Of a stretch of DNA of 64,000 nt, positions 1 through 64,000 are shown in pieces. The notes beneath the pieces are model-generated. The model saw only the letters and a program-made list of their open reading frames with translations, did no database searches and was not told the origin of the DNA. Both the position numbers and the translations under genes were made by a program. Where the stretch lies: NCBI RefSeq assembly GCF_039534975.1, contig NZ_BAAAWH010000001.1, positions 310,001 through 374,000 of the forward strand. Direction: 5' to 3'. The stretch comes from Microbacterium terregens (GTDB lineage: Bacteria > Actinomycetota > Actinomycetes > Actinomycetales > Microbacteriaceae). Positions within the stretch are counted from its first letter, which is position 1. Every line of letters begins with the position of its first letter.

Positions 1-224
1 CCCCTCGCCTGCATGTCACGGACGACGGACTCGATGCCGCGGGCGTCGATGACCTTGATGCCCTTGGCCGACACGTTGAGCCGGATGTTACGGCCCAGCG
101 ACGGCACGAAATAAGTCTTCTTCTGCACGTTCGGGTCGAAGCGGCGCTTCGTCCGGCGGTGCGAGTGCGAGATGCTGTGACCGAAGCCGGGAACCGCTCC
201 GGTCACCTGGCACACTGCTGCCAT
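1..224 (-). CDS. rpmB: Ribosomal protein L28 (C-terminus cut by window edge)
   Basis: This is a component of the large ribosomal subunit. The N-terminus begins [20 protein letters not shown], followed by the basic [11 protein letters not shown] stretch and a [17 protein letters not shown] core, all typical of L28. About 74 of the usual 78 codons are inside the window, so only the last few residues are missing. It has a single N-terminal Cys rather than CxxC pairs, so it is the zinc-free (C-) type. The start follows an AGGAGTAG ribosome binding site. In mycobacteria a zinc-free rpmB sits beside Zur-controlled genes, and here the znu/zur block lies a few kilobases upstream. Identification is secure; zinc regulation of this copy is only inferred. 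Confidence 0.95.
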
Positions 225-243
225 GGTTCTACTCCTTAATACC

Positions 244-263
244 GTGGAACCGGACGGTTCCAC
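244..263 (-). promoter_or_regulatory. Inverted repeat in the rpmB leader
   Basis: Two perfect 9-bp arms, GTGGAACCG and CGGTTCCAC, flank a 2-bp centre about 20 nt before the rpmB start codon. It could be an RNA hairpin acting on L28 translation or a protein operator. It does not resemble the Zur box at 7688-7704. The rest of the 225-402 gap shows no gene. Confidence 0.4.
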
Positions 264-402
264 CCAAGATCCCTTGTCTGCACCCGCCGGAAAAATGACC
301 CTTGCGGGCCGGGATTCACGGGGAGGATACGAACTGCGTGCTGGAGTGCGCGCAGACAAGGAGTCAGTTTAGCATGGCGCGGCGCGCCTCCTTGCGCGCC
401 GG

Positions 403-1098
403 TCAGGAGTCTCGCGCGCCGCGCCCCCAGCGAAACGCGGACACGGTCGGGTCCCCGGCGATCCAGAAGCGCCAGGGAAAGACGTCCGTCCCGGCGACGC
501 CGGCCACCCCCACCCGCGGGCCGGCGACGACGTCGTGGAGCGGTTCTGTGCGCAGCTCGAGACGGGCCACGGCGCCCGCCCGTTCGACGCCGGTGACCGC
601 ATCGATCCCGTCGTGCACCGGATGGCGCAACCCCACCGCATCACCGAATCGCCCGGGTCCGCTGGCCAGCTCGCGGTCTGAGCGCACGACCCCCCGTCGT
701 TCGAGGCGACGCCGGGTTGCGGCATCCCGCCCTTGCAGCACTTCGCCCGCCCGCAGCAGGACTCCACCGGCGACGCCCGGGGGCCCGCACACGACGTTCA
801 CACACGAATGGATGCCGTGGCTCAAGTACACGTAGAGGTGACCGGGCTCGCCCCACATGGTGGCGTTCCGGCGGGTGCGTCCCATGCGCGCGTGCGAGCC
901 GGGGTCGGCGATGGCGCCGGTGCCGGCGCCATGGTAGGCCTCGACCTCGGTCAGGCGGACCGCCACCGTATCGCCGTCGACGATGGTCGTCAGCACTCCG
1001 CCCAGCAGGCGTGGTGCGACCTCGACGGGCAGTCCCTCGAGCGCGCTGCGCGTCACGGGGAGCAGGGACCCGGGCGCCGGGCGGATCGGATCGGTCAT
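403..1098 (-). CDS. 3-methyladenine (alkyladenine) DNA glycosylase, AAG/MPG family
   Basis: This base-excision-repair enzyme removes alkylated purines by cleaving the glycosidic bond. The 231-residue protein has the family's LTEVEAYHG motif containing the catalytic Glu. It also has the block MGRTRRNATMWGEPGHLYVY followed by LSHGIHSCVNVVC, which forms the base-binding pocket in this monofunctional family. The ATG at 1098 overlaps the stop of the upstream gene as ATGA, so the two are probably translationally coupled. The open frame continues far upstream, but the coupled ATG, the family length and the poor quality of the extra sequence argue for this start. Confidence 0.9.
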   Translation of the reverse strand: MTDPIRPAPGSLLPVTRSALEGLPVEVAPRLLGGVLTTIVDGDTVAVRLTEVEAYHGAGTGAIADPGSHARMGRTRRNATMWGEPGHLYVYLSHGIHSCVNVVCGPPGVAGGVLLRAGEVLQGRDAATRRRLERRGVVRSDRELASGPGRFGDAVGLRHPVHDGIDAVTGVERAGAVARLELRTEPLHDVVAGPRVGVAGVAGTDVFPWRFWIAGDPTVSAFRWGRGARDS

Positions 1099-2507
1099 CG
1101 CGGCGGCACCTGACACCACGAGATGTCGAAGCCGGAGACGACCACGACCTCGTCGCCGGTCGCGATCTCGACGATCCGCGTCTGGAGCTTCTTGGGAAGC
1201 GGAAGCCGGTAGAGGTCGTAGCGATTGGTCACAGCATCCGGAGCCACCACGACGGCGGCGTAGCGGCCGCTCGGCGAGACGCAGGTCTGCAGGGCGACGT
1301 CGGTGGAGGGCAGCTCCATCAGCACCGCGGTGCGACCGTCCTCGGTCGCCGCCGCGACGGTGGTGCCGATGGGGATGCCTGCCTCGTCGGTCGGTGAGCC
1401 CAACCGGATCGTGCCGCCGCCCGGCACCGGCGTCACCGCACCGAGCAGCCCGAGATCGAGGTCGGCACGGGCGAGTGCGGCCTCGCTCGCGTCGGCCAGA
1501 TCGATCACGACCATGCCGCCGCCGCGCAGGACGACCGCCTCGGACGATCCGCGCGCGATGCCCTCGATCGCCAGCGCGGTGCCCAGGACGGTGGCGCTCT
1601 GCCCCTGCGGATCGGTCAGGAGCAGCGAGCCGTCGAAGGAGAGCAGCAGGATGTTCTCGGTCTCGGGCACGAATCGCCACTCCGCCACCCGCGATTCGGC
1701 GCCGGCCACGACGACGGGTGTGGGCGCCGCGTCGGCCGCGCCCTCCTTCAGGGAGGCGGTGAACAGGGCGCTCTCCAGGCCGCCGGTCTCATCCAGATCC
1801 GCGTCCGAGAAGGTGTATCCGATCAGCTCGCTGCGATCGGCGCTCTGCAGGTTCGTGACGAACCCCTCCCCGGGAAGGGTCAGCCGGCGCTGCGCACCGC
1901 CCTCCAGGTCGGTCACGATCAGGGCGGCCTGGTCGCCGTCGCGCACGGACATCACCAGGTGGCTGGAGGTCGCACGGAAATCCTCGATGTGCTCGTCGCT
2001 GAACACGGGCACTGCCTCTTTGCCGGTGAGATCCGTGCGGAAGACGGTGTCGCCGCTCTCGGTGCGCTGCAGGATGAACACTTCGGCCGGCGGCGTGCGG
2101 AACGTGTGCGTGAGGGTCGCGCTCGCGCCGCCGCCCAACCCTCTTACGTCCTCGAGATGCACGCGGTATTCCGTGTCGTCATGCAGCGGCAGGCCGAATC
2201 GCACGCCGACGCTCCGCCCGGACGTGTCCACCGAGAACGGCACCGCGGGCGAGACCGTCACCTGACCCGCACGGACCGGCTCCAGTGCCTGCGATGTGGT
2301 CAGGATCAACCGTGATCCGGATGCCGCGGCTGCCGCAGCCGGATCGACCTGAGCCTGCGACACGCGAGGCCCCTGCGCGACGCCGGCCGCCGCGCCGACC
2401 AGCCCCACCGCGCCGAGGACGGCGACGACGACCGCGAACGTCACGACGAACGCGCGGCCGCGCCGCCCGTGGGAGCGTGCGCGGCGGGTGCGGACCTCAG
2501 TACTCAT
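1095..2507 (-). CDS. Exported or membrane-anchored beta-propeller-like protein, unknown function
   Basis: The 470-residue protein starts with a basic stretch (RTRRARSHGRRGR) and one hydrophobic segment at about residues 20-44, consistent with a signal anchor. The next section, around SRLILTTSQALEPVRAGQVT, reads like an Ig-like or SbsA-type beta domain. The remainder is repetitive beta-strand sequence in the style of TolB or WD propellers, for example the IVTDLEGGAQRRLTLPGEGF segment. No catalytic motif is visible. The gene overlaps the TIGR03943 gene before it by 11 nt and the glycosylase after it by 4 nt, so it lies in the zinc-block transcription unit. Function unknown; extracytoplasmic location is inferred. 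Confidence 0.75.
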   Translation of the reverse strand: MSTEVRTRRARSHGRRGRAFVVTFAVVVAVLGAVGLVGAAAGVAQGPRVSQAQVDPAAAAAASGSRLILTTSQALEPVRAGQVTVSPAVPFSVDTSGRSVGVRFGLPLHDDTEYRVHLEDVRGLGGGASATLTHTFRTPPAEVFILQRTESGDTVFRTDLTGKEAVPVFSDEHIEDFRATSSHLVMSVRDGDQAALIVTDLEGGAQRRLTLPGEGFVTNLQSADRSELIGYTFSDADLDETGGLESALFTASLKEGAADAAPTPVVVAGAESRVAEWRFVPETENILLLSFDGSLLLTDPQGQSATVLGTALAIEGIARGSSEAVVLRGGGMVVIDLADASEAALARADLDLGLLGAVTPVPGGGTIRLGSPTDEAGIPIGTTVAAATEDGRTAVLMELPSTDVALQTCVSPSGRYAAVVVAPDAVTNRYDLYRLPLPKKLQTRIVEIATGDEVVVVSGFDISWCQVPPR

Positions 2508-3357
2508 ACGGGTCCTCGGGCTCGGAGATCGGCTCGACCGCCGCCGCGTCGATCTCGAGGCGTCCGTCGGCGTTGGAGCGCACCGTGCCGGTGACCGTCA
2601 CCCACTGCCCCGTCTCGGGCGGGGGAACGGATGCCGCAACGCCCACGCTCGCGGTCTGCGCGTCGATGACGCAGTGCGTGATCACCAGGCGCGTCACGTC
2701 GAATCCCCCGCGGTCGCCCGGCGTCACGAAGCCGGTGAGGGTGACGGCATCCCCCTCGAACGCGTCCGGGTTCGTCGCCGTCGCGAAGACGGTGGCCCAC
2801 TCACCGATCCCGAACGAGGACGTGTCGCCCGTCGCGGCCAGGGTGACGGCATCCGCACCGGCGAAGAGCGGCGGTGCGCCGACGTCACGCGCCATCGCGA
2901 GCTCGGCCGAGAGCGATGCGGGCGGCAGGACGAGTGTCAGGAGCACGATGCCGGATGCCGCGACCCCGCCGACCGCGGTCGCGGCGAGCGCCGCGGGGTG
3001 CGCACGCCGGGTCCCGTGGCGGTGGGCGGTCGTCGTGCGAGCCGACGCGCGGTGCGCGGTCGCCCGGGTCGCGGTCGATGAGCGCACCGGCGAGACGAGT
3101 TCGTCGTCCGTGCGCTCGTGCACGTGCGCGTCGCCGTGGTCGTGCCCGTGATCGGCCTCGGCTCCGAGGGGAAGAGCGAAGCTCAGGGCAGTGCCGACGA
3201 GCGTCACCACGGCCATCGTCACCGCGAACCAGGCCGATTCCGGGTTGATGTACAGACCCAGGCGTCCCGTCAGCGCCAGCCCGAGCGTGACGACTGCGAG
3301 CACCGCCGCCAGGCCCACACCCAACCAGCGGGTGCTCAGAGGTCCCGAGTTACGCAA
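2497..3357 (-). CDS. TIGR03943/DUF1980 (YcgQ-like) membrane protein, partner of the permease
   Basis: The 286-residue protein has two N-terminal membrane segments (about residues 10-32 and 42-63), a His/Asp-rich linker (HGHDHGDAHVHE), a third membrane segment (about 125-148) and a C-terminal soluble domain. In that domain the block VTLTGFVTPGDRGGFDVTRL, followed by CVIDAQ and a QWVTVTGTV strand, matches the TIGR03943 OB-fold-like region. The His cluster suggests metal contact. The TTG start overlaps the permease stop by 8 nt. These families occur as permease/partner pairs, often in zinc- or Fur-family-linked loci. Substrate unproven. Confidence 0.8.
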   Translation of the reverse strand: MRNSGPLSTRWLGVGLAAVLAVVTLGLALTGRLGLYINPESAWFAVTMAVVTLVGTALSFALPLGAEADHGHDHGDAHVHERTDDELVSPVRSSTATRATAHRASARTTTAHRHGTRRAHPAALAATAVGGVAASGIVLLTLVLPPASLSAELAMARDVGAPPLFAGADAVTLAATGDTSSFGIGEWATVFATATNPDAFEGDAVTLTGFVTPGDRGGFDVTRLVITHCVIDAQTASVGVAASVPPPETGQWVTVTGTVRSNADGRLEIDAAAVEPISEPEDPYEY

Positions 3358-4483
3358 GAAGGTTCACCACCGTCCCGATCGCGAACGCCGAGAGCACCAC
3401 GACGACGACGAGCCCCGCGAGAGTGCGGGTCGTGAAGGTCGTGCGCATGAGCGCCAGCATCTTGACGTCCACGAGCGGTCCGACCAGGAGGAACGCGACG
3501 ATCGAGCCGGGCGTGAAGGTCGAGGCGAACGACAGTGCGAAGAACGAGTCCACGTTGGAGCAGATGGCCACGACCATCGCGAGCGCCATCATGGCCACGA
3601 TCGACAGCGCCGGGTTCGAGCCGATCGCCAGCAGCGCGTCGCGCGGGATCAGCACCTGCACCGCCCCGGCCAGCGCCGAGCCGATGATCAGGGCCGGCAT
3701 GACGGCGCGCAGTTCGACGACGAACTGCGCCAGACTGCGTCGTCCCCGGCCGCCGCTCTCCTGCTCGACGAGGTCGCACGTCTCGCGGAATCGATCCGTC
3801 AGCAGTGCATCCGGGTTCGGGTGCCGGCTGTAGAGCCACCCGATGAGGTTGGCGATCGCGTATCCGCCGAGAAGGCGCGCGACCAGGATGCCGTCGCTGG
3901 ATCCGAACGCCTGGTGCGTCGTGATGATCACGATCGGGTTCACGATCGGCGCCGCGATGAGGAACGTGAGCGTCTCGGGGACCGTGAACCCGCGGATCAG
4001 CAGACCCCGCGCGAAGGGCACGTTGCCGCACTCGCAGACCGGCACGATCATGCCCAGCAGCGACAGGACGGCGCGACGCGCCCACGCCCGCCGCGGCATC
4101 CATCGCTCGATCACTCCGGGCGGCACCCACACCTGGACGACGATCGAGAGCAGCACCCCGAGCGCGACGAACGGCATGGACTCGATGAGCACGCTGATCG
4201 CGAGGGTGAGCCCGTCCTGAACGCGCGTGGGAAGGGATGCCGCGAACAGAGCCGGCGCGAAGGCGTCGATCAGGAACAGCGCGGCGATGACCAGCGCGCC
4301 GACGGCCACCGCCACGATGGGCTTGCTGGCGCGGGAGCCTTGCAGGGTTCCGCCCGTGCTGGCGCGGGAGCCTTCCGGGGCTCCGCCCCCGACCCCCGGC
4401 TTGCTGGCTCGGGAGCCTTCCGGGGCTCCGCCCCGCACCCCCGGCTTGCTGGCGCGCGCCCGGTCAGTCCCCGGCACGATCAC
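3350..4483 (-). CDS. DUF318/COG0701 family permease (YraQ/YcgR-like)
   Basis: This integral membrane protein has about eight hydrophobic segments. Its core includes the segment MIVPVCECGNVPFARGLLIR, followed by FLIAAPIVNPIVI and ICSNVDSFFALSFA, which are characteristic of COG0701 permeases. It is paired with the TIGR03943 gene downstream and follows the zur gene. The start is uncertain. The open frame runs to a GTG at 4483, overlapping zur by 20 nt, but the first 55 residues are read from a GC-rich DNA tandem repeat giving about 15-residue units such as RASKPGVRGGAPEGS. A GTG at 4315, just after the repeat, is an alternative. The transported ion is unknown, with zinc or a related metal plausible from context. 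Confidence 0.8.
   Translation of the reverse strand: MIVPGTDRARASKPGVRGGAPEGSRASKPGVGGGAPEGSRASTGGTLQGSRASKPIVAVAVGALVIAALFLIDAFAPALFAASLPTRVQDGLTLAISVLIESMPFVALGVLLSIVVQVWVPPGVIERWMPRRAWARRAVLSLLGMIVPVCECGNVPFARGLLIRGFTVPETLTFLIAAPIVNPIVIITTHQAFGSSDGILVARLLGGYAIANLIGWLYSRHPNPDALLTDRFRETCDLVEQESGGRGRRSLAQFVVELRAVMPALIIGSALAGAVQVLIPRDALLAIGSNPALSIVAMMALAMVVAICSNVDSFFALSFASTFTPGSIVAFLLVGPLVDVKMLALMRTTFTTRTLAGLVVVVVLSAFAIGTVVNLLA
4316..4456. repeat. GC-rich tandem repeat array A (about 45-bp units)
   Basis: At least three units share the segments GCTTGCTGGC, GGGAGCCTTCC and GGGGCTCCGCCCC. They are read in frame as about 15-residue repeats in the N-terminus of the permease. The core GGGGCNCCGCCCCNCACCCC followed by CGGC is shared, on the opposite strand, with array B at 12495-12716. 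The two arrays therefore belong to one repeat family. Confidence 0.75.
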
Positions 4484-4877
4484 GTGCTCTGGCCTGGGAG
4501 CACGGCGTGCACAGACCGAAGATGTCCACGACGTGCTCGGCCTCGCTGAACCCGTGCAGCGCGGCCGTGCGGCGCGCCCACTGCTCGACGTCGGTCGCTG
4601 CGATCTCGACGGTCAGCCCGCACGAGCGGCAGATGAGGTGGTGGTGGTGCCCTGGGGATGTACACGCCCGGTACAGGCTCTCGCCCTCCGGGCTCTGCAG
4701 CGAGTCGGCTTCGCCCTGGGCGGCGAGCCCGGCCAGCGCGCGGTACACGGTGGCCAGGCCGATGCCGGTGTTCTCCTCGCGGAGGGTGGCGTGCAGGCTC
4801 TGCGCGCTGACGAAGCCGCTGGCGTCGCCGAGCGCCTCACGCACCCGATCGCGTTGCCATGTGTTGCGCTGAGCCAT
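4464..4877 (-). CDS. zur: Fur-family regulator, probably the zinc-uptake repressor Zur
   Basis: The 137-residue protein has the Fur-family winged helix (about residues 1-80, with TGIGLATVYRALAGLAAQGE as recognition region). The metal region follows, with CTSPGHHHHLICRSCG, H-rich loop residues and a second CxxC, CTPC, near the end. The two CxxC pairs form the structural zinc site. The neighbours (znuABC 147 nt upstream and a Zur-like box before znuA) favour Zur over Fur. It would repress zinc-uptake genes when zinc is plentiful. It is read in the same direction as znuB and precedes the permease. Confidence 0.85.
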   Translation of the reverse strand: MAQRNTWQRDRVREALGDASGFVSAQSLHATLREENTGIGLATVYRALAGLAAQGEADSLQSPEGESLYRACTSPGHHHHLICRSCGLTVEIAATDVEQWARRTAALHGFSEAEHVVDIFGLCTPCSQARARDRAGD

Positions 4878-5024
4878 GTGCCGGATTCTACCGATCGCCC
4901 CTGAGCGAGCGGCCGGGGACGGCGGAATCCCGGGCCGCGGCAGCGGTGAGCGTCAAAGAGCGGGGAGAAATCGCCGCGGGAACCGCCGCGACCCCGGGCC
5001 CCGGGCCGGTTTCTCCCGGCCGTT

Positions 5025-5885
5025 TCACGCGGCCCTCGTCACACGGTCGCGCCTGCTGCCGACACCGCGGCACACGAGGTAGATCACGAACGAGATCGTC
5101 GTGATGTACGGGCTCACCGGCAGCGTCCCCGCGATCGCGAGGAGGATCCCGCCCACCGCCGACACGAATCCGAAGACCGCCGCCAGCACCGGCACCGCGA
5201 TCGGCCCCGTGGCGACGCGCATGGCGGCGGCGGCCGGGGTCACCAGCAGCGCCATGACCAGAAGCGCACCGATGATGTGCACGCTGACCGCGACGATCAA
5301 CCCCAGAAGCAGCATGAAGGTGAACGATACCGCTGTGGTCGGCACCCCGCGCGCCGCCGCGGACTGCGGGTCGAGGGAGTCGAAGCGCAGCGGACGCCAG
5401 ATGAGCAGCATGCCGAGCAGCACGACCGCGCTGATGGCGATGAGCCAGCCCAGCTGCCCGCTCTGCACCGACACGATCTGACCGGTCAGCAGACTGAACC
5501 GGTTGGCACTGCGACCGTCGTACAGAGAGAGGAACAGGATGCCGAGGCCGAGGCCGAACGGCATCAGGACGCCGATGATCGAGTTGCGGTCGCGGGCGCG
5601 CGCACCCAGGACGCCGATGATCGCCGCGGCGATGAGCGAGCCGACGATCGAGCCGGTCACCACGTCGAAGCCCACCAGCAGAGCGAACGCTGCACCGGCG
5701 AAGGACAGCTCGCTGATGCCGTGCACGGCGAACGCCATGTCCCGCTGCATCACGAACACGCCCACGAGCCCGCCGACCAGGCCGAGCACGGCGCCGGCGA
5801 TGACCGAATTGGACACCAGCACGAGGATCTCGCCGTAGTCGGCGAGGCCGCCGAACATGGCGTCGGCGATGTCGGGCCAGTTCAC
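5025..5885 (-). CDS. znuB: Zinc/manganese ABC transporter permease
   Basis: The 286-residue protein has about eight membrane segments and the ABC-3 family pattern, for example AVHGISELSFAGAAFALLVG and the C-terminal GGILLAIAGTLPVSPYIT. It forms the membrane channel of the ZnuABC importer. The GTG start overlaps the znuC stop as GTGA. A 147-nt GC-rich gap separates it from zur, so zur could have its own promoter. Confidence 0.9.
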   Translation of the reverse strand: MNWPDIADAMFGGLADYGEILVLVSNSVIAGAVLGLVGGLVGVFVMQRDMAFAVHGISELSFAGAAFALLVGFDVVTGSIVGSLIAAAIIGVLGARARDRNSIIGVLMPFGLGLGILFLSLYDGRSANRFSLLTGQIVSVQSGQLGWLIAISAVVLLGMLLIWRPLRFDSLDPQSAAARGVPTTAVSFTFMLLLGLIVAVSVHIIGALLVMALLVTPAAAAMRVATGPIAVPVLAAVFGFVSAVGGILLAIAGTLPVSPYITTISFVIYLVCRGVGSRRDRVTRAA

Positions 5886-6691
5886 TCGTGGACCTCGTCG
5901 TGGTGGTGGTGGTGGGACTCCTCGGCATCCGGAGCGCCGACCACGACCAGCCGGTCACCGGCGCGCAGGACGAAGACCTCCGCGCCGTACAGCTCGGTCA
6001 GCACGCTGGAGCGGAGCACTTCGTCGGGCGCTCCGAGCGTGAACCGCCCGTTGGCGATGTACAGGATGCGGTCGACCTTGCCCAGCAGCGGGTTGATGTC
6101 GTGCGTGACCAGCAGCACCGCGGCACCGTTCTGCTTGCGGTGCCGGTCGATGAGACCGACGACGGCTTGCTGATTGGCCAGGTCCAGGCTCGTCAGGGGC
6201 TCGTCGCAGAGAAGGAGGCGCGGCTCATCGGCGAGCGCCTGGCCGACCCGCAACCGCTGCTGCTCGCCTCCGGAGAGGAGCCCCACGGGACGATCGGCGA
6301 ACTCGCCGGCGCCGACGGCATCGATCAGACTCTCCACCCGCGCCCGGTCACTGCGGCGAGGGAACGGCAGCCCGAACCGGTGACCGTTCACCCCCAGGGC
6401 GACGAGATCACGACCGCGCAGCGCTGCGTCACGGGGCAGCGGCCGCTGCTGCGGAATGTAGCCGATACGGCGGTTGCCGCGCCCTCGCACGTCCTCGCCG
6501 AGCGCTTGGATGCTTCCGGAGCTGAGCCGATCGAGGCCGAGGATCGCGCGCAGGAGCGTGGTCTTGCCCGATCCGCTCGGACCAAGGACCGCGATCAGCT
6601 CGCCGGGATCGACGGTCAGATCGAGTCCGCTCCACAGTTCGCGGCTCCCGCGGCGCAGCGCGGCGTCGCGGATCTGCAGCGGCGCGGTCAC
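5882..6691 (-). CDS. znuC: Zinc/manganese ABC transporter ATP-binding protein
   Basis: This 269-residue ATPase drives the zinc importer. It has Walker A GPSGSGKTTLL, the signature LSGGEQQRLRVGQAL, and Walker B LLLCDEPLTSLD. The tail carries a His cluster (EESHHHHHDEVHE) that may bind metal. The GTG at 6691 overlaps the znuA stop as GTGA and gives an N-terminus (VTAPLQIRDAALRRG) that fits the family. The frame is open further upstream, but that part lies inside znuA. Confidence 0.92.
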   Translation of the reverse strand: MTAPLQIRDAALRRGSRELWSGLDLTVDPGELIAVLGPSGSGKTTLLRAILGLDRLSSGSIQALGEDVRGRGNRRIGYIPQQRPLPRDAALRGRDLVALGVNGHRFGLPFPRRSDRARVESLIDAVGAGEFADRPVGLLSGGEQQRLRVGQALADEPRLLLCDEPLTSLDLANQQAVVGLIDRHRKQNGAAVLLVTHDINPLLGKVDRILYIANGRFTLGAPDEVLRSSVLTELYGAEVFVLRAGDRLVVVGAPDAEESHHHHHDEVHE

Positions 6692-7668
6692 GGGTGCAGC
6701 GCGCCCGCCAGCGCCTCGATGTTCGCCTTCATCCACGAGAGGTAAGTCTGGCGGTCGGGGAGCGTTTCGGAGAACTCGATGACCGGGATCGACAGCGAGT
6801 CGGCTTCGGAGATGACCTCGGTGGTCTCGGCGCCGCCGGTCTGCGAGTTCGCGATGAGGATGCGCACATCGCCGGAGCGCAACAGCTTGAGGGATTCCAG
6901 GAGGGTCGAGGGGGCGACATCCTGTCCTTCCTCGACCGCCTCGGTGAAGGCCTCGGGAGCGACGTTCACGAGGCCCGCCGCCTCCACGAGCGAGAGCGCC
7001 ACGGGCTCGGTGAGGAAGACGTCGGCGCCTGCGGCGTCGGTGGCGATCGCGGCGAGCGACGCTTCGAGGTCGGCGATGCCCGCCGCGAACGAGGTCACCC
7101 GCGCCTCGATCGCCGACGTCTCCGCCGGCACGAGCGCCGACAGCTCCGCGGCGATCCCCTCGGCCACGTGCTGGACCGTGTGCGGGTCGTACCAGACGTG
7201 CTCGTTGAAGCCCTCCACGTGCTCGTGATCTCCGTGCTCGTGATCGCCCTCGGCCTCCGAGCCCGCGGCCTCGTCGTCGTGGCCCGCGTTCTCCGGCCAG
7301 TCGGGCGAGAACTCGGCGGCCGTGATCACCGGCGCCTTCGACCCGCTCGCTTCGATGAGGGCGTCCAGGAACGGGTCGTATCCGCCGCCGTTCTCGATGA
7401 TCAGATCGGCACGTTGCACGGCGAGCTGGTCGCGCGCGCTGGGCTCGAAGGAGTGCGGGTCCTGCGCCGTCGAGGACACGATCGCGGTCGCGTCCACGAG
7501 GTCGCCGCCGACCTCCGCGGCGATCTGCGCGTAGACGTTCGTCGAGGCCACAACGTGAATGCGCCCGTCATCCGGCTCCTCGGCATTCGCGGATGCGCAG
7601 CCCGCGAGGGCGAGAGCGCCCGCCAGGCCGAGGGCGAACAGCGCGAAGGGGCGGTTTCTGCGAGGCAT
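6688..7668 (-). CDS. znuA: Zinc/manganese ABC transporter substrate-binding lipoprotein
   Basis: This 326-residue cluster A-I solute-binding protein captures zinc outside the membrane. The N-terminus is a lipoprotein signal with lipobox LALAGCASA, so the mature protein is lipid-anchored. The middle has the metal-site region SFEPSARDQLAVQRADLIIE with the His preceding SFEP. A His/Asp/Glu-rich loop (EGDHEHGDHEHVEGF) is typical of zinc-specific members. The ATG at 7668 follows a GGAGG site 4 nt upstream. The Zur-like box at 7688-7704 is just before the gene, and the gene heads the znuACB unit. Confidence 0.93.
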   Translation of the reverse strand: MPRRNRPFALFALGLAGALALAGCASANAEEPDDGRIHVVASTNVYAQIAAEVGGDLVDATAIVSSTAQDPHSFEPSARDQLAVQRADLIIENGGGYDPFLDALIEASGSKAPVITAAEFSPDWPENAGHDDEAAGSEAEGDHEHGDHEHVEGFNEHVWYDPHTVQHVAEGIAAELSALVPAETSAIEARVTSFAAGIADLEASLAAIATDAAGADVFLTEPVALSLVEAAGLVNVAPEAFTEAVEEGQDVAPSTLLESLKLLRSGDVRILIANSQTGGAETTEVISEADSLSIPVIEFSETLPDRQTYLSWMKANIEALAGALHP

Positions 7669-7687
7669 AACCTCCACCCTAAGGCTA

Positions 7688-7704
7688 TTGATAATCATTC
7701 TCAA
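7688..7704 (-). promoter_or_regulatory. Zur box before znuA
   Basis: The 17-bp sequence TTGATAATCATTCTCAA is a near-perfect palindrome with one mismatched pair. It matches the actinobacterial Zur operator pattern TGATAATNATTNTCA. It sits 20 nt upstream of the znuA start, where bound Zur would block transcription. Confidence 0.8.
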
Positions 7705-7774
7705 CCGAGGCCCGCGGGTCCGGGAGTCATGAGGGGAGCAGGCTGCCGCCGCACTCACCGGGCGCGCACGTCGC

Positions 7775-9145
7775 TCAATCCAACAGCAGCGCGGGCTCCT
7801 CGAGGATCGCGGCGATGTCCGCGATGAAGCGTGAAACGCCGTCACCGTCCACGACGCGATGGTCGAACGATCCCGACACCGTGGTGACCCAACGGGGGCG
7901 GACCTCTCCATCGACGACCCACGGCTTCTGACGGATCGTGCCGAGCGCAACGATCCCGACTTCGCCCGGGTTGATGATCGGCGTACCGGCATCCATCCCG
8001 AACACACCGATGTTCGTGATCGTGATCGTGCCGCCGGTCTGGTCTGCCGGTGTGGACTTGCCCTCGCGCGCCGTCACGGTCAGCTTCTCCAGCGCGCGGG
8101 CGAGATCACGCATGTTGAGTTCTTGCGCGTCCTTGATGTTCGGCACCAGCAGCCCTCGCGGGGTGGCGGCGGCGATGCCGAGGTTCACGTAGTGACGCAC
8201 GCGGATCTGCGCCCCGCCGCCCTCGGCGTCGTCGACCCAGGCGGCATTGACCATCGGCGTGCGCCGGACCGCCCAGATCACCGCACGGGCCATGATCAGC
8301 AGGGGCGAGACCTTGATGTCCGCGAAGTCCGGTGAGGCCTTCAGGCGCTTCACCAGCTCCATCGTGCGACTCGCGTCCACATCCGTCCAGACCGATACGT
8401 GCGGTGCCGTGTACGCGCTGCGCACCATGCCACTGGCCACCGCCTTGCGCACCCCGCGCACGGGGATGGACTCCTCGCGGCCCGCGGCATCCACTGCCGG
8501 TGCCGAGGCAGCGGGCGCCGCCGGCGCGACCGGGGCGGTGCCGACGGGGATCGTCTCCTCGCGCACCGCACCCCACTCCGGAGTCTCGATGTTGCGGAAC
8601 ACGCTTGCCTGCGACGCCTGCTTCATGACGTCGTCGCGCGTCACCTCGCCGGCCGAGCCGCTGGGTGCGACGTCGGCGAGATCGACGTTCAGGTCGCGCG
8701 CCAGCTTGCGGATCGGCGGCTTGGCGATGACACCGACCGATCCCCGGACGGCTGCTGAGCCCGCCGCGGCATCGGCCGGCTTGCGCCGACGCGACTGCAC
8801 GTGGCCCGCGCTGCCGTAGCCGACAAGCACGGCACCCCCGGCATCGGCTTCGTGCGGTTCGCCGTGCTCGCTCTGGCCCGCCGTCGCGGGTGGTGCTGAG
8901 TCGTCGGCGCTCGCGATGGTGATGATCGCCGCACCGACGGCGATCGTGTCGCCCTCGGCCACGAGGAGGTCTCCGACGACTCCGGCGAACGGGGAGGGCA
9001 GTTCGACCAGGGACTTGGCGGTCTCGATCTCGACCAGGACGTCATTGACGGCGACCGCATCACCGGGAGAGACCCGCCACGACACGATCTCGGCCTCGGT
9101 GAGCCCCTCGCCGACGTCGGGGAGGAGGAACGTCTGTGTGCTCAT
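7775..9145 (-). CDS. Branched-chain 2-oxoacid dehydrogenase E2 (dihydrolipoamide acyltransferase)
   Basis: This 456-residue protein is the acyltransferase core of a 2-oxoacid dehydrogenase complex. Residues about 1-77 are a lipoyl domain with the lipoylated Lys in [11 protein letters not shown] linker is followed by an E3/E1-binding domain ([18 protein letters not shown], about 140-175). The catalytic domain ends with the active-site motif [16 protein letters not shown]. It is the last gene of the aminotransferase-E1alpha-E1beta-E2 unit, 27 nt after E1-beta, with an AAAGGA site before the ATG. No E3 gene is present in this unit. Confidence 0.92.
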
Positions 9146-9172
9146 CCGGTGTCCTTTCGGAACATCGTCGGG

Positions 9173-10198
9173 TCAATACGCCAGAGTGCGGTCGACTGCT
9201 TCGAGGATGCGGTCGGCGTCCGGGAGGAAGGTTCCTTCGAGCTTTGCCGGAGGGAACGGCGTGTCGAAGCCGGACACGCGCAGCACGGGCGCCTCGAGCG
9301 CGTAGAACGCCTTCTCCATGACCGTAGCCGAGACCTCGCTGCCGAGGCTGCTGAAGCCCGGGGCTTCCTGCGCGTAGACCATCCGCCCGGTGCGACGCAC
9401 CGAGTCCAGGATGGGGCCGTAGTCGACGGGCGAGAGCGAGCGCAGGTCGATCACTTCGCAGCTGGTCCCCTCGGGCTCCGCGAGCGCCGCCGCCTGCAGC
9501 AGTGTCGCGACCATGGCGCCGTGACCGACCAGCGTGACATCGGTGCCGCGCCGCACCAGGCGGCTGGCATGCAGAGGGAGAGCTCGGGCCGAAGCATCCA
9601 CCTCACCCTTCTGCCAGTACCGGCTCTTGGGTTCGAGGAAGATCACCGGGTCCGTCGAGGTGATGGCGTCCTGGATCATCCAGTAGGCGTCGTTGGGCGT
9701 CGAGGGGCTCACCACGCGCAGTCCCGGCGTGTGGGTGAAGTACACCTCGGGGCTCTCCTGGTGGTGCTCGACGGCGCCGATGTGGCCGCCGTAGGGGATG
9801 CGGATCACCACCGGCATGCTCAGTGCGCCTTCGTGCCGGTTCGTGATCTTGGCCAGCTGCGACGTGATCTGGTCGAAGGCCGGGAACACGAAGCCGTCGA
9901 ACTGGATCTCGCAGACGGGCCGGAATCCGGCCATCGCGAGTCCGATCGCCGTTCCGACGATGCCGGACTCGGCCAGCGGCGTGTCGAGCACCCGACGGTC
10001 GCCGAACTCGGCCTGCAGGCCCTCGGTGACGCGGAAGACGCCGCCCAGTCGCCCGATGTCCTCGCCCATCAGAATCACGCGGTCGCTCTCGGTCATCGCC
10101 CGGCGCAGTCCCGCGTTGAGCGCTCGGCTGAACGGCAGCGTCTCGATCGAAGTCGGTGCGGGGACGGCGGCCGTCGGCGATGCCTTGAGGTCGGTCAT
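9173..10198 (-). CDS. 2-oxoacid dehydrogenase E1 beta subunit (branched-chain type)
   Basis: The 341-residue protein is the beta half of the thiamine-diphosphate decarboxylase component. Typical blocks are VILMGEDIGRLGGVFRVTEG, GTAIGLAMAGFRPVCEIQF and RIPYGGHIGAVEHHQESPE, and the C-terminal transketolase domain follows. The ATG overlaps the E1-alpha stop as ATGA, consistent with equimolar subunit synthesis. It acts in the cytoplasm on 2-oxoacids from Val, Leu and Ile, supplying acyl-CoA precursors for branched fatty acids. Confidence 0.93.
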   Translation of the reverse strand: MTDLKASPTAAVPAPTSIETLPFSRALNAGLRRAMTESDRVILMGEDIGRLGGVFRVTEGLQAEFGDRRVLDTPLAESGIVGTAIGLAMAGFRPVCEIQFDGFVFPAFDQITSQLAKITNRHEGALSMPVVIRIPYGGHIGAVEHHQESPEVYFTHTPGLRVVSPSTPNDAYWMIQDAITSTDPVIFLEPKSRYWQKGEVDASARALPLHASRLVRRGTDVTLVGHGAMVATLLQAAALAEPEGTSCEVIDLRSLSPVDYGPILDSVRRTGRMVYAQEAPGFSSLGSEVSATVMEKAFYALEAPVLRVSGFDTPFPPAKLEGTFLPDADRILEAVDRTLAY

Positions 10199-11340
10199 GA
10201 CGCCTCCTCCTCGAACGATGCCTCGTAGCGGGCGAGCCACGCGCGCTGCTCGTCGATGAGGGGATGCGGTTCGCTGTAGACGTGGTCGAACATGAGATCG
10301 GCGGGTACGCCGCCGAGCGCACCGGTGCGAACCCGGGCGTCCTCGGCGACGGCGGCCGCCTCGGCCTCGACGGCGGCGAAGAACGTGTCCGGCGCTCCGC
10401 GACCACGGAGGTACGCGCGCATCCGCGCGATCGGGTCGCGGCGGGCCCAGGACTGCTCCTCGTCCGAGGTGCGGTACTTGGTGGGATCGTCGCTGGTGGT
10501 GTGCGCGCCCATCCGGTACGTCAGGGCCTCGATCGCGCGGGGGCCGGCACCGGCCCGCGCCTCGTCGAGGGCGACGCGCGTGACCGCGTAGCTGGCCAGC
10601 ACGTCGTTGCCGTCGACCGGGATGCTCGGGATGCCGTACCCGGTGCCGCGCAGGTACAGCGGTGACCGCGACTGGGTCGCGACGGGAACCGAGATGGCCC
10701 ACTGGTTGTTCTGCAGGAAGAACACCTCGGGGGTGCGGTAGCTCGCCGCGAACACCATCGCCTCGTGCACGTCACCCTGGCTGGAGGCGCCGTCGCCGTA
10801 GTAGACGATGACAGCCTGGTCGGTCTCGGGATCCCCGGTGCCGGACCTGCCGTCGAAGGTCAGTCCCATGGCCAGGCCGGTCGCGTGCAGGGTCTGGGAC
10901 CCGAGGACCAGCGTGTAGATGTGCGTGTTGCCGTTCTTCGGGTCGTACGGGTCCCAGCCGCCGTGGGTCAGGCCGCGCATCACGCGGATGATGTCCACCG
11001 GGTCCACCCCGCGGATCATGGCGACCACGTGCTCGCGGTACGAGGGGAAGAGGTGGTCCTGACGGCGCGCGGCGCGGGCCGAGCCGACCTGTGCGGCCTC
11101 CTGGCCGAAGCTCGGCGGCCACAGGGCGAGCTGGCCCTGCCGCTGCAGGTTCGTGGCCTGCTGGTCGAAGGCGCGCACCACGAACATGTCGCGGTAGAAG
11201 CCTTCGAGCTCGGCATCCGGCAGGGCGTCGATGATCTCGAGATACGGTTCCGCGGCCGGAGTCGGCGCGACCGACCCGTCCGCAGCGAGCACACGGACAA
11301 GCTCCGGTGCGTCGGCAGGCGCGTTCTGGGGCGGAGTCAC
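10195..11340 (-). CDS. 2-oxoacid dehydrogenase E1 alpha subunit (branched-chain type)
   Basis: The 381-residue protein binds thiamine diphosphate through the motif GDGASSQGDVHEAM, about 30 residues before NNQWAISVPV. The FPSYREHVVAMIRGVDP segment and the phosphorylation-loop-like RMGAHTTSDDPTKYR are typical of BCKDH or pyruvate E1-alpha. The E1-alpha plus E1-beta arrangement with an E2 favours the branched-chain enzyme. The GTG start lies 4 nt after the aminotransferase stop. Confidence 0.92.
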   Translation of the reverse strand: MTPPQNAPADAPELVRVLAADGSVAPTPAAEPYLEIIDALPDAELEGFYRDMFVVRAFDQQATNLQRQGQLALWPPSFGQEAAQVGSARAARRQDHLFPSYREHVVAMIRGVDPVDIIRVMRGLTHGGWDPYDPKNGNTHIYTLVLGSQTLHATGLAMGLTFDGRSGTGDPETDQAVIVYYGDGASSQGDVHEAMVFAASYRTPEVFFLQNNQWAISVPVATQSRSPLYLRGTGYGIPSIPVDGNDVLASYAVTRVALDEARAGAGPRAIEALTYRMGAHTTSDDPTKYRTSDEEQSWARRDPIARMRAYLRGRGAPDTFFAAVEAEAAAVAEDARVRTGALGGVPADLMFDHVYSEPHPLIDEQRAWLARYEASFEEEAS

Positions 11341-11344
11341 CGTT

Positions 11345-12475
11345 CTACGCTAGTCCGCGGCCAGGATGGGCCTCTGGGAGGTCCTTCACAACGGATGCCG
11401 CGATCGATAGGACCTTCTCGACAGAGTCCTCTTCGCCGACGCTGATCCGCAGACCCTCTCCGGCGAACGGCCGCACGATCAGCCCCGCGGCATCGAACGC
11501 GGCCGCGATCTGCATCGTCTCGGCTCCACCGGGCAGCCAGACGAAGTTGCCCTGCGCGTCGGGGACACGCCATCCCGTCTCACGAAGCGCCGCGGCCAGC
11601 GCGTCCCGCCGCGCGGCGATGGTCCGCACACGTTCGAGCAGCGCATCCTCCGCATCCAGGCTGGCGAGCGCGGCGACCTCGGCCTGCGCCGTGACCGACA
11701 GCGGGATGCTGGTGCTGCGCGCCGCATCGAGGATGCGCGGGTGGCCGATCGCATAGCCGACGCGCAGACCCGCCAGGCCGAAGGCCTTGGAGAACGTGCG
11801 CAGCGCCACCACGTTCGGGTGCCCCTGCGTGCCGAGCACCCGCAACCCGTCGACGGCGTCCGGGTCGGTGATGAATTCGGCATATGCCTCATCGAGAATG
11901 ACCAGGACGTCCCGCGGGACGAGGGCGAGGAACGCGTCGAACTCGGCCTGCGTGACGATCGGGCCGGTGGGGTTGTTCGGGCTGCAGACGATGATCGCCC
12001 GTGTGCGCGGTGTGACCGCGGCCGCCATCGCCGGAAGGTCGTGGCGGGCATCGTCGGTGAGCGGTACCTGCACCGGTGTGGCACCGGCGACGATCGCAAG
12101 CCACGGGTACGCCTCGAACGAGCGCCACGCGAAGATCACCTCGTCACCGGGTCCCGAGGTGGCCAGCACCAGCTGCGTGAGGATCGAGACGCTGCCGGCC
12201 CCCACGTGAACCGACGACTGCTCGACGCCGAACCGCTCGGCCAGGCGTTCGCGCAGCCGCCCGGCGGTCGCGTCCGGATAGCGGTTCAGCGCGGTCGCGG
12301 CGTGCACCGCCTCGAGCACCCCGGGAAGGGGGTCGAACGGGTTCTCGTTGCTGGACAGCTTGAACGCGTCCGCGCCGGCCTGTTTGCCCTGCTGGTAGGC
12401 CGGCAGGGCGGCGATCTCGGGCCGGACCCGGACGGGAATCTGCGCGGCGTCGTCAGGAAGCGGAGCATCGGTCAC
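11345..12475 (-). CDS. HisC-like (aromatic or histidinol-phosphate) aminotransferase
   Basis: This is a 376-residue fold-type I PLP enzyme. Substrate/PLP motifs include [34 protein letters not shown] and the PLP lysine in [17 protein letters not shown]. It belongs to the HisC/Pat family. Being only 4 nt upstream of E1-alpha, it is more likely an aromatic or branched-chain amino acid aminotransferase feeding 2-oxoacids than the histidine-pathway enzyme; this is inference from context. The GTG at 12475 is preferred because frame upstream of it runs into the tandem repeat. Confidence 0.85.
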
Positions 12476-12494
12476 CCTGTCGAGTCTATGGGCG

Positions 12495-12716
12495 CGCGTC
12501 AGCGGGCCGGGGGTGTGGGGCGGGGCCCCACAGAGCACCGCGCGTCAGCGGGCCGGGGGTGTGGGGCGGGGCCCCGCAAAGCACCGCGCGTCAGCGGGCC
12601 GGGGGTGTGGGGCAGGGCCCCACAGAGCACCGCGCGTCAGCGGGCCGGGGGTGTGGGGCAGGGCCCCACAAAGCACCACGCGTCAGCGGGCCGGGGGTGT
12701 GGGGCGGGGCCCCACG
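12495..12716. repeat. GC-rich tandem repeat array B (46-bp units, about five copies)
   Basis: Units start at 12495, 12541, 12587, 12633 and 12679, exactly 46 bp apart. Each begins CGCGTCAGCGGGCCGGGGG and contains the perfect palindrome GGGGCCCC. Units differ at only a few positions, and the last is incomplete. The array lies upstream of the aminotransferase and has no spacers, so it is not a CRISPR. It shares its core with array A at 4316-4456. Confidence 0.95.
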
Positions 12717-12743
12717 GGGTGCAGCATCCCTCTCTCCCGTCTG

Positions 12744-12802
12744 TTCGCTTGCCCTGGATGTACGCCCGATGCACGCTTTCGCGTACATCTAGGGCAAGCG
12801 AA
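12744..12802. repeat. 22-bp inverted repeat with 15-nt loop
   Basis: Arms at 12744-12765 and 12781-12802 match at 21 of 22 positions and begin TTCGCTTGCCCTGG. They could form a long hairpin in the leader region of the gene at 12829. No T-run follows on either strand, so it is not a standard terminator. Together with array B it fills the gap from 12476 to 12828. Confidence 0.8.
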
Positions 12803-12828
12803 CGGGGCGCATGGCAGACTGACGACCT

Positions 12829-13221
12829 ATGGGCTTCCTCATCCGTGTCGTCGTCAACGCGTTCGCCATCTGGGTCGTCACACTGATCCCCGCGCTGATG
12901 GTCTCGGTCATCCCGTTCCCGCCGGGAGAGACCCTGCAGTTCGTCCTCACGCTGCTGATCGTGGCCGCGATCTTCGCTCTGGTGAACACGATCATCGGCA
13001 CGGTCATCAAGATCCTCGCGTTCCCGATCTACATCCTCACGCTGGGTCTGATCGGGCTCATCATCAACGCGTTCCTGCTGTGGCTGACCGCGTGGATCAC
13101 CAGCTTCTGGAGCTGGGGGCTTCGTGTCGAGGACTTCTGGTGGGGCGTGCTGGCCGCGATCATCATCTCGCTCATCAACTGGATCTTCGGGATAATCCTG
13201 CGTCCGAAGAAGAAGGACTGA
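12829..13221 (+). CDS. Phage-holin-family (PF04020, YvlD-like) membrane protein
   Basis: The 130-residue protein has four hydrophobic segments: FAIWVVTLIPALMVSVIPF, a second around FVLTLLIVAAIFALVNT, a third at ILAFPIYILTLGLIGLIINA, and a fourth near the end. The segment FPIYILTLGLIGLIINAFLL is typical of the PF04020 family. Despite the family name there is no phage context. A role in the envelope is possible but not shown. Its 3' end overlaps the convergent hydrolase gene by 47 nt. Confidence 0.85.
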   Translation: MGFLIRVVVNAFAIWVVTLIPALMVSVIPFPPGETLQFVLTLLIVAAIFALVNTIIGTVIKILAFPIYILTLGLIGLIINAFLLWLTAWITSFWSWGLRVEDFWWGVLAAIIISLINWIFGIILRPKKKD

Positions 13222-14569
13222 CCGCGGCCTCAGGCGCGGGTCCCCGCCGGGGCTCCGGGAGCGCGACAACCCGTTCGGCCGCGTATTCGGTGACCTCGAC
13301 GGATGCCGCGGCTCCGAGATCCTCGAACACCTGCCGCACCGCGGCCATGCGGGAATCGGCGGAGGCGTCCAGCATCCGCGCCGTCTCGGTGTAGCTCTCG
13401 AGAGCGTGCGCGGGCAGTCCGAGGTCGTGCAGGCCGGCACGCGGGTCGGCCGTTCGCTCCGCGATGAAGCTGCCGGCCGCGCCGACGGCGCCCGGGTGAC
13501 CGCCGCCCGTCAGTGCCGCCACCGGGTCGTCCACGTGACGCACCGAGACGCTGAGCGTGCCGTCGCCGACGTCGGCCTCGACCGGCGAGCCGAACGTGAC
13601 GAGGGTCTGCGTGTCGTACCCGCCCTCGAGGGCCAGGTGGGCGGCGACCATGGCGCCCTGGGAATGGCCGAAGGCGTGCACGACGTCGCCGGGCCGCGCG
13701 CCGGCCTGCCGCAGCGCGATCTCGGTCGCGTCGTACGACGCCGAGCGCGAGCCCGTGTACAGCTCGACGTTGGAGTCCATGTCGAACGGTTCCGTCGTGC
13801 GGGCTGCGATCGTCTGGGTGCCGGCGACGTAGACCGCGAACCGGCTCGAGCCGTCCGGCATCGAGTACCGCTCCACCCGGACCCGCGCATCCCCTCCGGT
13901 CGGGATCCGTTCCGCCGCGGCGGCGAGAGTGGTCGGAGCCGCTGTTGTCGTGCGCGGCCCGACGGGCGCGACGACCAGGTCGCCGGGGTGGCCGCGCAGA
14001 CGCGCCGTCGCCGGCACGGATCCCGCGCCGAGGGTGCCGACGGCGCGCAGCAGCGCCCACGTCGTCGGCATCGCGAGCAGCGGGAAGCCGGGGGTCACCC
14101 ACCACAGCGCACCCGGAGCCTGGCGCGCCAGTTCGCCCGGCCAACCGACCCAGTGCCCGATGGCGCCGAGGCTCGCCTGGGCCGGGGCGTCCGGGTACTC
14201 GAGGGCGAGCGCGGCGAGCCGGGAGTCGATGCGCCGGACGGCGCCGGCATCGCCCGCGGCGTCGGCGGCCGCGCGCTCGGCCTGCAGTTCGACGATCTCG
14301 TAGACCGCGGCCGCCCCGCGCAGCGCCCCGATCAGCTCGCCCGCGGTCCCCACGACCTCACGGATCCGTGTGCACGCGCACGACATCGTGTACGCGACAT
14401 CCCACAGGGCACGGGTCGTTGCTGCGAGGTGCGTGGACGCCGAACCGATCTGGCCGACGATGTCCTCGAGGTCTCCGGCGAGGCGTTCGAATCCGTCCGC
14501 CGCCGCGCGGAGCGTCGCGGTATCCACCGCCACGACTCCGCCGCCGCGGATGTCCAATCCATCGCTCAC
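13175..14569 (-). CDS. Alpha/beta hydrolase with N-terminal WXG100-like helical domain
   Basis: This is a 464-residue protein. About the first 110 residues are helical and resemble the WXG100/LXG-type domains of type VII secretion substrates, starting VDTATLRAAADGFERLAGDL. A Gly/Pro/Trp-rich middle follows. The C-terminal half is an alpha/beta hydrolase with nucleophile elbow GHSQG (Ser at about 303), a likely acid in RHVDDPV (about 347) and a likely His at about 388 (LPAHALESY). The GTG start overlaps the small gene upstream as GTGA. Substrate unknown; lipase or esterase activity is plausible. Secretion by an Esx-type system is inferred, and no such system is in the window. Confidence 0.8.
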   Translation of the reverse strand: MSDGLDIRGGGVVAVDTATLRAAADGFERLAGDLEDIVGQIGSASTHLAATTRALWDVAYTMSCACTRIREVVGTAGELIGALRGAAAVYEIVELQAERAAADAAGDAGAVRRIDSRLAALALEYPDAPAQASLGAIGHWVGWPGELARQAPGALWWVTPGFPLLAMPTTWALLRAVGTLGAGSVPATARLRGHPGDLVVAPVGPRTTTAAPTTLAAAAERIPTGGDARVRVERYSMPDGSSRFAVYVAGTQTIAARTTEPFDMDSNVELYTGSRSASYDATEIALRQAGARPGDVVHAFGHSQGAMVAAHLALEGGYDTQTLVTFGSPVEADVGDGTLSVSVRHVDDPVAALTGGGHPGAVGAAGSFIAERTADPRAGLHDLGLPAHALESYTETARMLDASADSRMAAVRQVFEDLGAAASVEVTEYAAERVVALPEPRRGPAPEAAVSPSSSDAGLSRRSS

Positions 14570-14850
14570 AGCCCGTGCCGCCACGCGTGCGCTTCCATCC
14601 GTGCGCGCGCCAGGTCCAGGTCCTCGCGCGCGTCCTCCACGATCGGGACGAGCGCCGCCACATCCCGCCGCCACGTCTCGGCCGTCGTATGGAACGCCGT
14701 CGCGGCATCCGTCCGCCAATCGGTCTGCTCCGCCAGGCCTGCCGAGCGAGCGGACACCTCGAGCAGACGCCCGATCAACTCGTCGAGATGTCGCCGGACG
14801 AGGGCCAGCACGTCCAGGGTCTCCGTCGTGGGGTCGGATGGGGTCGACAT
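14566..14850 (-). CDS. WXG100-like small protein
   Basis: The 94-residue protein is predicted to be mostly alpha-helical, with two long helices around a central turn near EQTDWRTDAATAF. Size and layout match EsxA/EsxB-like proteins, but the central motif reads W-R-T rather than strict WXG. The stop overlaps the start of the hydrolase gene by 4 nt, so the two are likely co-translated and may form a complex. The ATG at 14850 is chosen over longer starts because MSTPSDPTTETLDV fits a small helical protein. Confidence 0.65.
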   Translation of the reverse strand: MSTPSDPTTETLDVLALVRRHLDELIGRLLEVSARSAGLAEQTDWRTDAATAFHTTAETWRRDVAALVPIVEDAREDLDLARARMEAHAWRHGL

Positions 14851-14964
14851 CCCTCCACCCTCCCGGACGCCGGGCCGCGAGGACCCGCGTACTGCACCGG
14901 CAGAGGACAACCGAGATCGGGCGCGCGTTGTGCAGGAGCGGTCCGGCCGACGCACAATGTATCC

Positions 14965-15471
14965 ATGACTGCGAGCGCGCTGGAGCCGTTTCGCGTCGTC
15001 TTCGTGTGCACCGGCAACATCTGTCGATCACCCATGGCCGACGTGGTGCTGCGCTGGTTCGCGGATGCCGGCAGCCTGGGCGACCGCGTGAGCTCGACGA
15101 GCGCCGGCACCGGCGACTGGCACGTCGGGGAACGCGCGGATCAGCGCACGCTCGACGCGCTGGAGCGTCGCGGGTACGACGGGACGCGGCATCGCGCGCG
15201 TCAGTTCACCCACGCCGACTTCGCGCGCAACGACCTCGTCGTGGCGCTGGATAGAAGCCATGAGCGCATCCTGCACGGCTGGGCGCGTTCGGAGGCGGAC
15301 TCGGACAAGATCGCGCTGCTGATGTCCTTCGACTCGTCCGCACCCACCCTCGACGTTCCGGATCCGTATTATGCCGGCCCGGGCATGTTCGATGACGTCC
15401 TGGTCATGATCGAGAACGCGAGCCGCGCGCTCTACCGGCAGATCGAACCCGCGGTCCGCTCCACGATCTGA
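14965..15471 (+). CDS. Low-molecular-weight protein-tyrosine phosphatase
   Basis: The 168-residue protein has the P-loop VVFVCTGNICRSPMAD (CX5R with catalytic Cys and Arg) near the N-terminus. The general-acid Asp lies in the VPDPYYAGPGMFDDVL motif near the C-terminus, as in all LMW-PTPs. It would dephosphorylate phosphotyrosine proteins in the cytoplasm. Its end overlaps the convergent nuclease gene by 40 nt. Confidence 0.93.
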   Translation: MTASALEPFRVVFVCTGNICRSPMADVVLRWFADAGSLGDRVSSTSAGTGDWHVGERADQRTLDALERRGYDGTRHRARQFTHADFARNDLVVALDRSHERILHGWARSEADSDKIALLMSFDSSAPTLDVPDPYYAGPGMFDDVLVMIENASRALYRQIEPAVRSTI

Positions 15472-18212
15472 CAGATGTAGGCCAGCAGACGTCTCGGCGT
15501 CGGTTCCACGGACACCGTGTCGGTCGCGGTCGCGGTGTTGCCCGCGGCATCCTTCGCCTCGTACGTGAAGGTGTACTTCGCGCCGACCACCGCCTTCACC
15601 GAGAAGCTCCGGTCGGTAAGCTGGCGCACGATCGCCTTCTTGTTTCCGCTCGCCGCGGCGGACAGGAGCCGAACGGTGACCTCGCCTCTCTCGTCAGCCG
15701 CGTCCACGGTCAGCGTCACCGTGCGCGTCTTGCCGTTGGGGGGAAAGAGGAAGGCCGGATCCGCGGTCACGGTGAGCGTCGGCGGGATCGTGTCCGGTGG
15801 TGTCAGGTCCAGGCCGACGATCACCGGGTCGTGGTCGCTGGAGCGGTAGGGGTCCGGCGCGAACAGCGCATCCTGCGCGGGTGCCTTGAAGGACATGTCG
15901 TAGTCGATCAGGCTCGGCTCGTCCGCGTTGATGTGCCATGCGGCCGCTCCGGTCACATCGCCCGCCAGAGCCGGGCCGGCGAGCGCGTAGTCGAGGTAGC
16001 CGAGCTGTCCGTCGAACACGTAGGAGTAGGCGTTCTCGCCCTGGTACTGCGCGAGCAGGTCGGTGAACCCGCCCGCGAGGAGCTCCGCGATCGGCGCCTC
16101 CTTGTCGTAGGAGTTCAGGTCTCCGATGATCAGCTCGTGCCCGGCGCCCTGTCCGGTCGGGTCGGTCGCCAACCAGTCGCTGAGGGCGGCGGCGGCCTGC
16201 GTCCGCGTGATGTTGCAGTTGCCCGCGCCGTCGCCCGTGTCGGGGTCGCCCACGGCGTTGCAGTCGGAGCCCTTCGACTTGAGGTGGTTCACCACGACCG
16301 TGACCTTGCCTCCGTCTGCGTCGGCGAACGTCTGGGTCAGGCCCGGCCGGTTGTAATCATCCAGCCAGCGCGCGTCCTTGTCTTGAGCCATGAGTGCGAA
16401 GTTCCCGACCGGCGTGACGGAGGCCGGCTTGTAGATGAGCGCCGTGGTGATCACATCGGTGCCGATCGGGCCGGTTTCGATGTAGTCGTACACGTCCCCG
16501 TGAAGGTGATCGTTCAGCGCTGTGGTCAGGGCGGCGAGCGCGGTTCCGTTGTTCTCGATCTCGATCAGGCCGAACACGTCGGCGTCGATCTCAGCGAGAG
16601 CGGCGACGATCTTGGCCTGCTGACGCTCGAACTCCGCCTCGTCGTTCGCTCCGCGGGCGTCCGGTCCCGTCAGGGTGGTGAAGTAGTTGAGCACGTTGAA
16701 GCTGGACACCGTGAGATCGCCGCCGACGTCCGGGGTCGCGGTGCGCGCGTTCACGGACGCGTAGTCGGCGCCCTCGGTCGGCTGAATCGCCCACGTGTCG
16801 GACCGGTAGTCCAGGACGCCGGTCGCGTTGGTGACGAGATCTCCACCGCGGAACGTGTTCTCCAGCGTGAACGCTTCGCCGTTGGGGTGGATGGCGGGAT
16901 CCGGATTCTGTGCGCTGCGACCGTCATCGATCGTGATCCGCTCGGCGAGGTTCCGCTGCGCCAGGGCGGTCGCCTCGGCCGACCCCGGAGAGAACACCGC
17001 CGTCGGTGTCATCTGACGGTCCAGCCCCACGTCGATGGTGCCGTACCGCCCGTACTCGAAGTACTCGAGGACCGTGAGGCTCTGGGGGAGCGTCACGTAC
17101 ATGCTCTCTACTGCTTCGCGCTGCTCTGTGCTCGCCGGCAGCGTCAACGGCACGGCATCCGGCAGCGCGGCGCCGGTCGCACACACCTCGACGTCAGCGG
17201 CGTCGATCCTGGTCAGCTCCACGGCTGCCCCTCCGCTGCCGGATTCGCTCACCGGGCCGGCGACGTTGACGATGGCGCCCACCGCGACGTCCGTCCCGGT
17301 GGGCGCGGAGACGAAGATGCCGTCCGAGGTCGCGGAGTCGCCGTCCCCGGCATCCTGAAGGTAGTAGCCGCCGAACCCGCCGGCGGCTTGGAAATCGCCG
17401 ACCACCGTGCCTTCGATGCGCACCGTCGACCCGGCAACCGGCGAGAGCGCGCCACTGCCCTGTACCGACCCGATCGTGACCACTTCGAGTTCGCATCCCG
17501 CCTCGCCGGCAGGAGGACCGACCGGCGGCGCGGTCAGCGAGTTGGCGGCACCGGGCGTGTTGGCGGCCTCACCCGCCACGAGCGTGCCCGCATTGCCCGG
17601 GATGCCGGCAAGGTCGAAGTCGTTGCGCACCCAGTCGCCGACGAGGTCGGTATCGGTGCCGTCGGGGATGCGCGAGGCCGCGCCGGGCGCGAACGGCAAG
17701 CCGTCGTACGAGACCCCGAGGGCCACGCCGCCGTACGTCAGATCGCCCGCGCCGCCGTCGTTGACCGCGACGGCGTCGACCACCGAGAACCCGAGGCCGT
17801 CGTCGATGACCCCATCGTCGTTCGCATCGATGTCCGATCCCGCGGCCGGGATCGTCCCCGTGATCAGCAGAAGGCTGATCGTGCCGTTCTCGAGCGCGTT
17901 GGCGGCGAGGGTGGCGAGCGAGCGACCGGATGCGTCCGGTGCCGCGAAGGAGATGACCTCATCGACCACGCCGAAGGCCGGCACGGATCCGCCGGCGTCG
18001 CCCTCGATCTCGAGGACGCGCACGCCGGACAGATCGGTGGCCGGTGCGGCCAGCAGTTCCACATACTCGACGTCGGTGCCGGTCGTACTGGCCGAGAACT
18101 CGTTGATCACGGGCGCGCCATCGGCAGCCACCGCGGGGGAAGTCATCCCCGACAGTCCGGCGACCAGCGCGACGGTGAGGATGGATGCCGGAAAAACGGG
18201 GGGACGGCGCAC
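15432..18212 (-). CDS. ExeM/NucH-family extracellular endonuclease
   Basis: The 926-residue protein has a Sec signal peptide (about residues 1-29, ending AVAADG). It continues with a lamin-tail-like domain (INEFSASTTGTDVEYVELL), an OB-fold region around SVQGSGALSPVAGSTVRIEG, and an endonuclease/exonuclease/phosphatase domain. Key segments of the last are LTVSSFNVLNYF, LIEIENNG, NHLKSKGSDCN, IGDLNSYDKEAPI and SSDHDPVIVGLD, covering metal and catalytic residues. The C-terminus is an Ig/HYR-like domain (LTVTADPAFLFPPNGKTRTV). It likely degrades extracellular DNA for nutrients or biofilm remodelling. The GTG start at 18212 gives a proper signal peptide. Confidence 0.9.
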   Translation of the reverse strand: MRRPPVFPASILTVALVAGLSGMTSPAVAADGAPVINEFSASTTGTDVEYVELLAAPATDLSGVRVLEIEGDAGGSVPAFGVVDEVISFAAPDASGRSLATLAANALENGTISLLLITGTIPAAGSDIDANDDGVIDDGLGFSVVDAVAVNDGGAGDLTYGGVALGVSYDGLPFAPGAASRIPDGTDTDLVGDWVRNDFDLAGIPGNAGTLVAGEAANTPGAANSLTAPPVGPPAGEAGCELEVVTIGSVQGSGALSPVAGSTVRIEGTVVGDFQAAGGFGGYYLQDAGDGDSATSDGIFVSAPTGTDVAVGAIVNVAGPVSESGSGGAAVELTRIDAADVEVCATGAALPDAVPLTLPASTEQREAVESMYVTLPQSLTVLEYFEYGRYGTIDVGLDRQMTPTAVFSPGSAEATALAQRNLAERITIDDGRSAQNPDPAIHPNGEAFTLENTFRGGDLVTNATGVLDYRSDTWAIQPTEGADYASVNARTATPDVGGDLTVSSFNVLNYFTTLTGPDARGANDEAEFERQQAKIVAALAEIDADVFGLIEIENNGTALAALTTALNDHLHGDVYDYIETGPIGTDVITTALIYKPASVTPVGNFALMAQDKDARWLDDYNRPGLTQTFADADGGKVTVVVNHLKSKGSDCNAVGDPDTGDGAGNCNITRTQAAAALSDWLATDPTGQGAGHELIIGDLNSYDKEAPIAELLAGGFTDLLAQYQGENAYSYVFDGQLGYLDYALAGPALAGDVTGAAAWHINADEPSLIDYDMSFKAPAQDALFAPDPYRSSDHDPVIVGLDLTPPDTIPPTLTVTADPAFLFPPNGKTRTVTLTVDAADERGEVTVRLLSAAASGNKKAIVRQLTDRSFSVKAVVGAKYTFTYEAKDAAGNTATATDTVSVEPTPRRLLAYICQIVERTAGSICR

Positions 18213-18477
18213 GGCGCACTCCGATCTAGGGGGGTCGTCGGAAGTTCCCGGCCAGGCTATGCGAAACCCCCGACAGGCAACACCCCACCCGCCGACCCTC
18301 CCGCGCGCCGCACCGGGTGGTGGCGGTGCACCGCGGTCCCGTCGGGCAAGGGACGCGTGGCGGCCGCTCGGTATGATCGGACTGCACGCCGGGTGCTCTG
18401 CCCGGCAGTCCTCACCCCGCGATCCGCCCCCGCGAATCCATCGCTCGGCGGTCGGAACGCGTCCCGACGGGAGTCCC

Positions 18478-19857
18478 GTGTCTTCTCTTCCTCCCCAGCC
18501 GCTGAGCCCGCTCGACGGCCGCTACTTCGCTGCGGTCGGCGAGCTCGCCGACTACCTCTCCGAGGCGGGGTTGAATCGCGCGCGCGTCGAGGTCGAGGTC
18601 GAATGGCTCCTCACGCTCACCGACCGGTCGCTGTTCGGCACCGCGCCTCTCCCCGAGACGGACAAGGAGCAGTTGCGCGCCCTGTATCGCGACTTCGGCC
18701 AGGTCGAGATCGACTGGCTCGCCGAGAAGGAAGCCGTCACCCGGCACGATGTGAAGGCCGTCGAGTACCTCGTGCGCGACCGGCTCTCGAGCCTCGGTCT
18801 CGAGGCGGTCGCCGAACTGACGCACTTCGCGTGCACGAGCGAGGACATCAACTCCGCCTCCTACGCGCTCACCGTCCAGCGCGCGATCACGACGGTCTGG
18901 CTGCCCAAGCTGCGCGCGGTGATCGACGCACTGCGCGGGCTGGCCCAGCAGCATCGGGATGCCGCGATGCTCGCGCGCACGCACGGGCAACCCGCCACGC
19001 CCACCACGATGGGCAAGGAGATCGCGGTCTTCGTCTGGCGGTTGGAGCGGGTCGCGGCGCAGGTCGCGGCATCCGAGTATCTGGCGAAGTTCTCCGGCGC
19101 GACCGGCACCTGGTCCGCCCACCTCGCCGCCGACCCCGATGTCGACTGGCCGGCGCTGACCCGGACGTTCATCGAGGGTCTGGGGATCGGGTTCAACCCG
19201 CTGACCACGCAGATCGAGTCGCACGACTGGCAGGTCGAGCTCTACGACCGGGTGCGGCACGCCGGCGGGATCCTGCACAACCTCGCGACCGATGTGTGGA
19301 CCTACATCTCGCTCGGCTACTTCTCGCAGATCCCCGTCGCAGGCGCCACCGGGTCATCGACGATGCCGCACAAGATCAACCCGATCCGCTTCGAGAACGC
19401 CGAGGCGAACCTCGAGATCGCCGGCGGGCTGCTCACGACTCTCGCAGCGACGCTGGTGACCTCACGGCTGCAGCGCGACCTGACCGACTCGACCACTCAG
19501 CGCAACATCGGCGTTGCGCTGGGGCACTCCCTGCTCGCACTGGACAACCTGCAGCGCGGACTCGGTGAGATCTCACTGGCGCAGCCGGTGCTCGATGCCG
19601 ACCTCGACGCGAACTGGGAGGTGCTCGCCGAGGCGATCCAGACCGTGGTGCGTGCCGAAATCGCCGCCGGGCGCTCGCAGATCACCGACCCCTACGCGCT
19701 GCTGAAGGAGCTCACCCGCGGGCGCCGCGTGGGCGGTGCGCAGCTGGCGGAGTTCGTCGGAGGCCTGGACATCGGAGACGCGGCCAAGCAGCGCCTCCTC
19801 GCCCTGACGCCCGCGACGTACGTCGGGCTGGCGTCGCAGCTGGTGGACGAGCTCTAG
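18478..19857 (+). CDS. purB: Adenylosuccinate lyase
   Basis: This enzyme acts twice in purine synthesis, on SAICAR and on adenylosuccinate, releasing fumarate. The 459-residue protein has the fumarase-superfamily signature GSSTMPHKINPIRFENAEAN containing the flexible catalytic loop, the HFACTSEDINSASYAL region and RTHGQPATPTTMGKE with the active-site His. The GTG at 18478 starts the family N-terminus SSLPPQPLSPLDGRYFAAVG. The 265-nt region before it holds no visible gene. Confidence 0.96.
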   Translation: MSSLPPQPLSPLDGRYFAAVGELADYLSEAGLNRARVEVEVEWLLTLTDRSLFGTAPLPETDKEQLRALYRDFGQVEIDWLAEKEAVTRHDVKAVEYLVRDRLSSLGLEAVAELTHFACTSEDINSASYALTVQRAITTVWLPKLRAVIDALRGLAQQHRDAAMLARTHGQPATPTTMGKEIAVFVWRLERVAAQVAASEYLAKFSGATGTWSAHLAADPDVDWPALTRTFIEGLGIGFNPLTTQIESHDWQVELYDRVRHAGGILHNLATDVWTYISLGYFSQIPVAGATGSSTMPHKINPIRFENAEANLEIAGGLLTTLAATLVTSRLQRDLTDSTTQRNIGVALGHSLLALDNLQRGLGEISLAQPVLDADLDANWEVLAEAIQTVVRAEIAAGRSQITDPYALLKELTRGRRVGGAQLAEFVGGLDIGDAAKQRLLALTPATYVGLASQLVDEL

Positions 19858-19873
19858 CCCGATCCCGCTCGCG

Positions 19874-20236
19874 TCAGATGTGCGTGCCGCCGGATGCCTC
19901 GGCATCCGGATCCGCGCCGTCCGAACGCGTGCCGCCCGCAGCGGTGTCGGGGTTCTCGCGCGGCTGCAGCACGGGGCGATCGATCGTCTTGGTCACCTGC
20001 GCCGGATCGATGGCGAGGAGCAGGAGCGAGACCGACAACAGGACGACGATGAAGGTGACGCCGGCGAAGATGAGGGCCAGCTGCAGCGCCGCGGGCGCCT
20101 GCTCCGGGCCGCGCTGCTGGAAGAACCCCATCGCGATGAGCGTGACGATGCCCGCGAACACCGCGGCCCCGAAGGCGAGCCCGAGCAGCTGCAGTGGCTT
20201 CATCAGGTCTCGGCGGGTGGGCTTGTCGTCGGTCAT
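19874..20236 (-). CDS. Small two-helix membrane protein, unknown
   Basis: The 120-residue protein has two membrane segments (about residues 16-40 and 51-75). Its hydrophilic tail is rich in Asp, Gly and Thr (NPDTAAGGTRSDGADPDAEA). No known family is recognised. Its ATG overlaps the stop of the upstream membrane protein as ATGA, so the two probably work together. Confidence 0.75.
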   Translation of the reverse strand: MTDDKPTRRDLMKPLQLLGLAFGAAVFAGIVTLIAMGFFQQRGPEQAPAALQLALIFAGVTFIVVLLSVSLLLLAIDPAQVTKTIDRPVLQPRENPDTAAGGTRSDGADPDAEASGGTHI

Positions 20237-20952
20237 GAGACGCCCCTTTCGTCGTTCGTCGTGCGTGTGGGCTCAGCGGGCCGCGCCGTCGCGGGCGCGG
20301 TGGCCTCCGCGCTCTCGGTGGTGACGGGCTGCCGCTTGCGCGGCGAGAATCCGGCGATGCCGAGGTAGACCGCGACGATCGCGGCGTAGGCGCCGAAGAT
20401 GCCGACGGCCAGGATGATCCCGGTGAGCGTGAAGGTCGCGTTCGCGTCTTCGACCCGGTACTGCAACGCGTACTGCGCCGGAACGAGCAGCAGCGCCAGG
20501 CCCAGCACGAGGGTGAGGACGCCGATGACGAGCGCGTCGCGAGACTCGGTGCGGGCGGGTTCCGCCGGCGGCTGCAGACGACGAGCCTCGCGCAGACTCC
20601 GCGCGCCGGCGATCGTCTCGACCAGTCCGGTCGTCAGTGCCCACGCGATCACGAGAACGAAGAATGTGGTGACCGACCGCAGCGGTACGACACCGCCGGC
20701 CATACCGGCGGCCACGGAGAGGACACCCAGGAGCACGGCCGGCCAGCGCTGGCCCGAGGGATACACCAGCCACGCGGCTACCAGCAGGACCAGCGCGTTC
20801 ACGAGCACGAACCCGCTGAAGATGGACAGACCGACCGCCGCGGAGTGATCGGGCGAGAAGGTGACCATGACAGCCGCGATCGCCGCGCTGGCAGCTCTCG
20901 CCAGCTGCACGTGGCGCACATCGAAGGTGCGGGCTGCGGGGGTTCTGGTCAC
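20233..20952 (-). CDS. Multi-spanning membrane protein, unknown
   Basis: The 239-residue protein has about six hydrophobic segments, for example FSGFVLVNALVLLVAAWLVY and DALVIGVLTLVLGLALLL, and a charged C-terminal tail (FSPRKRQPVTTES). It resembles the actinobacterial HdeD/DUF308-like small membrane proteins only in general architecture. The GTG at 20952 follows an AGGAATCCCC site and fits better than longer starts. It is translationally coupled to the downstream 120-residue protein. Confidence 0.7.
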   Translation of the reverse strand: MTRTPAARTFDVRHVQLARAASAAIAAVMVTFSPDHSAAVGLSIFSGFVLVNALVLLVAAWLVYPSGQRWPAVLLGVLSVAAGMAGGVVPLRSVTTFFVLVIAWALTTGLVETIAGARSLREARRLQPPAEPARTESRDALVIGVLTLVLGLALLLVPAQYALQYRVEDANATFTLTGIILAVGIFGAYAAIVAVYLGIAGFSPRKRQPVTTESAEATAPATARPAEPTRTTNDERGVS

Positions 20953-21091
20953 GGGGATTCCTGGCGCGGAGTGGTTCCTGCGTTCACAGGACGGATCCAT
21001 CCAGTCTAGTTCGTGCGCGCATGTGGGCCCGCTGGGCGCGAGTCGCCCGACGCGTGTACCCGCGGTGCCGTCGTGTCGATCCGACTGTGCG

Positions 21092-22459
21092 CTACAGCCC
21101 CACGGCCATGTCGGTGAAGCGGGAGAAGTGACCCTGGAACGCGACGGTGATCGTGTCGGTCGGACCGTTGCGGTGCTTGGCGATGATGAGGTCTGCCTCG
21201 CCCGCGCGGGGGCTGTCCTTCTCGTAGGCGGCCTCGCGGTGCAGCAGTACGACCATGTCGGCGTCCTGCTCGATCGACCCCGACTCACGCAGGTCTGACA
21301 GTGCGGGCTTCTTGTCGGCACGCTGCTCGGCGCCACGGTTCAGCTGCGACAGTGCGATGACCGGCACTTGCAGCTCCTTGGCCAGAAGCTTCAGCGCACG
21401 CGAGAACTCCGAGACCTCCTGCTGGCGCGACTCGACGCGCTTGCCGCTCGTCATCAGCTGCAGGTAGTCGATGACGACCATCTTCAGCCCCTCGCGCTGC
21501 TTGAGTCGTCGGCACTTCGCCCGGATCTCGACCAGCGTCATGTTCGGGCTGTCGTCGATGTAGAGGGGTGCGTCGTTGATGCGACCGCGGGTCGAGGCGA
21601 TCGTGGTCCAGTCGCGCGAGTCGAGCGTGCCCTTGCGCATGTTCTGCAGCGGCACGGAACCCTCGGCGCTCATCAGGCGCATCGCGATCTCGCTGCGCCC
21701 CATCTCGAGCGAGAAGAAGATCGTCGGAAAGTTGTGCTTGACCGCGGCGGTGCGGGCGAAGTCCAGCGCGAGGGTGGACTTACCCATGGCCGGACGCGCG
21801 GCGATGATGATCATCTGGCCCGGGTGCAGACCGTTGGTGAGCTGGTCCAGCCCCGAGAAGCCCGTCGGGATGCCGGTCATCTGACCGTCGCGACCGCGGG
21901 CGGCCTCGATCTCGTCGATGGCCGCGCTGACGGCGACCTCGAGCGGCACATAGTCCTCGGCGGCGTCGGCCCCGGTCACGCCGTAGATCTCGGCCTGCGC
22001 GTTGTTGACCAGGTCCAGCGCTTCGCCCTGACCCGAGTAGCCCATCTGCACGATGCGCGTGCCGGCGTCCACGAGCCGGCGCAGCAGCGCGCGCTCCGCG
22101 ACGATCGAGGCGTAGTAGCCCGCGTTGGCCGCGGTCGGCACGATCGAGGTCAGGGTGTGCAGGTAATCCGCACCGCCGGCGCGCTGCAGTTCGCCGGTCT
22201 TGATCAGCTCGTCGGTCACCGCGACGACGTCGGTGGGCTCGCCATGCGAGTAGAGGGTGAGGATCGCCTCGAAGATCAGCTCATGCTTGGGAACGTAGAA
22301 GTCGGCGCCGCGCAGGGTCTCGATGACGTCGGCCACGGCATCCTTCGAAAGGAGCATGCCGCCCAGGGCGCTCTGCTCGGCGAGCAGGTCGTGCGGGGGG
22401 GTGCGCTCGTGCTCCCGGCGGCCACCGAGGCGTTCCTCCGAGATGTCGGCAATCGACAT
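21092..22459 (-). CDS. dnaB: Replicative DNA helicase DnaB
   Basis: This 455-residue hexameric helicase unwinds DNA at the fork. The N-terminal domain (about 20-120) begins PPHDLLAEQSALGGMLLSKD. The C-terminal RecA-like domain carries Walker A ARPAMGKSTLALDFAR, Walker B VVIDYLQLM and the VIALSQLNRGAEQRADKKP arginine-finger region. No intein is visible. The ATG at 22459 has a GGAGG site 8 nt upstream. The DnaA-box region just upstream is unusual for this gene. Confidence 0.96.
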   Translation of the reverse strand: MSIADISEERLGGRREHERTPPHDLLAEQSALGGMLLSKDAVADVIETLRGADFYVPKHELIFEAILTLYSHGEPTDVVAVTDELIKTGELQRAGGADYLHTLTSIVPTAANAGYYASIVAERALLRRLVDAGTRIVQMGYSGQGEALDLVNNAQAEIYGVTGADAAEDYVPLEVAVSAAIDEIEAARGRDGQMTGIPTGFSGLDQLTNGLHPGQMIIIAARPAMGKSTLALDFARTAAVKHNFPTIFFSLEMGRSEIAMRLMSAEGSVPLQNMRKGTLDSRDWTTIASTRGRINDAPLYIDDSPNMTLVEIRAKCRRLKQREGLKMVVIDYLQLMTSGKRVESRQQEVSEFSRALKLLAKELQVPVIALSQLNRGAEQRADKKPALSDLRESGSIEQDADMVVLLHREAAYEKDSPRAGEADLIIAKHRNGPTDTITVAFQGHFSRFTDMAVGL

Positions 22460-22678
22460 ATGCACTGTCCTCCACGTTTCTGGCCATGCAAAAGCTACGA
22501 CCCGGGGTTGCGTTGGGCGCGGACGCACTCCGGCAAGGCGACGTCGAATGCCTCCGGCATCCCTCGCCCTGTTCAGCAGAACACGAACCCCTGACAGCCG
22601 TCTGCACCGACGGCAGCGCGTCATTCCCCCTGGGCGCACCCCACGCTAGGCAGGGGCGAGACGGCCCGCAACAGCGCC

Positions 22679-22744
22679 TGTGGATAACTCTGTGGAGAGG
22701 CTGCGCGAAACGCCGCCCAGCCTGTGCACAACACCTGTGGATAA
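22679..22744. promoter_or_regulatory. Two perfect DnaA boxes upstream of dnaB
   Basis: TGTGGATAA occurs at 22679-22687 and 22736-22744 in the same orientation, 57 bp apart, and degenerate boxes lie between. They are followed by an unusually AT-rich stretch (about 22741-22800) and an inverted repeat CCAGGG/CCCTGG at 22787-22806. Direct repeats follow: GATGTGC at 22821 and 22851, CTTGAAG at 22827 and 22839. These features and the terminator at 22960-23006 are all that the 22460-23062 gap shows; no gene is evident. Confidence 0.8.
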
Positions 22745-22959
22745 CTTTCTCATTCAGCCGATTCCAAGAATATTTTCATATCCGGACCAGGGTTTTATCA
22801 CCCTGGACGCTGTGGAATCAGATGTGCTTGAAGTACCACTTGAAGGTTGAGATGTGCAACGACGCCCTGTGCACAATTCCGGCGCCGTACGCGCGAGGGG
22901 GACGAGCTCTCCACGTGACCGCGCGGGCCGCACGCTCCGGTCAGACGGTCGCGAAAAGG

Positions 22960-23006
22960 CGGATGCCGCAGACCAGGACCCTCGGGGAGGGCGTCTGCGG
23001 CATCCG
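22960..23006 (-). terminator. Terminator of the rpsF-ssb-rpsR-rplI unit
   Basis: Perfect 13-bp arms at 22960-22972 (CGGATGCCGCAGA) and 22994-23006 flank a 21-nt loop. On the minus strand a CCTTTT stretch follows the hairpin. It lies 56 nt past the rplI stop. Confidence 0.75.
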
Positions 23007-23062
23007 TCATACCCGGATCCCGATTCGGCGCTGATGCGCCTGTGCGGTCCCGAGCGGTGTTG

Positions 23063-23515
23063 CTACTTGGCTGCGACCACCAGCAGCGTGATCACGGCGG
23101 TGAGGTCGTCGCGCAGGCGAACGGTCGCCTCGTGCTCGCCCACCGACTTGATCGGAGAGGTGATCTGGATCTTGCGCTTGTCGAGATCGCCCAGGCCTGC
23201 GGCCTTGACGGCGTCCGCGACATCGCCGGTCTTGACCGAGCCGAACAGACGTCCTTCGGCACCGGCCTTGACGGCGAGCTTGACCTTGTTCGACTCGAGG
23301 GCGTCCTTGAGTGCGACGGCCTCTTCGTGGTCGTGGATCGCACGCGACTCGCGGCCGGCGCGAATCGACGCGACCTGCTTCTCGCCACCGCGGCTCCACG
23401 CCACAGCAAAGCCCTGGGGGATGAGGTAGTTGCGGGCGTACCCGTTCTTGACCTCGACCACGTCGCCGGCGCTTCCGAGCCCGGCGACCTCATTCGTGAG
23501 AATCAGCTTCGACAT
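23063..23515 (-). CDS. rplI: Ribosomal protein L9
   Basis: The 150-residue protein has the two L9 domains joined by a long helix. The N-terminal domain carries [20 protein letters not shown] followed by YLIPQGFAV; the C-terminal domain includes [17 protein letters not shown]. It is the last gene of the rpsF-ssb-rpsR-rplI unit, 11 nt after rpsR. Confidence 0.97.
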
Positions 23516-23526
23516 ATCCGGTTCCC

Positions 23527-23781
23527 CTACCTGCCGGCGCCGGCGTAAGGCAGGAGCGCCATTTCGCGCGCGTTCTTGATCGCACGTGCGATCAGACGCT
23601 GCTCCTGCACCGAGACACCGGTGATACGACGGGCGCGGATCTTCCCGCGCTCCGAAATGAACTTGCGGAGTGTGGCGACATCCTTGTAGTCGATGAGGCC
23701 AACGCGGGTCGGCTTCGCCGGGGCTGCGTTCTTCGCGCCCTTCCGCGGCTTGCGGCGGTCGCCGCTTGACTTTCCAGCCAT
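23527..23781 (-). CDS. rpsR: Ribosomal protein S18
   Basis: The 84-residue protein has the S18 core [20 protein letters not shown] followed by [20 protein letters not shown]. No zinc-binding cysteines are present. It binds with S6 on the 30S platform. The gap to ssb upstream (143 nt) contains one copy of the palindromic repeat family. Confidence 0.97.
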
Positions 23782-23838
23782 GTTGTTTCCTTTACTTGAA
23801 GAAGATCGGATGCCTCGTCAGAAGCTTCCGGGAACTGA

Positions 23839-23877
23839 AGGTCTCGATACGCCCGCCTCGCGGGCTTCTCGACCCTG
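23839..23877. repeat. Isolated copy of the TCGATACG palindromic repeat
   Basis: The sequence reads GGTCTCGATACGCCCGCCTC followed by GCGGGCTTCTCGACC. It is an imperfect palindrome of the same family as the large cluster at 41150-42590. It lies in the rpsR-ssb gap. Confidence 0.75.
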
Positions 23878-23924
23878 AGTCGCCGTCGCATCAACGCCGC
23901 TTCGCGGCACTGATCCGACTCGAC

Positions 23925-24440
23925 TCAAAACGGTGTGTCGTCGCCGTATGCGCCGGGAGCGGCCCACGAGTCGCCGCCGGCCGCTGCGGGTGCCCCGGCG
24001 GCCGGAGCCGTCTGGGTGCCAGGGGTCGACCACGGCTCTTCGGAGACCTGGCCACGGGACTGCCCGCCGCCGGAGGACGCCGCGCGAGTCACCTGAGCGG
24101 TCGCGTAACGCAGCGAAGGGCCGATCTCGTCGACCTCGAGTTCGATCGACGTGCGCTTCTCGCCCTCGCGGGTCTCGTAGGAGCGCTGCTTGAGGCGACC
24201 GGTCGCGATGACGCGGGAGCCCTTGGTCAGCGATCCGGCCACGTGCTCGGCGAATTCGCGCCACACGCTCGCGCGGAGGAACAGCGCTTCACCGTCCTTC
24301 CACTCGTTGGCCTGGCGGTCGAAGTTGCGCGGCGTCGACGCGATCGTGAAGTTCGCGACGGGGAGTCCGGTCTGCGTGTAACGCAGCTCGGGATCGGCCG
24401 TGAGGTTGCCCACGACGGTGATGATCGTCTCGCCGGCCAT
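23925..24440 (-). CDS. ssb: Single-stranded DNA-binding protein
   Basis: The 171-residue protein has an OB-fold N-terminal domain ([20 protein letters not shown] at the start). A disordered Gly/Ala/Ser linker follows, and the acidic tail ends YGDDTPF, the motif that recruits repair and replication partners. It lies 5 nt after rpsF. Confidence 0.96.
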
Positions 24441-24445
24441 CGTCG

Positions 24446-24829
24446 TTACGCGTCCTGCTTGACGGGCTTCGCCGGGCGGGCCGCCTTGCGCGCTGCCTTC
24501 TCGTCGGCGCGCTGCTTCTCGGAGGCGATCATCGCGATCGCTTCTTCGGCGCGGAGGACCTTGGTGCGCATGATCTGCTCGCTGAGGCCCATCTGACGGT
24601 CGAGCTCCTGCGTGGCAGCGCTCGTCGCGGTGAAGCTCACGACGGCATAGATGCCCTCGGTCTTCTTCTGGATCTCATACGCGAGACGACGGCGGCCCCA
24701 AATGTCGACGTTGTCGATCGAGCCACCGTCTGCGGTGATGACCTTCAGGAACTTGTCGAGACTCGGAGCGACCAGGCGCTCGTCGATCTCGGGCTGGAAG
24801 ATGACCATGAGTTCGTACTGGTGCGTCAC
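24446..24829 (-). CDS. rpsF: Ribosomal protein S6
   Basis: The 127-residue protein has the S6 fold with [20 protein letters not shown] and [20 protein letters not shown]. An Ala/Lys-rich C-terminal extension is present. The GTG start follows a strong GGAGGT site. It heads the rpsF-ssb-rpsR-rplI unit. Confidence 0.96.
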
Positions 24830-24855
24830 TGACCCACCTCCTTCGGACTAGAACG

Positions 24856-24878
24856 GCTGCCGGGCATTTCCCGACAGC
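24856..24878 (-). promoter_or_regulatory. Hairpin in the rpsF leader
   Basis: Nine-bp arms at 24856-24864 and 24870-24878 (one G-T wobble) with a 5-nt loop lie about 27 nt before the rpsF start. Many bacteria have an S6:S18-binding leader RNA here, so an autoregulatory role is possible; the consensus was not verified. Nothing else is evident in the 24830-25168 gap between the divergent genes. Confidence 0.4.
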
Positions 24879-25168
24879 AGGAGGGTGTGTGCACGTGTCA
24901 CGGGCTTCCGCGCACTGGGGCGCTGCCGGACAACCTTGACAGTCTAGCGGATCGGCGGCGCGCTCCTGAATCCGCACCGCGCGGCGCCGTGCGTGGAGCC
25001 GCTTGTGAAACCCCGGGGGTTCTGTTCTCGCCGGTCGCACGGGAGAGGCCGCCGGTCCACTCCGTCCCGCGTTTTCGACGCGGCGCGCGCTGCTCGCCGT
25101 TCGCCGCGTGGAACACGTCGCCGGGTAGCGTGATCGGCATGGACAGGATGCCGGGGGCCGGAGAACCG

Positions 25169-26386
25169 ATGAGTGCACCGCAGGCCGGCCTCTCCTTCGA
25201 CCCACGGCCGCTCGTCGAGCCGGCCGACCGCAACGCCATCCGTGCGCACGCGCAGCGGCTCAAGCAGAGCGGCGGTGCGGTCGGATCCGCCACCATCGTT
25301 CCCATCGTGATCGGAGGCGCCTTCGTCCTGATCTTCGCCAGTGTCGTGACGGTGACCGGATCGATCGTCGGCTCACTCGCGTCCGCGGGCACGGGAACCC
25401 CGTTCCTGATCTCGGCATTGGGCGGCCTTCTGCCGATCATCTTGGTCCTCGGGGCCGTCGCCGCCGTGATCCTGTTCCTCATCCGCGGCGGTCGGGTCAG
25501 GCAGGAGCGCCGGTACCGCCTGGATCGCTTCGCGACCGCGAACGGGATGAGCTACGTCCCGACGCTGTCCTCACCCGCCCTGCCGGGCATGATCTTCGGG
25601 GTCGGCAGCGCCCGGTCCGCGAACGACCTCGTTCGCGGCGAGCGGCCCCGGTTCGTCGAGTTCGCGAACTATCAGTACACGACCGGCTCGGGCAAGAACC
25701 GCACCACGCACCGGTGGGGGTACGTCGCGATCAAACTCGACGTGCCGCTCCCGCACATCGTCCTGGACGCCACGAGCAACAACGGACTGTTCGGCTCCAA
25801 CCTGCCGGCGACCTTCGACAAGGACCAGCGGCTGAGCCTGGAGGGCGACTTCGACCGGCACTTCTCGCTGTACTGCCCGGAGGGGTACGAGCGCGACGCG
25901 CTGTACCTGTTCACCCCCGACATCATGGCGCGGTTCATCGACAATGCCGCCGCGCTGGACGTCGAGATCGTCGATGACTGGCTCTTCCTGTACGGCAAAC
26001 GCGAGTTCTCCGGTCTCGACCCGACGACATGGGCCTGGCTGTTCTCCGTCGTCGCGGCGCTGCTGGAGAAGTTCGCCCAGTGGGCGCGCTGGCGCGACGA
26101 GAGACTGCAGGCGGATGCCGCGGCCGCGGCTTCGGCCACTGCGGCGTTCGCGGGCGGAGGGTCCGATGACGCCTCCGCGCCCGGCCTGGCCGGGGTGGCG
26201 GCATCCGGACCGGGCGCCCTCCCGTTCGCTGCTCCCGCCGGGCTGCTGCGCCCGCCACCGGGGGTCGCGCCGCCCGGCCGCCGGCTCACGCGCGGAGTCT
26301 CATGGGTGTCGATCGTCGCGATCAGCGCCGTCGTGCTGTTCTGGCTGCTGAGCCAATCGGGGATCCTGGGACTTCTCTTCCGCTGA
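25169..26386 (+). CDS. DUF3137-like membrane protein, unknown function
   Basis: The 405-residue protein has two membrane segments near the N-terminus (ATIVPIVIGGAFVLIFASVV and LGGLLPIILVLGAVAAVILF). A soluble domain follows (TGSGKNRTTHRWGYVAIKLD, then DKDQRLSLEGDFDRHFSLYC). After an Ala/Pro/Gly-rich stretch, a final membrane helix lies at the C-terminus. The soluble part resembles DUF3137-type proteins. The ATG at 25169 has a GGAG site 5 nt upstream; an ATG 30 nt earlier is possible. Confidence 0.75.
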   Translation: MSAPQAGLSFDPRPLVEPADRNAIRAHAQRLKQSGGAVGSATIVPIVIGGAFVLIFASVVTVTGSIVGSLASAGTGTPFLISALGGLLPIILVLGAVAAVILFLIRGGRVRQERRYRLDRFATANGMSYVPTLSSPALPGMIFGVGSARSANDLVRGERPRFVEFANYQYTTGSGKNRTTHRWGYVAIKLDVPLPHIVLDATSNNGLFGSNLPATFDKDQRLSLEGDFDRHFSLYCPEGYERDALYLFTPDIMARFIDNAAALDVEIVDDWLFLYGKREFSGLDPTTWAWLFSVVAALLEKFAQWARWRDERLQADAAAAASATAAFAGGGSDDASAPGLAGVAASGPGALPFAAPAGLLRPPPGVAPPGRRLTRGVSWVSIVAISAVVLFWLLSQSGILGLLFR

Positions 26387-26432
26387 CGCCGCTTCCCGGT
26401 CGCCGCCGAGCACCCGCGCTTTCCAGTCGCGG

Positions 26433-27065
26433 TCAGCGTCGTCGCGGCCGCGACAGCCATCCGGTCAGCGGGACGGTGAGAAGCACCAGGAACAGCGCCA
26501 GATAGCCGACCGCCGGAACCGCCACGGCGAGCACGAGCGCCGCGGCGAACAGGGCCGACATCGTGACGGCGCCGATCATCCCTTCGCGCTGCCGGTCATC
26601 GGGGATCGCGTGCAGCTCGGAATGACGGCGCATGTAGATCCGCATGGCGAGCAGGATCAGGCTCGTGGCGAGCAGCGTCCCGATGTAGAGGACCTTCTGC
26701 ACCGGGTCGATGGCGAGCTGGCCGACCAGACCGGTCGCCACGGGCAGCCACACGATCGTGAGCATCCACGCCAGTGAGAGCCAGAGCAGCGCGATCGTGA
26801 CGTGCTGGACGCGGTCGAACAGGCGGTGGTGGATGATCCAGAAGATCGCGGTCAGCACGAAGCTGAGCGCGAAGCTGAACAGCTGAGGCCATTCGCCGCT
26901 GAGCCAGGTGCCGGCGAGCAGTCCCTCGTCGGCCGCATCGCCGAGGCTCTCCATCAGCGGGAGGATCAGCAACGTCATCGCGATCGCGACGACCGCGTCG
27001 GTGAAGCTCTTCAGGCGCTCCGCCGTCAGAGGCTGACGTTGGTCTCTGCTGGTCTCGACGCTCAC
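26433..27065 (-). CDS. TMEM175-like (DUF1211) potassium channel family protein
   Basis: The 210-residue protein has six membrane segments. The first contains the family motif RLKSFTDAVVAIAMTLL, which lines the pore in TMEM175 channels. Bacterial members conduct potassium as tetramers. The GTG at 27065 (VSVETSRDQRQ) is preceded by an AGGA-like site; an ATG at 27101 would add 12 residues. Confidence 0.85.
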   Translation of the reverse strand: MSVETSRDQRQPLTAERLKSFTDAVVAIAMTLLILPLMESLGDAADEGLLAGTWLSGEWPQLFSFALSFVLTAIFWIIHHRLFDRVQHVTIALLWLSLAWMLTIVWLPVATGLVGQLAIDPVQKVLYIGTLLATSLILLAMRIYMRRHSELHAIPDDRQREGMIGAVTMSALFAAALVLAVAVPAVGYLALFLVLLTVPLTGWLSRPRRR

Positions 27066-27189
27066 TCGGCCATCCTGGCGGGATCGCGCTCGCGTCGCCA
27101 ATCTCGTCGAGTGTCACCGGCGGGCTATCGCTTGGGGGCGGAGGCGAGCAGAGTAGGACAGCACTCCCGTGCGCACGAAGGAGGACGAT

Positions 27190-28224
27190 GTGAAGGCTGT
27201 TCAGTATCGCGAGGTCGGCAAAGGTCCCGAGGTGGTCGAGATCGACATCCCCGAACCTGGCCCCGGGCAGATTCGCCTCAGGGTGACGGCCGCCGGGCTC
27301 TGCCACTCGGATTGGTTCCTGATGGACCTGCCCGCCGATCAGTACGCGTACGGTCTGCCGCTCACGCTCGGCCACGAGGGCACCGGCATCGTCCACAAGC
27401 TGGGAGATGGAGTCGAGGGCATCGACATCGGCGGCTCCTATGCCGTCTACGGACCCTGGGGATGCGGGCAGTGCCACGCCTGCTCGCAGGGCCGGGAGAA
27501 CTACTGCACGCGCGCCGCCGAACTGGGGATCACACCTCCGGGACTGGGCGCACCGGGCGCCATGGCCGAGTACATGATCGTCGACGACGCCCGGCATCTC
27601 GTCCCGCTGGGCGACCTCGACCCGGTGCAGACGGTGTCCCTGACCGATGCCGGCCTCACGCCGTATCACGCGATCCGGGCGGCACAGGACAGGCTGTTTC
27701 CGGGAGCGACGGCGGTCGTGATCGGGGCGGGAGGCCTCGGGCACGTCGGAATTCAGATACTTCGGGCCATCTCAGCGGTGACGGTGATCGCGGTGGATCA
27801 GAACGAGGAGAAGCTCGCCCTGGCCGCCGAGGTCGGGGCCCACCACACGCTGATGTCCGGGCCGGACACGGCGGACGAGATCCGCGCGCTCACCGGCGGG
27901 CAGGGCGCGCAGGCCGTCTTCGATTTCGTCGGCGTGCAGAGCACCCTCGACATCGCCCGCGCCGCCGTGGCCGTCGACGGGTACGTCAGTATCGTGGGCA
28001 TCGGCGGCGGCCTCCTGCCTACCGGCTTCTTCTCGACGCCGTTCGGGGTCTCGGTGCGCGCACCGTACTGGGGCAGCCGCAGCGAGCTGCACGAAGTGCT
28101 GGACCTCGCCCGGATCGGGGCGGTCACCGTGCACACCGAGGTCTACGGCATCGACGACGCTGTCGAGGCGTACGACAAGCTGCACGCGGGCACCGTGCGC
28201 GGACGAGCGGTCGTCGTTCCGTAG
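27190..28224 (+). CDS. Zinc-dependent alcohol dehydrogenase, NAD(P)-linked
   Basis: This is a 344-residue medium-chain dehydrogenase. Catalytic zinc ligands are in GLCHSDW and GHEGTGIV. The structural zinc site has four Cys in GCGQCHACSQGRENYC. The Rossmann motif is GAGGLGHVGIQILRA. The GTG at 27190 directly follows an AAGGAGG site, which decides the start. It stands alone between a channel gene and cca. Substrate unknown. Confidence 0.9.
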   Translation: MKAVQYREVGKGPEVVEIDIPEPGPGQIRLRVTAAGLCHSDWFLMDLPADQYAYGLPLTLGHEGTGIVHKLGDGVEGIDIGGSYAVYGPWGCGQCHACSQGRENYCTRAAELGITPPGLGAPGAMAEYMIVDDARHLVPLGDLDPVQTVSLTDAGLTPYHAIRAAQDRLFPGATAVVIGAGGLGHVGIQILRAISAVTVIAVDQNEEKLALAAEVGAHHTLMSGPDTADEIRALTGGQGAQAVFDFVGVQSTLDIARAAVAVDGYVSIVGIGGGLLPTGFFSTPFGVSVRAPYWGSRSELHEVLDLARIGAVTVHTEVYGIDDAVEAYDKLHAGTVRGRAVVVP

Positions 28225-28257
28225 CCCGCGTGCCCGGCGGGGTCACTCCCGCGCAGG

Positions 28258-29703
28258 TCAGCTCTGGGCGGCCCACCACGCGCGGAGGCGCTGCTCGGCA
28301 GCTTCCTCGTCGAGCACGCCCTCGTCCAGCCGCAGGTCCAGCAGGTACCGGTATGCCTTTCCCACGTCGGGCCCGGGACGGATGCCGAGGACCTCCTGGA
28401 TGCGGTTGCCATCCAGCGCGGGGCGCATCGCGTTGAGCTCCTCCTGCTCGGCGAGCTCCGAGATGCGTCGTTCGATGTCGTCGTAGGCGCCCGCCAGCCG
28501 CCCTGCTTTTCGCTTGTTGCGGGTGGTCACGTCGGCGCGGGTCAGAATGTGGAGCCGTGCGAGCTCCGGCCCGGCATCCCGGACGTAGCGGCGCACCGCG
28601 GAGTCGGTCCAGGCGCCCTCGGCGTATCCGAAGAAGCGCAGGTGCTGCTCGATCAGCTGGGTGACCGAGCCGATGGTGTCGGAGTCGAATCGCAGCGCCT
28701 GCAGGCGCTTGCGAGCCAGACGTGCACCTTTGAGGTCGTGGTGGTGGAAGGTCACCCCGCCGCCGGGCTCGAGGCGCCGGGTCGACGGCTTGCCGATGTC
28801 GTGCAGCAGAGCCGCCAGTCGCAGCGGCACATCGGCCGCGGCGTCCGGTGTTCGCGCCTGTTCGAGTTCGATGGTCTGGCGCAGCACCGTCAGGGAGTGC
28901 TCGTAGACGTCCTTGTGATGGTGGTGCTCGTCGATCTCGAGGCGCAGTGCGGGCACCTCGGGGAGGAACTGATCCATCAGCCCGGTCTCGACCAGCAGGC
29001 GGATGCCGCGCACCGGGTCGTCGGTCTGCAGCAGTCGCACCAGCTCGCCCTGGATGCGCTCCGGGCTCACGATGGACAGCGTCTCGCGCAGCTGCGCCAT
29101 CGCCTCGACCGTCGCCGGATCGACGTCGAAACCGAGCTGCGCGGAGAAGCGCGCAGCCCGGAGCATGCGGAGCGGATCGTCGCCGAAGCTCACCCGCGGG
29201 TCGGCCGGAGTGCGCAGGCGGCGGGCGAGCAGATCCTCCACGCCTCCAGCCGGGTCGACGAGGGTGCGGTCGGGAATGCGCAAGGCCATCGCGTTGACGG
29301 TGAAGTCGCGCCGGGCGAGGTCGCCCTCCAGCGTGTCGCCGAACTCGACGGTGGGCTTGCGGGTCACCCCGTCATAGCTGTCGGCGCGGTAGGTCGTGAC
29401 CTCGACCTGTTCGACGGTGCCCTTCTCCCGATCGCGGACCCGCGCTCCGATGGTGCCGAACTCGCGGCCGACGTCCCACTGCGCGGTGCTGATCGGCTTG
29501 ACGATCCGCAGGATCTCGTCGGCGCGGGCATCCGTGGTGAAGTCCAGATCGTGCGTGGTGCGACCGAGCAGGGCGTCGCGGACCGGGCCGCCCACGATGG
29601 AGAGCTCATGACCGGCGTCGGTGAACGCCGCGGCAAGGGTCGCGACGACCGGCGACTCGGCCAGCGCGCCCAGGCGCGCCACACCGTCGGCCATGTTGAG
29701 CAT
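28258..29703 (-). CDS. cca: CCA tRNA nucleotidyltransferase
   Basis: The 481-residue enzyme adds or repairs the 3'-CCA end of tRNAs; neither tRNA gene in this window encodes CCA, so it is needed. The nucleotidyltransferase motif is GGPVRDALLGRTTHDLDFTT with catalytic Asp residues, followed by the RDFTVNAMAL motif. An HD domain follows (LLHDIGKPSTRR and FHHHDLKGA). It is the first gene of the conserved origin-proximal run. A second possible ATG lies 9 nt downstream. Confidence 0.93.
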   Translation of the reverse strand: MLNMADGVARLGALAESPVVATLAAAFTDAGHELSIVGGPVRDALLGRTTHDLDFTTDARADEILRIVKPISTAQWDVGREFGTIGARVRDREKGTVEQVEVTTYRADSYDGVTRKPTVEFGDTLEGDLARRDFTVNAMALRIPDRTLVDPAGGVEDLLARRLRTPADPRVSFGDDPLRMLRAARFSAQLGFDVDPATVEAMAQLRETLSIVSPERIQGELVRLLQTDDPVRGIRLLVETGLMDQFLPEVPALRLEIDEHHHHKDVYEHSLTVLRQTIELEQARTPDAAADVPLRLAALLHDIGKPSTRRLEPGGGVTFHHHDLKGARLARKRLQALRFDSDTIGSVTQLIEQHLRFFGYAEGAWTDSAVRRYVRDAGPELARLHILTRADVTTRNKRKAGRLAGAYDDIERRISELAEQEELNAMRPALDGNRIQEVLGIRPGPDVGKAYRYLLDLRLDEGVLDEEAAEQRLRAWWAAQS

Positions 29704-29742
29704 GCTTCGAGCCTAGATCGTGTCTCGATACGCTCGCTGACG

Positions 29743-29835
29743 CTCGCTACTCGACAACCGGGCGCGCAGCGCCGTATCGAGATCTCCAGGTGTCTCGTCA
29801 CCCTCGCTACTCGACAACCGGGCGCGCAGCGCCGT
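29743..29835. repeat. Direct repeat between cca and the methyltransferase gene
   Basis: A 33-bp sequence starting CTCGCTACTCGACAACCGGG occurs at 29743-29775 and again at 29803-29835, exactly 60 bp apart. Flanking TCGATACG and TATCGAGA blocks tie it to the palindromic repeat family of 41150-42590. Confidence 0.85.
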
Positions 29836-29841
29836 GCCTCG

Positions 29842-31380
29842 TCAGTCGCCGAAGCGCAGGAATCCTGTGAACAGCAGCTCGCGCACGGCGGGGAGCAGTT
29901 CGCTTCGCAGTTCACCCGGGTCGACCTCGAGCAGCGACGCGATCGCGTCGACGAGCACACCCACGGGCAGGTCGCCGTCGGAGGCGCCGACGAGGGCCGC
30001 CAGGCCGGGGTCCACCGGGACGGTGCGTGCGAAGCCGCCCCCCTGTCGCAGCTCGAGAACGCTCGGCGACTCCACGCCCGGCAGGTGGTGGCGCGCTTCG
30101 GTGACGTCCGCGGTGACGACCAGGACGGATGCCGCGAGCCCTTCGTCGTCGAGGGCCGCGAGCCTGTCGTGGGCGGCGAGGGCATCGGCGTAGTGCGATC
30201 CGAGCGCCGTCCGCGGATCGAGCGCCTGCAGGATCCGCTCGTACCGGACGAGCGTCGGGGCGCCTGCCTCGGGGCGCCGCAGCAGCACGTATCCGAAGCC
30301 CACCTCGGTGACCCCGCGCGCGGCGAAGTCGTCCAGCCAGGCGTCCGCGAGCGCCGTGAACTGCGGGGTGCCCGCCAGCGTGCCGCCGTCGCGGATCCAC
30401 AGCTCGGCGTACGACAGCGGATCGAGCGATTCGCGCTCCACGATCCAGGCATCCAGCGGGACCGGGGATGCCTCCACCCACGCCCGGGCCCGCTCGAGCC
30501 CGGACGCCCCGTCGCGGCTCTCCCAGTTGCCGAGGAGCTGGGCGACGCCACCGGGCTCGAGGTGCTCGCCCACCCCCTCGATGACCGCGGCGACCAGGTC
30601 GTCGCCCTGCATCCCGCCGTCGCGGTACTCGTACGCGGGCACGCCGGCGACGCGCGGTGTGATGACGAAGGGCGGGTTGGAAACGACGCGATCGAATCGT
30701 TCTCCGGCGACGGGCTGGAACAGCGAACCGCTGCGCGTTTCAATCCCGGAAACGCCGTTGAGCAGCGCGTTCAGGCGAGTGAATCGCAGCGCGGCCTCGG
30801 AGACGTCGGTGGCGACGACGTGCGACACACTCCGACGTGCACGCAGCGCCTGGATGCCGCATCCCGTGCCGATGTCGAGGCCCCGTGCGACCGGAGTGGG
30901 CAGCTGGAGACCGGCGAGGGTGAGCGAGGCCCCGCCCACGCCCAGCACGTGGTCCTCTGGCAGCGCGCCGCCGAGCGCGGCCTCGTCGAGATCGCTCGCG
31001 ATCCACCACTGCCCCGATCCGCGATCATCGGCGAAGTCCTGCGGTCGGATGATCGCCCGTGGCACCACCGCGTTCCCGTCCCGCCCGACCAGTCCGAGCC
31101 GCGCCAGCCCGTCCGACCCGGTGCGCGGCAGCGCCGCGGTCACGGACACCGCGGGCTGCGGCATCCCGAGCACGAACAGCCGTCCCAGCACGGCGAGGGG
31201 GTCCGTGCGGTCCCCGAGGGCCCGATCGGCCGGTCCGCGGAGGCCGCGTGCGATCGCCGTGTCTGCGACCGCGCCCCACGCCTCTCGGAGGGCCTCGGAC
31301 GCGAAGCCGGCGTCGCTCAGGTCGGATGCCAGCGCACGGCACAGTGTGGGATCGGGTTCAGGAAGCACCGGTCCATTCAA
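29842..31380 (-). CDS. SAM-dependent methyltransferase (HemK-like, DUF7059/DUF7782 type)
   Basis: The 512-residue protein has an N-terminal helical domain, then a Rossmann methyltransferase domain with motif I ARGLDIGTGCGIQAL and the catalytic NPPFVIT motif typical of N-methylation of glutamine, adenine or guanine. A C-terminal accessory domain follows. It resembles actinobacterial proteins that sit near the origin. Substrate unknown; a ribosomal or release-factor target is plausible from the NPPF motif. It is divergent from the DUF6049 gene. Confidence 0.8.
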   Translation of the reverse strand: MNGPVLPEPDPTLCRALASDLSDAGFASEALREAWGAVADTAIARGLRGPADRALGDRTDPLAVLGRLFVLGMPQPAVSVTAALPRTGSDGLARLGLVGRDGNAVVPRAIIRPQDFADDRGSGQWWIASDLDEAALGGALPEDHVLGVGGASLTLAGLQLPTPVARGLDIGTGCGIQALRARRSVSHVVATDVSEAALRFTRLNALLNGVSGIETRSGSLFQPVAGERFDRVVSNPPFVITPRVAGVPAYEYRDGGMQGDDLVAAVIEGVGEHLEPGGVAQLLGNWESRDGASGLERARAWVEASPVPLDAWIVERESLDPLSYAELWIRDGGTLAGTPQFTALADAWLDDFAARGVTEVGFGYVLLRRPEAGAPTLVRYERILQALDPRTALGSHYADALAAHDRLAALDDEGLAASVLVVTADVTEARHHLPGVESPSVLELRQGGGFARTVPVDPGLAALVGASDGDLPVGVLVDAIASLLEVDPGELRSELLPAVRELLFTGFLRFGD

Positions 31381-31508
31381 CCCCGCTGCCCGTCGCGCGT
31401 GCGCCCGCGTACGGCCGCCTGGGGGCGCCGTACCGGGTGCTCAGAGGCTCGGACCGTAGAATCGCACCTGATCGTGCGGTCATGAATCGCACAGGAGCGA
31501 AATCCCAC

Positions 31509-33695
31509 ATGACCGTCACCTCCCCGCCTTCGGGACTCAGCGTCTTGCGACGCGGGCTCCGCGCACGCCTGCGCGCAGCCCTCGCCATCGCGGCGCTGCT
31601 CGCGGTCGCGGCCCCGATCGCCGCGACGCCGGCCGTCGCGGCCGTCGCCGCCGTCGGGGGGCGGGCATCGGCATCCGTCTCGCCCTCACCCCCGCCGGAA
31701 CCGCCGACCGGACGCGTCGAGTTCACGCTCTCACCGGTCGCCAACGGCATCGTGCGTGCGGACGAGGGACTCGCGGTATCGGTCACGCTGCAGAACGGGA
31801 CGGATGCCGCGACCGAGCCGGCCGCCGTCACGCTGTCGCTGGGGACCACGCCGCTGCCCGACCGGGCGGCGCTGAGCGCGTGGTTGAACGCCCAGACGAC
31901 GGGCGGAGACCTTGTTCCCGTCGGCACCACCGCACTCGAGACCGTGCTCCCGGGGGGAGAACTGATCAACGGCATCCTCGTCGCTGCGGGCGACCCGGTT
32001 CTGGCGGGACGAGCGGCCGGTGTCTACCCGCTGTCTGCGACGTATGAGACCCCCAATGGTCGCCTCGAGTCCACGAGTGCGATGATCGTTCCACCCGAGA
32101 ACCCCGCCACCGTCGGGGTCGGCATCGTCGTTCCCATCACGGCCGGTCCCAGCGCAGAAGGCGTCCTGACGGCGCGTGAACTCACCGAGCTGACCTCGCC
32201 CACCGGCTCGCTCACGAGTCAGCTGGACGCCGTCGACGGCACCACCGCCATCCTCGCCATCGACCCGGCGGTCCCCGCCGCCATCCGCGTCCTCGGCACG
32301 TCGGCGCCGGCGAGCGCCGTGGCCTGGCTCGAGCGGCTCGAATTGCTGCAGAACTCCCGGTTCGCGCTGCAGTTCGGCGACGCCGATGTCGCGGCGCAGC
32401 TGCAGGCCGGCCTGACACGACCGCTGCGTCCGGTCTCGCTGCAGGCCTATATCGACCCTGCGAACTTCACGGCGGTCGGGAACACGACCCCGGGCCCGAC
32501 CCCCACCCCGACCTCGACCGCCGACCCGGACGCACCCGTCTACCCCGGTACGGCCGAACTGCTGGACATCGGCGGGGCGAGACCCGCGGTCTATTGGCCG
32601 GGCACCGGCACGGCGACACCCGACGTGGTCGCGACCCTGGGGTCCCTCGTGGTCGATGACCGGGATGCCCTGACACTCGTCCCTTCCACGTCGACCCGGG
32701 CCGGTGCCGAGGGAGCGACCGTGTCCGGCCGCGCCGTCGCCGGCGACGCGGACCTCCTGGTCTATGACGCGGACGTGTCGCGCGCGCTGCACAGTGCGTC
32801 CGTGCTGGAGGAGACCGCCCTGCGCGGCGCGCCGCTCACCGCGGCGACCGCGTTCCTGTCCTTCGCCGTCGCGGAGGCCGACGGCCAGCCGATCGTCGTC
32901 ACCGTCGATCGGGACCTCGATCGCTCCCGTGTCGGTCTGCGCACCGCGATCACGACAGCCGCTCAGGCCCCGGGCGTGACCCCGATGACGCTGGGGGGTG
33001 TGGCGACGAGACCACCGACGGCGGTCGAGATCGCGGACGCCCCGGTGGAGCAGGAGCGAGCCGACACGGCATCCGCGCTGCTGACCGGAGAGGCCCAGCT
33101 GAACCGGTTCGCCACGATCCTCGAGGACGCGTCGCTGATCACCGGGCCCGAGCGCGCCGAGATCCTGCAGCTGCTCGGCCTGGCGTGGCTGCCCGAGACC
33201 GCGCAGTGGCAGGAGGCCGTCGCGGCGCACTACGCGGCAACCGCGACCACGCTGGACAGCGTCGGCATCCTTCCGCCCAGTCCGATCAACCTGTTCAGTG
33301 CGGGGGCTCCGATCCCCATCTGGGTGCGCAACGACCTGCCCTATCCCGTCAACGTGGTGCTCTATGCGACGCCGGATGATCTTCGCCTCGACGTCGCCCA
33401 GGCGACGGAGGCCACGGCCGGGGCGCAGAGCAACACGCGCGTACAGGTGCCTGTCCAGGCGCGCGTCGGCAACGGTGACGTGACCGTCCAGCTGCAGCTG
33501 CGCAGTCGCACCCTCGAACCCATCGGCGCTCCGCAGGCCGTGGACGTGAATGTGCGAGCGGATTGGGAGGGCGTCGGCATCGTCGTCCTGTCGCTGCTGG
33601 TCGGCGGGTTCATCCTGCTCGGCATCGTGCGGACCGTGCTGCGGCTGCGGTCACGTCGGAGACGACGCGCCCAGGTCGAGGAGGAGCCGTCATGA
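31509..33695 (+). CDS. DUF6049 secreted/anchored protein linked to murJ
   Basis: The 728-residue protein has a signal peptide (about residues 17-45, ending in ATPAVAAVAAV). A large extracytoplasmic beta-rich region follows, and one C-terminal membrane helix (IVVLSLLVGGFILLGIVRTV) precedes a basic tail. Proteins of this type precede murJ in many Actinobacteria, suggesting a role in cell-wall precursor export. The stop overlaps the murJ start as ATGA. The ATG at 31509 follows an AGGAG site; an ATG 27 nt earlier is possible. Confidence 0.85.
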   Translation: MTVTSPPSGLSVLRRGLRARLRAALAIAALLAVAAPIAATPAVAAVAAVGGRASASVSPSPPPEPPTGRVEFTLSPVANGIVRADEGLAVSVTLQNGTDAATEPAAVTLSLGTTPLPDRAALSAWLNAQTTGGDLVPVGTTALETVLPGGELINGILVAAGDPVLAGRAAGVYPLSATYETPNGRLESTSAMIVPPENPATVGVGIVVPITAGPSAEGVLTARELTELTSPTGSLTSQLDAVDGTTAILAIDPAVPAAIRVLGTSAPASAVAWLERLELLQNSRFALQFGDADVAAQLQAGLTRPLRPVSLQAYIDPANFTAVGNTTPGPTPTPTSTADPDAPVYPGTAELLDIGGARPAVYWPGTGTATPDVVATLGSLVVDDRDALTLVPSTSTRAGAEGATVSGRAVAGDADLLVYDADVSRALHSASVLEETALRGAPLTAATAFLSFAVAEADGQPIVVTVDRDLDRSRVGLRTAITTAAQAPGVTPMTLGGVATRPPTAVEIADAPVEQERADTASALLTGEAQLNRFATILEDASLITGPERAEILQLLGLAWLPETAQWQEAVAAHYAATATTLDSVGILPPSPINLFSAGAPIPIWVRNDLPYPVNVVLYATPDDLRLDVAQATEATAGAQSNTRVQVPVQARVGNGDVTVQLQLRSRTLEPIGAPQAVDVNVRADWEGVGIVVLSLLVGGFILLGIVRTVLRLRSRRRRRAQVEEEPS

Positions 33696-35287
33696 CCGGA
33701 ATCGGCCGCGCCAGCGTGCTCATCGGCGCAGGCACGATCGTGTCCCGACTGAGCGGATTCCTCCGCGCCGTCGTGCTCGTCTCGGCGGTCGGTGCCACGA
33801 CCGGTGCCGGCAACGCCTTCGCGATCGCGAATCAGCTGCCGAACAACATCTACGCGATCATCTCGACCGGACTTCTCACCGCCGTGATCGTGCCGCAGAT
33901 CGTCAAGGCCGCCAGTCACGAGGACGGCGGGCGTGCCTTCGTCTCGAAGCTGTTCACGCTCGGCACGGTGGTGCTGCTGGCGGTGGCGACCCTCGCCACG
34001 ATCTGCGCGCCGTGGCTCGTCCAGCTGTATGCACCGGGGTTCCCACCCGCGCAGCAGGCGCTGGCCACCGCGTTCGCATACTGGTGCCTGCCGCAGATCC
34101 TGTTCTACGGCCTGTACGCGCTGGTCGGCGAGGCGCTGAACGCGCGACGCGTCTACGGGCCGTTCACCTGGGCGCCGATCGTGAACAACGTCGTCTCGAT
34201 CGCGGGCTTCCTGCTGTTCATCATGCTGTTCGGCTCCGACGTCGCCGTGGACGCCTGGACACCGGAGATGATCGCCCTGCTCGCGGGAACGGCGACGCTC
34301 GCCATCGTCGTGCAAGCCGTCATCCTGCTGATGTTCTGGCGCCGCACCGGTCTGCACGTGCGGCCCGACTTCCGCTGGCGCGGCGTCGGCCTCGACCAGC
34401 TGGGCCGGCTCGCGGGCTGGACCTTCCTGATGGTGGTCGCCGGCCAGCTGGCGGGCCTCGTGCAGTCTCGCGTCCTGTCCGAGGCCGCGCAGGACTACCC
34501 GGGTGTGCTGGTCTCGCAGAACGCGTGGCTGCTGTTCATGCTTCCGTACTCGATCATCGTGCTCTCGATCGGGACGCCGTACTTCACCCAGCTCAGCGAG
34601 CACGCCGCCGGCGGGCGAGACGATGATGTCCGCGGCGACGTGGGGCGCAGCATCCGCACCCTCGGGGTGTTCATCGTGATCGCGACCGCCGCGCTGGCGG
34701 CCGCGGCGGTACCCGCGTCGCGCATCTTCACCGACAGTCGTGACGAGGCGGTGGCCGCGGCGGCCGTCCTGCTGTGCTTCCTGGTCAGCCTGATCCCGCT
34801 GGCGGTGCTCTTCGTCATTCAGCGCACCTTCTACGCGTACAACGACACGCGCACCCCGTTCTTCTTCACGCTCCTGCAATGCTCTCTGGTGGTGCTCACC
34901 GCCCTGATCGCCTCGACGCTGCCGGTGGAGTACATCGCCGCGGGCATCGCCCTGGGGCAGTCCTTCGCGAGCATCGTGCAGGTGATCCTCGCCACCTGGC
35001 TGCTGCAACGGCGCCTGGGCGGACTGCGCGTCGGCTCATGGATGCTGTCGCTCGGCCGATTCGCTCTGGCGGCCGTCCCCGCGGCCGCCGCGGGATGGCT
35101 CACGTTCCTGCTGCTGGGGGGCGTCGACGGGTGGACCGTGTCGGACAAGCTGCTCGGTGCCCTCGGTGCGGCACTGATCGGTGTCGTGTCGCTGGCGGTC
35201 TATGCGGGTTTCCTCGCGTTGCTGCGGGCACCGGAACTCGGGCCGGCGATGCGGCTGGCACGGCGTGTTCTTCCCGGCGGGCGATGA
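33692..35287 (+). CDS. murJ: Lipid II flippase MurJ (MviN)
   Basis: The 531-residue membrane protein has about 14 transmembrane segments. The family blocks SRLSGFLRAVVLVSAVGATT, NNIYAIISTGLLTAVIVPQI and FVIQRTFYAYNDTRTPFFFT fit MurJ. It flips lipid II to the outside for peptidoglycan synthesis. There is no C-terminal kinase-like domain of the kind found fused in mycobacteria. The ATG follows a GAGGAGG site and overlaps the DUF6049 stop. Confidence 0.93.
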   Translation: MTGIGRASVLIGAGTIVSRLSGFLRAVVLVSAVGATTGAGNAFAIANQLPNNIYAIISTGLLTAVIVPQIVKAASHEDGGRAFVSKLFTLGTVVLLAVATLATICAPWLVQLYAPGFPPAQQALATAFAYWCLPQILFYGLYALVGEALNARRVYGPFTWAPIVNNVVSIAGFLLFIMLFGSDVAVDAWTPEMIALLAGTATLAIVVQAVILLMFWRRTGLHVRPDFRWRGVGLDQLGRLAGWTFLMVVAGQLAGLVQSRVLSEAAQDYPGVLVSQNAWLLFMLPYSIIVLSIGTPYFTQLSEHAAGGRDDDVRGDVGRSIRTLGVFIVIATAALAAAAVPASRIFTDSRDEAVAAAAVLLCFLVSLIPLAVLFVIQRTFYAYNDTRTPFFFTLLQCSLVVLTALIASTLPVEYIAAGIALGQSFASIVQVILATWLLQRRLGGLRVGSWMLSLGRFALAAVPAAAAGWLTFLLLGGVDGWTVSDKLLGALGAALIGVVSLAVYAGFLALLRAPELGPAMRLARRVLPGGR

Positions 35288-35336
35288 CCGCGCGGGCAAC
35301 GCCGTCCTCCACTGCGCGGAAACCCGCTCGGGTCGT

Positions 35337-35363
35337 GGAATGCGCCGCGGTTACCATGTGTTG
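35337..35363 (+). promoter_or_regulatory. SigR/SigH-type promoter before trxB
   Basis: GGAAT at 35337-35341 and GTTG at 35360-35363 are separated by 18 bp. This matches the oxidative-stress sigma factor consensus (GGGAAT-N18-GTTG) known for trxBA in Streptomyces and for SigH in mycobacteria. It ends 32 nt before the trxB start. Confidence 0.7.
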
Positions 35364-35395
35364 AAGCATCCGGAGCGACAAAAAAGGGGGCGCGC

Positions 35396-36415
35396 GTGCG
35401 TCAGGTAATCATCATCGGGTCAGGCCCGGCAGGCTTCACGGCTGCGATCTACGCGGCACGTGCGAACCTGGAGCCGCTCGTCGTGGCCAGTTCGGTCGAG
35501 GTCGGCGGCGAGCTCATGAACACCACGGACGTGGAGAATTTCCCCGGTTTCCCTGACGGAATTCAGGGCCCGGAGCTCATGACCAAGATGCAGGCACAGG
35601 CCGAGCGCTTCGGAGCGGAGATCCTGTACGACGACGTCATCGAGCTGGATCTGACCGGTCCGGTCAAGACCGTCAAGCTGGGCAGCGGTGCGGTCCACCA
35701 GGCGTCCTCGGTGATCTTCGCGACCGGCTCCGCGTACCGCAAACTGGGCCTTCCCGGCGAGGAGCGCCTGTCCGGACGCGGTGTGTCCTGGTGCGCCACG
35801 TGTGACGGCTTCTTCTTCCGCGACCGCACGATCGCCGTCATCGGCGGCGGCGATTCCGCGATGGAGGAGGCCACGTTCCTCACGCGCTTCGCCAGCAAGG
35901 TGTACGTGATCCACCGCAAGGACTCGCTGCGCGCCTCCAAGATCATGCAGGAACGCGCCATCGCGAACGAGAAGATCGAGTTCGTGTGGAACACCGAAGT
36001 CGCCGACATCCTCGGTGAAGACGCGGTCAACGGGGCACTCCTGCGGTCCACCGTCGACGGCTCCACCCGCGAGCTGCCCCTCGACGGGATCTTCGTCGCA
36101 ATCGGCAACGACCCGCGCACGCACCTCGTGCACGGCAAGCTCGAGCTCACTCCCGAAGGCACCATCTGGGTGCACGGCCGCTCATCCCGCACGTCGGAGC
36201 CCGGTGTGTTCGCCGCGGGTGACGTGATCGACCCGACCTACCGCCAGGCGGTCACCGCGGCCGGAAGCGGCACGGTCGCGGCCTTGGATGCCGAGCACTT
36301 CCTGGCCGCGCTCGCGCAGACCGGGGACCCGCAGACGGCGGAAGACGTCGAGGTCGCCACCGAGACGCCCGACCGCGAGACCGACGAAGCCGAGACCGGC
36401 GTTCCCGCAGCCTGA
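35396..36415 (+). CDS. trxB: Thioredoxin-disulfide reductase
   Basis: This 339-residue flavoprotein reduces thioredoxin with NADPH. FAD is bound by GSGPAGFTAAIYAARANL, the redox pair is CATC in SWCATCDGFFF, and NADPH is bound by IGGGDSAMEEA. The C-terminus has an acidic extension of about 25 residues. The GTG start lies behind a purine-rich AAAAAAGGGGG stretch. It is followed by trxA after 77 nt. Confidence 0.96.
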   Translation: MRQVIIIGSGPAGFTAAIYAARANLEPLVVASSVEVGGELMNTTDVENFPGFPDGIQGPELMTKMQAQAERFGAEILYDDVIELDLTGPVKTVKLGSGAVHQASSVIFATGSAYRKLGLPGEERLSGRGVSWCATCDGFFFRDRTIAVIGGGDSAMEEATFLTRFASKVYVIHRKDSLRASKIMQERAIANEKIEFVWNTEVADILGEDAVNGALLRSTVDGSTRELPLDGIFVAIGNDPRTHLVHGKLELTPEGTIWVHGRSSRTSEPGVFAAGDVIDPTYRQAVTAAGSGTVAALDAEHFLAALAQTGDPQTAEDVEVATETPDRETDEAETGVPAA

Positions 36416-36492
36416 GAGCCGGCTGTGCCGGAACAATCCGGGCGCCGTCGACGTTTGCATAGCTAGTGACTTTCCACAAAGGAGAAATGAAT

Positions 36493-36816
36493 ATGACCGC
36501 CAAGGCGACGACATCCGCGACCTTCGAGCAGGATGTCCTGCTGGCTGAAGGTCCCGTGCTCGTGGACTTCTGGGCAGAGTGGTGCGGCCCGTGTCGCATG
36601 GTCGCCCCCGTCCTCGACGAGATCCAGGCAGCGAACCCTGACAAGATCACGGTGCTGAAGCTGAACGTGGACGAGAACCCCGACCTCGCGCTGAAGTACC
36701 AGATCACCTCCATCCCGGCGATGAAGGTCTTCAAGAACGGCCAGGTCGAGACCACGATCATCGGCGCCAAGCCGAAGTACGCGATCGAGCAGGATCTCGC
36801 CGCGTACCTCGCGTGA
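36493..36816 (+). CDS. trxA: Thioredoxin
   Basis: The 107-residue protein has the active site WAEWCGPCRMVAPVLDE and the cis-Pro region ITSIPAMKVFKNGQ. It is a general disulfide reductase recycled by TrxB. An AAAGGAGA site lies about 8 nt before the ATG at 36493; an ATG 6 nt upstream is too close to it. Confidence 0.96.
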   Translation: MTAKATTSATFEQDVLLAEGPVLVDFWAEWCGPCRMVAPVLDEIQAANPDKITVLKLNVDENPDLALKYQITSIPAMKVFKNGQVETTIIGAKPKYAIEQDLAAYLA

Positions 36817-36833
36817 CCCGCTAGCGTAACCGC

Positions 36834-36895
36834 AGAAAGCCCCGGCAAACGGGGGAACCGAAGACCTCGGTTTCCCACGGAAGCCGGGGCTTTCT
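36834..36895. terminator. Terminator after trxA
   Basis: Perfect 13-bp arms, AGAAAGCCCCGGC at 36834-36846 and its complement at 36883-36895, end in A/T-rich tips on both sides, so it may work in both directions. An inner hairpin (GGGGAACCGA with TCGGTTTCCC) fills the loop. Confidence 0.85.
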
Positions 36896-36947
36896 CGATG
36901 TATGCTCCGAACGGCATTCAAAGATCTTCCCTTGATTTCGGCGAATC

Positions 36948-36974
36948 TGTCGATCGAGACGCACCTCGTTCGAC
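36948..36974 (+). promoter_or_regulatory. Possible ECF42-type promoter before the YCII gene
   Basis: TGTCGA at 36948-36953 and CGAC at 36971-36974 are 17 bp apart. This fits the pattern reported for ECF42 sigma factors upstream of DGPF genes, as I recall it. The target gene is the DGPF/YCII gene at 37038 and the sigma gene is nearby. Confidence 0.5.
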
Positions 36975-37037
36975 GTCATTGATGAGCAGGCCGACCGGCC
37001 CTTCGGGGCCTCGGCTCAATGAGAAAAGGAGCAGGCG

Positions 37038-37457
37038 ATGCGTTACATGATGATCATGCAAGTCGAGCCCGAGGCAGCGGCTCGTGCGGCTCAGGACCTC
37101 GACATGGAGGCGGTCGTCGCCGTGATGGGCGCGTACAACGAGGAACTTCAGAAGGCGGGAGTGTTTCTCACGGCCGAAGGTCTCTCGGACGCCAGTGAGG
37201 GCTTCCGCGTCGACTTCTCGTCCGTCCCGCCCGTCGTCACGGACGGCCCCTTCGCGGAGGCGCGCGAGGTCTTCACCGGATTCTGGATCCTCGAGGTGGC
37301 GAACCGCGAGGAAGCCGAGTACTGGGCCAAGAAGTGCCCCCTCGGGCCCGGAATCGCGCTCGAAGTGCGCCGTGTCCCCGAAATCCAGGAGATGGGCCTT
37401 CCTGAGGACAACGAGTGGATCCAGAAGCGGCAGGAATGGAGCGCCGCGCAGGCGTGA
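37038..37457 (+). CDS. YCII-related DGPF-domain protein
   Basis: The 139-residue protein has the DGPF motif in VVTDGPFAEAREVFTGFW and the family start MRYMMIMQVEPEA. It belongs to the YCII group found next to ECF42 sigma factors, where it is a target gene. A AAAAGGAG site precedes the ATG. Catalytic activity unknown. Confidence 0.9.
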   Translation: MRYMMIMQVEPEAAARAAQDLDMEAVVAVMGAYNEELQKAGVFLTAEGLSDASEGFRVDFSSVPPVVTDGPFAEAREVFTGFWILEVANREEAEYWAKKCPLGPGIALEVRRVPEIQEMGLPEDNEWIQKRQEWSAAQA

Positions 37458-37461
37458 GAGT

Positions 37462-37809
37462 TCAGGACGCGTCGGCTCGCACCGCGGCATCCCAGACCCG
37501 ATGCGAGCCGCCGTCTCCGATCAGCCGCCACACCGCACTGGTCAGCGGCGGGTACTCCAGCGCGATCTGCCGCAGCACGCGGTAGTGCCGCGCAGCATTC
37601 GGCCTGGTCCCGCCGTTAGCGGCGATGTTCTCGGCACGAAGCGTCAGCACGACGAGTTCATCGACGGTCGGCAGCTCCTCCATGAACTCCCACGGATCCT
37701 CGCCCCCGCGCAGTCGCTCATGCACCAGAACGGAGAGTTCGTCGGATGCCTCGGCCCGGAGAAGCTCGAGACTTGCCCGCCGCCGCGGGGACTCATCGTG
37801 CGTCGCCAT
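37462..37809 (-). CDS. Small hypothetical protein
   Basis: The 115-residue soluble protein is mostly helical and charged, for example RRRASLELLRAEASDELSVL and RHYRVLRQIALEYPPLTSAV. No family is recognised. It lies between and opposite to the YCII and sigma factor genes, with stop codons 5 nt apart on the YCII side. It sits between the two members of a known functional pair and could be linked to them, but nothing in the sequence shows this. Confidence 0.6.
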   Translation of the reverse strand: MATHDESPRRRASLELLRAEASDELSVLVHERLRGGEDPWEFMEELPTVDELVVLTLRAENIAANGGTRPNAARHYRVLRQIALEYPPLTSAVWRLIGDGGSHRVWDAAVRADAS

Positions 37810-37867
37810 TCATCAACCCTACGATGCGAATCGCCCGGTCCGGGGCTCACGCGCCTACGCTGACAGC

Positions 37868-39142
37868 ATGAGCGAGGGTCCCGCGCGCCGTGCGGCTGAG
37901 GCGGTGTGGCGCAACGAGTCGGCCCGCATCGTGGCCGCGCTGACTCGTCATACCGGCGACTTCGAATGGGCTGAGGATCTCGCGCAGGACGCGCTGCTGG
38001 AGGCGCTCGCCACGTGGCCGGAGTCCGGCATCCCCGACAGGCCCGGGGCATGGCTGATCACGGTCGCCAAGCACCGCGCGATCGATGGCTGGCGCCGGCG
38101 GGAGCGGCTCACCGAGCGCGAGAAGCTCATCGCCGGAGAACTGCGCACCTTCGAGCAGTGGGATGCCGTGCCCGAACTCGGGGATCCCGACCGTATCGAC
38201 GACGACATTCTGCGCTTGATCTTCGTCGCCTGTCACCCGGTCCTGCCGGCCCAGGCGCGGCTCGCCCTCACGCTGCGCGCGGTGGCGGGCTTGACGACCG
38301 AGCAGATCGCGCGCGTGCTGCTGATGACGGTGCCGGCGGTGCAGCAGCGGATCGTGCGCGCGAAACGGGCGCTCGGTGACGCTGACGTGCCCTTCGAGGT
38401 GCCGGATCGCGCGGATCGGCCGGCCCGGCTGGCCAGCGTGCTGCAGGTGATCTATCTGCTGTTCACCGAGGGCTACTCCGCGGGCGGAGGAGAACACCCT
38501 ATTCGCCCGGACGTGGCACGCGAGGCCGTCCGCCTGGCCCGCCAACTCTCCGCGCTGATGCCGACCGAGGCCGAGGTCTATGCGCTCATCGCACTGATGG
38601 AGTTCCAATCCTCCCGATTCGCTGCCCGCGTCGACGCTGGAGGGCTGCCCATCCCCCTCGCGGACCAGGATCGGCGACGCTGGGACCGCTCGGCCATCGC
38701 ACGAGGCCGCGCGGCGCTGGCCAGATCTCAGACGTACGCGCGCGGACTCGGCTACTACGGCCTGCAGGCATCCGTCGCAGAATGCTACGTCGTCGCACCC
38801 ACCGCCGCCGAGACGGACTGGGCGCGCATCGTGCAGCTCTACGACGCGCTCGGTTCGCTGACCTCATCGCCCGTCGTCCGTTTGAACCGCGCGGTCGCCG
38901 TATCGATGGTGGACGGCGCTGACGCCGCGCTGGGCGAGGTCGAACAGCTTGCCCAGGAACTGGGCGAATTCCGACCCTTGCACGCGGTGCGTGCCGAGCT
39001 TCTCGAACAGCTGGGGGAACAGGATGCCGCGGCTGCGGCCTTCTTGAAGGCCGCAGCGCTCCCAGGCAATGACGCCGAGGCAACCGTCCTCCGGCGCCGG
39101 GCCGAAGCGGTGCTGGGGCGACCCGCTCAGAGCGAGTTGTAG
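37868..39142 (+). CDS. ECF42-type RNA polymerase sigma factor with C-terminal extension
   Basis: This is a 424-residue protein. The sigma2 region (about residues 10-80) has EDLAQDALLEALATWPESG and GAWLITVAKHRAIDGWRRRE. The sigma4 region (about 115-175) has LTLRAVAGLTTEQIARVLLM. A long C-terminal part of about 240 residues, helical and TPR-like (VYALIALMEFQSSRFAARVD onward), is typical of ECF42, which lacks an anti-sigma factor and uses this extension for control. Its end overlaps parB by 16 nt in convergent orientation. No clear ribosome binding site is seen. Confidence 0.9.
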   Translation: MSEGPARRAAEAVWRNESARIVAALTRHTGDFEWAEDLAQDALLEALATWPESGIPDRPGAWLITVAKHRAIDGWRRRERLTEREKLIAGELRTFEQWDAVPELGDPDRIDDDILRLIFVACHPVLPAQARLALTLRAVAGLTTEQIARVLLMTVPAVQQRIVRAKRALGDADVPFEVPDRADRPARLASVLQVIYLLFTEGYSAGGGEHPIRPDVAREAVRLARQLSALMPTEAEVYALIALMEFQSSRFAARVDAGGLPIPLADQDRRRWDRSAIARGRAALARSQTYARGLGYYGLQASVAECYVVAPTAAETDWARIVQLYDALGSLTSSPVVRLNRAVAVSMVDGADAALGEVEQLAQELGEFRPLHAVRAELLEQLGEQDAAAAAFLKAAALPGNDAEATVLRRRAEAVLGRPAQSEL

Positions 39143-40077
39143 CCGTTTTCGCCGAGTTCCCCGAGGATGCGATTCAAATCCTGGATGCTGGCGAAATCAA
39201 TGCTGATCTGGCCTTTTCGAGCGCCGAGAGCGATCTTCACGCGGGTGTTCAGTCGGTCCCCCAGGCGCTCGGCGAGCTCGTCGAGGTGGGCCCGGCGGGC
39301 GCCCGCCTGCGGTCTCGGGGAGCGCTGCCGAGCAAGATCCGGTGCCTTCGACGCCACTTCGGCAGCACGCACCGAAAGGTCCTCGTTGACGATCTTGTCT
39401 GCCAGCCACTGCATGGTGTCGGCATCCTCGAGCGAGAGGATCGCGCGCGCGTGACCGGCCGTGAGCACGCCGGCAGCGACGCGCTGCTGGACAGGCAGCG
39501 GCAGTTTCAGCAGACGGATGGTGTTGCTGATCTGAGGACGCGACCGGCCGATACGGCTCGCCAGCTCCTCCTGCGTGATGCCGAAGTCCGACAGAAGCTG
39601 CTGATACGCGGATGCCTCTTCGAGCGGGTTCAGCTCGGAACGGTGCAGGTTCTCCAGGAGCGCATCGCGGAGCAGATGCTCGTCGGCGGTGTCGCGGATG
39701 ACGGCAGGGATCGATGTGAGGCCGGCCTCGCGCGCGGCACGGGTGCGCCGCTCGCCCATGATGAGCTCGAACGTGCCGTCACCGACATCGCGGACCACGA
39801 CCGGCTGCAGGACACCGAACTCTCGGACGCTGTGCACGAGTTCCGCCAGATCGTCCGCGTCGAAGTGCATCCGCGGCTGACGGGGGTTCGGAACGATTGC
39901 GTGAGGGTCGATCTCGGCGAGCCGGGCACCAGGGACCTCGACGAGCTCTTCGGCCACCGCGGTGGCCGTGAGGGATGCGCCGGGAAAGAAGACGTCCACG
40001 GGGCGTGATTCCGTCGAGGTCTCGCTGATCGGGATCAGCGCGCCGATCCCTCGGCCCAAACCGGTTCTCTTCGCCAT
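39127..40077 (-). CDS. parB: Chromosome partition protein ParB
   Basis: This 316-residue CTP-dependent DNA clamp loads at parS and spreads. The N-terminal domain carries the CTP-binding GERRTRAAREAGL block. An HTH follows (ITQEELASRIGRSRPQISNT), and the C-terminal dimerisation domain ends the protein. The ATG overlaps the parA stop by 1 nt. All six parS sites are within about 6 kb. Confidence 0.95.
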   Translation of the reverse strand: MAKRTGLGRGIGALIPISETSTESRPVDVFFPGASLTATAVAEELVEVPGARLAEIDPHAIVPNPRQPRMHFDADDLAELVHSVREFGVLQPVVVRDVGDGTFELIMGERRTRAAREAGLTSIPAVIRDTADEHLLRDALLENLHRSELNPLEEASAYQQLLSDFGITQEELASRIGRSRPQISNTIRLLKLPLPVQQRVAAGVLTAGHARAILSLEDADTMQWLADKIVNEDLSVRAAEVASKAPDLARQRSPRPQAGARRAHLDELAERLGDRLNTRVKIALGARKGQISIDFASIQDLNRILGELGENGYNSL

Positions 40078-41048
40078 CAGGAGTCCCCTTCATCTCCGGG
40101 CGCACTGGCGTTCCCGGGGTCTTTCGCAGTGGCATCCGGACTGTCGCGGCGGATGATCTCAACGGCCGCCTCGCGATATGCGACGGCGCCGGCAGAATGC
40201 CCATCGTAAGCGATGACGGTCTGCCCGAAGCTCGGCGCCTCGGAGACCCTCACCGAGCGCGGGATGACGGTCGGCAGCACTTCGTTCGGAAAATGCTGAC
40301 GAACCTCTTCGGCGACCTGCTGCGCCAGCCGCGTGCGCCCGTCGTACATCGTCAGGAGGATCGTGGAGAGACGAAGTTGCGGATTCAGGTGCTTCTGGAT
40401 CATCCGGACCGTACCCAGCAGTTGGCTGAGGCCCTCGAGCGCGTAATACTCGCATTGGATCGGTATCAGCAGCTCGTGAGCGGCCGCGAACGCGTTGATC
40501 GTGAGCAGCCCCAGTGACGGGGGGCAGTCGATCAGCACGAAGTCGAGCTGTTCGGTCACGTTTGCGAGATATTCGTCGAGCGCCGTACGCAGCCGGTGTT
40601 CGCGGGCCACCTGAGAGACCAGTTCGATCTCGGCACCGGCCAGATGGATCGTGCTGGGAGCGCAGAGCAGGTTCGGCGACTCCGGGCTGGTCTGAATGAT
40701 GTCCGCGAGCGGGAAATCGTCGATCAGAACGTCGTAGATGCTCGGAATGTCCGCGGTGTGCGGCACTCCGAGGGCCGTGGAGGCGTTCCCCTGCGGATCG
40801 AGGTCGATGACGAGCACGCGCGCACCGACAGAGGCCAAGGATGCCGCGATATTGACGGTCGTCGTGGTCTTGCCGACGCCGCCCTTCTGATTCGAGACAG
40901 TGATCACACGCGTACGGCCGCTCAATTGCACGCTCACCGCGTCGAGGGATCGTCGCCGAGCGGTCAGATCCGCCAATTCACGGGCGATGGGGCTGTCGTC
41001 GAGCGAGAAAGTCGCCGCAGATCCGGCGTTCTCGGGTTGTTTCACGTG
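40077..41048 (-). CDS. parA: Chromosome partition ATPase ParA
   Basis: The 323-residue protein has the deviant Walker A motif NQKGGVGKTTTTVNIAASL, then VIDLDPQGNAS and FVLIDCPPSLGLL. It drives origin segregation with ParB-parS. A perfect parS overlaps the start. The second GTG at 41048 (protein starts KQPENAGS) is better spaced from a GGGAGG site, but a GTG at 41054 would also work. Confidence 0.93.
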   Translation of the reverse strand, partial: HVKQPENAGSAATFSLDDSPIARELADLTARRRSLDAVSVQLSGRTRVITVSNQKGGVGKTTTTVNIAASLASVGARVLVIDLDPQGNASTALGVPHTADIPSIYDVLIDDFPLADIIQTSPESPNLLCAPSTIHLAGAEIELVSQVAREHRLRTALDEYLANVTEQLDFVLIDCPPSLGLLTINAFAAAHELLIPIQCEYYALEGLSQLLGTVRMIQKHLNPQLRLSTILLTMYDGRTRLAQQVAEEVRQHFPNEVLPTVIPRSVRVSEAPSFGQTVIAYDGHSAGAVAYREAAVEIIRRDSPDATAKDPGNASAPGDEGDS

Positions 41049-41053
41049 AAACA
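41038..41053. promoter_or_regulatory. parS site 1, at the start of parA
   Basis: This is a perfect 16-bp parS, TGTTTCACGTGAAACA. It overlaps the parA start codon, so ParB binding could also affect parA expression. Confidence 0.95.
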
Positions 41054-41433
41054 CCCTCCCTTTGGCGCGCCGACGGACATCGCGTTCCACTCTAGTCGCG
41101 GCGTGGACGCCCGCTCGACGCCGCGCGCCGAGTGACACGACTCGGCGCTCGAGGAGCCGGCACAGCCGCCGTATCGAGACCAAACCAGCCCCCCGCACGA
41201 CGCACATCCGGCGGTCGAGTAGGCGGCGGCGCCGCCGTATCGAGACCAGAGCGCGCGAGAACGGTGGTCGAGTAGGCGGCAACGCCGCCGTATCGAGGCC
41301 GCTAGTCGCGAAATCGACCGGTCGATCTCGATACGCCCGCTCCGCGGGCTACTCGATCACCGCAAAACGGCACATCCGGTGGTCGAGTAGGCGGCGAAGC
41401 CGCCGTATCGAGACCACGCGAGGCTCGCACGGC

Positions 41434-41449
41434 GTTTCACGTGAAACAT
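41434..41449. promoter_or_regulatory. parS site 2
   Basis: CGTTTCACGTGAAACA differs from the perfect site by one outer base. It lies in the first copy of the 187-bp duplication. Confidence 0.9.
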
Positions 41450-41620
41450 CGGTGGTCGGGTGGCCGGCAACGCAGCCGAAGCGCGCCAAGAACTCGCAAA
41501 ACCAGCCGCCAGATCTCGATACGCCCGCTCCGCGGGCTACTCGATCACCGCAAAACGGCACATCCGGTGGTCGAGTAGGCGGCGAAGCCGCCGTATCGAG
41601 ACCACGCGAGGCTCGCACGG

Positions 41621-41636
41621 CGTTTCACGTGAAACA
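41621..41636. promoter_or_regulatory. parS site 3
   Basis: This is the same 16-bp sequence as site 2, 187 bp away, in the second duplicated copy. Confidence 0.9.
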
Positions 41637-41838
41637 TCGGTGGTCGGGTGGCCGGCAACGCAGCCGAAGCGCGCCAAGAACTCGCAAAACCAGCCGCCAG
41701 ATCTCGATACGCCCGCTCCGCGGGCTACTCGATCACCGCAAACCACCCACCCGGTGGTCGAGTAGGCGGCGAAGTCGCCGTATCGAGACCAGAAGGCGCG
41801 AAATCGACCGGTCCATCTCGATACGCCCGCTCCGCGGG

Positions 41839-42318
41839 CTACTCGATCACCGCAAAACTGCACATCCGGTGGTCGAGTAGGCGGCGAAGCCGCTGTATCG
41901 AGACCACGCGGGCCTCGCACGGCGTTTCACGTGAAACATGGGTGGCAGAGTCGGCGGCGTGCCACCCGATCTCGGTACACCCACTCCGCGGGCTACTCGA
42001 GCACTGCGAACGCGTGCTCGGGTCTCGTCCTCCGCGCAGGCGTGGAGGCTTGCGGCTCAGCTCGTTCAGCCTTTCGACCTCACCTTTGGCCAGCGCCAAG
42101 CGCTTCGCTCGGCCCCAGCCTTGCACCTGCTTCTCCCGCAGGAAGGCATTCTCGATGCGGTGGAAGTACTCGTAGTACAACAGCCGAACCGGACGACGCG
42201 TGCGTGTGTACTGAGCACCCTCGCCCTCCTGATGCTGAGCCAAACGACGGTGGAGATCCCAGGTGCTGCCGACATAGAGAGTGCGGTCGTGACACTCGAG
42301 GATGTACATGAAAGGCAT
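41839..42318 (-). CDS. GIY-YIG nuclease-domain protein with repeat-derived C-terminus
   Basis: The first 95 or so residues of this 159-residue protein form a GIY-YIG domain: [20 protein letters not shown] has the Tyr pair, and [20 protein letters not shown] is typical of the YhbQ/UPF0213 subfamily. The usual stop near residue 95-100 is absent. The frame continues through parS (read as [10 protein letters not shown]) and the palindromic repeats ([10 protein letters not shown]). The extension is therefore probably a by-product of repeat insertion. The nuclease role of this subfamily is unclear. Confidence 0.75.
41923..41938. promoter_or_regulatory. parS site 4, inside the GIY-YIG gene
   Basis: CGTTTCACGTGAAACA is the same variant as sites 2 and 3. 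It lies within the 3' extension of the GIY-YIG gene. Confidence 0.9.
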
Positions 42319-42599
42319 GCTCGATGATGGCCGAAGCGTTTCACCGTGGCTGGCGCGCGCTCGGCTCTTTGTGCAGACCGAGCTCGCCGGAAATGGGTGT
42401 GGAGGAATGGGGATCTCGATACGCCCGCTGCGCGGGCTACTCGATCACCGGCTGAGTCCCCGCACAGCTGGGGAATGGGATCTCGATACGCCCGCTGCGC
42501 GTACTCGATCACCGCGAACGGCACATCCGGTGGAATGGGATCTCGATACGCCCGCTGCGCGGGCTACTCGATCACCGGCTGGGTGCCGCACAGCGCGGA

Positions 42600-42615
42600 T
42601 GTTTCACGTGAAACA
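42600..42615. promoter_or_regulatory. parS site 5, after rsmG
   Basis: This is a perfect TGTTTCACGTGAAACA that ends just before the rsmG stop codon region. The 42319-42599 stretch before it holds only palindromic repeat copies. Confidence 0.95.
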
Positions 42616-42619
42616 GTCG

Positions 42620-43246
42620 TCAGCCGCGCACGGTGGCGCGGACGACTCGGGTCGGCTCGTCGAGAAGACCCTCGCCGAGCACTTCGAGTCGTACGTTGCT
42701 CAGTCGGTACTTGCGCAGCTGCTTGTCTGCGGTCTCGATCTCCGTCGACGCGCTCGCACCTTTGAGCAGGATCAGCTCGCCGCCGTCGCGGACGAGCGGG
42801 GCGGTCATCGGCACGAGAGTGCGGAGGGCGCTCACGGCGCGTGCGGTCGCGGCATCCAGAACCGGGCCACGCCGCCACTCCTCGGCGCGGCCGCGCAGAA
42901 CCTCGACATTGTCGAGACCGAGAGCCGATACCTGTTCGTTCAGCCATGTGACGCGGCGTTCCATCGGCTCGATGAGGATCCACTCCACATCCGGCCGTGC
43001 GATCGCCAGTACGAGCCCCGGCAACCCTGCTCCGGATCCGACGTCGCCTACGCGTCCCGAGAAGAGAGGCGCGGCCACAGCACTGTTCAGGATGTGCCGG
43101 CTCCACAGCCGCGGGGGTTCGAGCGGGCCGATCAGGCCTCGCTCCTCGCCGTGCTCTGCCAGTGCGCGCGTGAACTCGCGCGCCAGATCGATGCGGGGGC
43201 CGAAGATCTCGGCGGCGACCGCTGGTTCCGCCTCGATGTCGGTCAT
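42620..43246 (-). CDS. rsmG: 16S rRNA (guanine527-N7)-methyltransferase
   Basis: This 208-residue methyltransferase modifies G527 of 16S rRNA. Typical blocks are LWSRHILNSAVAAPLF, GDVGSGAGLPGLVLAIARPD (SAM site) and EPMERRVTWLNE. It lies between parS sites 5 and 6, in the conserved khpB-rsmG-parA order. Confidence 0.95.
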   Translation of the reverse strand: MTDIEAEPAVAAEIFGPRIDLAREFTRALAEHGEERGLIGPLEPPRLWSRHILNSAVAAPLFSGRVGDVGSGAGLPGLVLAIARPDVEWILIEPMERRVTWLNEQVSALGLDNVEVLRGRAEEWRRGPVLDAATARAVSALRTLVPMTAPLVRDGGELILLKGASASTEIETADKQLRKYRLSNVRLEVLGEGLLDEPTRVVRATVRG

Positions 43247-43249
43247 CGG

Positions 43250-43265
43250 TGTTTCACGTGAAACA
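43250..43265. promoter_or_regulatory. parS site 6, between khpB and rsmG
   Basis: This perfect TGTTTCACGTGAAACA fills nearly the whole 19-nt gap between the khpB stop and the rsmG start. Confidence 0.95.
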
Positions 43266-43787
43266 TCAACCGCGGCTGATCACAGTGTGGCGATCAGCAC
43301 CCTCGCCGTAGGACTCCGAGACGAGACCACGGTCGGCCACGATGTCGTGGACGAGCTTGCGCTCGTAGCTCGACATCGCCGGAAGAGACGCCTGAGTCGC
43401 ACCTTCGTCGAGGCGGACGATAGCGCGATCGACCAGAGTCTCGAGTTCGCGCTGACGCGTGTCGCGGGATCCTCCGATATCCAATATAAGACGGGAGAAC
43501 CGGCCGGTGCGGTTCTGAACGGCGATGCGTGTGAGCTCCTGGAGGGCCTGAACCGTTTCCGGATCCGACAGCAGCGACAGCGATCCTGGTTCGTCCGATT
43601 CCAACGACACATAGGCGCGGCCCGAGCGGACATCCAGAGCAAGATCTCCGTCGACATCGGCGATGTCCATCAGCTCCTCCAGGAAGTCGGCCGCGATGTC
43701 ACCCTCCTGCTCGAGCTGCTCGACGGTCGCGGCAGCCCGCTCAGCGGGCGCTTCTTCGGTGGGGGAGGTGTCGGGATTAATGGTCAT
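43266..43787 (-). CDS. khpB: Jag/KhpB-type RNA-binding protein (KH and R3H domains)
   Basis: The 173-residue protein has a KH-like domain (LEELMDIADVDGDLALDVRS to about residue 90) and a C-terminal R3H domain (MSSYERKLVHDIVADRGLVS, then GEGADRHTVISRG). It lacks the N-terminal Jag_N domain of Firmicutes. It is placed between yidC and rsmG as usual and probably binds RNA. Confidence 0.92.
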   Translation of the reverse strand: MTINPDTSPTEEAPAERAAATVEQLEQEGDIAADFLEELMDIADVDGDLALDVRSGRAYVSLESDEPGSLSLLSDPETVQALQELTRIAVQNRTGRFSRLILDIGGSRDTRQRELETLVDRAIVRLDEGATQASLPAMSSYERKLVHDIVADRGLVSESYGEGADRHTVISRG

Positions 43788-43824
43788 CGGGTCCTCGAGC
43801 CTTTAGAAAGGGAAGAGCAGGGAA

Positions 43825-44934
43825 TCAGGATGCCGCGCCGGCGGTACCTGGCGCAGGGTCGGTTGAGCCACCGTGGGGCGGTTCAACCTTTTTCGGGCCG
43901 CCGTCGCCGGGCTGCTTCTGCCCCTGCTTCTTCGCGCGTTGCTTGCCGATCGGCTGCTGGCGCTTGGGAGTTGCAGCCCTGGCGCGCTCGGCCTCTTCGT
44001 AGAGGCGCTGCTGTTCGGCCTGGTACTTCTCGATCGGGATGATCTTCCCCTGTGCGTCGATCGCCTTGCCCTTGCGTGCCAGACGCTCCTCGCGCAGCTT
44101 CGCAGCCTCCGAGCCCGGTGTGGGCATGTTTCGGATGACGACGAACTGCTGAACCATCGTCCACACGTTGCTCGTGAACCAGTAGATGACGACACCGAGG
44201 GGGAAGAACACACCCGAGAAGACGAATGCGAAGGGCAGCACGTACAGCATGATCTTCTGCATCTGGTACGCCTGGCCGGTCTTGGCCTCGGGCGACAGGT
44301 TCTTCGAGATGATCTGCAGCTGAGTGAAGAACTGCGACACGATCATCAGGACGACCAGGACGAGGAGGATGCCGACGGTGACCTGCCAACCGGTGGCCTG
44401 TGCCTCCCACGCACCGACGAGGGTGTCGTGCAGCGATGCCACGCCGAAGAGCTTCGCGTTGTAGAACTCCGTCATGAGTTCGTTGTTCAGCAGGCCGACA
44501 CCGGTGTGATTCGGGTCGGTCTTGATCGTCTGGACACCGTTGAGCACGCTGAAGAGCGCAAAGAACACAGGCATCTGCACCAGCAGCGGCAGGCACCCCG
44601 AGACCGGACTCGTGCCGTGCTTCTTATACAGCCCCATCGTCTCGCGACTCATCGCCTCACGAGAGAGCTGATCCTTCTTGCCTTTGTACTTCTCCTGAAC
44701 TTTTCGCAGTTCAGGGGCGATTTCCATCATCTTCCGCTGGCTCTTGATCTGCTTGACGAAGAGCGGAATCAGGGCGGACCGCACCACGAGCACCAGGCCG
44801 ATGATCGCCAGAACCCAGGTGCCGCCCGCTGCCGGGGGCAGCCCGATCAGCGTGAACAGCGAATGCCACGCGACGAGCACGAGTTCGACCAGCCATTTGA
44901 GTGGCCAGAGGATGATTCCGATCAGATCCGGCAC
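43825..44934 (-). CDS. yidC: Membrane protein insertase YidC
   Basis: The 369-residue protein inserts membrane proteins with or without SecYEG. The conserved core includes VRSALIPLFVKQIKSQRKMM, SPVSGCLPLLVQMPVFFALF and the last helices around GVVIYWFTSNVWTMVQQF. A basic, Lys/Gln-rich C-terminal tail likely contacts the ribosome. The GTG start is 3 nt after the yidD stop. Confidence 0.95.
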   Translation of the reverse strand: MPDLIGIILWPLKWLVELVLVAWHSLFTLIGLPPAAGGTWVLAIIGLVLVVRSALIPLFVKQIKSQRKMMEIAPELRKVQEKYKGKKDQLSREAMSRETMGLYKKHGTSPVSGCLPLLVQMPVFFALFSVLNGVQTIKTDPNHTGVGLLNNELMTEFYNAKLFGVASLHDTLVGAWEAQATGWQVTVGILLVLVVLMIVSQFFTQLQIISKNLSPEAKTGQAYQMQKIMLYVLPFAFVFSGVFFPLGVVIYWFTSNVWTMVQQFVVIRNMPTPGSEAAKLREERLARKGKAIDAQGKIIPIEKYQAEQQRLYEEAERARAATPKRQQPIGKQRAKKQGQKQPGDGGPKKVEPPHGGSTDPAPGTAGAAS

Positions 44935-44937
44935 GGA

Positions 44938-45297
44938 TCAGTCCTTTCTCAGGGGGACCGGCACGACGAACCCGCGAGGGGTCAGTTCGTGCCGAAAGTT
45001 CTTGTGCGGAGGAACGTCATCGACGCCCCCCTTCGCCCAGGGGTGGCAGCGTGCGATTCGGGCCGCCGCCAGCACGGAGCCCTTCAGAGCACCGTGCTGC
45101 TGGACCGCACCGACCGCATAGGCCGAGCACGACGGGTAGTACTTGCAGACGTCACCGTAGGCATGGGAGATCGTCGCACGATAACCATGGAGCAAGCTCA
45201 ACACGGTGTTGCGGGGGAGCAGCGGCAGCGCCTGCAACGCCGTTGATCCTTCGAAGTGGCCGTGGCCGGTTGAGGCGGCCGGAAGAGTCGCGCTCAT
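44938..45297 (-). CDS. yidD: Membrane protein insertion efficiency factor YidD
   Basis: The 119-residue protein has the YidD motifs CKYYPSCSAYAVGAVQQHGA and ARCHPWAKGGVDDVP. It is thought to aid YidC-dependent insertion. The ATG overlaps the rnpA stop as ATGA. Confidence 0.93.
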   Translation of the reverse strand: MSATLPAASTGHGHFEGSTALQALPLLPRNTVLSLLHGYRATISHAYGDVCKYYPSCSAYAVGAVQQHGALKGSVLAAARIARCHPWAKGGVDDVPPHKNFRHELTPRGFVVPVPLRKD

Positions 45298-45629
45298 GCG
45301 GCTCTCCGTGCGATGCACCGGGACACTTCGTCCCGCAGCGCAGCGAAATCCGCGGTCGCCGCAGACGGCAATGCGCGGATGACGATGTCAGCGCCTGGAC
45401 GGACGCGCTGCAACTCCTCATGGCACACGGCCTTGAGACGCCGACGAACGGTGTTGCGGACCACCGCCGACCCCACCTGCTTGCTGACGATGAAGCCGAA
45501 ACGAGCTGCGCGGTCCTCACCGGACGTATTCACATACGTCACCGTGTGCGTGCTCGCACAACGAGCGCCCCTACGGACGACGGCCTTGTAATCCGCTCCG
45601 CGGGTGAGTCGGTTCGGCCTCGCAAGCAC
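45294..45629 (-). CDS. rnpA: Ribonuclease P protein component
   Basis: The 111-residue protein binds the RNase P RNA for tRNA 5' processing. The RNR motif region is FGFIVSKQVGSAVVRNTVRR followed by RLKAVCHEEL. The GTG at 45629 (LARPNRLTRGADY) is 10 nt after the rpmH stop and fits the family start. Confidence 0.93.
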   Translation of the reverse strand: MLARPNRLTRGADYKAVVRRGARCASTHTVTYVNTSGEDRAARFGFIVSKQVGSAVVRNTVRRRLKAVCHEELQRVRPGADIVIRALPSAATADFAALRDEVSRCIARRAA

Positions 45630-45639
45630 CTCTAGAGGG

Positions 45640-45777
45640 TCAAGCAGAGAGCTCGGTGCGCCCCTTGGCGCGACGAGCGGCCAGGATGCCGCGGCCGGCG
45701 CGGGTGCGCATGCGGGCACGGAAGCCGTGCTTCTTGGCCCGGCGGCGGTTGTTGGGCTGGAATGTGCGCTTGGTCAT
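45640..45777 (-). CDS. rpmH: Ribosomal protein L34
   Basis: The 45-residue protein is nearly invariant: [20 protein letters not shown] then [19 protein letters not shown]. It heads the rpmH-rnpA-yidD-yidC unit and is divergent from dnaA. Confidence 0.97.
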
Positions 45778-46034
45778 GAGGGGTCACTTCCGGATCAGGG
45801 TGTCCCGGTATTCAACAACGACTGACGCTCAGACCGGGGACGTGGCTTACGGGACTGCCATCTCGGCATAAGTCAACCGATTCAGGTTACGTTCCCCGGA
45901 CCCAGAACTCAAACCGAGCAGGACCGCGGGGCATTATCTCCACCAGATTCCCATACTCCTGGAAATGACACGCCGGGCGGACCTACAGTGGAGTTTGCTC
46001 CCGACACGCCCGCGAACTAGCGTGGCACGGGCAG

Positions 46035-46043
46035 TTATCCACA
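46035..46043. promoter_or_regulatory. DnaA box upstream of dnaA
   Basis: A perfect TTATCCACA lies 60 nt before the dnaA start and suits autoregulation. The 45778-46103 gap otherwise holds only the divergent promoters of rpmH and dnaA, which I could not place with certainty. Confidence 0.85.
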
Positions 46044-46103
46044 GGCTGTGATGTGACGATCACCGTTCCACACCTGAGGCGCGTCAACATACTCGGGGGG
46101 CCC

Positions 46104-47534
46104 ATGCCATCGCACGAAGTTCCAGATGTTCCCGTCTGGTCAGCCGTGCTCGACGAGCTCGCCGGCGACGACCGCGTCACCCCCCAGTTGCAGGGATTCC
46201 TCAGTCTTGCCGTTCCCCAGGGAGTCATGGGGGGCACGCTCTATCTCGACGTACCCAACGACCTGACGGCCGCGCAGATCAACAAGCGCATGAGGACGCC
46301 GATCATGGAGGCACTGACCAAGGTCGACCAGGACCAGCAGCACGATCCCTCGGCAACCGCCTTCCGGGTCGTGGTCAATCCCGAGCTCGCAGACAGCCGC
46401 ATCACCGCGCCTATCCACGTGCAGTCCTCTGCTGCCTCGTCGGCTCCGGTCCGGCAGCAGATGGAAGAGACGATGGATGCGGCATCCGCCGCATCGCGCA
46501 GCGACACGCGTCTGAATCCGAAGTACACCTTCGACAACTTCGTGATCGGGCAGTCGAACCGATTCGCACACGCGGCAGCGGTCGCGGTCGCCGAAGCGCC
46601 GGCGAAGGCCTATAACCCGCTGTTCATCTACGGTGATTCGGGCCTGGGTAAAACACACCTCCTGCATGCGATCGGCGACTACGCGCTGAGCCTGTACGCC
46701 GGCATCCGCGTGCGGTACGTCTCGAGCGAAGAGTTCACGAACGACTTCATCAACTCCATCGCGAACAACCGCGGCTCGGCATTCCAGGCCCGGTACAGAG
46801 ACGTCGACATCCTTCTGATCGACGACATCCAGTTCCTGCAGGGCCGTGCCGAGACGCAGGAAGCCTTCTTCCACACCTTCAACACGCTTCATGACCATGA
46901 CAAACAGGTCGTGATCACCAGCGATGTGCCGCCCAAACACCTCACCGGGTTCGAGGACCGGATGCGCAGCCGCTTCGAATGGGGCCTGATCACCGACGTC
47001 CAGGCGCCCGACCTCGAAACGCGCATCGCGATCCTCCGCAAGAAGGCGCAGAGCGAGCGGCTGCAGATACCCGACGAAGTCCTCGAGTACATCGCGACCG
47101 TCGTCTCCTCGAACATCCGCGAACTCGAGGGCGCGTTGATCCGCGTCTCGGCATTCGCCAGTCTGAATCGGTCGACTCTCGACATGTCTCTCGCCCAGAC
47201 GGTGCTGCGGGACATCATCGACCAGGACGACGCGAACGTCATCTCCCCGACGGACATCATCACCGCGACAGCGCAGTACTTCAAGCTGTCGGTCGATGAC
47301 CTTTACGGCTCGAGCAGATCGCAGTCCATCGCAACGGCCCGCCAGATAGCCATGTATCTCTGCCGTGAGCGCACCAGTCTCTCTCTTCCCAAGATCGGTC
47401 ACCTGTTCGGAAACCGCGACCACACGACCGTCATGTATGCCTACAAGAAGATCAGCGACCTGATGAAGGAACGTCGCTCGATCTACAACCAGGTCTCCGA
47501 GATCACCACTCAGCTGGGCCGCAACCCGCGCTGA
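46104..47534 (+). CDS. dnaA: Chromosomal replication initiator DnaA
   Basis: The 476-residue protein has an N-terminal domain, a short linker, an AAA+ domain (Walker A YGDSGLGKTHLLHAI, Walker B ILLIDDIQFLQGRAETQEAF) and a C-terminal DNA-binding domain ending with the signature GNRDHTTVMYAYKKISDLM. The ATG at 46104 gives MPSHEVPDVPVWSAVLDELA, a normal start; a GTG at 46053 is possible. Confidence 0.96.
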   Translation: MPSHEVPDVPVWSAVLDELAGDDRVTPQLQGFLSLAVPQGVMGGTLYLDVPNDLTAAQINKRMRTPIMEALTKVDQDQQHDPSATAFRVVVNPELADSRITAPIHVQSSAASSAPVRQQMEETMDAASAASRSDTRLNPKYTFDNFVIGQSNRFAHAAAVAVAEAPAKAYNPLFIYGDSGLGKTHLLHAIGDYALSLYAGIRVRYVSSEEFTNDFINSIANNRGSAFQARYRDVDILLIDDIQFLQGRAETQEAFFHTFNTLHDHDKQVVITSDVPPKHLTGFEDRMRSRFEWGLITDVQAPDLETRIAILRKKAQSERLQIPDEVLEYIATVVSSNIRELEGALIRVSAFASLNRSTLDMSLAQTVLRDIIDQDDANVISPTDIITATAQYFKLSVDDLYGSSRSQSIATARQIAMYLCRERTSLSLPKIGHLFGNRDHTTVMYAYKKISDLMKERRSIYNQVSEITTQLGRNPR

Positions 47535-47689
47535 CGCCGCCAGGCAGCACGGCGTCGTAGCCGCGGTGTTCGGTGTGCGCGGATCCGAACCCGTCGTGCG
47601 CGAGGCTCGGGCCGGTTGTGCGCGGATCCAAAGCGTGCGCGGGCGTGCGAACCCGCCTTCCGCAGGTCCGAACCCGGTCACGCGGAGCG

Positions 47690-48000
47690 ATGTATGCCTG
47701 AAGAAGTGCTTGACAGACCCCGCGCGGCGGGCCAGTATTCCGGTTCTTCACATGTGGAAAACCTGTGGATAACTCCGCGACGCGGCGGAAAGGTTGTGCG
47801 CAATCGCGTCGAAGCTGTGGAGGAGACGCTGATGCGGCGAAAGGTGTCGACACCTTTGGATGACACAGTCCGCAGCCGTTCCACATCTCACACGGTTGTA
47901 GTTTCCATCTCCCGACAAGGATCCCCAGAGTTATCCACAGTTTCCACAGGCGTTAAGAAGATGACAGAGAAATAGTTAATGGGAATCCGTTCGATCACCT
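47690..48000. other. oriC: Replication origin oriC (dnaA-dnaN intergenic region)
   Basis: The 560-nt gap between dnaA and dnaN holds DnaA boxes TGTGGAAAA (47753-47761), TGTGGATAA (47764-47772), TTATCCACA (47931-47939) and TTTCCACAG (47941-47949), with weaker ones near 47816. An AT-richer stretch, about 47950-47990 (TTAAGAAGATGACAGAG), is the likely unwinding region. Position and content fit actinobacterial oriC. Confidence 0.85.
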
Positions 48001-48094
48001 TGACGGTGTCGGAGCCAGTCTCGCTCCCGTCTGGGGACCGCGGCATCGTGGGCACTAGCATGGGAGATCCCACGCCGATGTCAAGGGAGCGCCA

Positions 48095-49246
48095 GTGAGG
48101 TTCCACGTCAATCGCGATGTGTTCAGCGAAGCCGTGTCGTTCGTCGTCAAGCTCCTGCCACAGCGCAACCCCCAGCCGATCCTGGCCGGGGTCCTGATCG
48201 AAGCATCCGAGAGCGGGCTGTCGCTCGCAGCTTTCGACTACGAAGCGTCCGCGCGCACCACCATCGAGGCGACCGTCGATGACCCGGGCACGATCCTGGT
48301 GCACGGCCGGCTGCTCTCCGAGATCGCCAGCCGACTCCCGAACGCGCCGATCCAGGTCGAGGTCGACGACGATGGCGGGATCGTGCTCACCTGCGGCTCG
48401 GCCCGCTTCACGCTGGCATCCATGCCGGTGCAGGAGTATCCCGCGATTCCTGAAGTCTCCGGAGACACCGGTCTCGTTCCCGCCGAGGACTTCGCGACAG
48501 CCATCGCGCAGGTCGCATTCGCCGCATCGCGTGACGACGTGACCCCGGTGCTCACCGGAGTCCAACTCGAGGTCTCCGGCACCCGGCTCAGCCTTGTCGC
48601 CACCGACCGGTATCGCGTCGCCCTCCGCGACATCCCCTGGGATGGCGGAAGTACCGCGACGGACGAGCCGACCACCGCACTCGTCCCGGCGCGCACGCTC
48701 ACCGAGGTCGGCAAGACCTTTGCACACGGTGGCGATATCTCCATCGCCTTCTCCGGCTCGGGGGACCGCGAGATCATCGCATTCACCGCCGGCAACAAGA
48801 CGGTGACCTCGCTGCTGATCAAGGGAAACTTCCCCCCGGTCCGTCGGCTGTTTCCCGAGCAGACCGAGCATCACGCGGTGCTCAACACCGCGGAACTGGC
48901 CGAGGCCGTCCGCCGTGTTTCGCTGGTGCTCGATCGATCTGCGCCCTTGCGCTTCACGTTCACGACCGACAGCGTCTCGATGGATGCTTCGGGCACCGAG
49001 CAGGCCCGTGCATCGGAGTCGGTCGATGCCAACCTGGTGGGCGACGACGTGACGCTGGGTCTGAATCCCCAGTATCTGCTGGAGTCGCTCGGCGCGGTCA
49101 AGAGCGAATTCGTGCGGATCACGTTCACCTCGAGTGACAACGCGAACAAGCTCAGCCCGGTGCTGATCACTCCGCAGACTTCCGTCGACAAGGATGGCGC
49201 GGAGTCGTTCAAGTACCTGCTGCAGCCCAACCTGCTCCTGCGCTGA
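48095..49246 (+). CDS. dnaN: DNA polymerase III beta sliding clamp
   Basis: The 383-residue protein forms the ring that tethers polymerase. Three repeated clamp domains are visible, with segments such as LPQRNPQPILAGVLIEASES, LVATDRYRVALRDI and the C-terminal FKYLLQPNLLLR, typical of clamps. It starts with GTG after an AGGGAGC site. Confidence 0.96.
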   Translation: MRFHVNRDVFSEAVSFVVKLLPQRNPQPILAGVLIEASESGLSLAAFDYEASARTTIEATVDDPGTILVHGRLLSEIASRLPNAPIQVEVDDDGGIVLTCGSARFTLASMPVQEYPAIPEVSGDTGLVPAEDFATAIAQVAFAASRDDVTPVLTGVQLEVSGTRLSLVATDRYRVALRDIPWDGGSTATDEPTTALVPARTLTEVGKTFAHGGDISIAFSGSGDREIIAFTAGNKTVTSLLIKGNFPPVRRLFPEQTEHHAVLNTAELAEAVRRVSLVLDRSAPLRFTFTTDSVSMDASGTEQARASESVDANLVGDDVTLGLNPQYLLESLGAVKSEFVRITFTSSDNANKLSPVLITPQTSVDKDGAESFKYLLQPNLLLR

Positions 49247-49309
49247 GGTCCTTCGCTTCTCGAGAGAGCACCAGCCCGGCGAGTCGGACCCGCGGATTAG
49301 GGTTGCACA

Positions 49310-50467
49310 GTGATCGTTGAGCATCTGAGCCTCGTCGACTTCCGTAATTACGCGGTTGCCGACGTCGCGCTGAGCGCCGGTCCCAACGTCTTCGTCGGCC
49401 GCAACGGTCAGGGGAAGACGAACTTGGCAGAGGCCATCGCCTTTCTCGCGACCCTGGGATCCCATCGGGTCTCGACGGATGCGCCTCTGGTGCGTCACGG
49501 CGCGGATGCCGCGATCATCCGTGCCCGCCTCGCTCACGGGGAGCGGCAAATCCTGCTGGAAGCACAGGTGAACCGACAGGGTCCGAACAAGGCGCGTGTC
49601 AACGGCGCCCCCGTCAAGAGCTCGGATCTGCCCCGTTATGCGCAGGTCGTGCTCTTCGCTCCCGAAGATCTTCACATCGTGCGCGGCGATCCCTCATCCC
49701 GGCGGCGCTTCATGGACCAGCTCCTCGTGCAGCGATCGCCGCGCTTCGCCGGCGTCCTCTCGGACTACGACCGCGTCCTCAGGCAGCGGACGGCTCTGCT
49801 CAAATCCGCGCGGGCCCGCGGCATCCGTGGCGAACAGTTGTCCACCCTGGATGTCTGGGATGACAAGCTCGTCGCCCTCGGCACCGAACTCATCGAAGCA
49901 CGGCTGGCGCTGGCCGCGGACCTGACCGGACCTCTCACCGCCGCGTACGCCGCGATCGCGGGCGCGGACCACGAGCCGCGCATCGAGTGGGCACTGTCTG
50001 TACGTGGAGGCGACCCCGAGGAAGAGGCCGTGGAGTCGGCCGCGGAGGCGCCGGGCGGGCTGATCGCGGAACAGTTCCGACAGGCGCTGGCCGACAAGCG
50101 CACTGCTGAGCTCGATCGGGGCCTGACTCTCGTGGGTCCGCACCGAGACGACCTCTTGCTGCGCGTGCGCGGGCTTCCGGTCAAGGGGTACGCGTCGCAC
50201 GGCGAGTCCTGGTCCGTGGCGCTGGGACTGCGCCTGGCCTCCGCAGACCTCCTGCGCGCCGATTCGCGTCTGGGCGACCCCGTTCTGATCCTCGATGACG
50301 TGTTCGCCGAGCTGGATACAGATCGCCGGGCACGGTTGGGGGCTCTCACGGCCGGCTACGAACAAGTCATCGTGACGGCCGCAGTAGAAGAGGACGTGCC
50401 GGTGGCGTTGCGGGCGCGCGTCGTGCGCGTCGAATCCGGTCGCATCCTGGCGGCGACGGATGTCTGA
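49310..50467 (+). CDS. recF: DNA replication and repair protein RecF
   Basis: This 385-residue SMC-like ATPase helps load RecA at gaps. Walker A is FVGRNGQGKTNLAEAIAFLA, the signature region is GYASHGESWSVALGLRLASA, and Walker B is PVLILDDVFAELD. It overlaps the downstream dciA-like gene by 8 nt. Confidence 0.95.
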   Translation: MIVEHLSLVDFRNYAVADVALSAGPNVFVGRNGQGKTNLAEAIAFLATLGSHRVSTDAPLVRHGADAAIIRARLAHGERQILLEAQVNRQGPNKARVNGAPVKSSDLPRYAQVVLFAPEDLHIVRGDPSSRRRFMDQLLVQRSPRFAGVLSDYDRVLRQRTALLKSARARGIRGEQLSTLDVWDDKLVALGTELIEARLALAADLTGPLTAAYAAIAGADHEPRIEWALSVRGGDPEEEAVESAAEAPGGLIAEQFRQALADKRTAELDRGLTLVGPHRDDLLLRVRGLPVKGYASHGESWSVALGLRLASADLLRADSRLGDPVLILDDVFAELDTDRRARLGALTAGYEQVIVTAAVEEDVPVALRARVVRVESGRILAATDV

Positions 50468-51011
50468 GCGCGACGTGCCGGGCGACGGCGACGCGTCGCG
50501 CAGCTCGGGCGCGCGTCGGCAACCGATCGGTGCCGACCTGGTGCCGGAGACCGTCGCCACCTACCTTCGCCTGCGCGGTCTTGAACCATCGGCGCGGGCA
50601 TACCGCAAACGGCGGCGTCGCGGACCGGACGATGAGAACGCGCCCTTCACGCCGGGGCGCGACCCGAAGGGCGTGGCCGATGTGCTGGCCGACCTCACCC
50701 GCGACGCGGGCTGGGACTCGCAGCTCGCGCGCGAGGACGTCGTGCGGACGTGGGACGAGGTGGCCGGCGAGGACACCGCTCGGCACACGCGTCCGATCGC
50801 GTTCACGGAGGGGACTCTGACCGTTCAGGCGGACTCCACGGCGTGGGCGAAGCAGCTGCAGTTGATGCGCTCTCAGATCCTGTCGGAGATCGTTCGCAGG
50901 TTCCCGGAGGCGGGTGTCGACGGCATCCGCTTTATCGGGCCGGACGTCCCCTCCTGGAAATGGGGTCCCAGAACGACTCCAGGGCGTGGTCCGCGCGATA
51001 CCTACGGCTGA
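50460..51011 (+). CDS. dciA: DUF721/DciA-family protein (helicase loader or operator)
   Basis: The 183-residue protein has a KH-like DUF721 domain in the C-terminal part (about 60-160): WDEVAGEDTARHTRPIAFTE followed by GTLTVQADSTAWAKQLQLMR. DciA-type proteins act with DnaB in bacteria lacking DnaC, including actinobacteria. A disordered, charged N-terminus precedes the domain. It lies between recF and gyrB, its usual place. Confidence 0.9.
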   Translation: MSERDVPGDGDASRSSGARRQPIGADLVPETVATYLRLRGLEPSARAYRKRRRRGPDDENAPFTPGRDPKGVADVLADLTRDAGWDSQLAREDVVRTWDEVAGEDTARHTRPIAFTEGTLTVQADSTAWAKQLQLMRSQILSEIVRRFPEAGVDGIRFIGPDVPSWKWGPRTTPGRGPRDTYG

Positions 51012-51091
51012 GATACCTCCGGTCCTATCCGGGTGAAATCCATCGCGCCACAGAGCCGCACATGGCGCCTGGCCGACGTGTTCCTTGGTAG

Positions 51092-53188
<2,097 letters not shown>

Positions 53189-53241
53189 TCCCCCGATCGG
53201 ATGCCCTGTGATCCCGGCTGCGAAGAAACGAAACGAAACCG

Positions 53242-55805
<2,564 letters not shown>

Positions 55806-55809
<4 letters not shown>

Positions 55810-56210
55810 GCACCGTAGCCGACAAGCTCGCAAAGAAGTCCAGCCACAAGACCAGCGCCAAGCAGGTGCGCCTGCGGCTGGTGTACGTCGACTTCTGGTC
55901 GGCAGTGAAGCTGTCGTTCCTGGCCGCCGTCGCTCTCGCGATCGTGACAGTGGTGACCTTCTTCCTGGTCTACCTGATCGTTCAGACCACGGGACTGATC
56001 GGCAAGGTCGACGAGTTCTTCCAGAGCTTCTCAGACGGTGGCATCTCGATCACCGCGTTCATCGGCCTGCCCCAGGTGATGGCCTTCGCTGCCATCATCG
56101 CGATCCTGAACCTCGTCGTCGTGACCGTACTGGGCGCCGTGGTGGCCGGCATCTACAACCTCGCGGTCAAGGTGACCGGCGGACTGCTCGTCGGGTTCAC
56201 ATCCAACTAG
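55806..56210 (+). CDS. DUF3566 membrane protein
   Basis: The 134-residue protein has a basic N-terminus ([20 protein letters not shown]), then two or three membrane segments ([20 protein letters not shown] and the region from [20 protein letters not shown]). DUF3566 genes follow gyrA in most actinobacteria. Function unknown; the ATGA overlap with gyrA suggests coupled expression. Confidence 0.9.
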
Positions 56211-56394
56211 TGACGCGGCCGTTTCGGCTCGTACGTGGGCGCATCCGGACCGATCGGACCATGCCGGATGAGCCCACCGGGGTGCCGATCGCGAGCGCAT
56301 CGGCGAGAGCGAGTCGCCTGCTCCACGGATTCGTCAAATCCCCGCCGTTCAGGTAAAGTCTTGCAGGTTGACGGCGCTCGCGCCGTGACAATTC

Positions 56395-56468
56395 GGGGCT
56401 ATAGCTCAGGCGGTTAGAGCGCTTCACTGATAATGAAGAGGTCCCAGGTTCAAGTCCTGGTAGCCCCA
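56395..56468 (+). tRNA. tRNA-Ile (anticodon GAT)
   Basis: The 74-nt cloverleaf has acceptor stem GGGGCTA/TAGCCCC, D-arm AGCTCAGGCGGTTAGAGCGC, anticodon GAT at 56429-56431 and T-arm GGTTCAAGTCC. CCA is not encoded. Confidence 0.97.
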
Positions 56469-56475
56469 CAGGCGA

Positions 56476-56504
56476 GTGGGGTGGATGCTTGCATCCACTC
56501 CCAC
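56476..56504 (+). terminator. Hairpin between the two tRNA genes
   Basis: Arms GTGGATGC (56481-56488) and GCATCCAC (56491-56498) are extended by GTGGG/CCCAC outside. It may help processing or termination between tRNA-Ile and tRNA-Ala. No T-run follows. Confidence 0.4.
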
Positions 56505-56548
56505 GCCGATTGAGCCTCTTGTGCGGGCAGAGCCCGCAAAACAGCTCA

Positions 56549-56621
56549 GGGGCCTTAGCTCAGTTGGTAGAGCGCCTGCTTTGCAAGCAGGATGTCAGGA
56601 GTTCGAATCTCCTAGGCTCCA
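56549..56621 (+). tRNA. tRNA-Ala (anticodon TGC), integration target
   Basis: The 73-nt cloverleaf has acceptor stem GGGGCCT/AGGCTCC, anticodon TGC at 56582-56584 and T-arm GGAGTTCGAATCTCC. CCA is not encoded. Its 3' half is the left att copy of the 7-kb element, so the gene has been restored by the element's own sequence. Confidence 0.97.
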
Positions 56622-56622
56622 C
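56574..56622. repeat. attL of the integrated element
   Basis: This 49-bp sequence, from the anticodon stem to just past the 3' end of tRNA-Ala, is repeated at 63596-63644 with one mismatch (A at 56607, T at 63629). It marks the left junction of the element. Confidence 0.9.
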
Positions 56623-56640
56623 AGTCCAGAAGTCCCCTGA

Positions 56641-57861
56641 TCAGAGCGCCTTTCCGGCCTCCTGCTCGGGGGACTTTCTCGTTGCCTCCAGAGCCGTTCG
56701 TGCCATGGTCGTGCCAGTAGCGGTCCCGATCGACCCTCCGGAGAGGGCATCCATACCCGCCGCGATCGCCCCGGAGCGCTCCTCCGCCGCGTGCTGGTAG
56801 AGCAGAGCCGCCCGGGCGGTCGAGTGTCCCGCGCGGGCCATGAGTTCGCGGGTCGTCGCGCCCGCCTGAGCCGCCAGAGTGAGGCTCGCGTGCCGCAGAT
56901 CGTGGAGCCGGAACTGGGACAGTCCAGCCCTGCGAGCCGCCTTCCGCCAGGCCTGGCCGATCGCCCCTCCGGTGAACCGTTCGCCGTCCGAGCCGGGGAA
57001 CATCGGAGCCTTGCCGAACCCGGGAGCGGTCGAGAGGTAGATCTCCAGATCCGCCGCGATGCTCGGCGGGAGATCCACCCTCCGAACGTTGCCCGTCTTG
57101 GTGCCGCTCTCGATCTCGTCGCCGCCGACGCGGACGATCTGCCGCTCGACCAGGAGGACCCCGCCCGCGTAGTCCCGCCGCTGGAGCGCGAGGAGTTCAC
57201 CGAGGCGGAGATGCGCGCCAAACATGACTCGGATAGGCAGATGCCACTTCGCCGGCATCGCCGCGACGATCCGCCCGAGATCCTCGGCGCTCATGTACGG
57301 GCGCTCTGCATGCTTCACCGATCCGGCGCGGTCGATCTGGCAGGGGTTCGCGGGGATTATCCCGTCCCGCACGGCGGTCGCCATGATCGCCCGGAGGAGG
57401 CTGTAGGCCTGGCGGAGTCGAGATGATCCGTCGCCGCCTTGCCGCTTGGCGGATGCCGCGAGCGCTCGGCCCGTCTTCGTGTACCAGGCGCGGACCTGGG
57501 AGGGAGTGATCGAGGCGATCGGCATCTCCCGGAGCGGAGTGAGTGGACCGGCGAGCGTCGTCTCGTAGAGATCTCGAGTCTTGGGCGCGAGCGCTCCTCG
57601 GCGTCCCCCGTGGGCGATCCAGTCGGCGGCATACGGGCCGAACGGAACGAGCCCTGCGCGGTGGTCGATGTAGGTTCCGCGCATCCGATCGGAGCGCACG
57701 GCGGCGAGATGATCGAGCGCCTCCCGCTTCGTCTGGAACGTCTGAGGGCCGGTCATGGGGCGTCCTGCCGGGTCGAGATAGCGGGACTGCCACCGCCCGG
57801 AGGGGAGTTTGCGGACCGATCCGAAGTCGATTCGAGAACTTTTCCTGGTGCTCGTTGTCAT
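56641..57861 (-). CDS. int: Tyrosine site-specific integrase
   Basis: The 406-residue protein has an N-terminal arm-binding-like part (SVRKLPSGRWQSRYLDPAGR), a core-binding SAM-like domain (about 65-160) and a catalytic domain. The active-site residues are Arg in FGAHLRLGELLAL, HxxR in RLHDLRHASLTLA, His in AGHSTARAALLY, and Tyr in the same block. Its 3' end lies 19 nt inside attL, as usual for tRNA-targeted elements. The ATG follows an AAAGG site. Confidence 0.95.
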   Translation of the reverse strand: MTTSTRKSSRIDFGSVRKLPSGRWQSRYLDPAGRPMTGPQTFQTKREALDHLAAVRSDRMRGTYIDHRAGLVPFGPYAADWIAHGGRRGALAPKTRDLYETTLAGPLTPLREMPIASITPSQVRAWYTKTGRALAASAKRQGGDGSSRLRQAYSLLRAIMATAVRDGIIPANPCQIDRAGSVKHAERPYMSAEDLGRIVAAMPAKWHLPIRVMFGAHLRLGELLALQRRDYAGGVLLVERQIVRVGGDEIESGTKTGNVRRVDLPPSIAADLEIYLSTAPGFGKAPMFPGSDGERFTGGAIGQAWRKAARRAGLSQFRLHDLRHASLTLAAQAGATTRELMARAGHSTARAALLYQHAAEERSGAIAAGMDALSGGSIGTATGTTMARTALEATRKSPEQEAGKAL

Positions 57862-57951
57862 GGGTTCTGCCTTTCGTCGGGAGTGCCTGGTTTCGGTGCC
57901 TGATCTGATCTTTCCTGCGTTCGCCTCGGATCTCACCGTGGGGTCTACTTA

Positions 57952-58008
57952 GTTCTCATGATGGGAACAAACTCCAGGTCAGAGTAGGAATCAGTGTCGC
58001 AAAGACAC
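57952..58008. promoter_or_regulatory. Possible operators between int and the AlpA-like gene
   Basis: The near-palindrome GTTCTCATGATGGGAAC (57952-57968) and the perfect GTGTCGCAAAGACAC (57994-58008) lie in the divergent control region. They are candidate sites for the AlpA-like protein or another regulator. Nothing here proves it. Confidence 0.35.
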
Positions 58009-58059
58009 CCTATTCTGATCCCAGGACACCGGCCCGAACCGAACGAACGGAACCCAGAG

Positions 58060-58281
58060 ATGACCACCACAGCCCCTGCTTCCGAGCGGCACGCCCTCAC
58101 GATCGAGGACCTCCACGGACGCGCCACCTGCACCGTCCCCGAGGCCGCGCAGATCCTCGGGATAGGCACCTGGTCGGCCTACGAGGCGATCAAGCGCGAC
58201 GAGATCCCCGTGCTCCGCATCGGCAAGCGCATCCTCATCCCCGTCCCTCGCCTCCGCGCCCTCCTCGGCGCAGACGCCTGA
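58060..58281 (+). CDS. AlpA/MerR-like helix-turn-helix excisionase or regulator
   Basis: The 73-residue protein has a winged-helix excisionase fold: CTVPEAAQILGIGTWSAYEA, then IKRDEIPVLRIGKRILIPVP. Such proteins act as recombination directionality factors or activators in integrative elements. It is divergent from int, with 198 nt between, and is the first gene of the rightward group. Confidence 0.85.
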   Translation: MTTTAPASERHALTIEDLHGRATCTVPEAAQILGIGTWSAYEAIKRDEIPVLRIGKRILIPVPRLRALLGADA

Positions 58282-58325
58282 TCCCCTCCAGCACGAGATC
58301 CCAACAGCGACAGATCGGGCGCGAG

Positions 58326-59246
58326 ATGAACGACGACGGCGAGAGGTTCGCCCAGGTGCCGCACTGGCTCCAGGACAACGCGCACGCACTGGGCATCGGC
58401 CCGGGCGGCATCGCGGCCTACGCCGTGCTCTATCGGCGCGCGGACTGGAGCACGGGGCTGATCGAGACGGTGGGCATGGAAACGATCGCCCGTCTCTCCG
58501 GAAGCGGAAGCCGGATGACCGCGACCGCCGCCGTCAAGCAACTACTCCACGCGGGGCTCCTGGAGATCGTGACCCGCCGTCGCACCCAGCCCCACATCTA
58601 CCGGCTGAGACTCCCCGCCGAGGGTCCGCCCTCCTCGGTTGGTGTCCAGAATCTAGCCACCATGGGCGATGCCGAGACTGCCGACCAGGCTCCCGTCACC
58701 GACGACGAGAAGGATCTTGGTGCCCAAAATCTAGCCACCGGGTGCCTAGAAATTGGCCACCATGGTGCCCAGAATCTAGCCACATTCAGATCTACAGATC
58801 TCTCCAGATCTCTAAAGGCCGATCCCTCCGGGCTCGCCGGGGCAATGCCCGCCAAGTCGGGCGACCCCGAGGAGATCGGCTCCGCCGTCTCCAGCCTCGC
58901 CCAGACAGACCATCTCGCGATCGGATCATCCGCTCCCAACGTCGGGACAGGTGACCTCACCTCGACGGGTGACCGACCAAGCCATAGATCCCCGCGCGCC
59001 CGCGCCAGCCGCGCGCAGATCCTCTGGCTCCGCGACCTCCGCGCCATGACCGGAACCGGACTCGAGAACCCGGACCCCCTGACCGTGCACGACGCCGACG
59101 CCGAGATCCGGGACCTCTGGCCCGAGATCGAACGACGCCGGCACCGGGGCGATCCCCTCGACGGCAACTACTGGGACCTCAGTCCGCGAGCCCGCGTCTA
59201 TGTGGACGAGCACGATCTCGATATCGACCGAAGGGAAGCATCATGA
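58326..59246 (+). CDS. Replication-initiator-like winged-helix protein with internal iterons
   Basis: This is a 306-residue protein. Residues about 8-95 are a winged-helix domain (VPHWLQDNAHALGIGPGGIA, then MTATAAVKQLLHAGLLEIVT) like the N-terminus of phage and plasmid replication proteins. A low-complexity middle (about 105-230) is partly encoded by DNA repeats that read as QNLAT three times. The C-terminal part (RAQILWLRDLRAMTGTGLEN) is helical. The repeats suggest that the origin lies inside the gene, as in the lambda O gene. No helicase or primase is encoded, so host DnaB may be recruited; this is inference. Confidence 0.65.
   Translation: MNDDGERFAQVPHWLQDNAHALGIGPGGIAAYAVLYRRADWSTGLIETVGMETIARLSGSGSRMTATAAVKQLLHAGLLEIVTRRRTQPHIYRLRLPAEGPPSSVGVQNLATMGDAETADQAPVTDDEKDLGAQNLATGCLEIGHHGAQNLATFRSTDLSRSLKADPSGLAGAMPAKSGDPEEIGSAVSSLAQTDHLAIGSSAPNVGTGDLTSTGDRPSHRSPRARASRAQILWLRDLRAMTGTGLENPDPLTVHDADAEIRDLWPEIERRRHRGDPLDGNYWDLSPRARVYVDEHDLDIDRREAS
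58641..58783. repeat. Iteron-like repeats inside the replication gene
   Basis: Four copies of about 20 bp with consensus GGTGCCCAGAATCTAGCCAC lie at 58641, 58719, 58741 and 58764. The last three are 22-23 bp apart, about two helical turns. Copy 3 has several changes. This pattern is typical of replication-initiator binding sites. Confidence 0.8.
58788..58811. repeat. AGATCT repeats beside the iterons
   Basis: AGATCT occurs at 58788, 58796 and 58806, within an AT-richer stretch directly downstream of the iterons. It could be part of the unwinding region of an origin. Confidence 0.55.
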
Positions 59247-59635
59247 GCGAGCGAGACATCCGCCAGTTCCGGCGAGCGCAGGAGACGATCGGGCAGACAC
59301 GAACCGCCGCCCGCGCCGCCTCGACTCCCGACCACGCCCGGGATGCGCTCCTCGCGCAGATCCGCCGCACCCTCGACACCCCCGATCGGGTAAGTCTCCG
59401 CCGCGCGAAGGACGAACGGGATCGGGCCGTGAAGGGCTACGGCTCCGCCCTCGACTACTCGCAGGGCTGGGTGGCCGACTCGGTGCGTCGATACGTGGGG
59501 GCGATCTCAGCCGAGGCGGCGGCGAACCGGGCCGAGGTCCGCCAGACGAGGGAACTACTCGCCGCGCTCCTCGCCCTCCACGACCGCCAGAGCAAGACAC
59601 CCATAGAGCAAGACACATCGGAGGGTCCAGCATGA
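59243..59635 (+). CDS. Small helical protein, unknown
   Basis: The 130-residue protein is predicted to be all alpha and rich in Arg, Ala and Glu (AQETIGQTRTAARAASTPDH and VRRYVGAISAEAAANRAEVR). No family recognised. It overlaps its neighbours by 4 nt on both sides, so it is part of the replication/terminase operon of the element. Confidence 0.65.
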   Translation: MSERDIRQFRRAQETIGQTRTAARAASTPDHARDALLAQIRRTLDTPDRVSLRRAKDERDRAVKGYGSALDYSQGWVADSVRRYVGAISAEAAANRAEVRQTRELLAALLALHDRQSKTPIEQDTSEGPA

Positions 59636-60189
59636 CCACGACCAAGGGCAAGACCCGAACCCAGATCGCCGCGTCGGCTCGGGAGCGGGAGGCGCGAGCC
59701 CTGGATCTCCGCCTCCTCGGCTACTCTTACGACCGCATCGCACGCGAACTCGGATTCGCCCATCGGAGCGCGGCGCGGAAGTCGGTCGAGCGGGCACTCA
59801 AGGCGATCCCTCGGGAGGCGGCGCTCGAACTTCGACAGATCGAACTGGAGCGTCTCGATCTCGCGCAACAGCGGATCGCCAAGCAGATCATGAGCGGGCA
59901 TCTCGGCGCGATCGACCGGCTCCTCCGGATCATGGACCACCGGGCGAAGTTGCTGGGACTGTACGAGCCTCAGCCGGACTCGGGCATCGCTGAGGTCGTG
60001 GCGGTCCTCGGCGCATGGCTCGGGCAGGTCCGCGAGGAGGACGAAGCCCTGGACGCCTATCTGCCGGATTCGGAGCCTCAGGCCCCCCCAGGACCCCCTG
60101 GAAGGCGAGAACGCTCGGCAGACGCGAGCAGAGAGCGTCTGAGACGCATGTACGAGGATCTGGAGGCCAGGAGCCGATCAGATCCGTAG
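59632..60189 (+). CDS. Small-terminase-like DNA-binding protein
   Basis: The 185-residue protein has an N-terminal helix-turn-helix (LDLRLLGYSYDRIARELGFA then HRSAARKSVERALKAIP) followed by helices ending LGAIDRLLRIMDHRAKLLGL. This arrangement matches, from memory, small terminase-like proteins of actinobacteriophages. In a satellite it could redirect phage packaging. A plain transcription regulator is the alternative. It overlaps the upstream gene by 4 nt. Confidence 0.6.
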   Translation: MTTTKGKTRTQIAASAREREARALDLRLLGYSYDRIARELGFAHRSAARKSVERALKAIPREAALELRQIELERLDLAQQRIAKQIMSGHLGAIDRLLRIMDHRAKLLGLYEPQPDSGIAEVVAVLGAWLGQVREEDEALDAYLPDSEPQAPPGPPGRRERSADASRERLRRMYEDLEARSRSDP

Positions 60190-60192
60190 ATC

Positions 60193-60220
60193 TATCCACA
60201 TATCCACAGCCCTATCCACA
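60193..60220. repeat. Three TATCCACA repeats
   Basis: TATCCACA occurs at 60193-60200, 60201-60208 and 60213-60220. With the preceding base each is one mismatch from the DnaA box TTATCCACA. They precede the gene at 60236 and could bind DnaA. Confidence 0.6.
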
Positions 60221-60235
60221 GATCAGGAGATCATC

Positions 60236-60928
60236 ATGACCAGCACTCACACCGCCGCCCTCGCCGGGTTCTTCCGGGATGCGCACGCCGCCGTCTCGAC
60301 CCAGGACCGCGACAAGACACCGGAGGCGAACTCCCGCGCACAGCGGGAGGCGCTCGCCCGCGCTCGGGCCGTGCTCGCCGCTCGCATCCCCGCCGTCAAC
60401 GAGCCGAGCGGCCCGGACCGCTCGCAGGTCCTCGCCAGCATCCGCCCGACCACCGCCGACTCCCTCGCCCTCGCCGCCCGCGAGCGGGAGAAGGTCGAGG
60501 CTCTCCGGAAGGCCGGTCGTCGCCTGGATCAGATCATCGCCACCGCATCCCCGGAACGGCTCGGCGCGATCCTCGACAGCCTGGAAATCATGCCCGAGGT
60601 CCTCGCGTCGTCGGAGGGCTCCGAGATCGTCGCGGAGTTCGAGTCGCTCGCCTTCGACCGGCTTGCCACTCTCGGGCATGAGCCCGCCGTCGAGCGGCTC
60701 CGCGCCGAAGAGTCCGCCGCCCCGGTTGCCGCCTGGTCGCGCGTGCTGACGGAGGCGCTCACCGGTCCGGTGACCGTGGGCGCGTGGACGGCGCTCTACC
60801 GCGCGGACGAGGCCGGGTATCGGGAGGCCCAGGCGTCCGAGATCGACGGGCTCGGGGAGGCGCTCCACCGCTCGGATCGGGAGCAAAGGCGAGCCGACCT
60901 CGCGGATGCTCAGTCCGCCGCCACCTGA
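60236..60928 (+). CDS. Hypothetical helical protein of the element
   Basis: The 230-residue soluble protein is rich in Ala, Arg and Glu and probably all-helical (SLALAAREREKVEALRKAGR, RADEAGYREAQASEIDGLGE). It has no recognised domain. It is the last rightward gene of the element, 46 nt after the terminase-like gene, with a AGGAGATC site before the ATG. Confidence 0.65.
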   Translation: MTSTHTAALAGFFRDAHAAVSTQDRDKTPEANSRAQREALARARAVLAARIPAVNEPSGPDRSQVLASIRPTTADSLALAAREREKVEALRKAGRRLDQIIATASPERLGAILDSLEIMPEVLASSEGSEIVAEFESLAFDRLATLGHEPAVERLRAEESAAPVAAWSRVLTEALTGPVTVGAWTALYRADEAGYREAQASEIDGLGEALHRSDREQRRADLADAQSAAT

Positions 60929-60979
60929 CCCTCGAATCAGCGAGTGCCCTGGTGCCCCACCGGATGCCGGGGCACTCCC

Positions 60980-61768
60980 CTAAGCGTTCTCGGGCGGATA
61001 GTCGCTAAGTGCGTTCTTCATCGCGACCGAACCCACGATCGCAGACATAATGCCGTCAGTCCCAGCACGTACCTCCGCCTGGACGCTCTCGCTACTCAAC
61101 AGCGAGGACAGGTCTAGGCCAAGCAGTTCCTTCGTATACGCGGCGGCATCGTCAGCGATCAGGAAAAGCCACCCTGCTCGCTTCAGGCGGGCGATCGCTT
61201 CGGCACGTGGCGAGATTCCGCTGAAAACTAGGTAGATCGGAACGAGGCCCTCTGCGATGAGGCCCTCGGCCATCGCTACATCCTTGCGCAGTCGAGCACT
61301 GTCGTTCGGGTTGAAGTTGTAGCGGATCTCGATTCCGAGCCCGCGGCGCGCTGGATCGACGGCTTGGCCAGTTGCGGCTTCTGTTGCCGCGAGTGCCAGC
61401 ACTCGATCCTCCTCGGTTAGCAATGAGAAGGGGATGCACACGTCAAGGTTCAGCCCGACGATCTTGGCAGCGACATCACTCGGCGTGAGGCCGAATCTGG
61501 CGGCCGCGACATACTTCGGCAGGTTGTCGTACAACTCACCTAGGCGTCTGCCGATGCTGATGCTCATCCGGCCCATAAGGCGGATGAGCACGTAGCCGTT
61601 GGAAGCCAGCCCGAACTGCGCGTAGACCGGGTCGGACTCCAGACTGGCCAACTCTTTTGACGAATTGCCGACACTGAAGTCGTTGTCGACCTTGTCTTGC
61701 CACCCCATCAGCGCACGTCGAAGAAGTTCCAGAAAACGGGCCTGCGTCTTCTCGGGCGACTCAGCCAT
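60980..61768 (-). CDS. Probable type II restriction endonuclease
   Basis: The 262-residue protein overlaps the controller gene by 8 nt, the usual place of a restriction enzyme in C-linked systems. A plausible PD-(D/E)xK core is LDVCIPFSLL with Asp, followed by GLGIEIRYNFN, where Arg replaces the usual Lys. The C-terminal part (VPIYLVFSGISPRAEAIARL, then LLGLDLSSLL) recalls ApaLI-type enzymes in layout. Identity as an endonuclease rests mainly on context. Its codon use is less GC-rich than that of its neighbours, suggesting transfer. Confidence 0.6.
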   Translation of the reverse strand: MAESPEKTQARFLELLRRALMGWQDKVDNDFSVGNSSKELASLESDPVYAQFGLASNGYVLIRLMGRMSISIGRRLGELYDNLPKYVAAARFGLTPSDVAAKIVGLNLDVCIPFSLLTEEDRVLALAATEAATGQAVDPARRGLGIEIRYNFNPNDSARLRKDVAMAEGLIAEGLVPIYLVFSGISPRAEAIARLKRAGWLFLIADDAAAYTKELLGLDLSSLLSSESVQAEVRAGTDGIMSAIVGSVAMKNALSDYPPENA

Positions 61769-61988
61769 TCAGCCCGCCTGAGCAGAGAAGTCGGTCTGTG
61801 TCGATTTCTAGAGCGGCAGCGATCTTCTCGACAGCGGCAAGGCTCGCGTTGGCCGTTCCGCGCTCGATTTGACCGACATAAGTTCGGTGAAGTCCCGCGT
61901 GTTCCGCCAGACGTTCCTGGCTCAATCCACGATCAGCCCGGTACGCGGCGACTCGACCCGCTAGTCGTTCAGTAAGGCCATCTGTCAC
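61761..61988 (-). CDS. Controller (C) protein of the restriction-modification system
   Basis: The 75-residue XRE-type helix-turn-helix protein (VAAYRADRGLSQERLAEHAG then HRTYVGQIERGTANASLAAV) has the size and form of C proteins. These delay endonuclease production until the methylase has protected the DNA. It starts with GTG, 48 nt after the methyltransferase stop, and overlaps the next gene by 8 nt. Confidence 0.8.
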   Translation of the reverse strand: MTDGLTERLAGRVAAYRADRGLSQERLAEHAGLHRTYVGQIERGTANASLAAVEKIAAALEIDTDRLLCSGGLNG

Positions 61989-62036
61989 ACACCAACGCTG
62001 GTCGACCCAGCCGGGGATAGCGACAGAATATAGTCA

Positions 62037-63308
62037 TTAATTCGATGCGCGAGCGCTCACCGTCACTTCGGTCAGACCCACTCCGCTGTTTCGTTTGCGG
62101 AGAACGTCCTGCTCCACCTGATCAAACCCATTCGCTAGAAAGATCTCTCCGAGGATCTCGTGAGTCTCGACCATGATGCCCTTGGACTCGGAATTCCCAA
62201 CAACATAGCCAACATGCGCGCCGTCGCGCAGTTTTGGGCGAACTGCTCCGACCTGGATATCCATCGAGTTGAAGTACTTGGTCACGTAATTGCCCATGAG
62301 CGTCGACTCTTCGTGCAGGCGCTCGATCACGGCACCGGCAGCCTTCTCCACGATGGGGCGGGGCTCAACAACACCCTTCATCAGTCGGCTCGTTGCACTT
62401 CCCCAGGTGCCTCCGATGGTCTGCATGTCCAGAGCGGCAGCCTCCTTCGAAGTGGAGATGAACTCGAGGAGGTAAAGGTGGGGGCGGGTGTTCCAGACGT
62501 AACTGTAGCGATTCGGATACGGCGGCGAGGTGAACACCGCGTCGATGGACCCGTCCTCCACGAAATCGAGGATGGTGCTGTCTGCGTTGTGTATCGTCGC
62601 GGTTGCGGTGGGAAAGTCGTCTGAGATCCCCAGATCTGCGGCCATCTTCTCGACCATCTGACTGAACGGCTCGAATACGTGGATCTCGTGGTGCGAGCGA
62701 TTCACGAAGGCAACCTGCAAGCGTCCAAGCGTGATGTTCGCGGTTGAGTAGACGATCTGAGCGAGTGCCAACTTCAAGTGGTTTGCGAGGGCGGCATCCT
62801 GTTGGTTGATGGCGTGACGGACAGCCACCAACTCGCGGAGAACCTGATCTCGCCACCAACGACTGACGTTGTGGATTGGTGGCAGGGAGTCGCCTAGGAA
62901 CGCTGCAAACGCCTCGGGGTCGTGCGGTCCGCGTAGGACAGACTCTCTAGCGGTGGCCACCACGCGTGCGGAGGCATCCCGGAGTTGTTGCGCCGTTGGC
63001 GTCCAGTCGACGGAGGTTTGGCCGACGAACGCGAGAAATGGATTGATCTCTACACCGATGGAGTCGATCCCCAACTCCTTGGCGACGATGTTGGTCGTTC
63101 CCGCTCCAGCGAAGGGCTCCAGCACGGTCTGCCCAGGTGTGATGCCGTACTTCGATAGCCACCCTCGTACGAGATCCGGCGAGAAACTCGGAGTAAGGCG
63201 GAACCATCGATGGAACGGAGCATCGAGCCCACCTTCGAACGTCACGGCAGCGCGACGCGACCGTTTTGATGCGGTCGGTTCGAGGAGTTCCAGCCCGGGA
63301 AGTGTCAT
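62037..63308 (-). CDS. DNA methyltransferase of the type II system (N4-cytosine or N6-adenine)
   Basis: The 423-residue protein has SAM motif I LEPFAGAGTTNIVAKELG (about residues 62-80) and catalytic motif IV FTSPPYPNRYSYVWN (about 263-277). TSPPY favours N4-cytosine methylation, though N6-adenine enzymes can also have it. The long spacing between motifs leaves room for a target-recognition region. It is transcribed before the C and endonuclease genes. Sequence specificity unknown. Confidence 0.85.
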   Translation of the reverse strand: MTLPGLELLEPTASKRSRRAAVTFEGGLDAPFHRWFRLTPSFSPDLVRGWLSKYGITPGQTVLEPFAGAGTTNIVAKELGIDSIGVEINPFLAFVGQTSVDWTPTAQQLRDASARVVATARESVLRGPHDPEAFAAFLGDSLPPIHNVSRWWRDQVLRELVAVRHAINQQDAALANHLKLALAQIVYSTANITLGRLQVAFVNRSHHEIHVFEPFSQMVEKMAADLGISDDFPTATATIHNADSTILDFVEDGSIDAVFTSPPYPNRYSYVWNTRPHLYLLEFISTSKEAAALDMQTIGGTWGSATSRLMKGVVEPRPIVEKAAGAVIERLHEESTLMGNYVTKYFNSMDIQVGAVRPKLRDGAHVGYVVGNSESKGIMVETHEILGEIFLANGFDQVEQDVLRKRNSGVGLTEVTVSARASN

Positions 63309-63595
63309 GCAACGACTTTACCCAAAGGGCTCCCGCCTCGACGGTGAGCCGCCCCCGGCTTACGCAGATCGTTTGGCGCAATTTCTAGAGCGTCGGTCTT
63401 GCATGGGCTTCCAGATGGGTTCGGACCATGCGTGTAGGCGTTCGAATCCCGGGATGGCTTTGGGGTGTCGGTGCCGTGCCAGAGTCGTGCCACTAGGGGG
63501 CCATTCGTGCCACAACTCACCCCAACAGGGCCAAACGAGAGGGGCCCGAGATCCCGTGATTCGGCGGGATTCCGGGCCTCGCCGTGTACCGTAGT
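63309..63595. other. Gene-free right end of the element with integrase arm-like sites
   Basis: TCGTGCCA occurs at 63485-63492 and 63505-63512, and a related GCCGTGCCA lies just before. The same octamer is near the left end, inside int, at 56698 and 56709. The longer match GTCGTGCCANTAGNGG occurs at both ends. These are probable arm-type binding sites. No gene is evident here. Confidence 0.5.
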
Positions 63596-63644
63596 GCCTG
63601 CTTTGCAAGCAGGATGTCAGGAGTTCGATTCTCCTAGGCTCCAC
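63596..63644. repeat. attR of the integrated element
   Basis: This 49-bp copy of the tRNA-Ala 3' half has one mismatch to attL. The rest of the tRNA is missing, so this is the original chromosomal end displaced by integration, not a tRNA gene. Confidence 0.9.
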
Positions 63645-63673
63645 GAAAAGGCCCGGTTATCCGGGCCTTTTCG
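63644..63673 (+). terminator. Original tRNA-Ala terminator, now beyond attR
   Basis: Perfect 13-bp arms (CGAAAAGGCCCGG and its complement) with TTAT loop end in TTTTCG. It directly follows attR, as expected for the native terminator of the tRNA before integration. Confidence 0.8.
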
Positions 63674-63680
63674 ATTGGCG

Positions 63681-63869
63681 ATGCGCTCCAGCGTTGCTCC
63701 TATGCAAGCAGTATCGAAGCAAGCAGCAGAAGACTACGTCGTCCGGATCACGTCAGGCTGGTTCCGGTCGCCCCAAACAGCCATGTGCTTCGCGGCACGG
63801 TCCATCACGCGTCGAGCGCCGCAGCCGCATGGTGTGTGCGAAGACTGTCGAGTCGCCCTCCGCCCGTAA
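63681..63869 (+). CDS. Possible small protein with Cys pairs
   Basis: The 62-codon frame ends RSITRRAPQPHGVCEDCRVA and LRP, with a CxxC pair and an earlier Cys in TAMCFAA. Codon third positions are GC-rich, and its stop lies 4 nt from the stop of the convergent frame, which suits real neighbours. No family recognised; the start is unclear (ATG at 63681 or 63702). Confidence 0.35.
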   Translation: MRSSVAPMQAVSKQAAEDYVVRITSGWFRSPQTAMCFAARSITRRAPQPHGVCEDCRVALRP

Positions 63870-63873
63870 TGCG

Positions 63874-64000
63874 TCAGCACGTGGATCGCGTGATGCGACC
63901 GTCCTCCCATTCCACGAGCCAGGAGCCGTCCGCGTCGAAGTGAACGGCTCCGACACCAGGTTCGCAATGTGGTGGGACCCCGCCTATCACCACGCCCGCG
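63874..64000 (-). CDS. Partial protein, 5' end beyond the window
   Basis: A 41-residue C-terminal fragment reads GVGAVHFDADGSWLVEWEDG and RITRSTC before the stop, which looks like a genuine beta-rich domain. No start is inside the window. An open frame also exists on the opposite strand here, so confidence is modest. Confidence 0.4.
   Translation of the reverse strand, partial: AGVVIGGVPPHCEPGVGAVHFDADGSWLVEWEDGRITRSTC

Follow-up and report, generated by a model that had tools for sequence, protein, structure and literature searches.

A PICI-like candidate phage satellite at a tRNA-Ala gene of Microbacterium terregens and its relatives in Microbacteriaceae

Results and discussion

The 7-kb element inserted in a tRNA-Ala gene near the right end of the window (the whole 64,000-nt stretch of DNA that was analysed, from M. 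terregens contig NZ_BAAAWH010000001.1) is most probably a PICI-like phage satellite of Microbacterium. It would form an excised circle of 7,022 bp, carries a type II R-M cassette and belongs to a family found across Microbacteriaceae. We put the probability of this reading at roughly 84%. The genes are best read as those of a new PICI-like family that would divert the packaging of virulent Microbacterium phages by means of its own small terminase subunit (TerS). The original prediction of a phage satellite gains support from the kinship of TerS with gene 1 of such phages and from the relatives of the element, among which there is no rule that transfer genes are carried.

No satellite of Microbacterium or Microbacteriaceae was found described in the searchable literature (with preprints outside it and few subscription papers in it), from which a Streptomyces paper surfaced. 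PICI validation in actinobacteria lags behind, as stated in the text of PMC10023795. The family points to a concrete group of candidate helpers, the sequenced phages of Microbacterium foliorum. Because this group can be named and its genomes are deposited, the satellite claim is directly testable.

Integration site and gene content

The predicted insertion in tRNA-Ala was confirmed, with the att repeats, int, the HTH gene, rep and terS all at their predicted positions. attL (56571-56622, + strand) is the 3' part of a tRNA-Ala(TGC) gene (56549-56622), while attR (63593-63644, + strand) is a second copy of the tRNA-Ala end and is followed by a hairpin with a T-run. Each copy is 52 nt in length, the two are identical at 50 of 52 positions and their starts are 7,022 bp apart. 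They had been described as precise 49-bp repeats; the pair is real but not strictly exact, because one mismatch falls within the 49-bp stretch. The 41-nt att core occurs twice in the 3.57-Mb genome when up to three mismatches are allowed (backwards control: 0).

Between the att copies lie int, an AlpA/Xis-like gene, rep with internal iterons, orf4, terS, orf6 and a type II R-M cassette. Searches of the nine encoded proteins with four profile libraries identified no TerL, virion, lysis or transfer genes, in agreement with the earlier description of an element free of virion and conjugation genes.

The tyrosine integrase gene (int, 56641-57936, - strand; PF00589, 1.3e-10; phrog_1, 5.8e-48) is 86-96% identical to the integrases of three relatives at the same tRNA (L102, L103 and L105). 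The 57-bp gap between it and the AlpA/Xis-like gene contains a 17-bp near-palindrome (57952-57968), a candidate operator that recurs in the corresponding gap of L105 and is absent from the other 17 relatives scanned. The AlpA/Xis-like HTH gene (57994-58281, + strand) matches HTH_17 (4.3e-7) and, under the cut-off of that model, TIGR01764 "excise" (1.9e-5). An O-like replication initiator is predicted for rep (58326-59246, + strand) from a weak match to phrog_391 (5.2e-4); tblastn searches of 50,697 phage records and 72,556 plasmid records found no match to it. These assignments bear out the integrase, AlpA-like protein and replication gene of the original prediction.

The internal iterons that had been reported for rep are also present, as four copies of approximately 23 nt (58639-58784, + strand), one of them degenerate; they are the likely origin. 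Iterons inside rep exceed chance across the family: a 10-mer is found at least three times within 300 bp in 12 of 15 family rep regions (control tiles: 10 of 95), and a repeat spacing of 20-24 bp is found in 9 of 15 (control tiles: 0 of 95). The rep gene of the window is among the 12 repeat-bearing regions and outside the nine with this spacing.

The next gene, orf4 (59243-59635, + strand), shares 4 bp with rep at one end and 4 bp with terS at the other, and is 60-65% identical in L103 and L105. Downstream of terS, orf6 (60236-60928, + strand) encodes a predicted all-helical protein that is conserved in the family and has no match in the same phage and plasmid records. The idea that orf6 is exclusive to small satellites was rejected, as larger chromosomal islands also have it, two of them with TerL adjoining.

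Small terminase gene

The gene at 59632-60189 (+ strand), originally called small-terminase-like, is related to phage terS genes encoded upstream of TerL. Its product matches phrog_645 (4.8e-26) and, across 57-66% of its length, is 51.6-53.8% identical to the gene 1 product (TerS) of the Appavirus phages of M. foliorum, in which gene 1 precedes TerL and portal. Seven of the best 10 matching phage records carry the name "terminase small subunit". The function "Rnase E" was rejected: it is only how PHROGs and some RefSeq records label phrog_645, and a terminase gene is located downstream of gene 1 in all 11 phages whose records were examined. An integrative plasmid had been named as the alternative should this protein prove unrelated to terminases; since a relation was found, the protein does not favour that alternative.

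In the tree, the satellite TerS proteins form a clade beside Appavirus (94/95 for the joint clade), as the sister of that group and not inside it. As a small terminase subunit, the protein would be expected to bind pac DNA and to form rings; fold support for TerS is weak. Beyond approximately residue 150, the tail of the window's TerS is read in a different frame from that of its relatives. This altered tail might impair the protein, though homologues of only 155 and 160 aa do without most of such a tail.

Family members and their cargo

A survey of Microbacteriaceae genomes yielded 46 TerS-bearing loci. Twenty-one of these are tRNA-bounded and encode Int and TerS, and in none of the 21 was a gene for TerL, portal or capsid detected; the absence of structural genes in these relatives is less than certain, because the test used was positive in just 31 of 54 TerS-bearing viral contigs. 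The 21 elements are 4.4-12.4 kb in length and occupy eight kinds of tRNA gene, 16 of them encode orf6, and the family is also present in other genera. Gene order is alike in many species, with att and genes intact. Decay does occur in the family, because two short remnants exist (L254 and L256); the copy in the window is no such remnant. Metagenome contigs of approximately 5-9 kb hold many terS and orf6 homologues and could be free circles; they were not used as evidence because att repeats of approximately 50 bp are also points at which short-k-mer assemblies would break.

The slot after orf6 differs between family members and frequently contains defence genes. In the window, 60980-63308 (all - strand) is by match a type II R-M cassette that the original prediction overlooked, with adjacent genes for a restriction endonuclease (60980-61768; PADLOC REase_II, 1.4e-12; no Pfam match), a C (control) protein (61761-61988; PADLOC Control_protein, 3.4e-17) and a DNA methyltransferase (62037-63308; PADLOC MTase_II, 1.4e-31; PF01555, 3.8e-9). 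We infer that the cassette is exchangeable cargo. Defence cargo in the window and in relatives could also indicate a defence island that phages do not transfer, in which TerS is a mere decoy that blocks helper packaging alongside the R-M system, and a stray TerS could indeed compete for TerL. We give this explanation little credence: Int, the Xis-like gene, the intact att and the origin-like iterons of rep imply that the element excises and replicates, while the spread of the family to other genera and to eight kinds of tRNA gene implies transfer.

Integrative plasmids and elements resembling AICEs, the integrative conjugative elements of actinomycetes that are recognized by an FtsK-type transfer protein, are likewise built around a core of Int, a Xis-like gene and Rep at a tRNA gene. 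The element fits that core, and the best-known capsid-redirection genes of satellites were not recognized in it. It is nevertheless very improbable that it is such a plasmid, with its transfer gene lost or never present and its terS a chance acquisition. Transfer genes in all relatives had been put forward as a sign of a plasmid; Pfam detected no relaxase or FtsK domain in its nine proteins or in 20 proteins scanned from relatives. Neither rep nor orf6 is matched in the plasmid records, and terS is no chance acquisition, since 21 tRNA-bounded elements, spread over eight kinds of tRNA gene, all retain it together with int. A PICI-like satellite remains the preferred reading.

Tape measure genes and candidate helper phages

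A phage tape measure gene (tmp) is present in three of the 21 tRNA-bounded elements and in one element found through orf6 (the carriers are L107, L112, L117 and L207); the window's element has none. In the three, the phage group that the tape measure protein (TMP) resembles is also the one that TerS resembles. According to PMC12987554, PLEs were shown in 2026 to have this trait, and there are putative cases among cf-PICIs; the four tmp-bearing members would carry a PLE-type trait into another satellite family, and in three of them TerS and TMP lead to the same phages. The presence of terS, and of tmp in some relatives, would suit a decayed prophage that retains int, rep and terS, but this is hardly credible given an identical gene order across many species in which att and the genes are intact, the lack of matches to rep and orf6 in the phage records, and a DNA similarity to four phages that is practically limited to terS and tmp.

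Within the satellite reading, we tentatively propose, at somewhat less than even odds, that these elements swap helper-matching genes: terS and sometimes tmp would be taken from the virulent Microbacterium phage lineage that is exploited, while int, rep, orf6 and the defence slot stay. If this is true, a satellite changes its helper by exchanging one or two genes, PLE is joined by a second lineage in which a satellite TMP forms the basis of chimeric satellite tails, and the helpers have close kin among culture-collection phages, Phonegingi and DelaGarza for example. The notion that satellite TMPs give shorter tails was rejected: at 753 aa, the TMP of L107 falls short of the 820 aa of the Pickles13 TMP but equals in length that of its closest phage, Phonegingi (11365-13626). 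No portal indicative of a resident helper was found in the genome with two Pfam families, a search of the genome for a similar TerL, run without a positive control, found none, and no pac site was identified.

Proposed cycle

Sequence establishes where the element begins and ends, what it encodes, how its TerS is related, its family and the lack of virion and transfer genes in the window's copy. From the gene content, we infer that the element is induced, packaged and transferred as follows. Infection by an Appavirus-like virulent phage would trigger the island, and Int and the AlpA/Xis-like protein, judging from att and the genes, would excise it from tRNA-Ala. Rep would bind the iterons that lie within rep and start replication as lambda O does, with a helicase of the helper or host. 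TerS, a product of the same overlapping gene run, would mark island DNA and dock on the helper TerL, so that helper heads may fill with island concatemers (approximately 5.5 copies per 39 kb). The R-M cassette would meanwhile protect the carrier cell from other phages.

Comparison with known systems

The element is likened to PICIs by layout and gene content, and is filed as PICI-like rather than as a PICI because it is only 7 kb and its likeness to known PICIs rests on descriptions. In the description of SaPIs and other PICIs with their own TerS given in PMC6092414, as in the element, the layout is conserved, with a terminal int, a divergent regulator (here a predicted HTH protein), a replication module with repeats in rep, TerS and an accessory slot. 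Structural and lysis genes are absent on both sides (no match for any of the nine window proteins), although L107, L112, L117 and L207 do carry one structural gene, tmp. By the same description (PMC6092414), PICIs are typically about 12-15 kb, so that the element (7.0 kb) is about half the usual size; it also has an AlpA/Xis-like gene in place of the Stl repressor and an O-like rather than a primase-type rep, and its probable helpers are virulent. PICIs are further characterized there by att sites that prophages never use, by genes orthologous among the described members, and by an induction that depends on a phage and leads to packaging into phage particles.

Unlike cf-PICIs, which have their own capsid, portal and TerL genes, the element encodes none of these among its nine proteins. 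MulchRoom and MiniFlayer (PMC10690885) and the Mycobacterium candidate PICIs (PMC10654092) are likewise satellites or candidates from Actinomycetota, some at tRNA genes. Those described there either have capsid and TerL genes or were chosen for a capsid gene, and the element has neither. PLEs of Vibrio cholerae, compared by the description in PMC12987554 only, share the tape measure gene with four relatives of the element; they differ from the element itself, which lacks TMP, and they also have TAC and hub genes and belong to ICP1. PICMIs, as PMC10803314 describes them, adjoin fis in Vibrionaceae and lack terS, whereas the element lies in tRNA-Ala and has terS. They resemble it in their small size (PICMI115, 6,110 bp), in being likely satellites of virulent phages and, in what would also apply to the element, in packaging as concatemers without head remodelling.

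Boundaries and gene organization

Repeat comparison shows that the putative satellite is flanked on both sides by the tRNA-Ala(TGC) 3' end, attL at 56571-56622 and attR at 63593-63644. These are identical at 50 of 52 bases and spaced 7,022 bp apart; a 41-nt core is present at two places in the 3.57-Mb genome (backwards control: 0). The repeats agree with those of the original prediction, apart from one mismatch within its 49-bp stretch. Reading the sequence to the right of attR revealed a hairpin with a T-run, which fits the original terminator of the tRNA operon, displaced by the insertion. The integrase and AlpA-like protein expected here were also found: a tyrosine integrase gene adjoins attL on the minus strand, and divergent from it runs a series consisting of an AlpA/Xis-like HTH gene, rep, orf4, terS and orf6. 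The 57-bp gap between int and the HTH gene contains a 17-bp near-palindrome, and 4-bp overlaps occur between rep and orf4 and between orf4 and terS.

The predicted replication gene with internal iterons is likewise present. Four iterons of ~23 nt lie within the rep reading frame, and Rep weakly matches "replication initiation O-like" proteins (phrog_391, 5e-4). In phage lambda, the origin is located within the initiator gene O; by analogy, we read the iterons as marking a candidate replication origin inside rep. A 10-mer occurring at least 3 times within 300 bp was found in 12/15 family rep regions versus 10/95 control tiles (34 from the window chromosome, 48 from flanks of relatives and 13 from other element parts), while a repeat spacing of 20-24 bp was found in 9/15 versus 0/95. 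The window rep is among the 12 and outside the 9 because one iteron copy is degenerate. The repeat sequence varies from element to element, and the 10-mer scan found no iterons in the rep regions of relatives L104, L112 and L117.

The gene 1 proteins of the related phages carry the phrog_645 label "Rnase E", repeated in RefSeq records; this label looks wrong because a terminase gene follows gene 1 in 11/11 phages whose records were examined. In the window terS (59632-60189), the residues after about position 150 are in a different frame from the relatives, through either a genuine mutation or an artefact of sequencing. Orf6 has a predicted all-helical fold (pLDDT 91.2) with no significant fold match in structure searches. 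As orf6 adjoins terS in family elements and an HTH gene in the TerS position in other islands, our guess is that it acts in packaging or helper interference.

Cargo and the variable slot

The remainder of the element, absent from the original prediction, is a minus-strand type II restriction-modification cassette (REase, C protein and MTase). Its G+C content is 59-60% versus 67-73% for the other element genes, so it was probably acquired separately. Among the elements at the same tRNA-Ala site (the window, L102, L103 and L105), integrases are 86-96% identical, rep is 38-59% identical and the slot past orf6 is unlike; at the sequence level, the family is mosaic in structure. In this slot, L105 carries a C5-methylase and an Eco29kI-type REase, L103 a HIRAN protein and a RelA/SpoT-domain protein that matches the candidate defence family PDC-S33, L119 a McrB-N/NOV_C protein, and L117 a C5-methylase plus an HNH protein. 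A Pfam scan gave no match for cargo proteins of L102 (both), L108 (four) or L107 (three scanned).

Distribution of related elements

TerS profile matches were found in 34/366 Microbacterium and 13/398 Microbacteriaceae genomes (overlapping sets, each containing the window's own genome), and all sites other than the window's were taken as 46 loci. At 21 of these, an integrase gene and terS lie between a tRNA gene (Ala, Val, Pro, Thr, Gly, Tyr, Arg or Lys) and a repeat of the tRNA end. These elements are 4.4-12.4 kb in size, 16 carry orf6, and their att repeats are 43-68 nt, except in L104 (27), L126 (29) and L136 (21, doubtful). With TerL, portal and major capsid proteins of eight phages as queries, 0/21 had a match inside the element (a short portal-like match at L102 lies outside it), and 8 of the remaining 25 loci had matches. 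Because this test was positive in just 31/54 TerS-bearing viral contigs, it misses many phages; the absence of these genes is solid for the window element and less so for its relatives.

At a Cryobacterium sp. BB307 locus (L121/L058), int, rep, orf4, terS and orf6 are present with no tRNA repeat found, and a serine recombinase and primase-polymerase lie just downstream. Two tRNA-bounded remnants, L254:8016-12048 (4.0 kb) and L256:7884-10617 (2.7 kb), retain only fragments of int and orf6.

The orf6 profile matched 36/366 Microbacterium genomes, some within another kind of island. Several Microbacterium genomes have orf6 homologues close to tRNA-Leu(tag), adjoining a phrog_5536-type HTH gene in the TerS position (L243, L244, L247, L250 and L251; also L245, L246 and L255; L249 and L252). 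Neighbouring genes include an EcoRI-type methylase (L244, L250), GmrSD (L244), a primase-polymerase (L246) and, ~10 kb away, a TMP (L243-L247), and L243 gives a weak TIR match; TerL follows directly in L249 and L252. These loci may represent another satellite type of larger size, or prophages. A further homologue, P0126 (89% identical to the window Orf6), comes from a 7,022-base metagenome contig, exactly as long as the window att-to-att distance; att repeats could also cut contigs to this size.

Tape measure genes and candidate helpers

A phage tape measure gene is present in L107, L112 and L117 (3/21) and in L207. The L107 TMP is 85.9% identical to that of phage Phonegingi over its full length, the leading DNA match of L107 covers the tmp gene only (86.9%), and its TerS is also best matched by Phonegingi (60%). 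In L117, both TMP (70%) and TerS (50%) best match DelaGarza, Lesiram and Gingerbug, and in L112 the two proteins pair in like manner among the eight phages compared. Besides tmp, DNA similarity between 17 elements and four phages is practically limited to terS and short matches. L207, detected by tmp and orf6 profiles, is a 10.5-kb element at tRNA-Lys (L207:2188-12778) with int, AlpA-like genes, orf6 and tmp; a phrog_5536 HTH gene follows tmp in place of the usual terS, and no TerS of the family's usual type was found. The window's genome has no tmp resembling those of these four elements.

No Phage_portal or SPP1_portal gene was found in the window's genome (positive controls matched), nor, in a search without positive control, a TerL resembling those compared. 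Phages Pickles13, Phonegingi, Bush and DelaGarza look virulent, as their records list no integrase, so a helper would arrive by infection, as it does for PICMIs and PLEs (PMC10803314, PMC12987554). The window TerS clade stands beside Appavirus TerS rather than within it, and the actual helper may therefore be unsampled. Infection would trigger excision of the island, which would replicate from the origin inside rep to form concatemers. That elements vary in size and carry TerS suggests headful packing, in which the helper's motor would be directed by the island's own TerS and a 39 kb head content would hold ~5.5 island copies.

Relationship to known satellites

The evidence best supports an element that works like a PICI, and to this extent the original prediction of a PICI-like satellite stands. 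We refrain from classing it as a true PICI, since its size (7,022 bp) is outside the stated PICI range and its kinship with described PICIs, its induction and its packaging are putative. One survey treats PICIs as likely but unvalidated in actinobacteria (PMC10023795), and literature searches for Microbacterium or Microbacteriaceae satellites returned either a Streptomyces paper alone or nothing. The actinomycete satellites described in PMC10690885 and PMC10654092 either encode capsids or were chosen by their capsid gene, whereas the window element has no capsid gene. PLEs have their own TMP, and putative tmp genes are described in cf-PICIs (PMC12987554); the relatives L107, L112, L117 and L207 share this feature with PLEs, in contrast to the window element.
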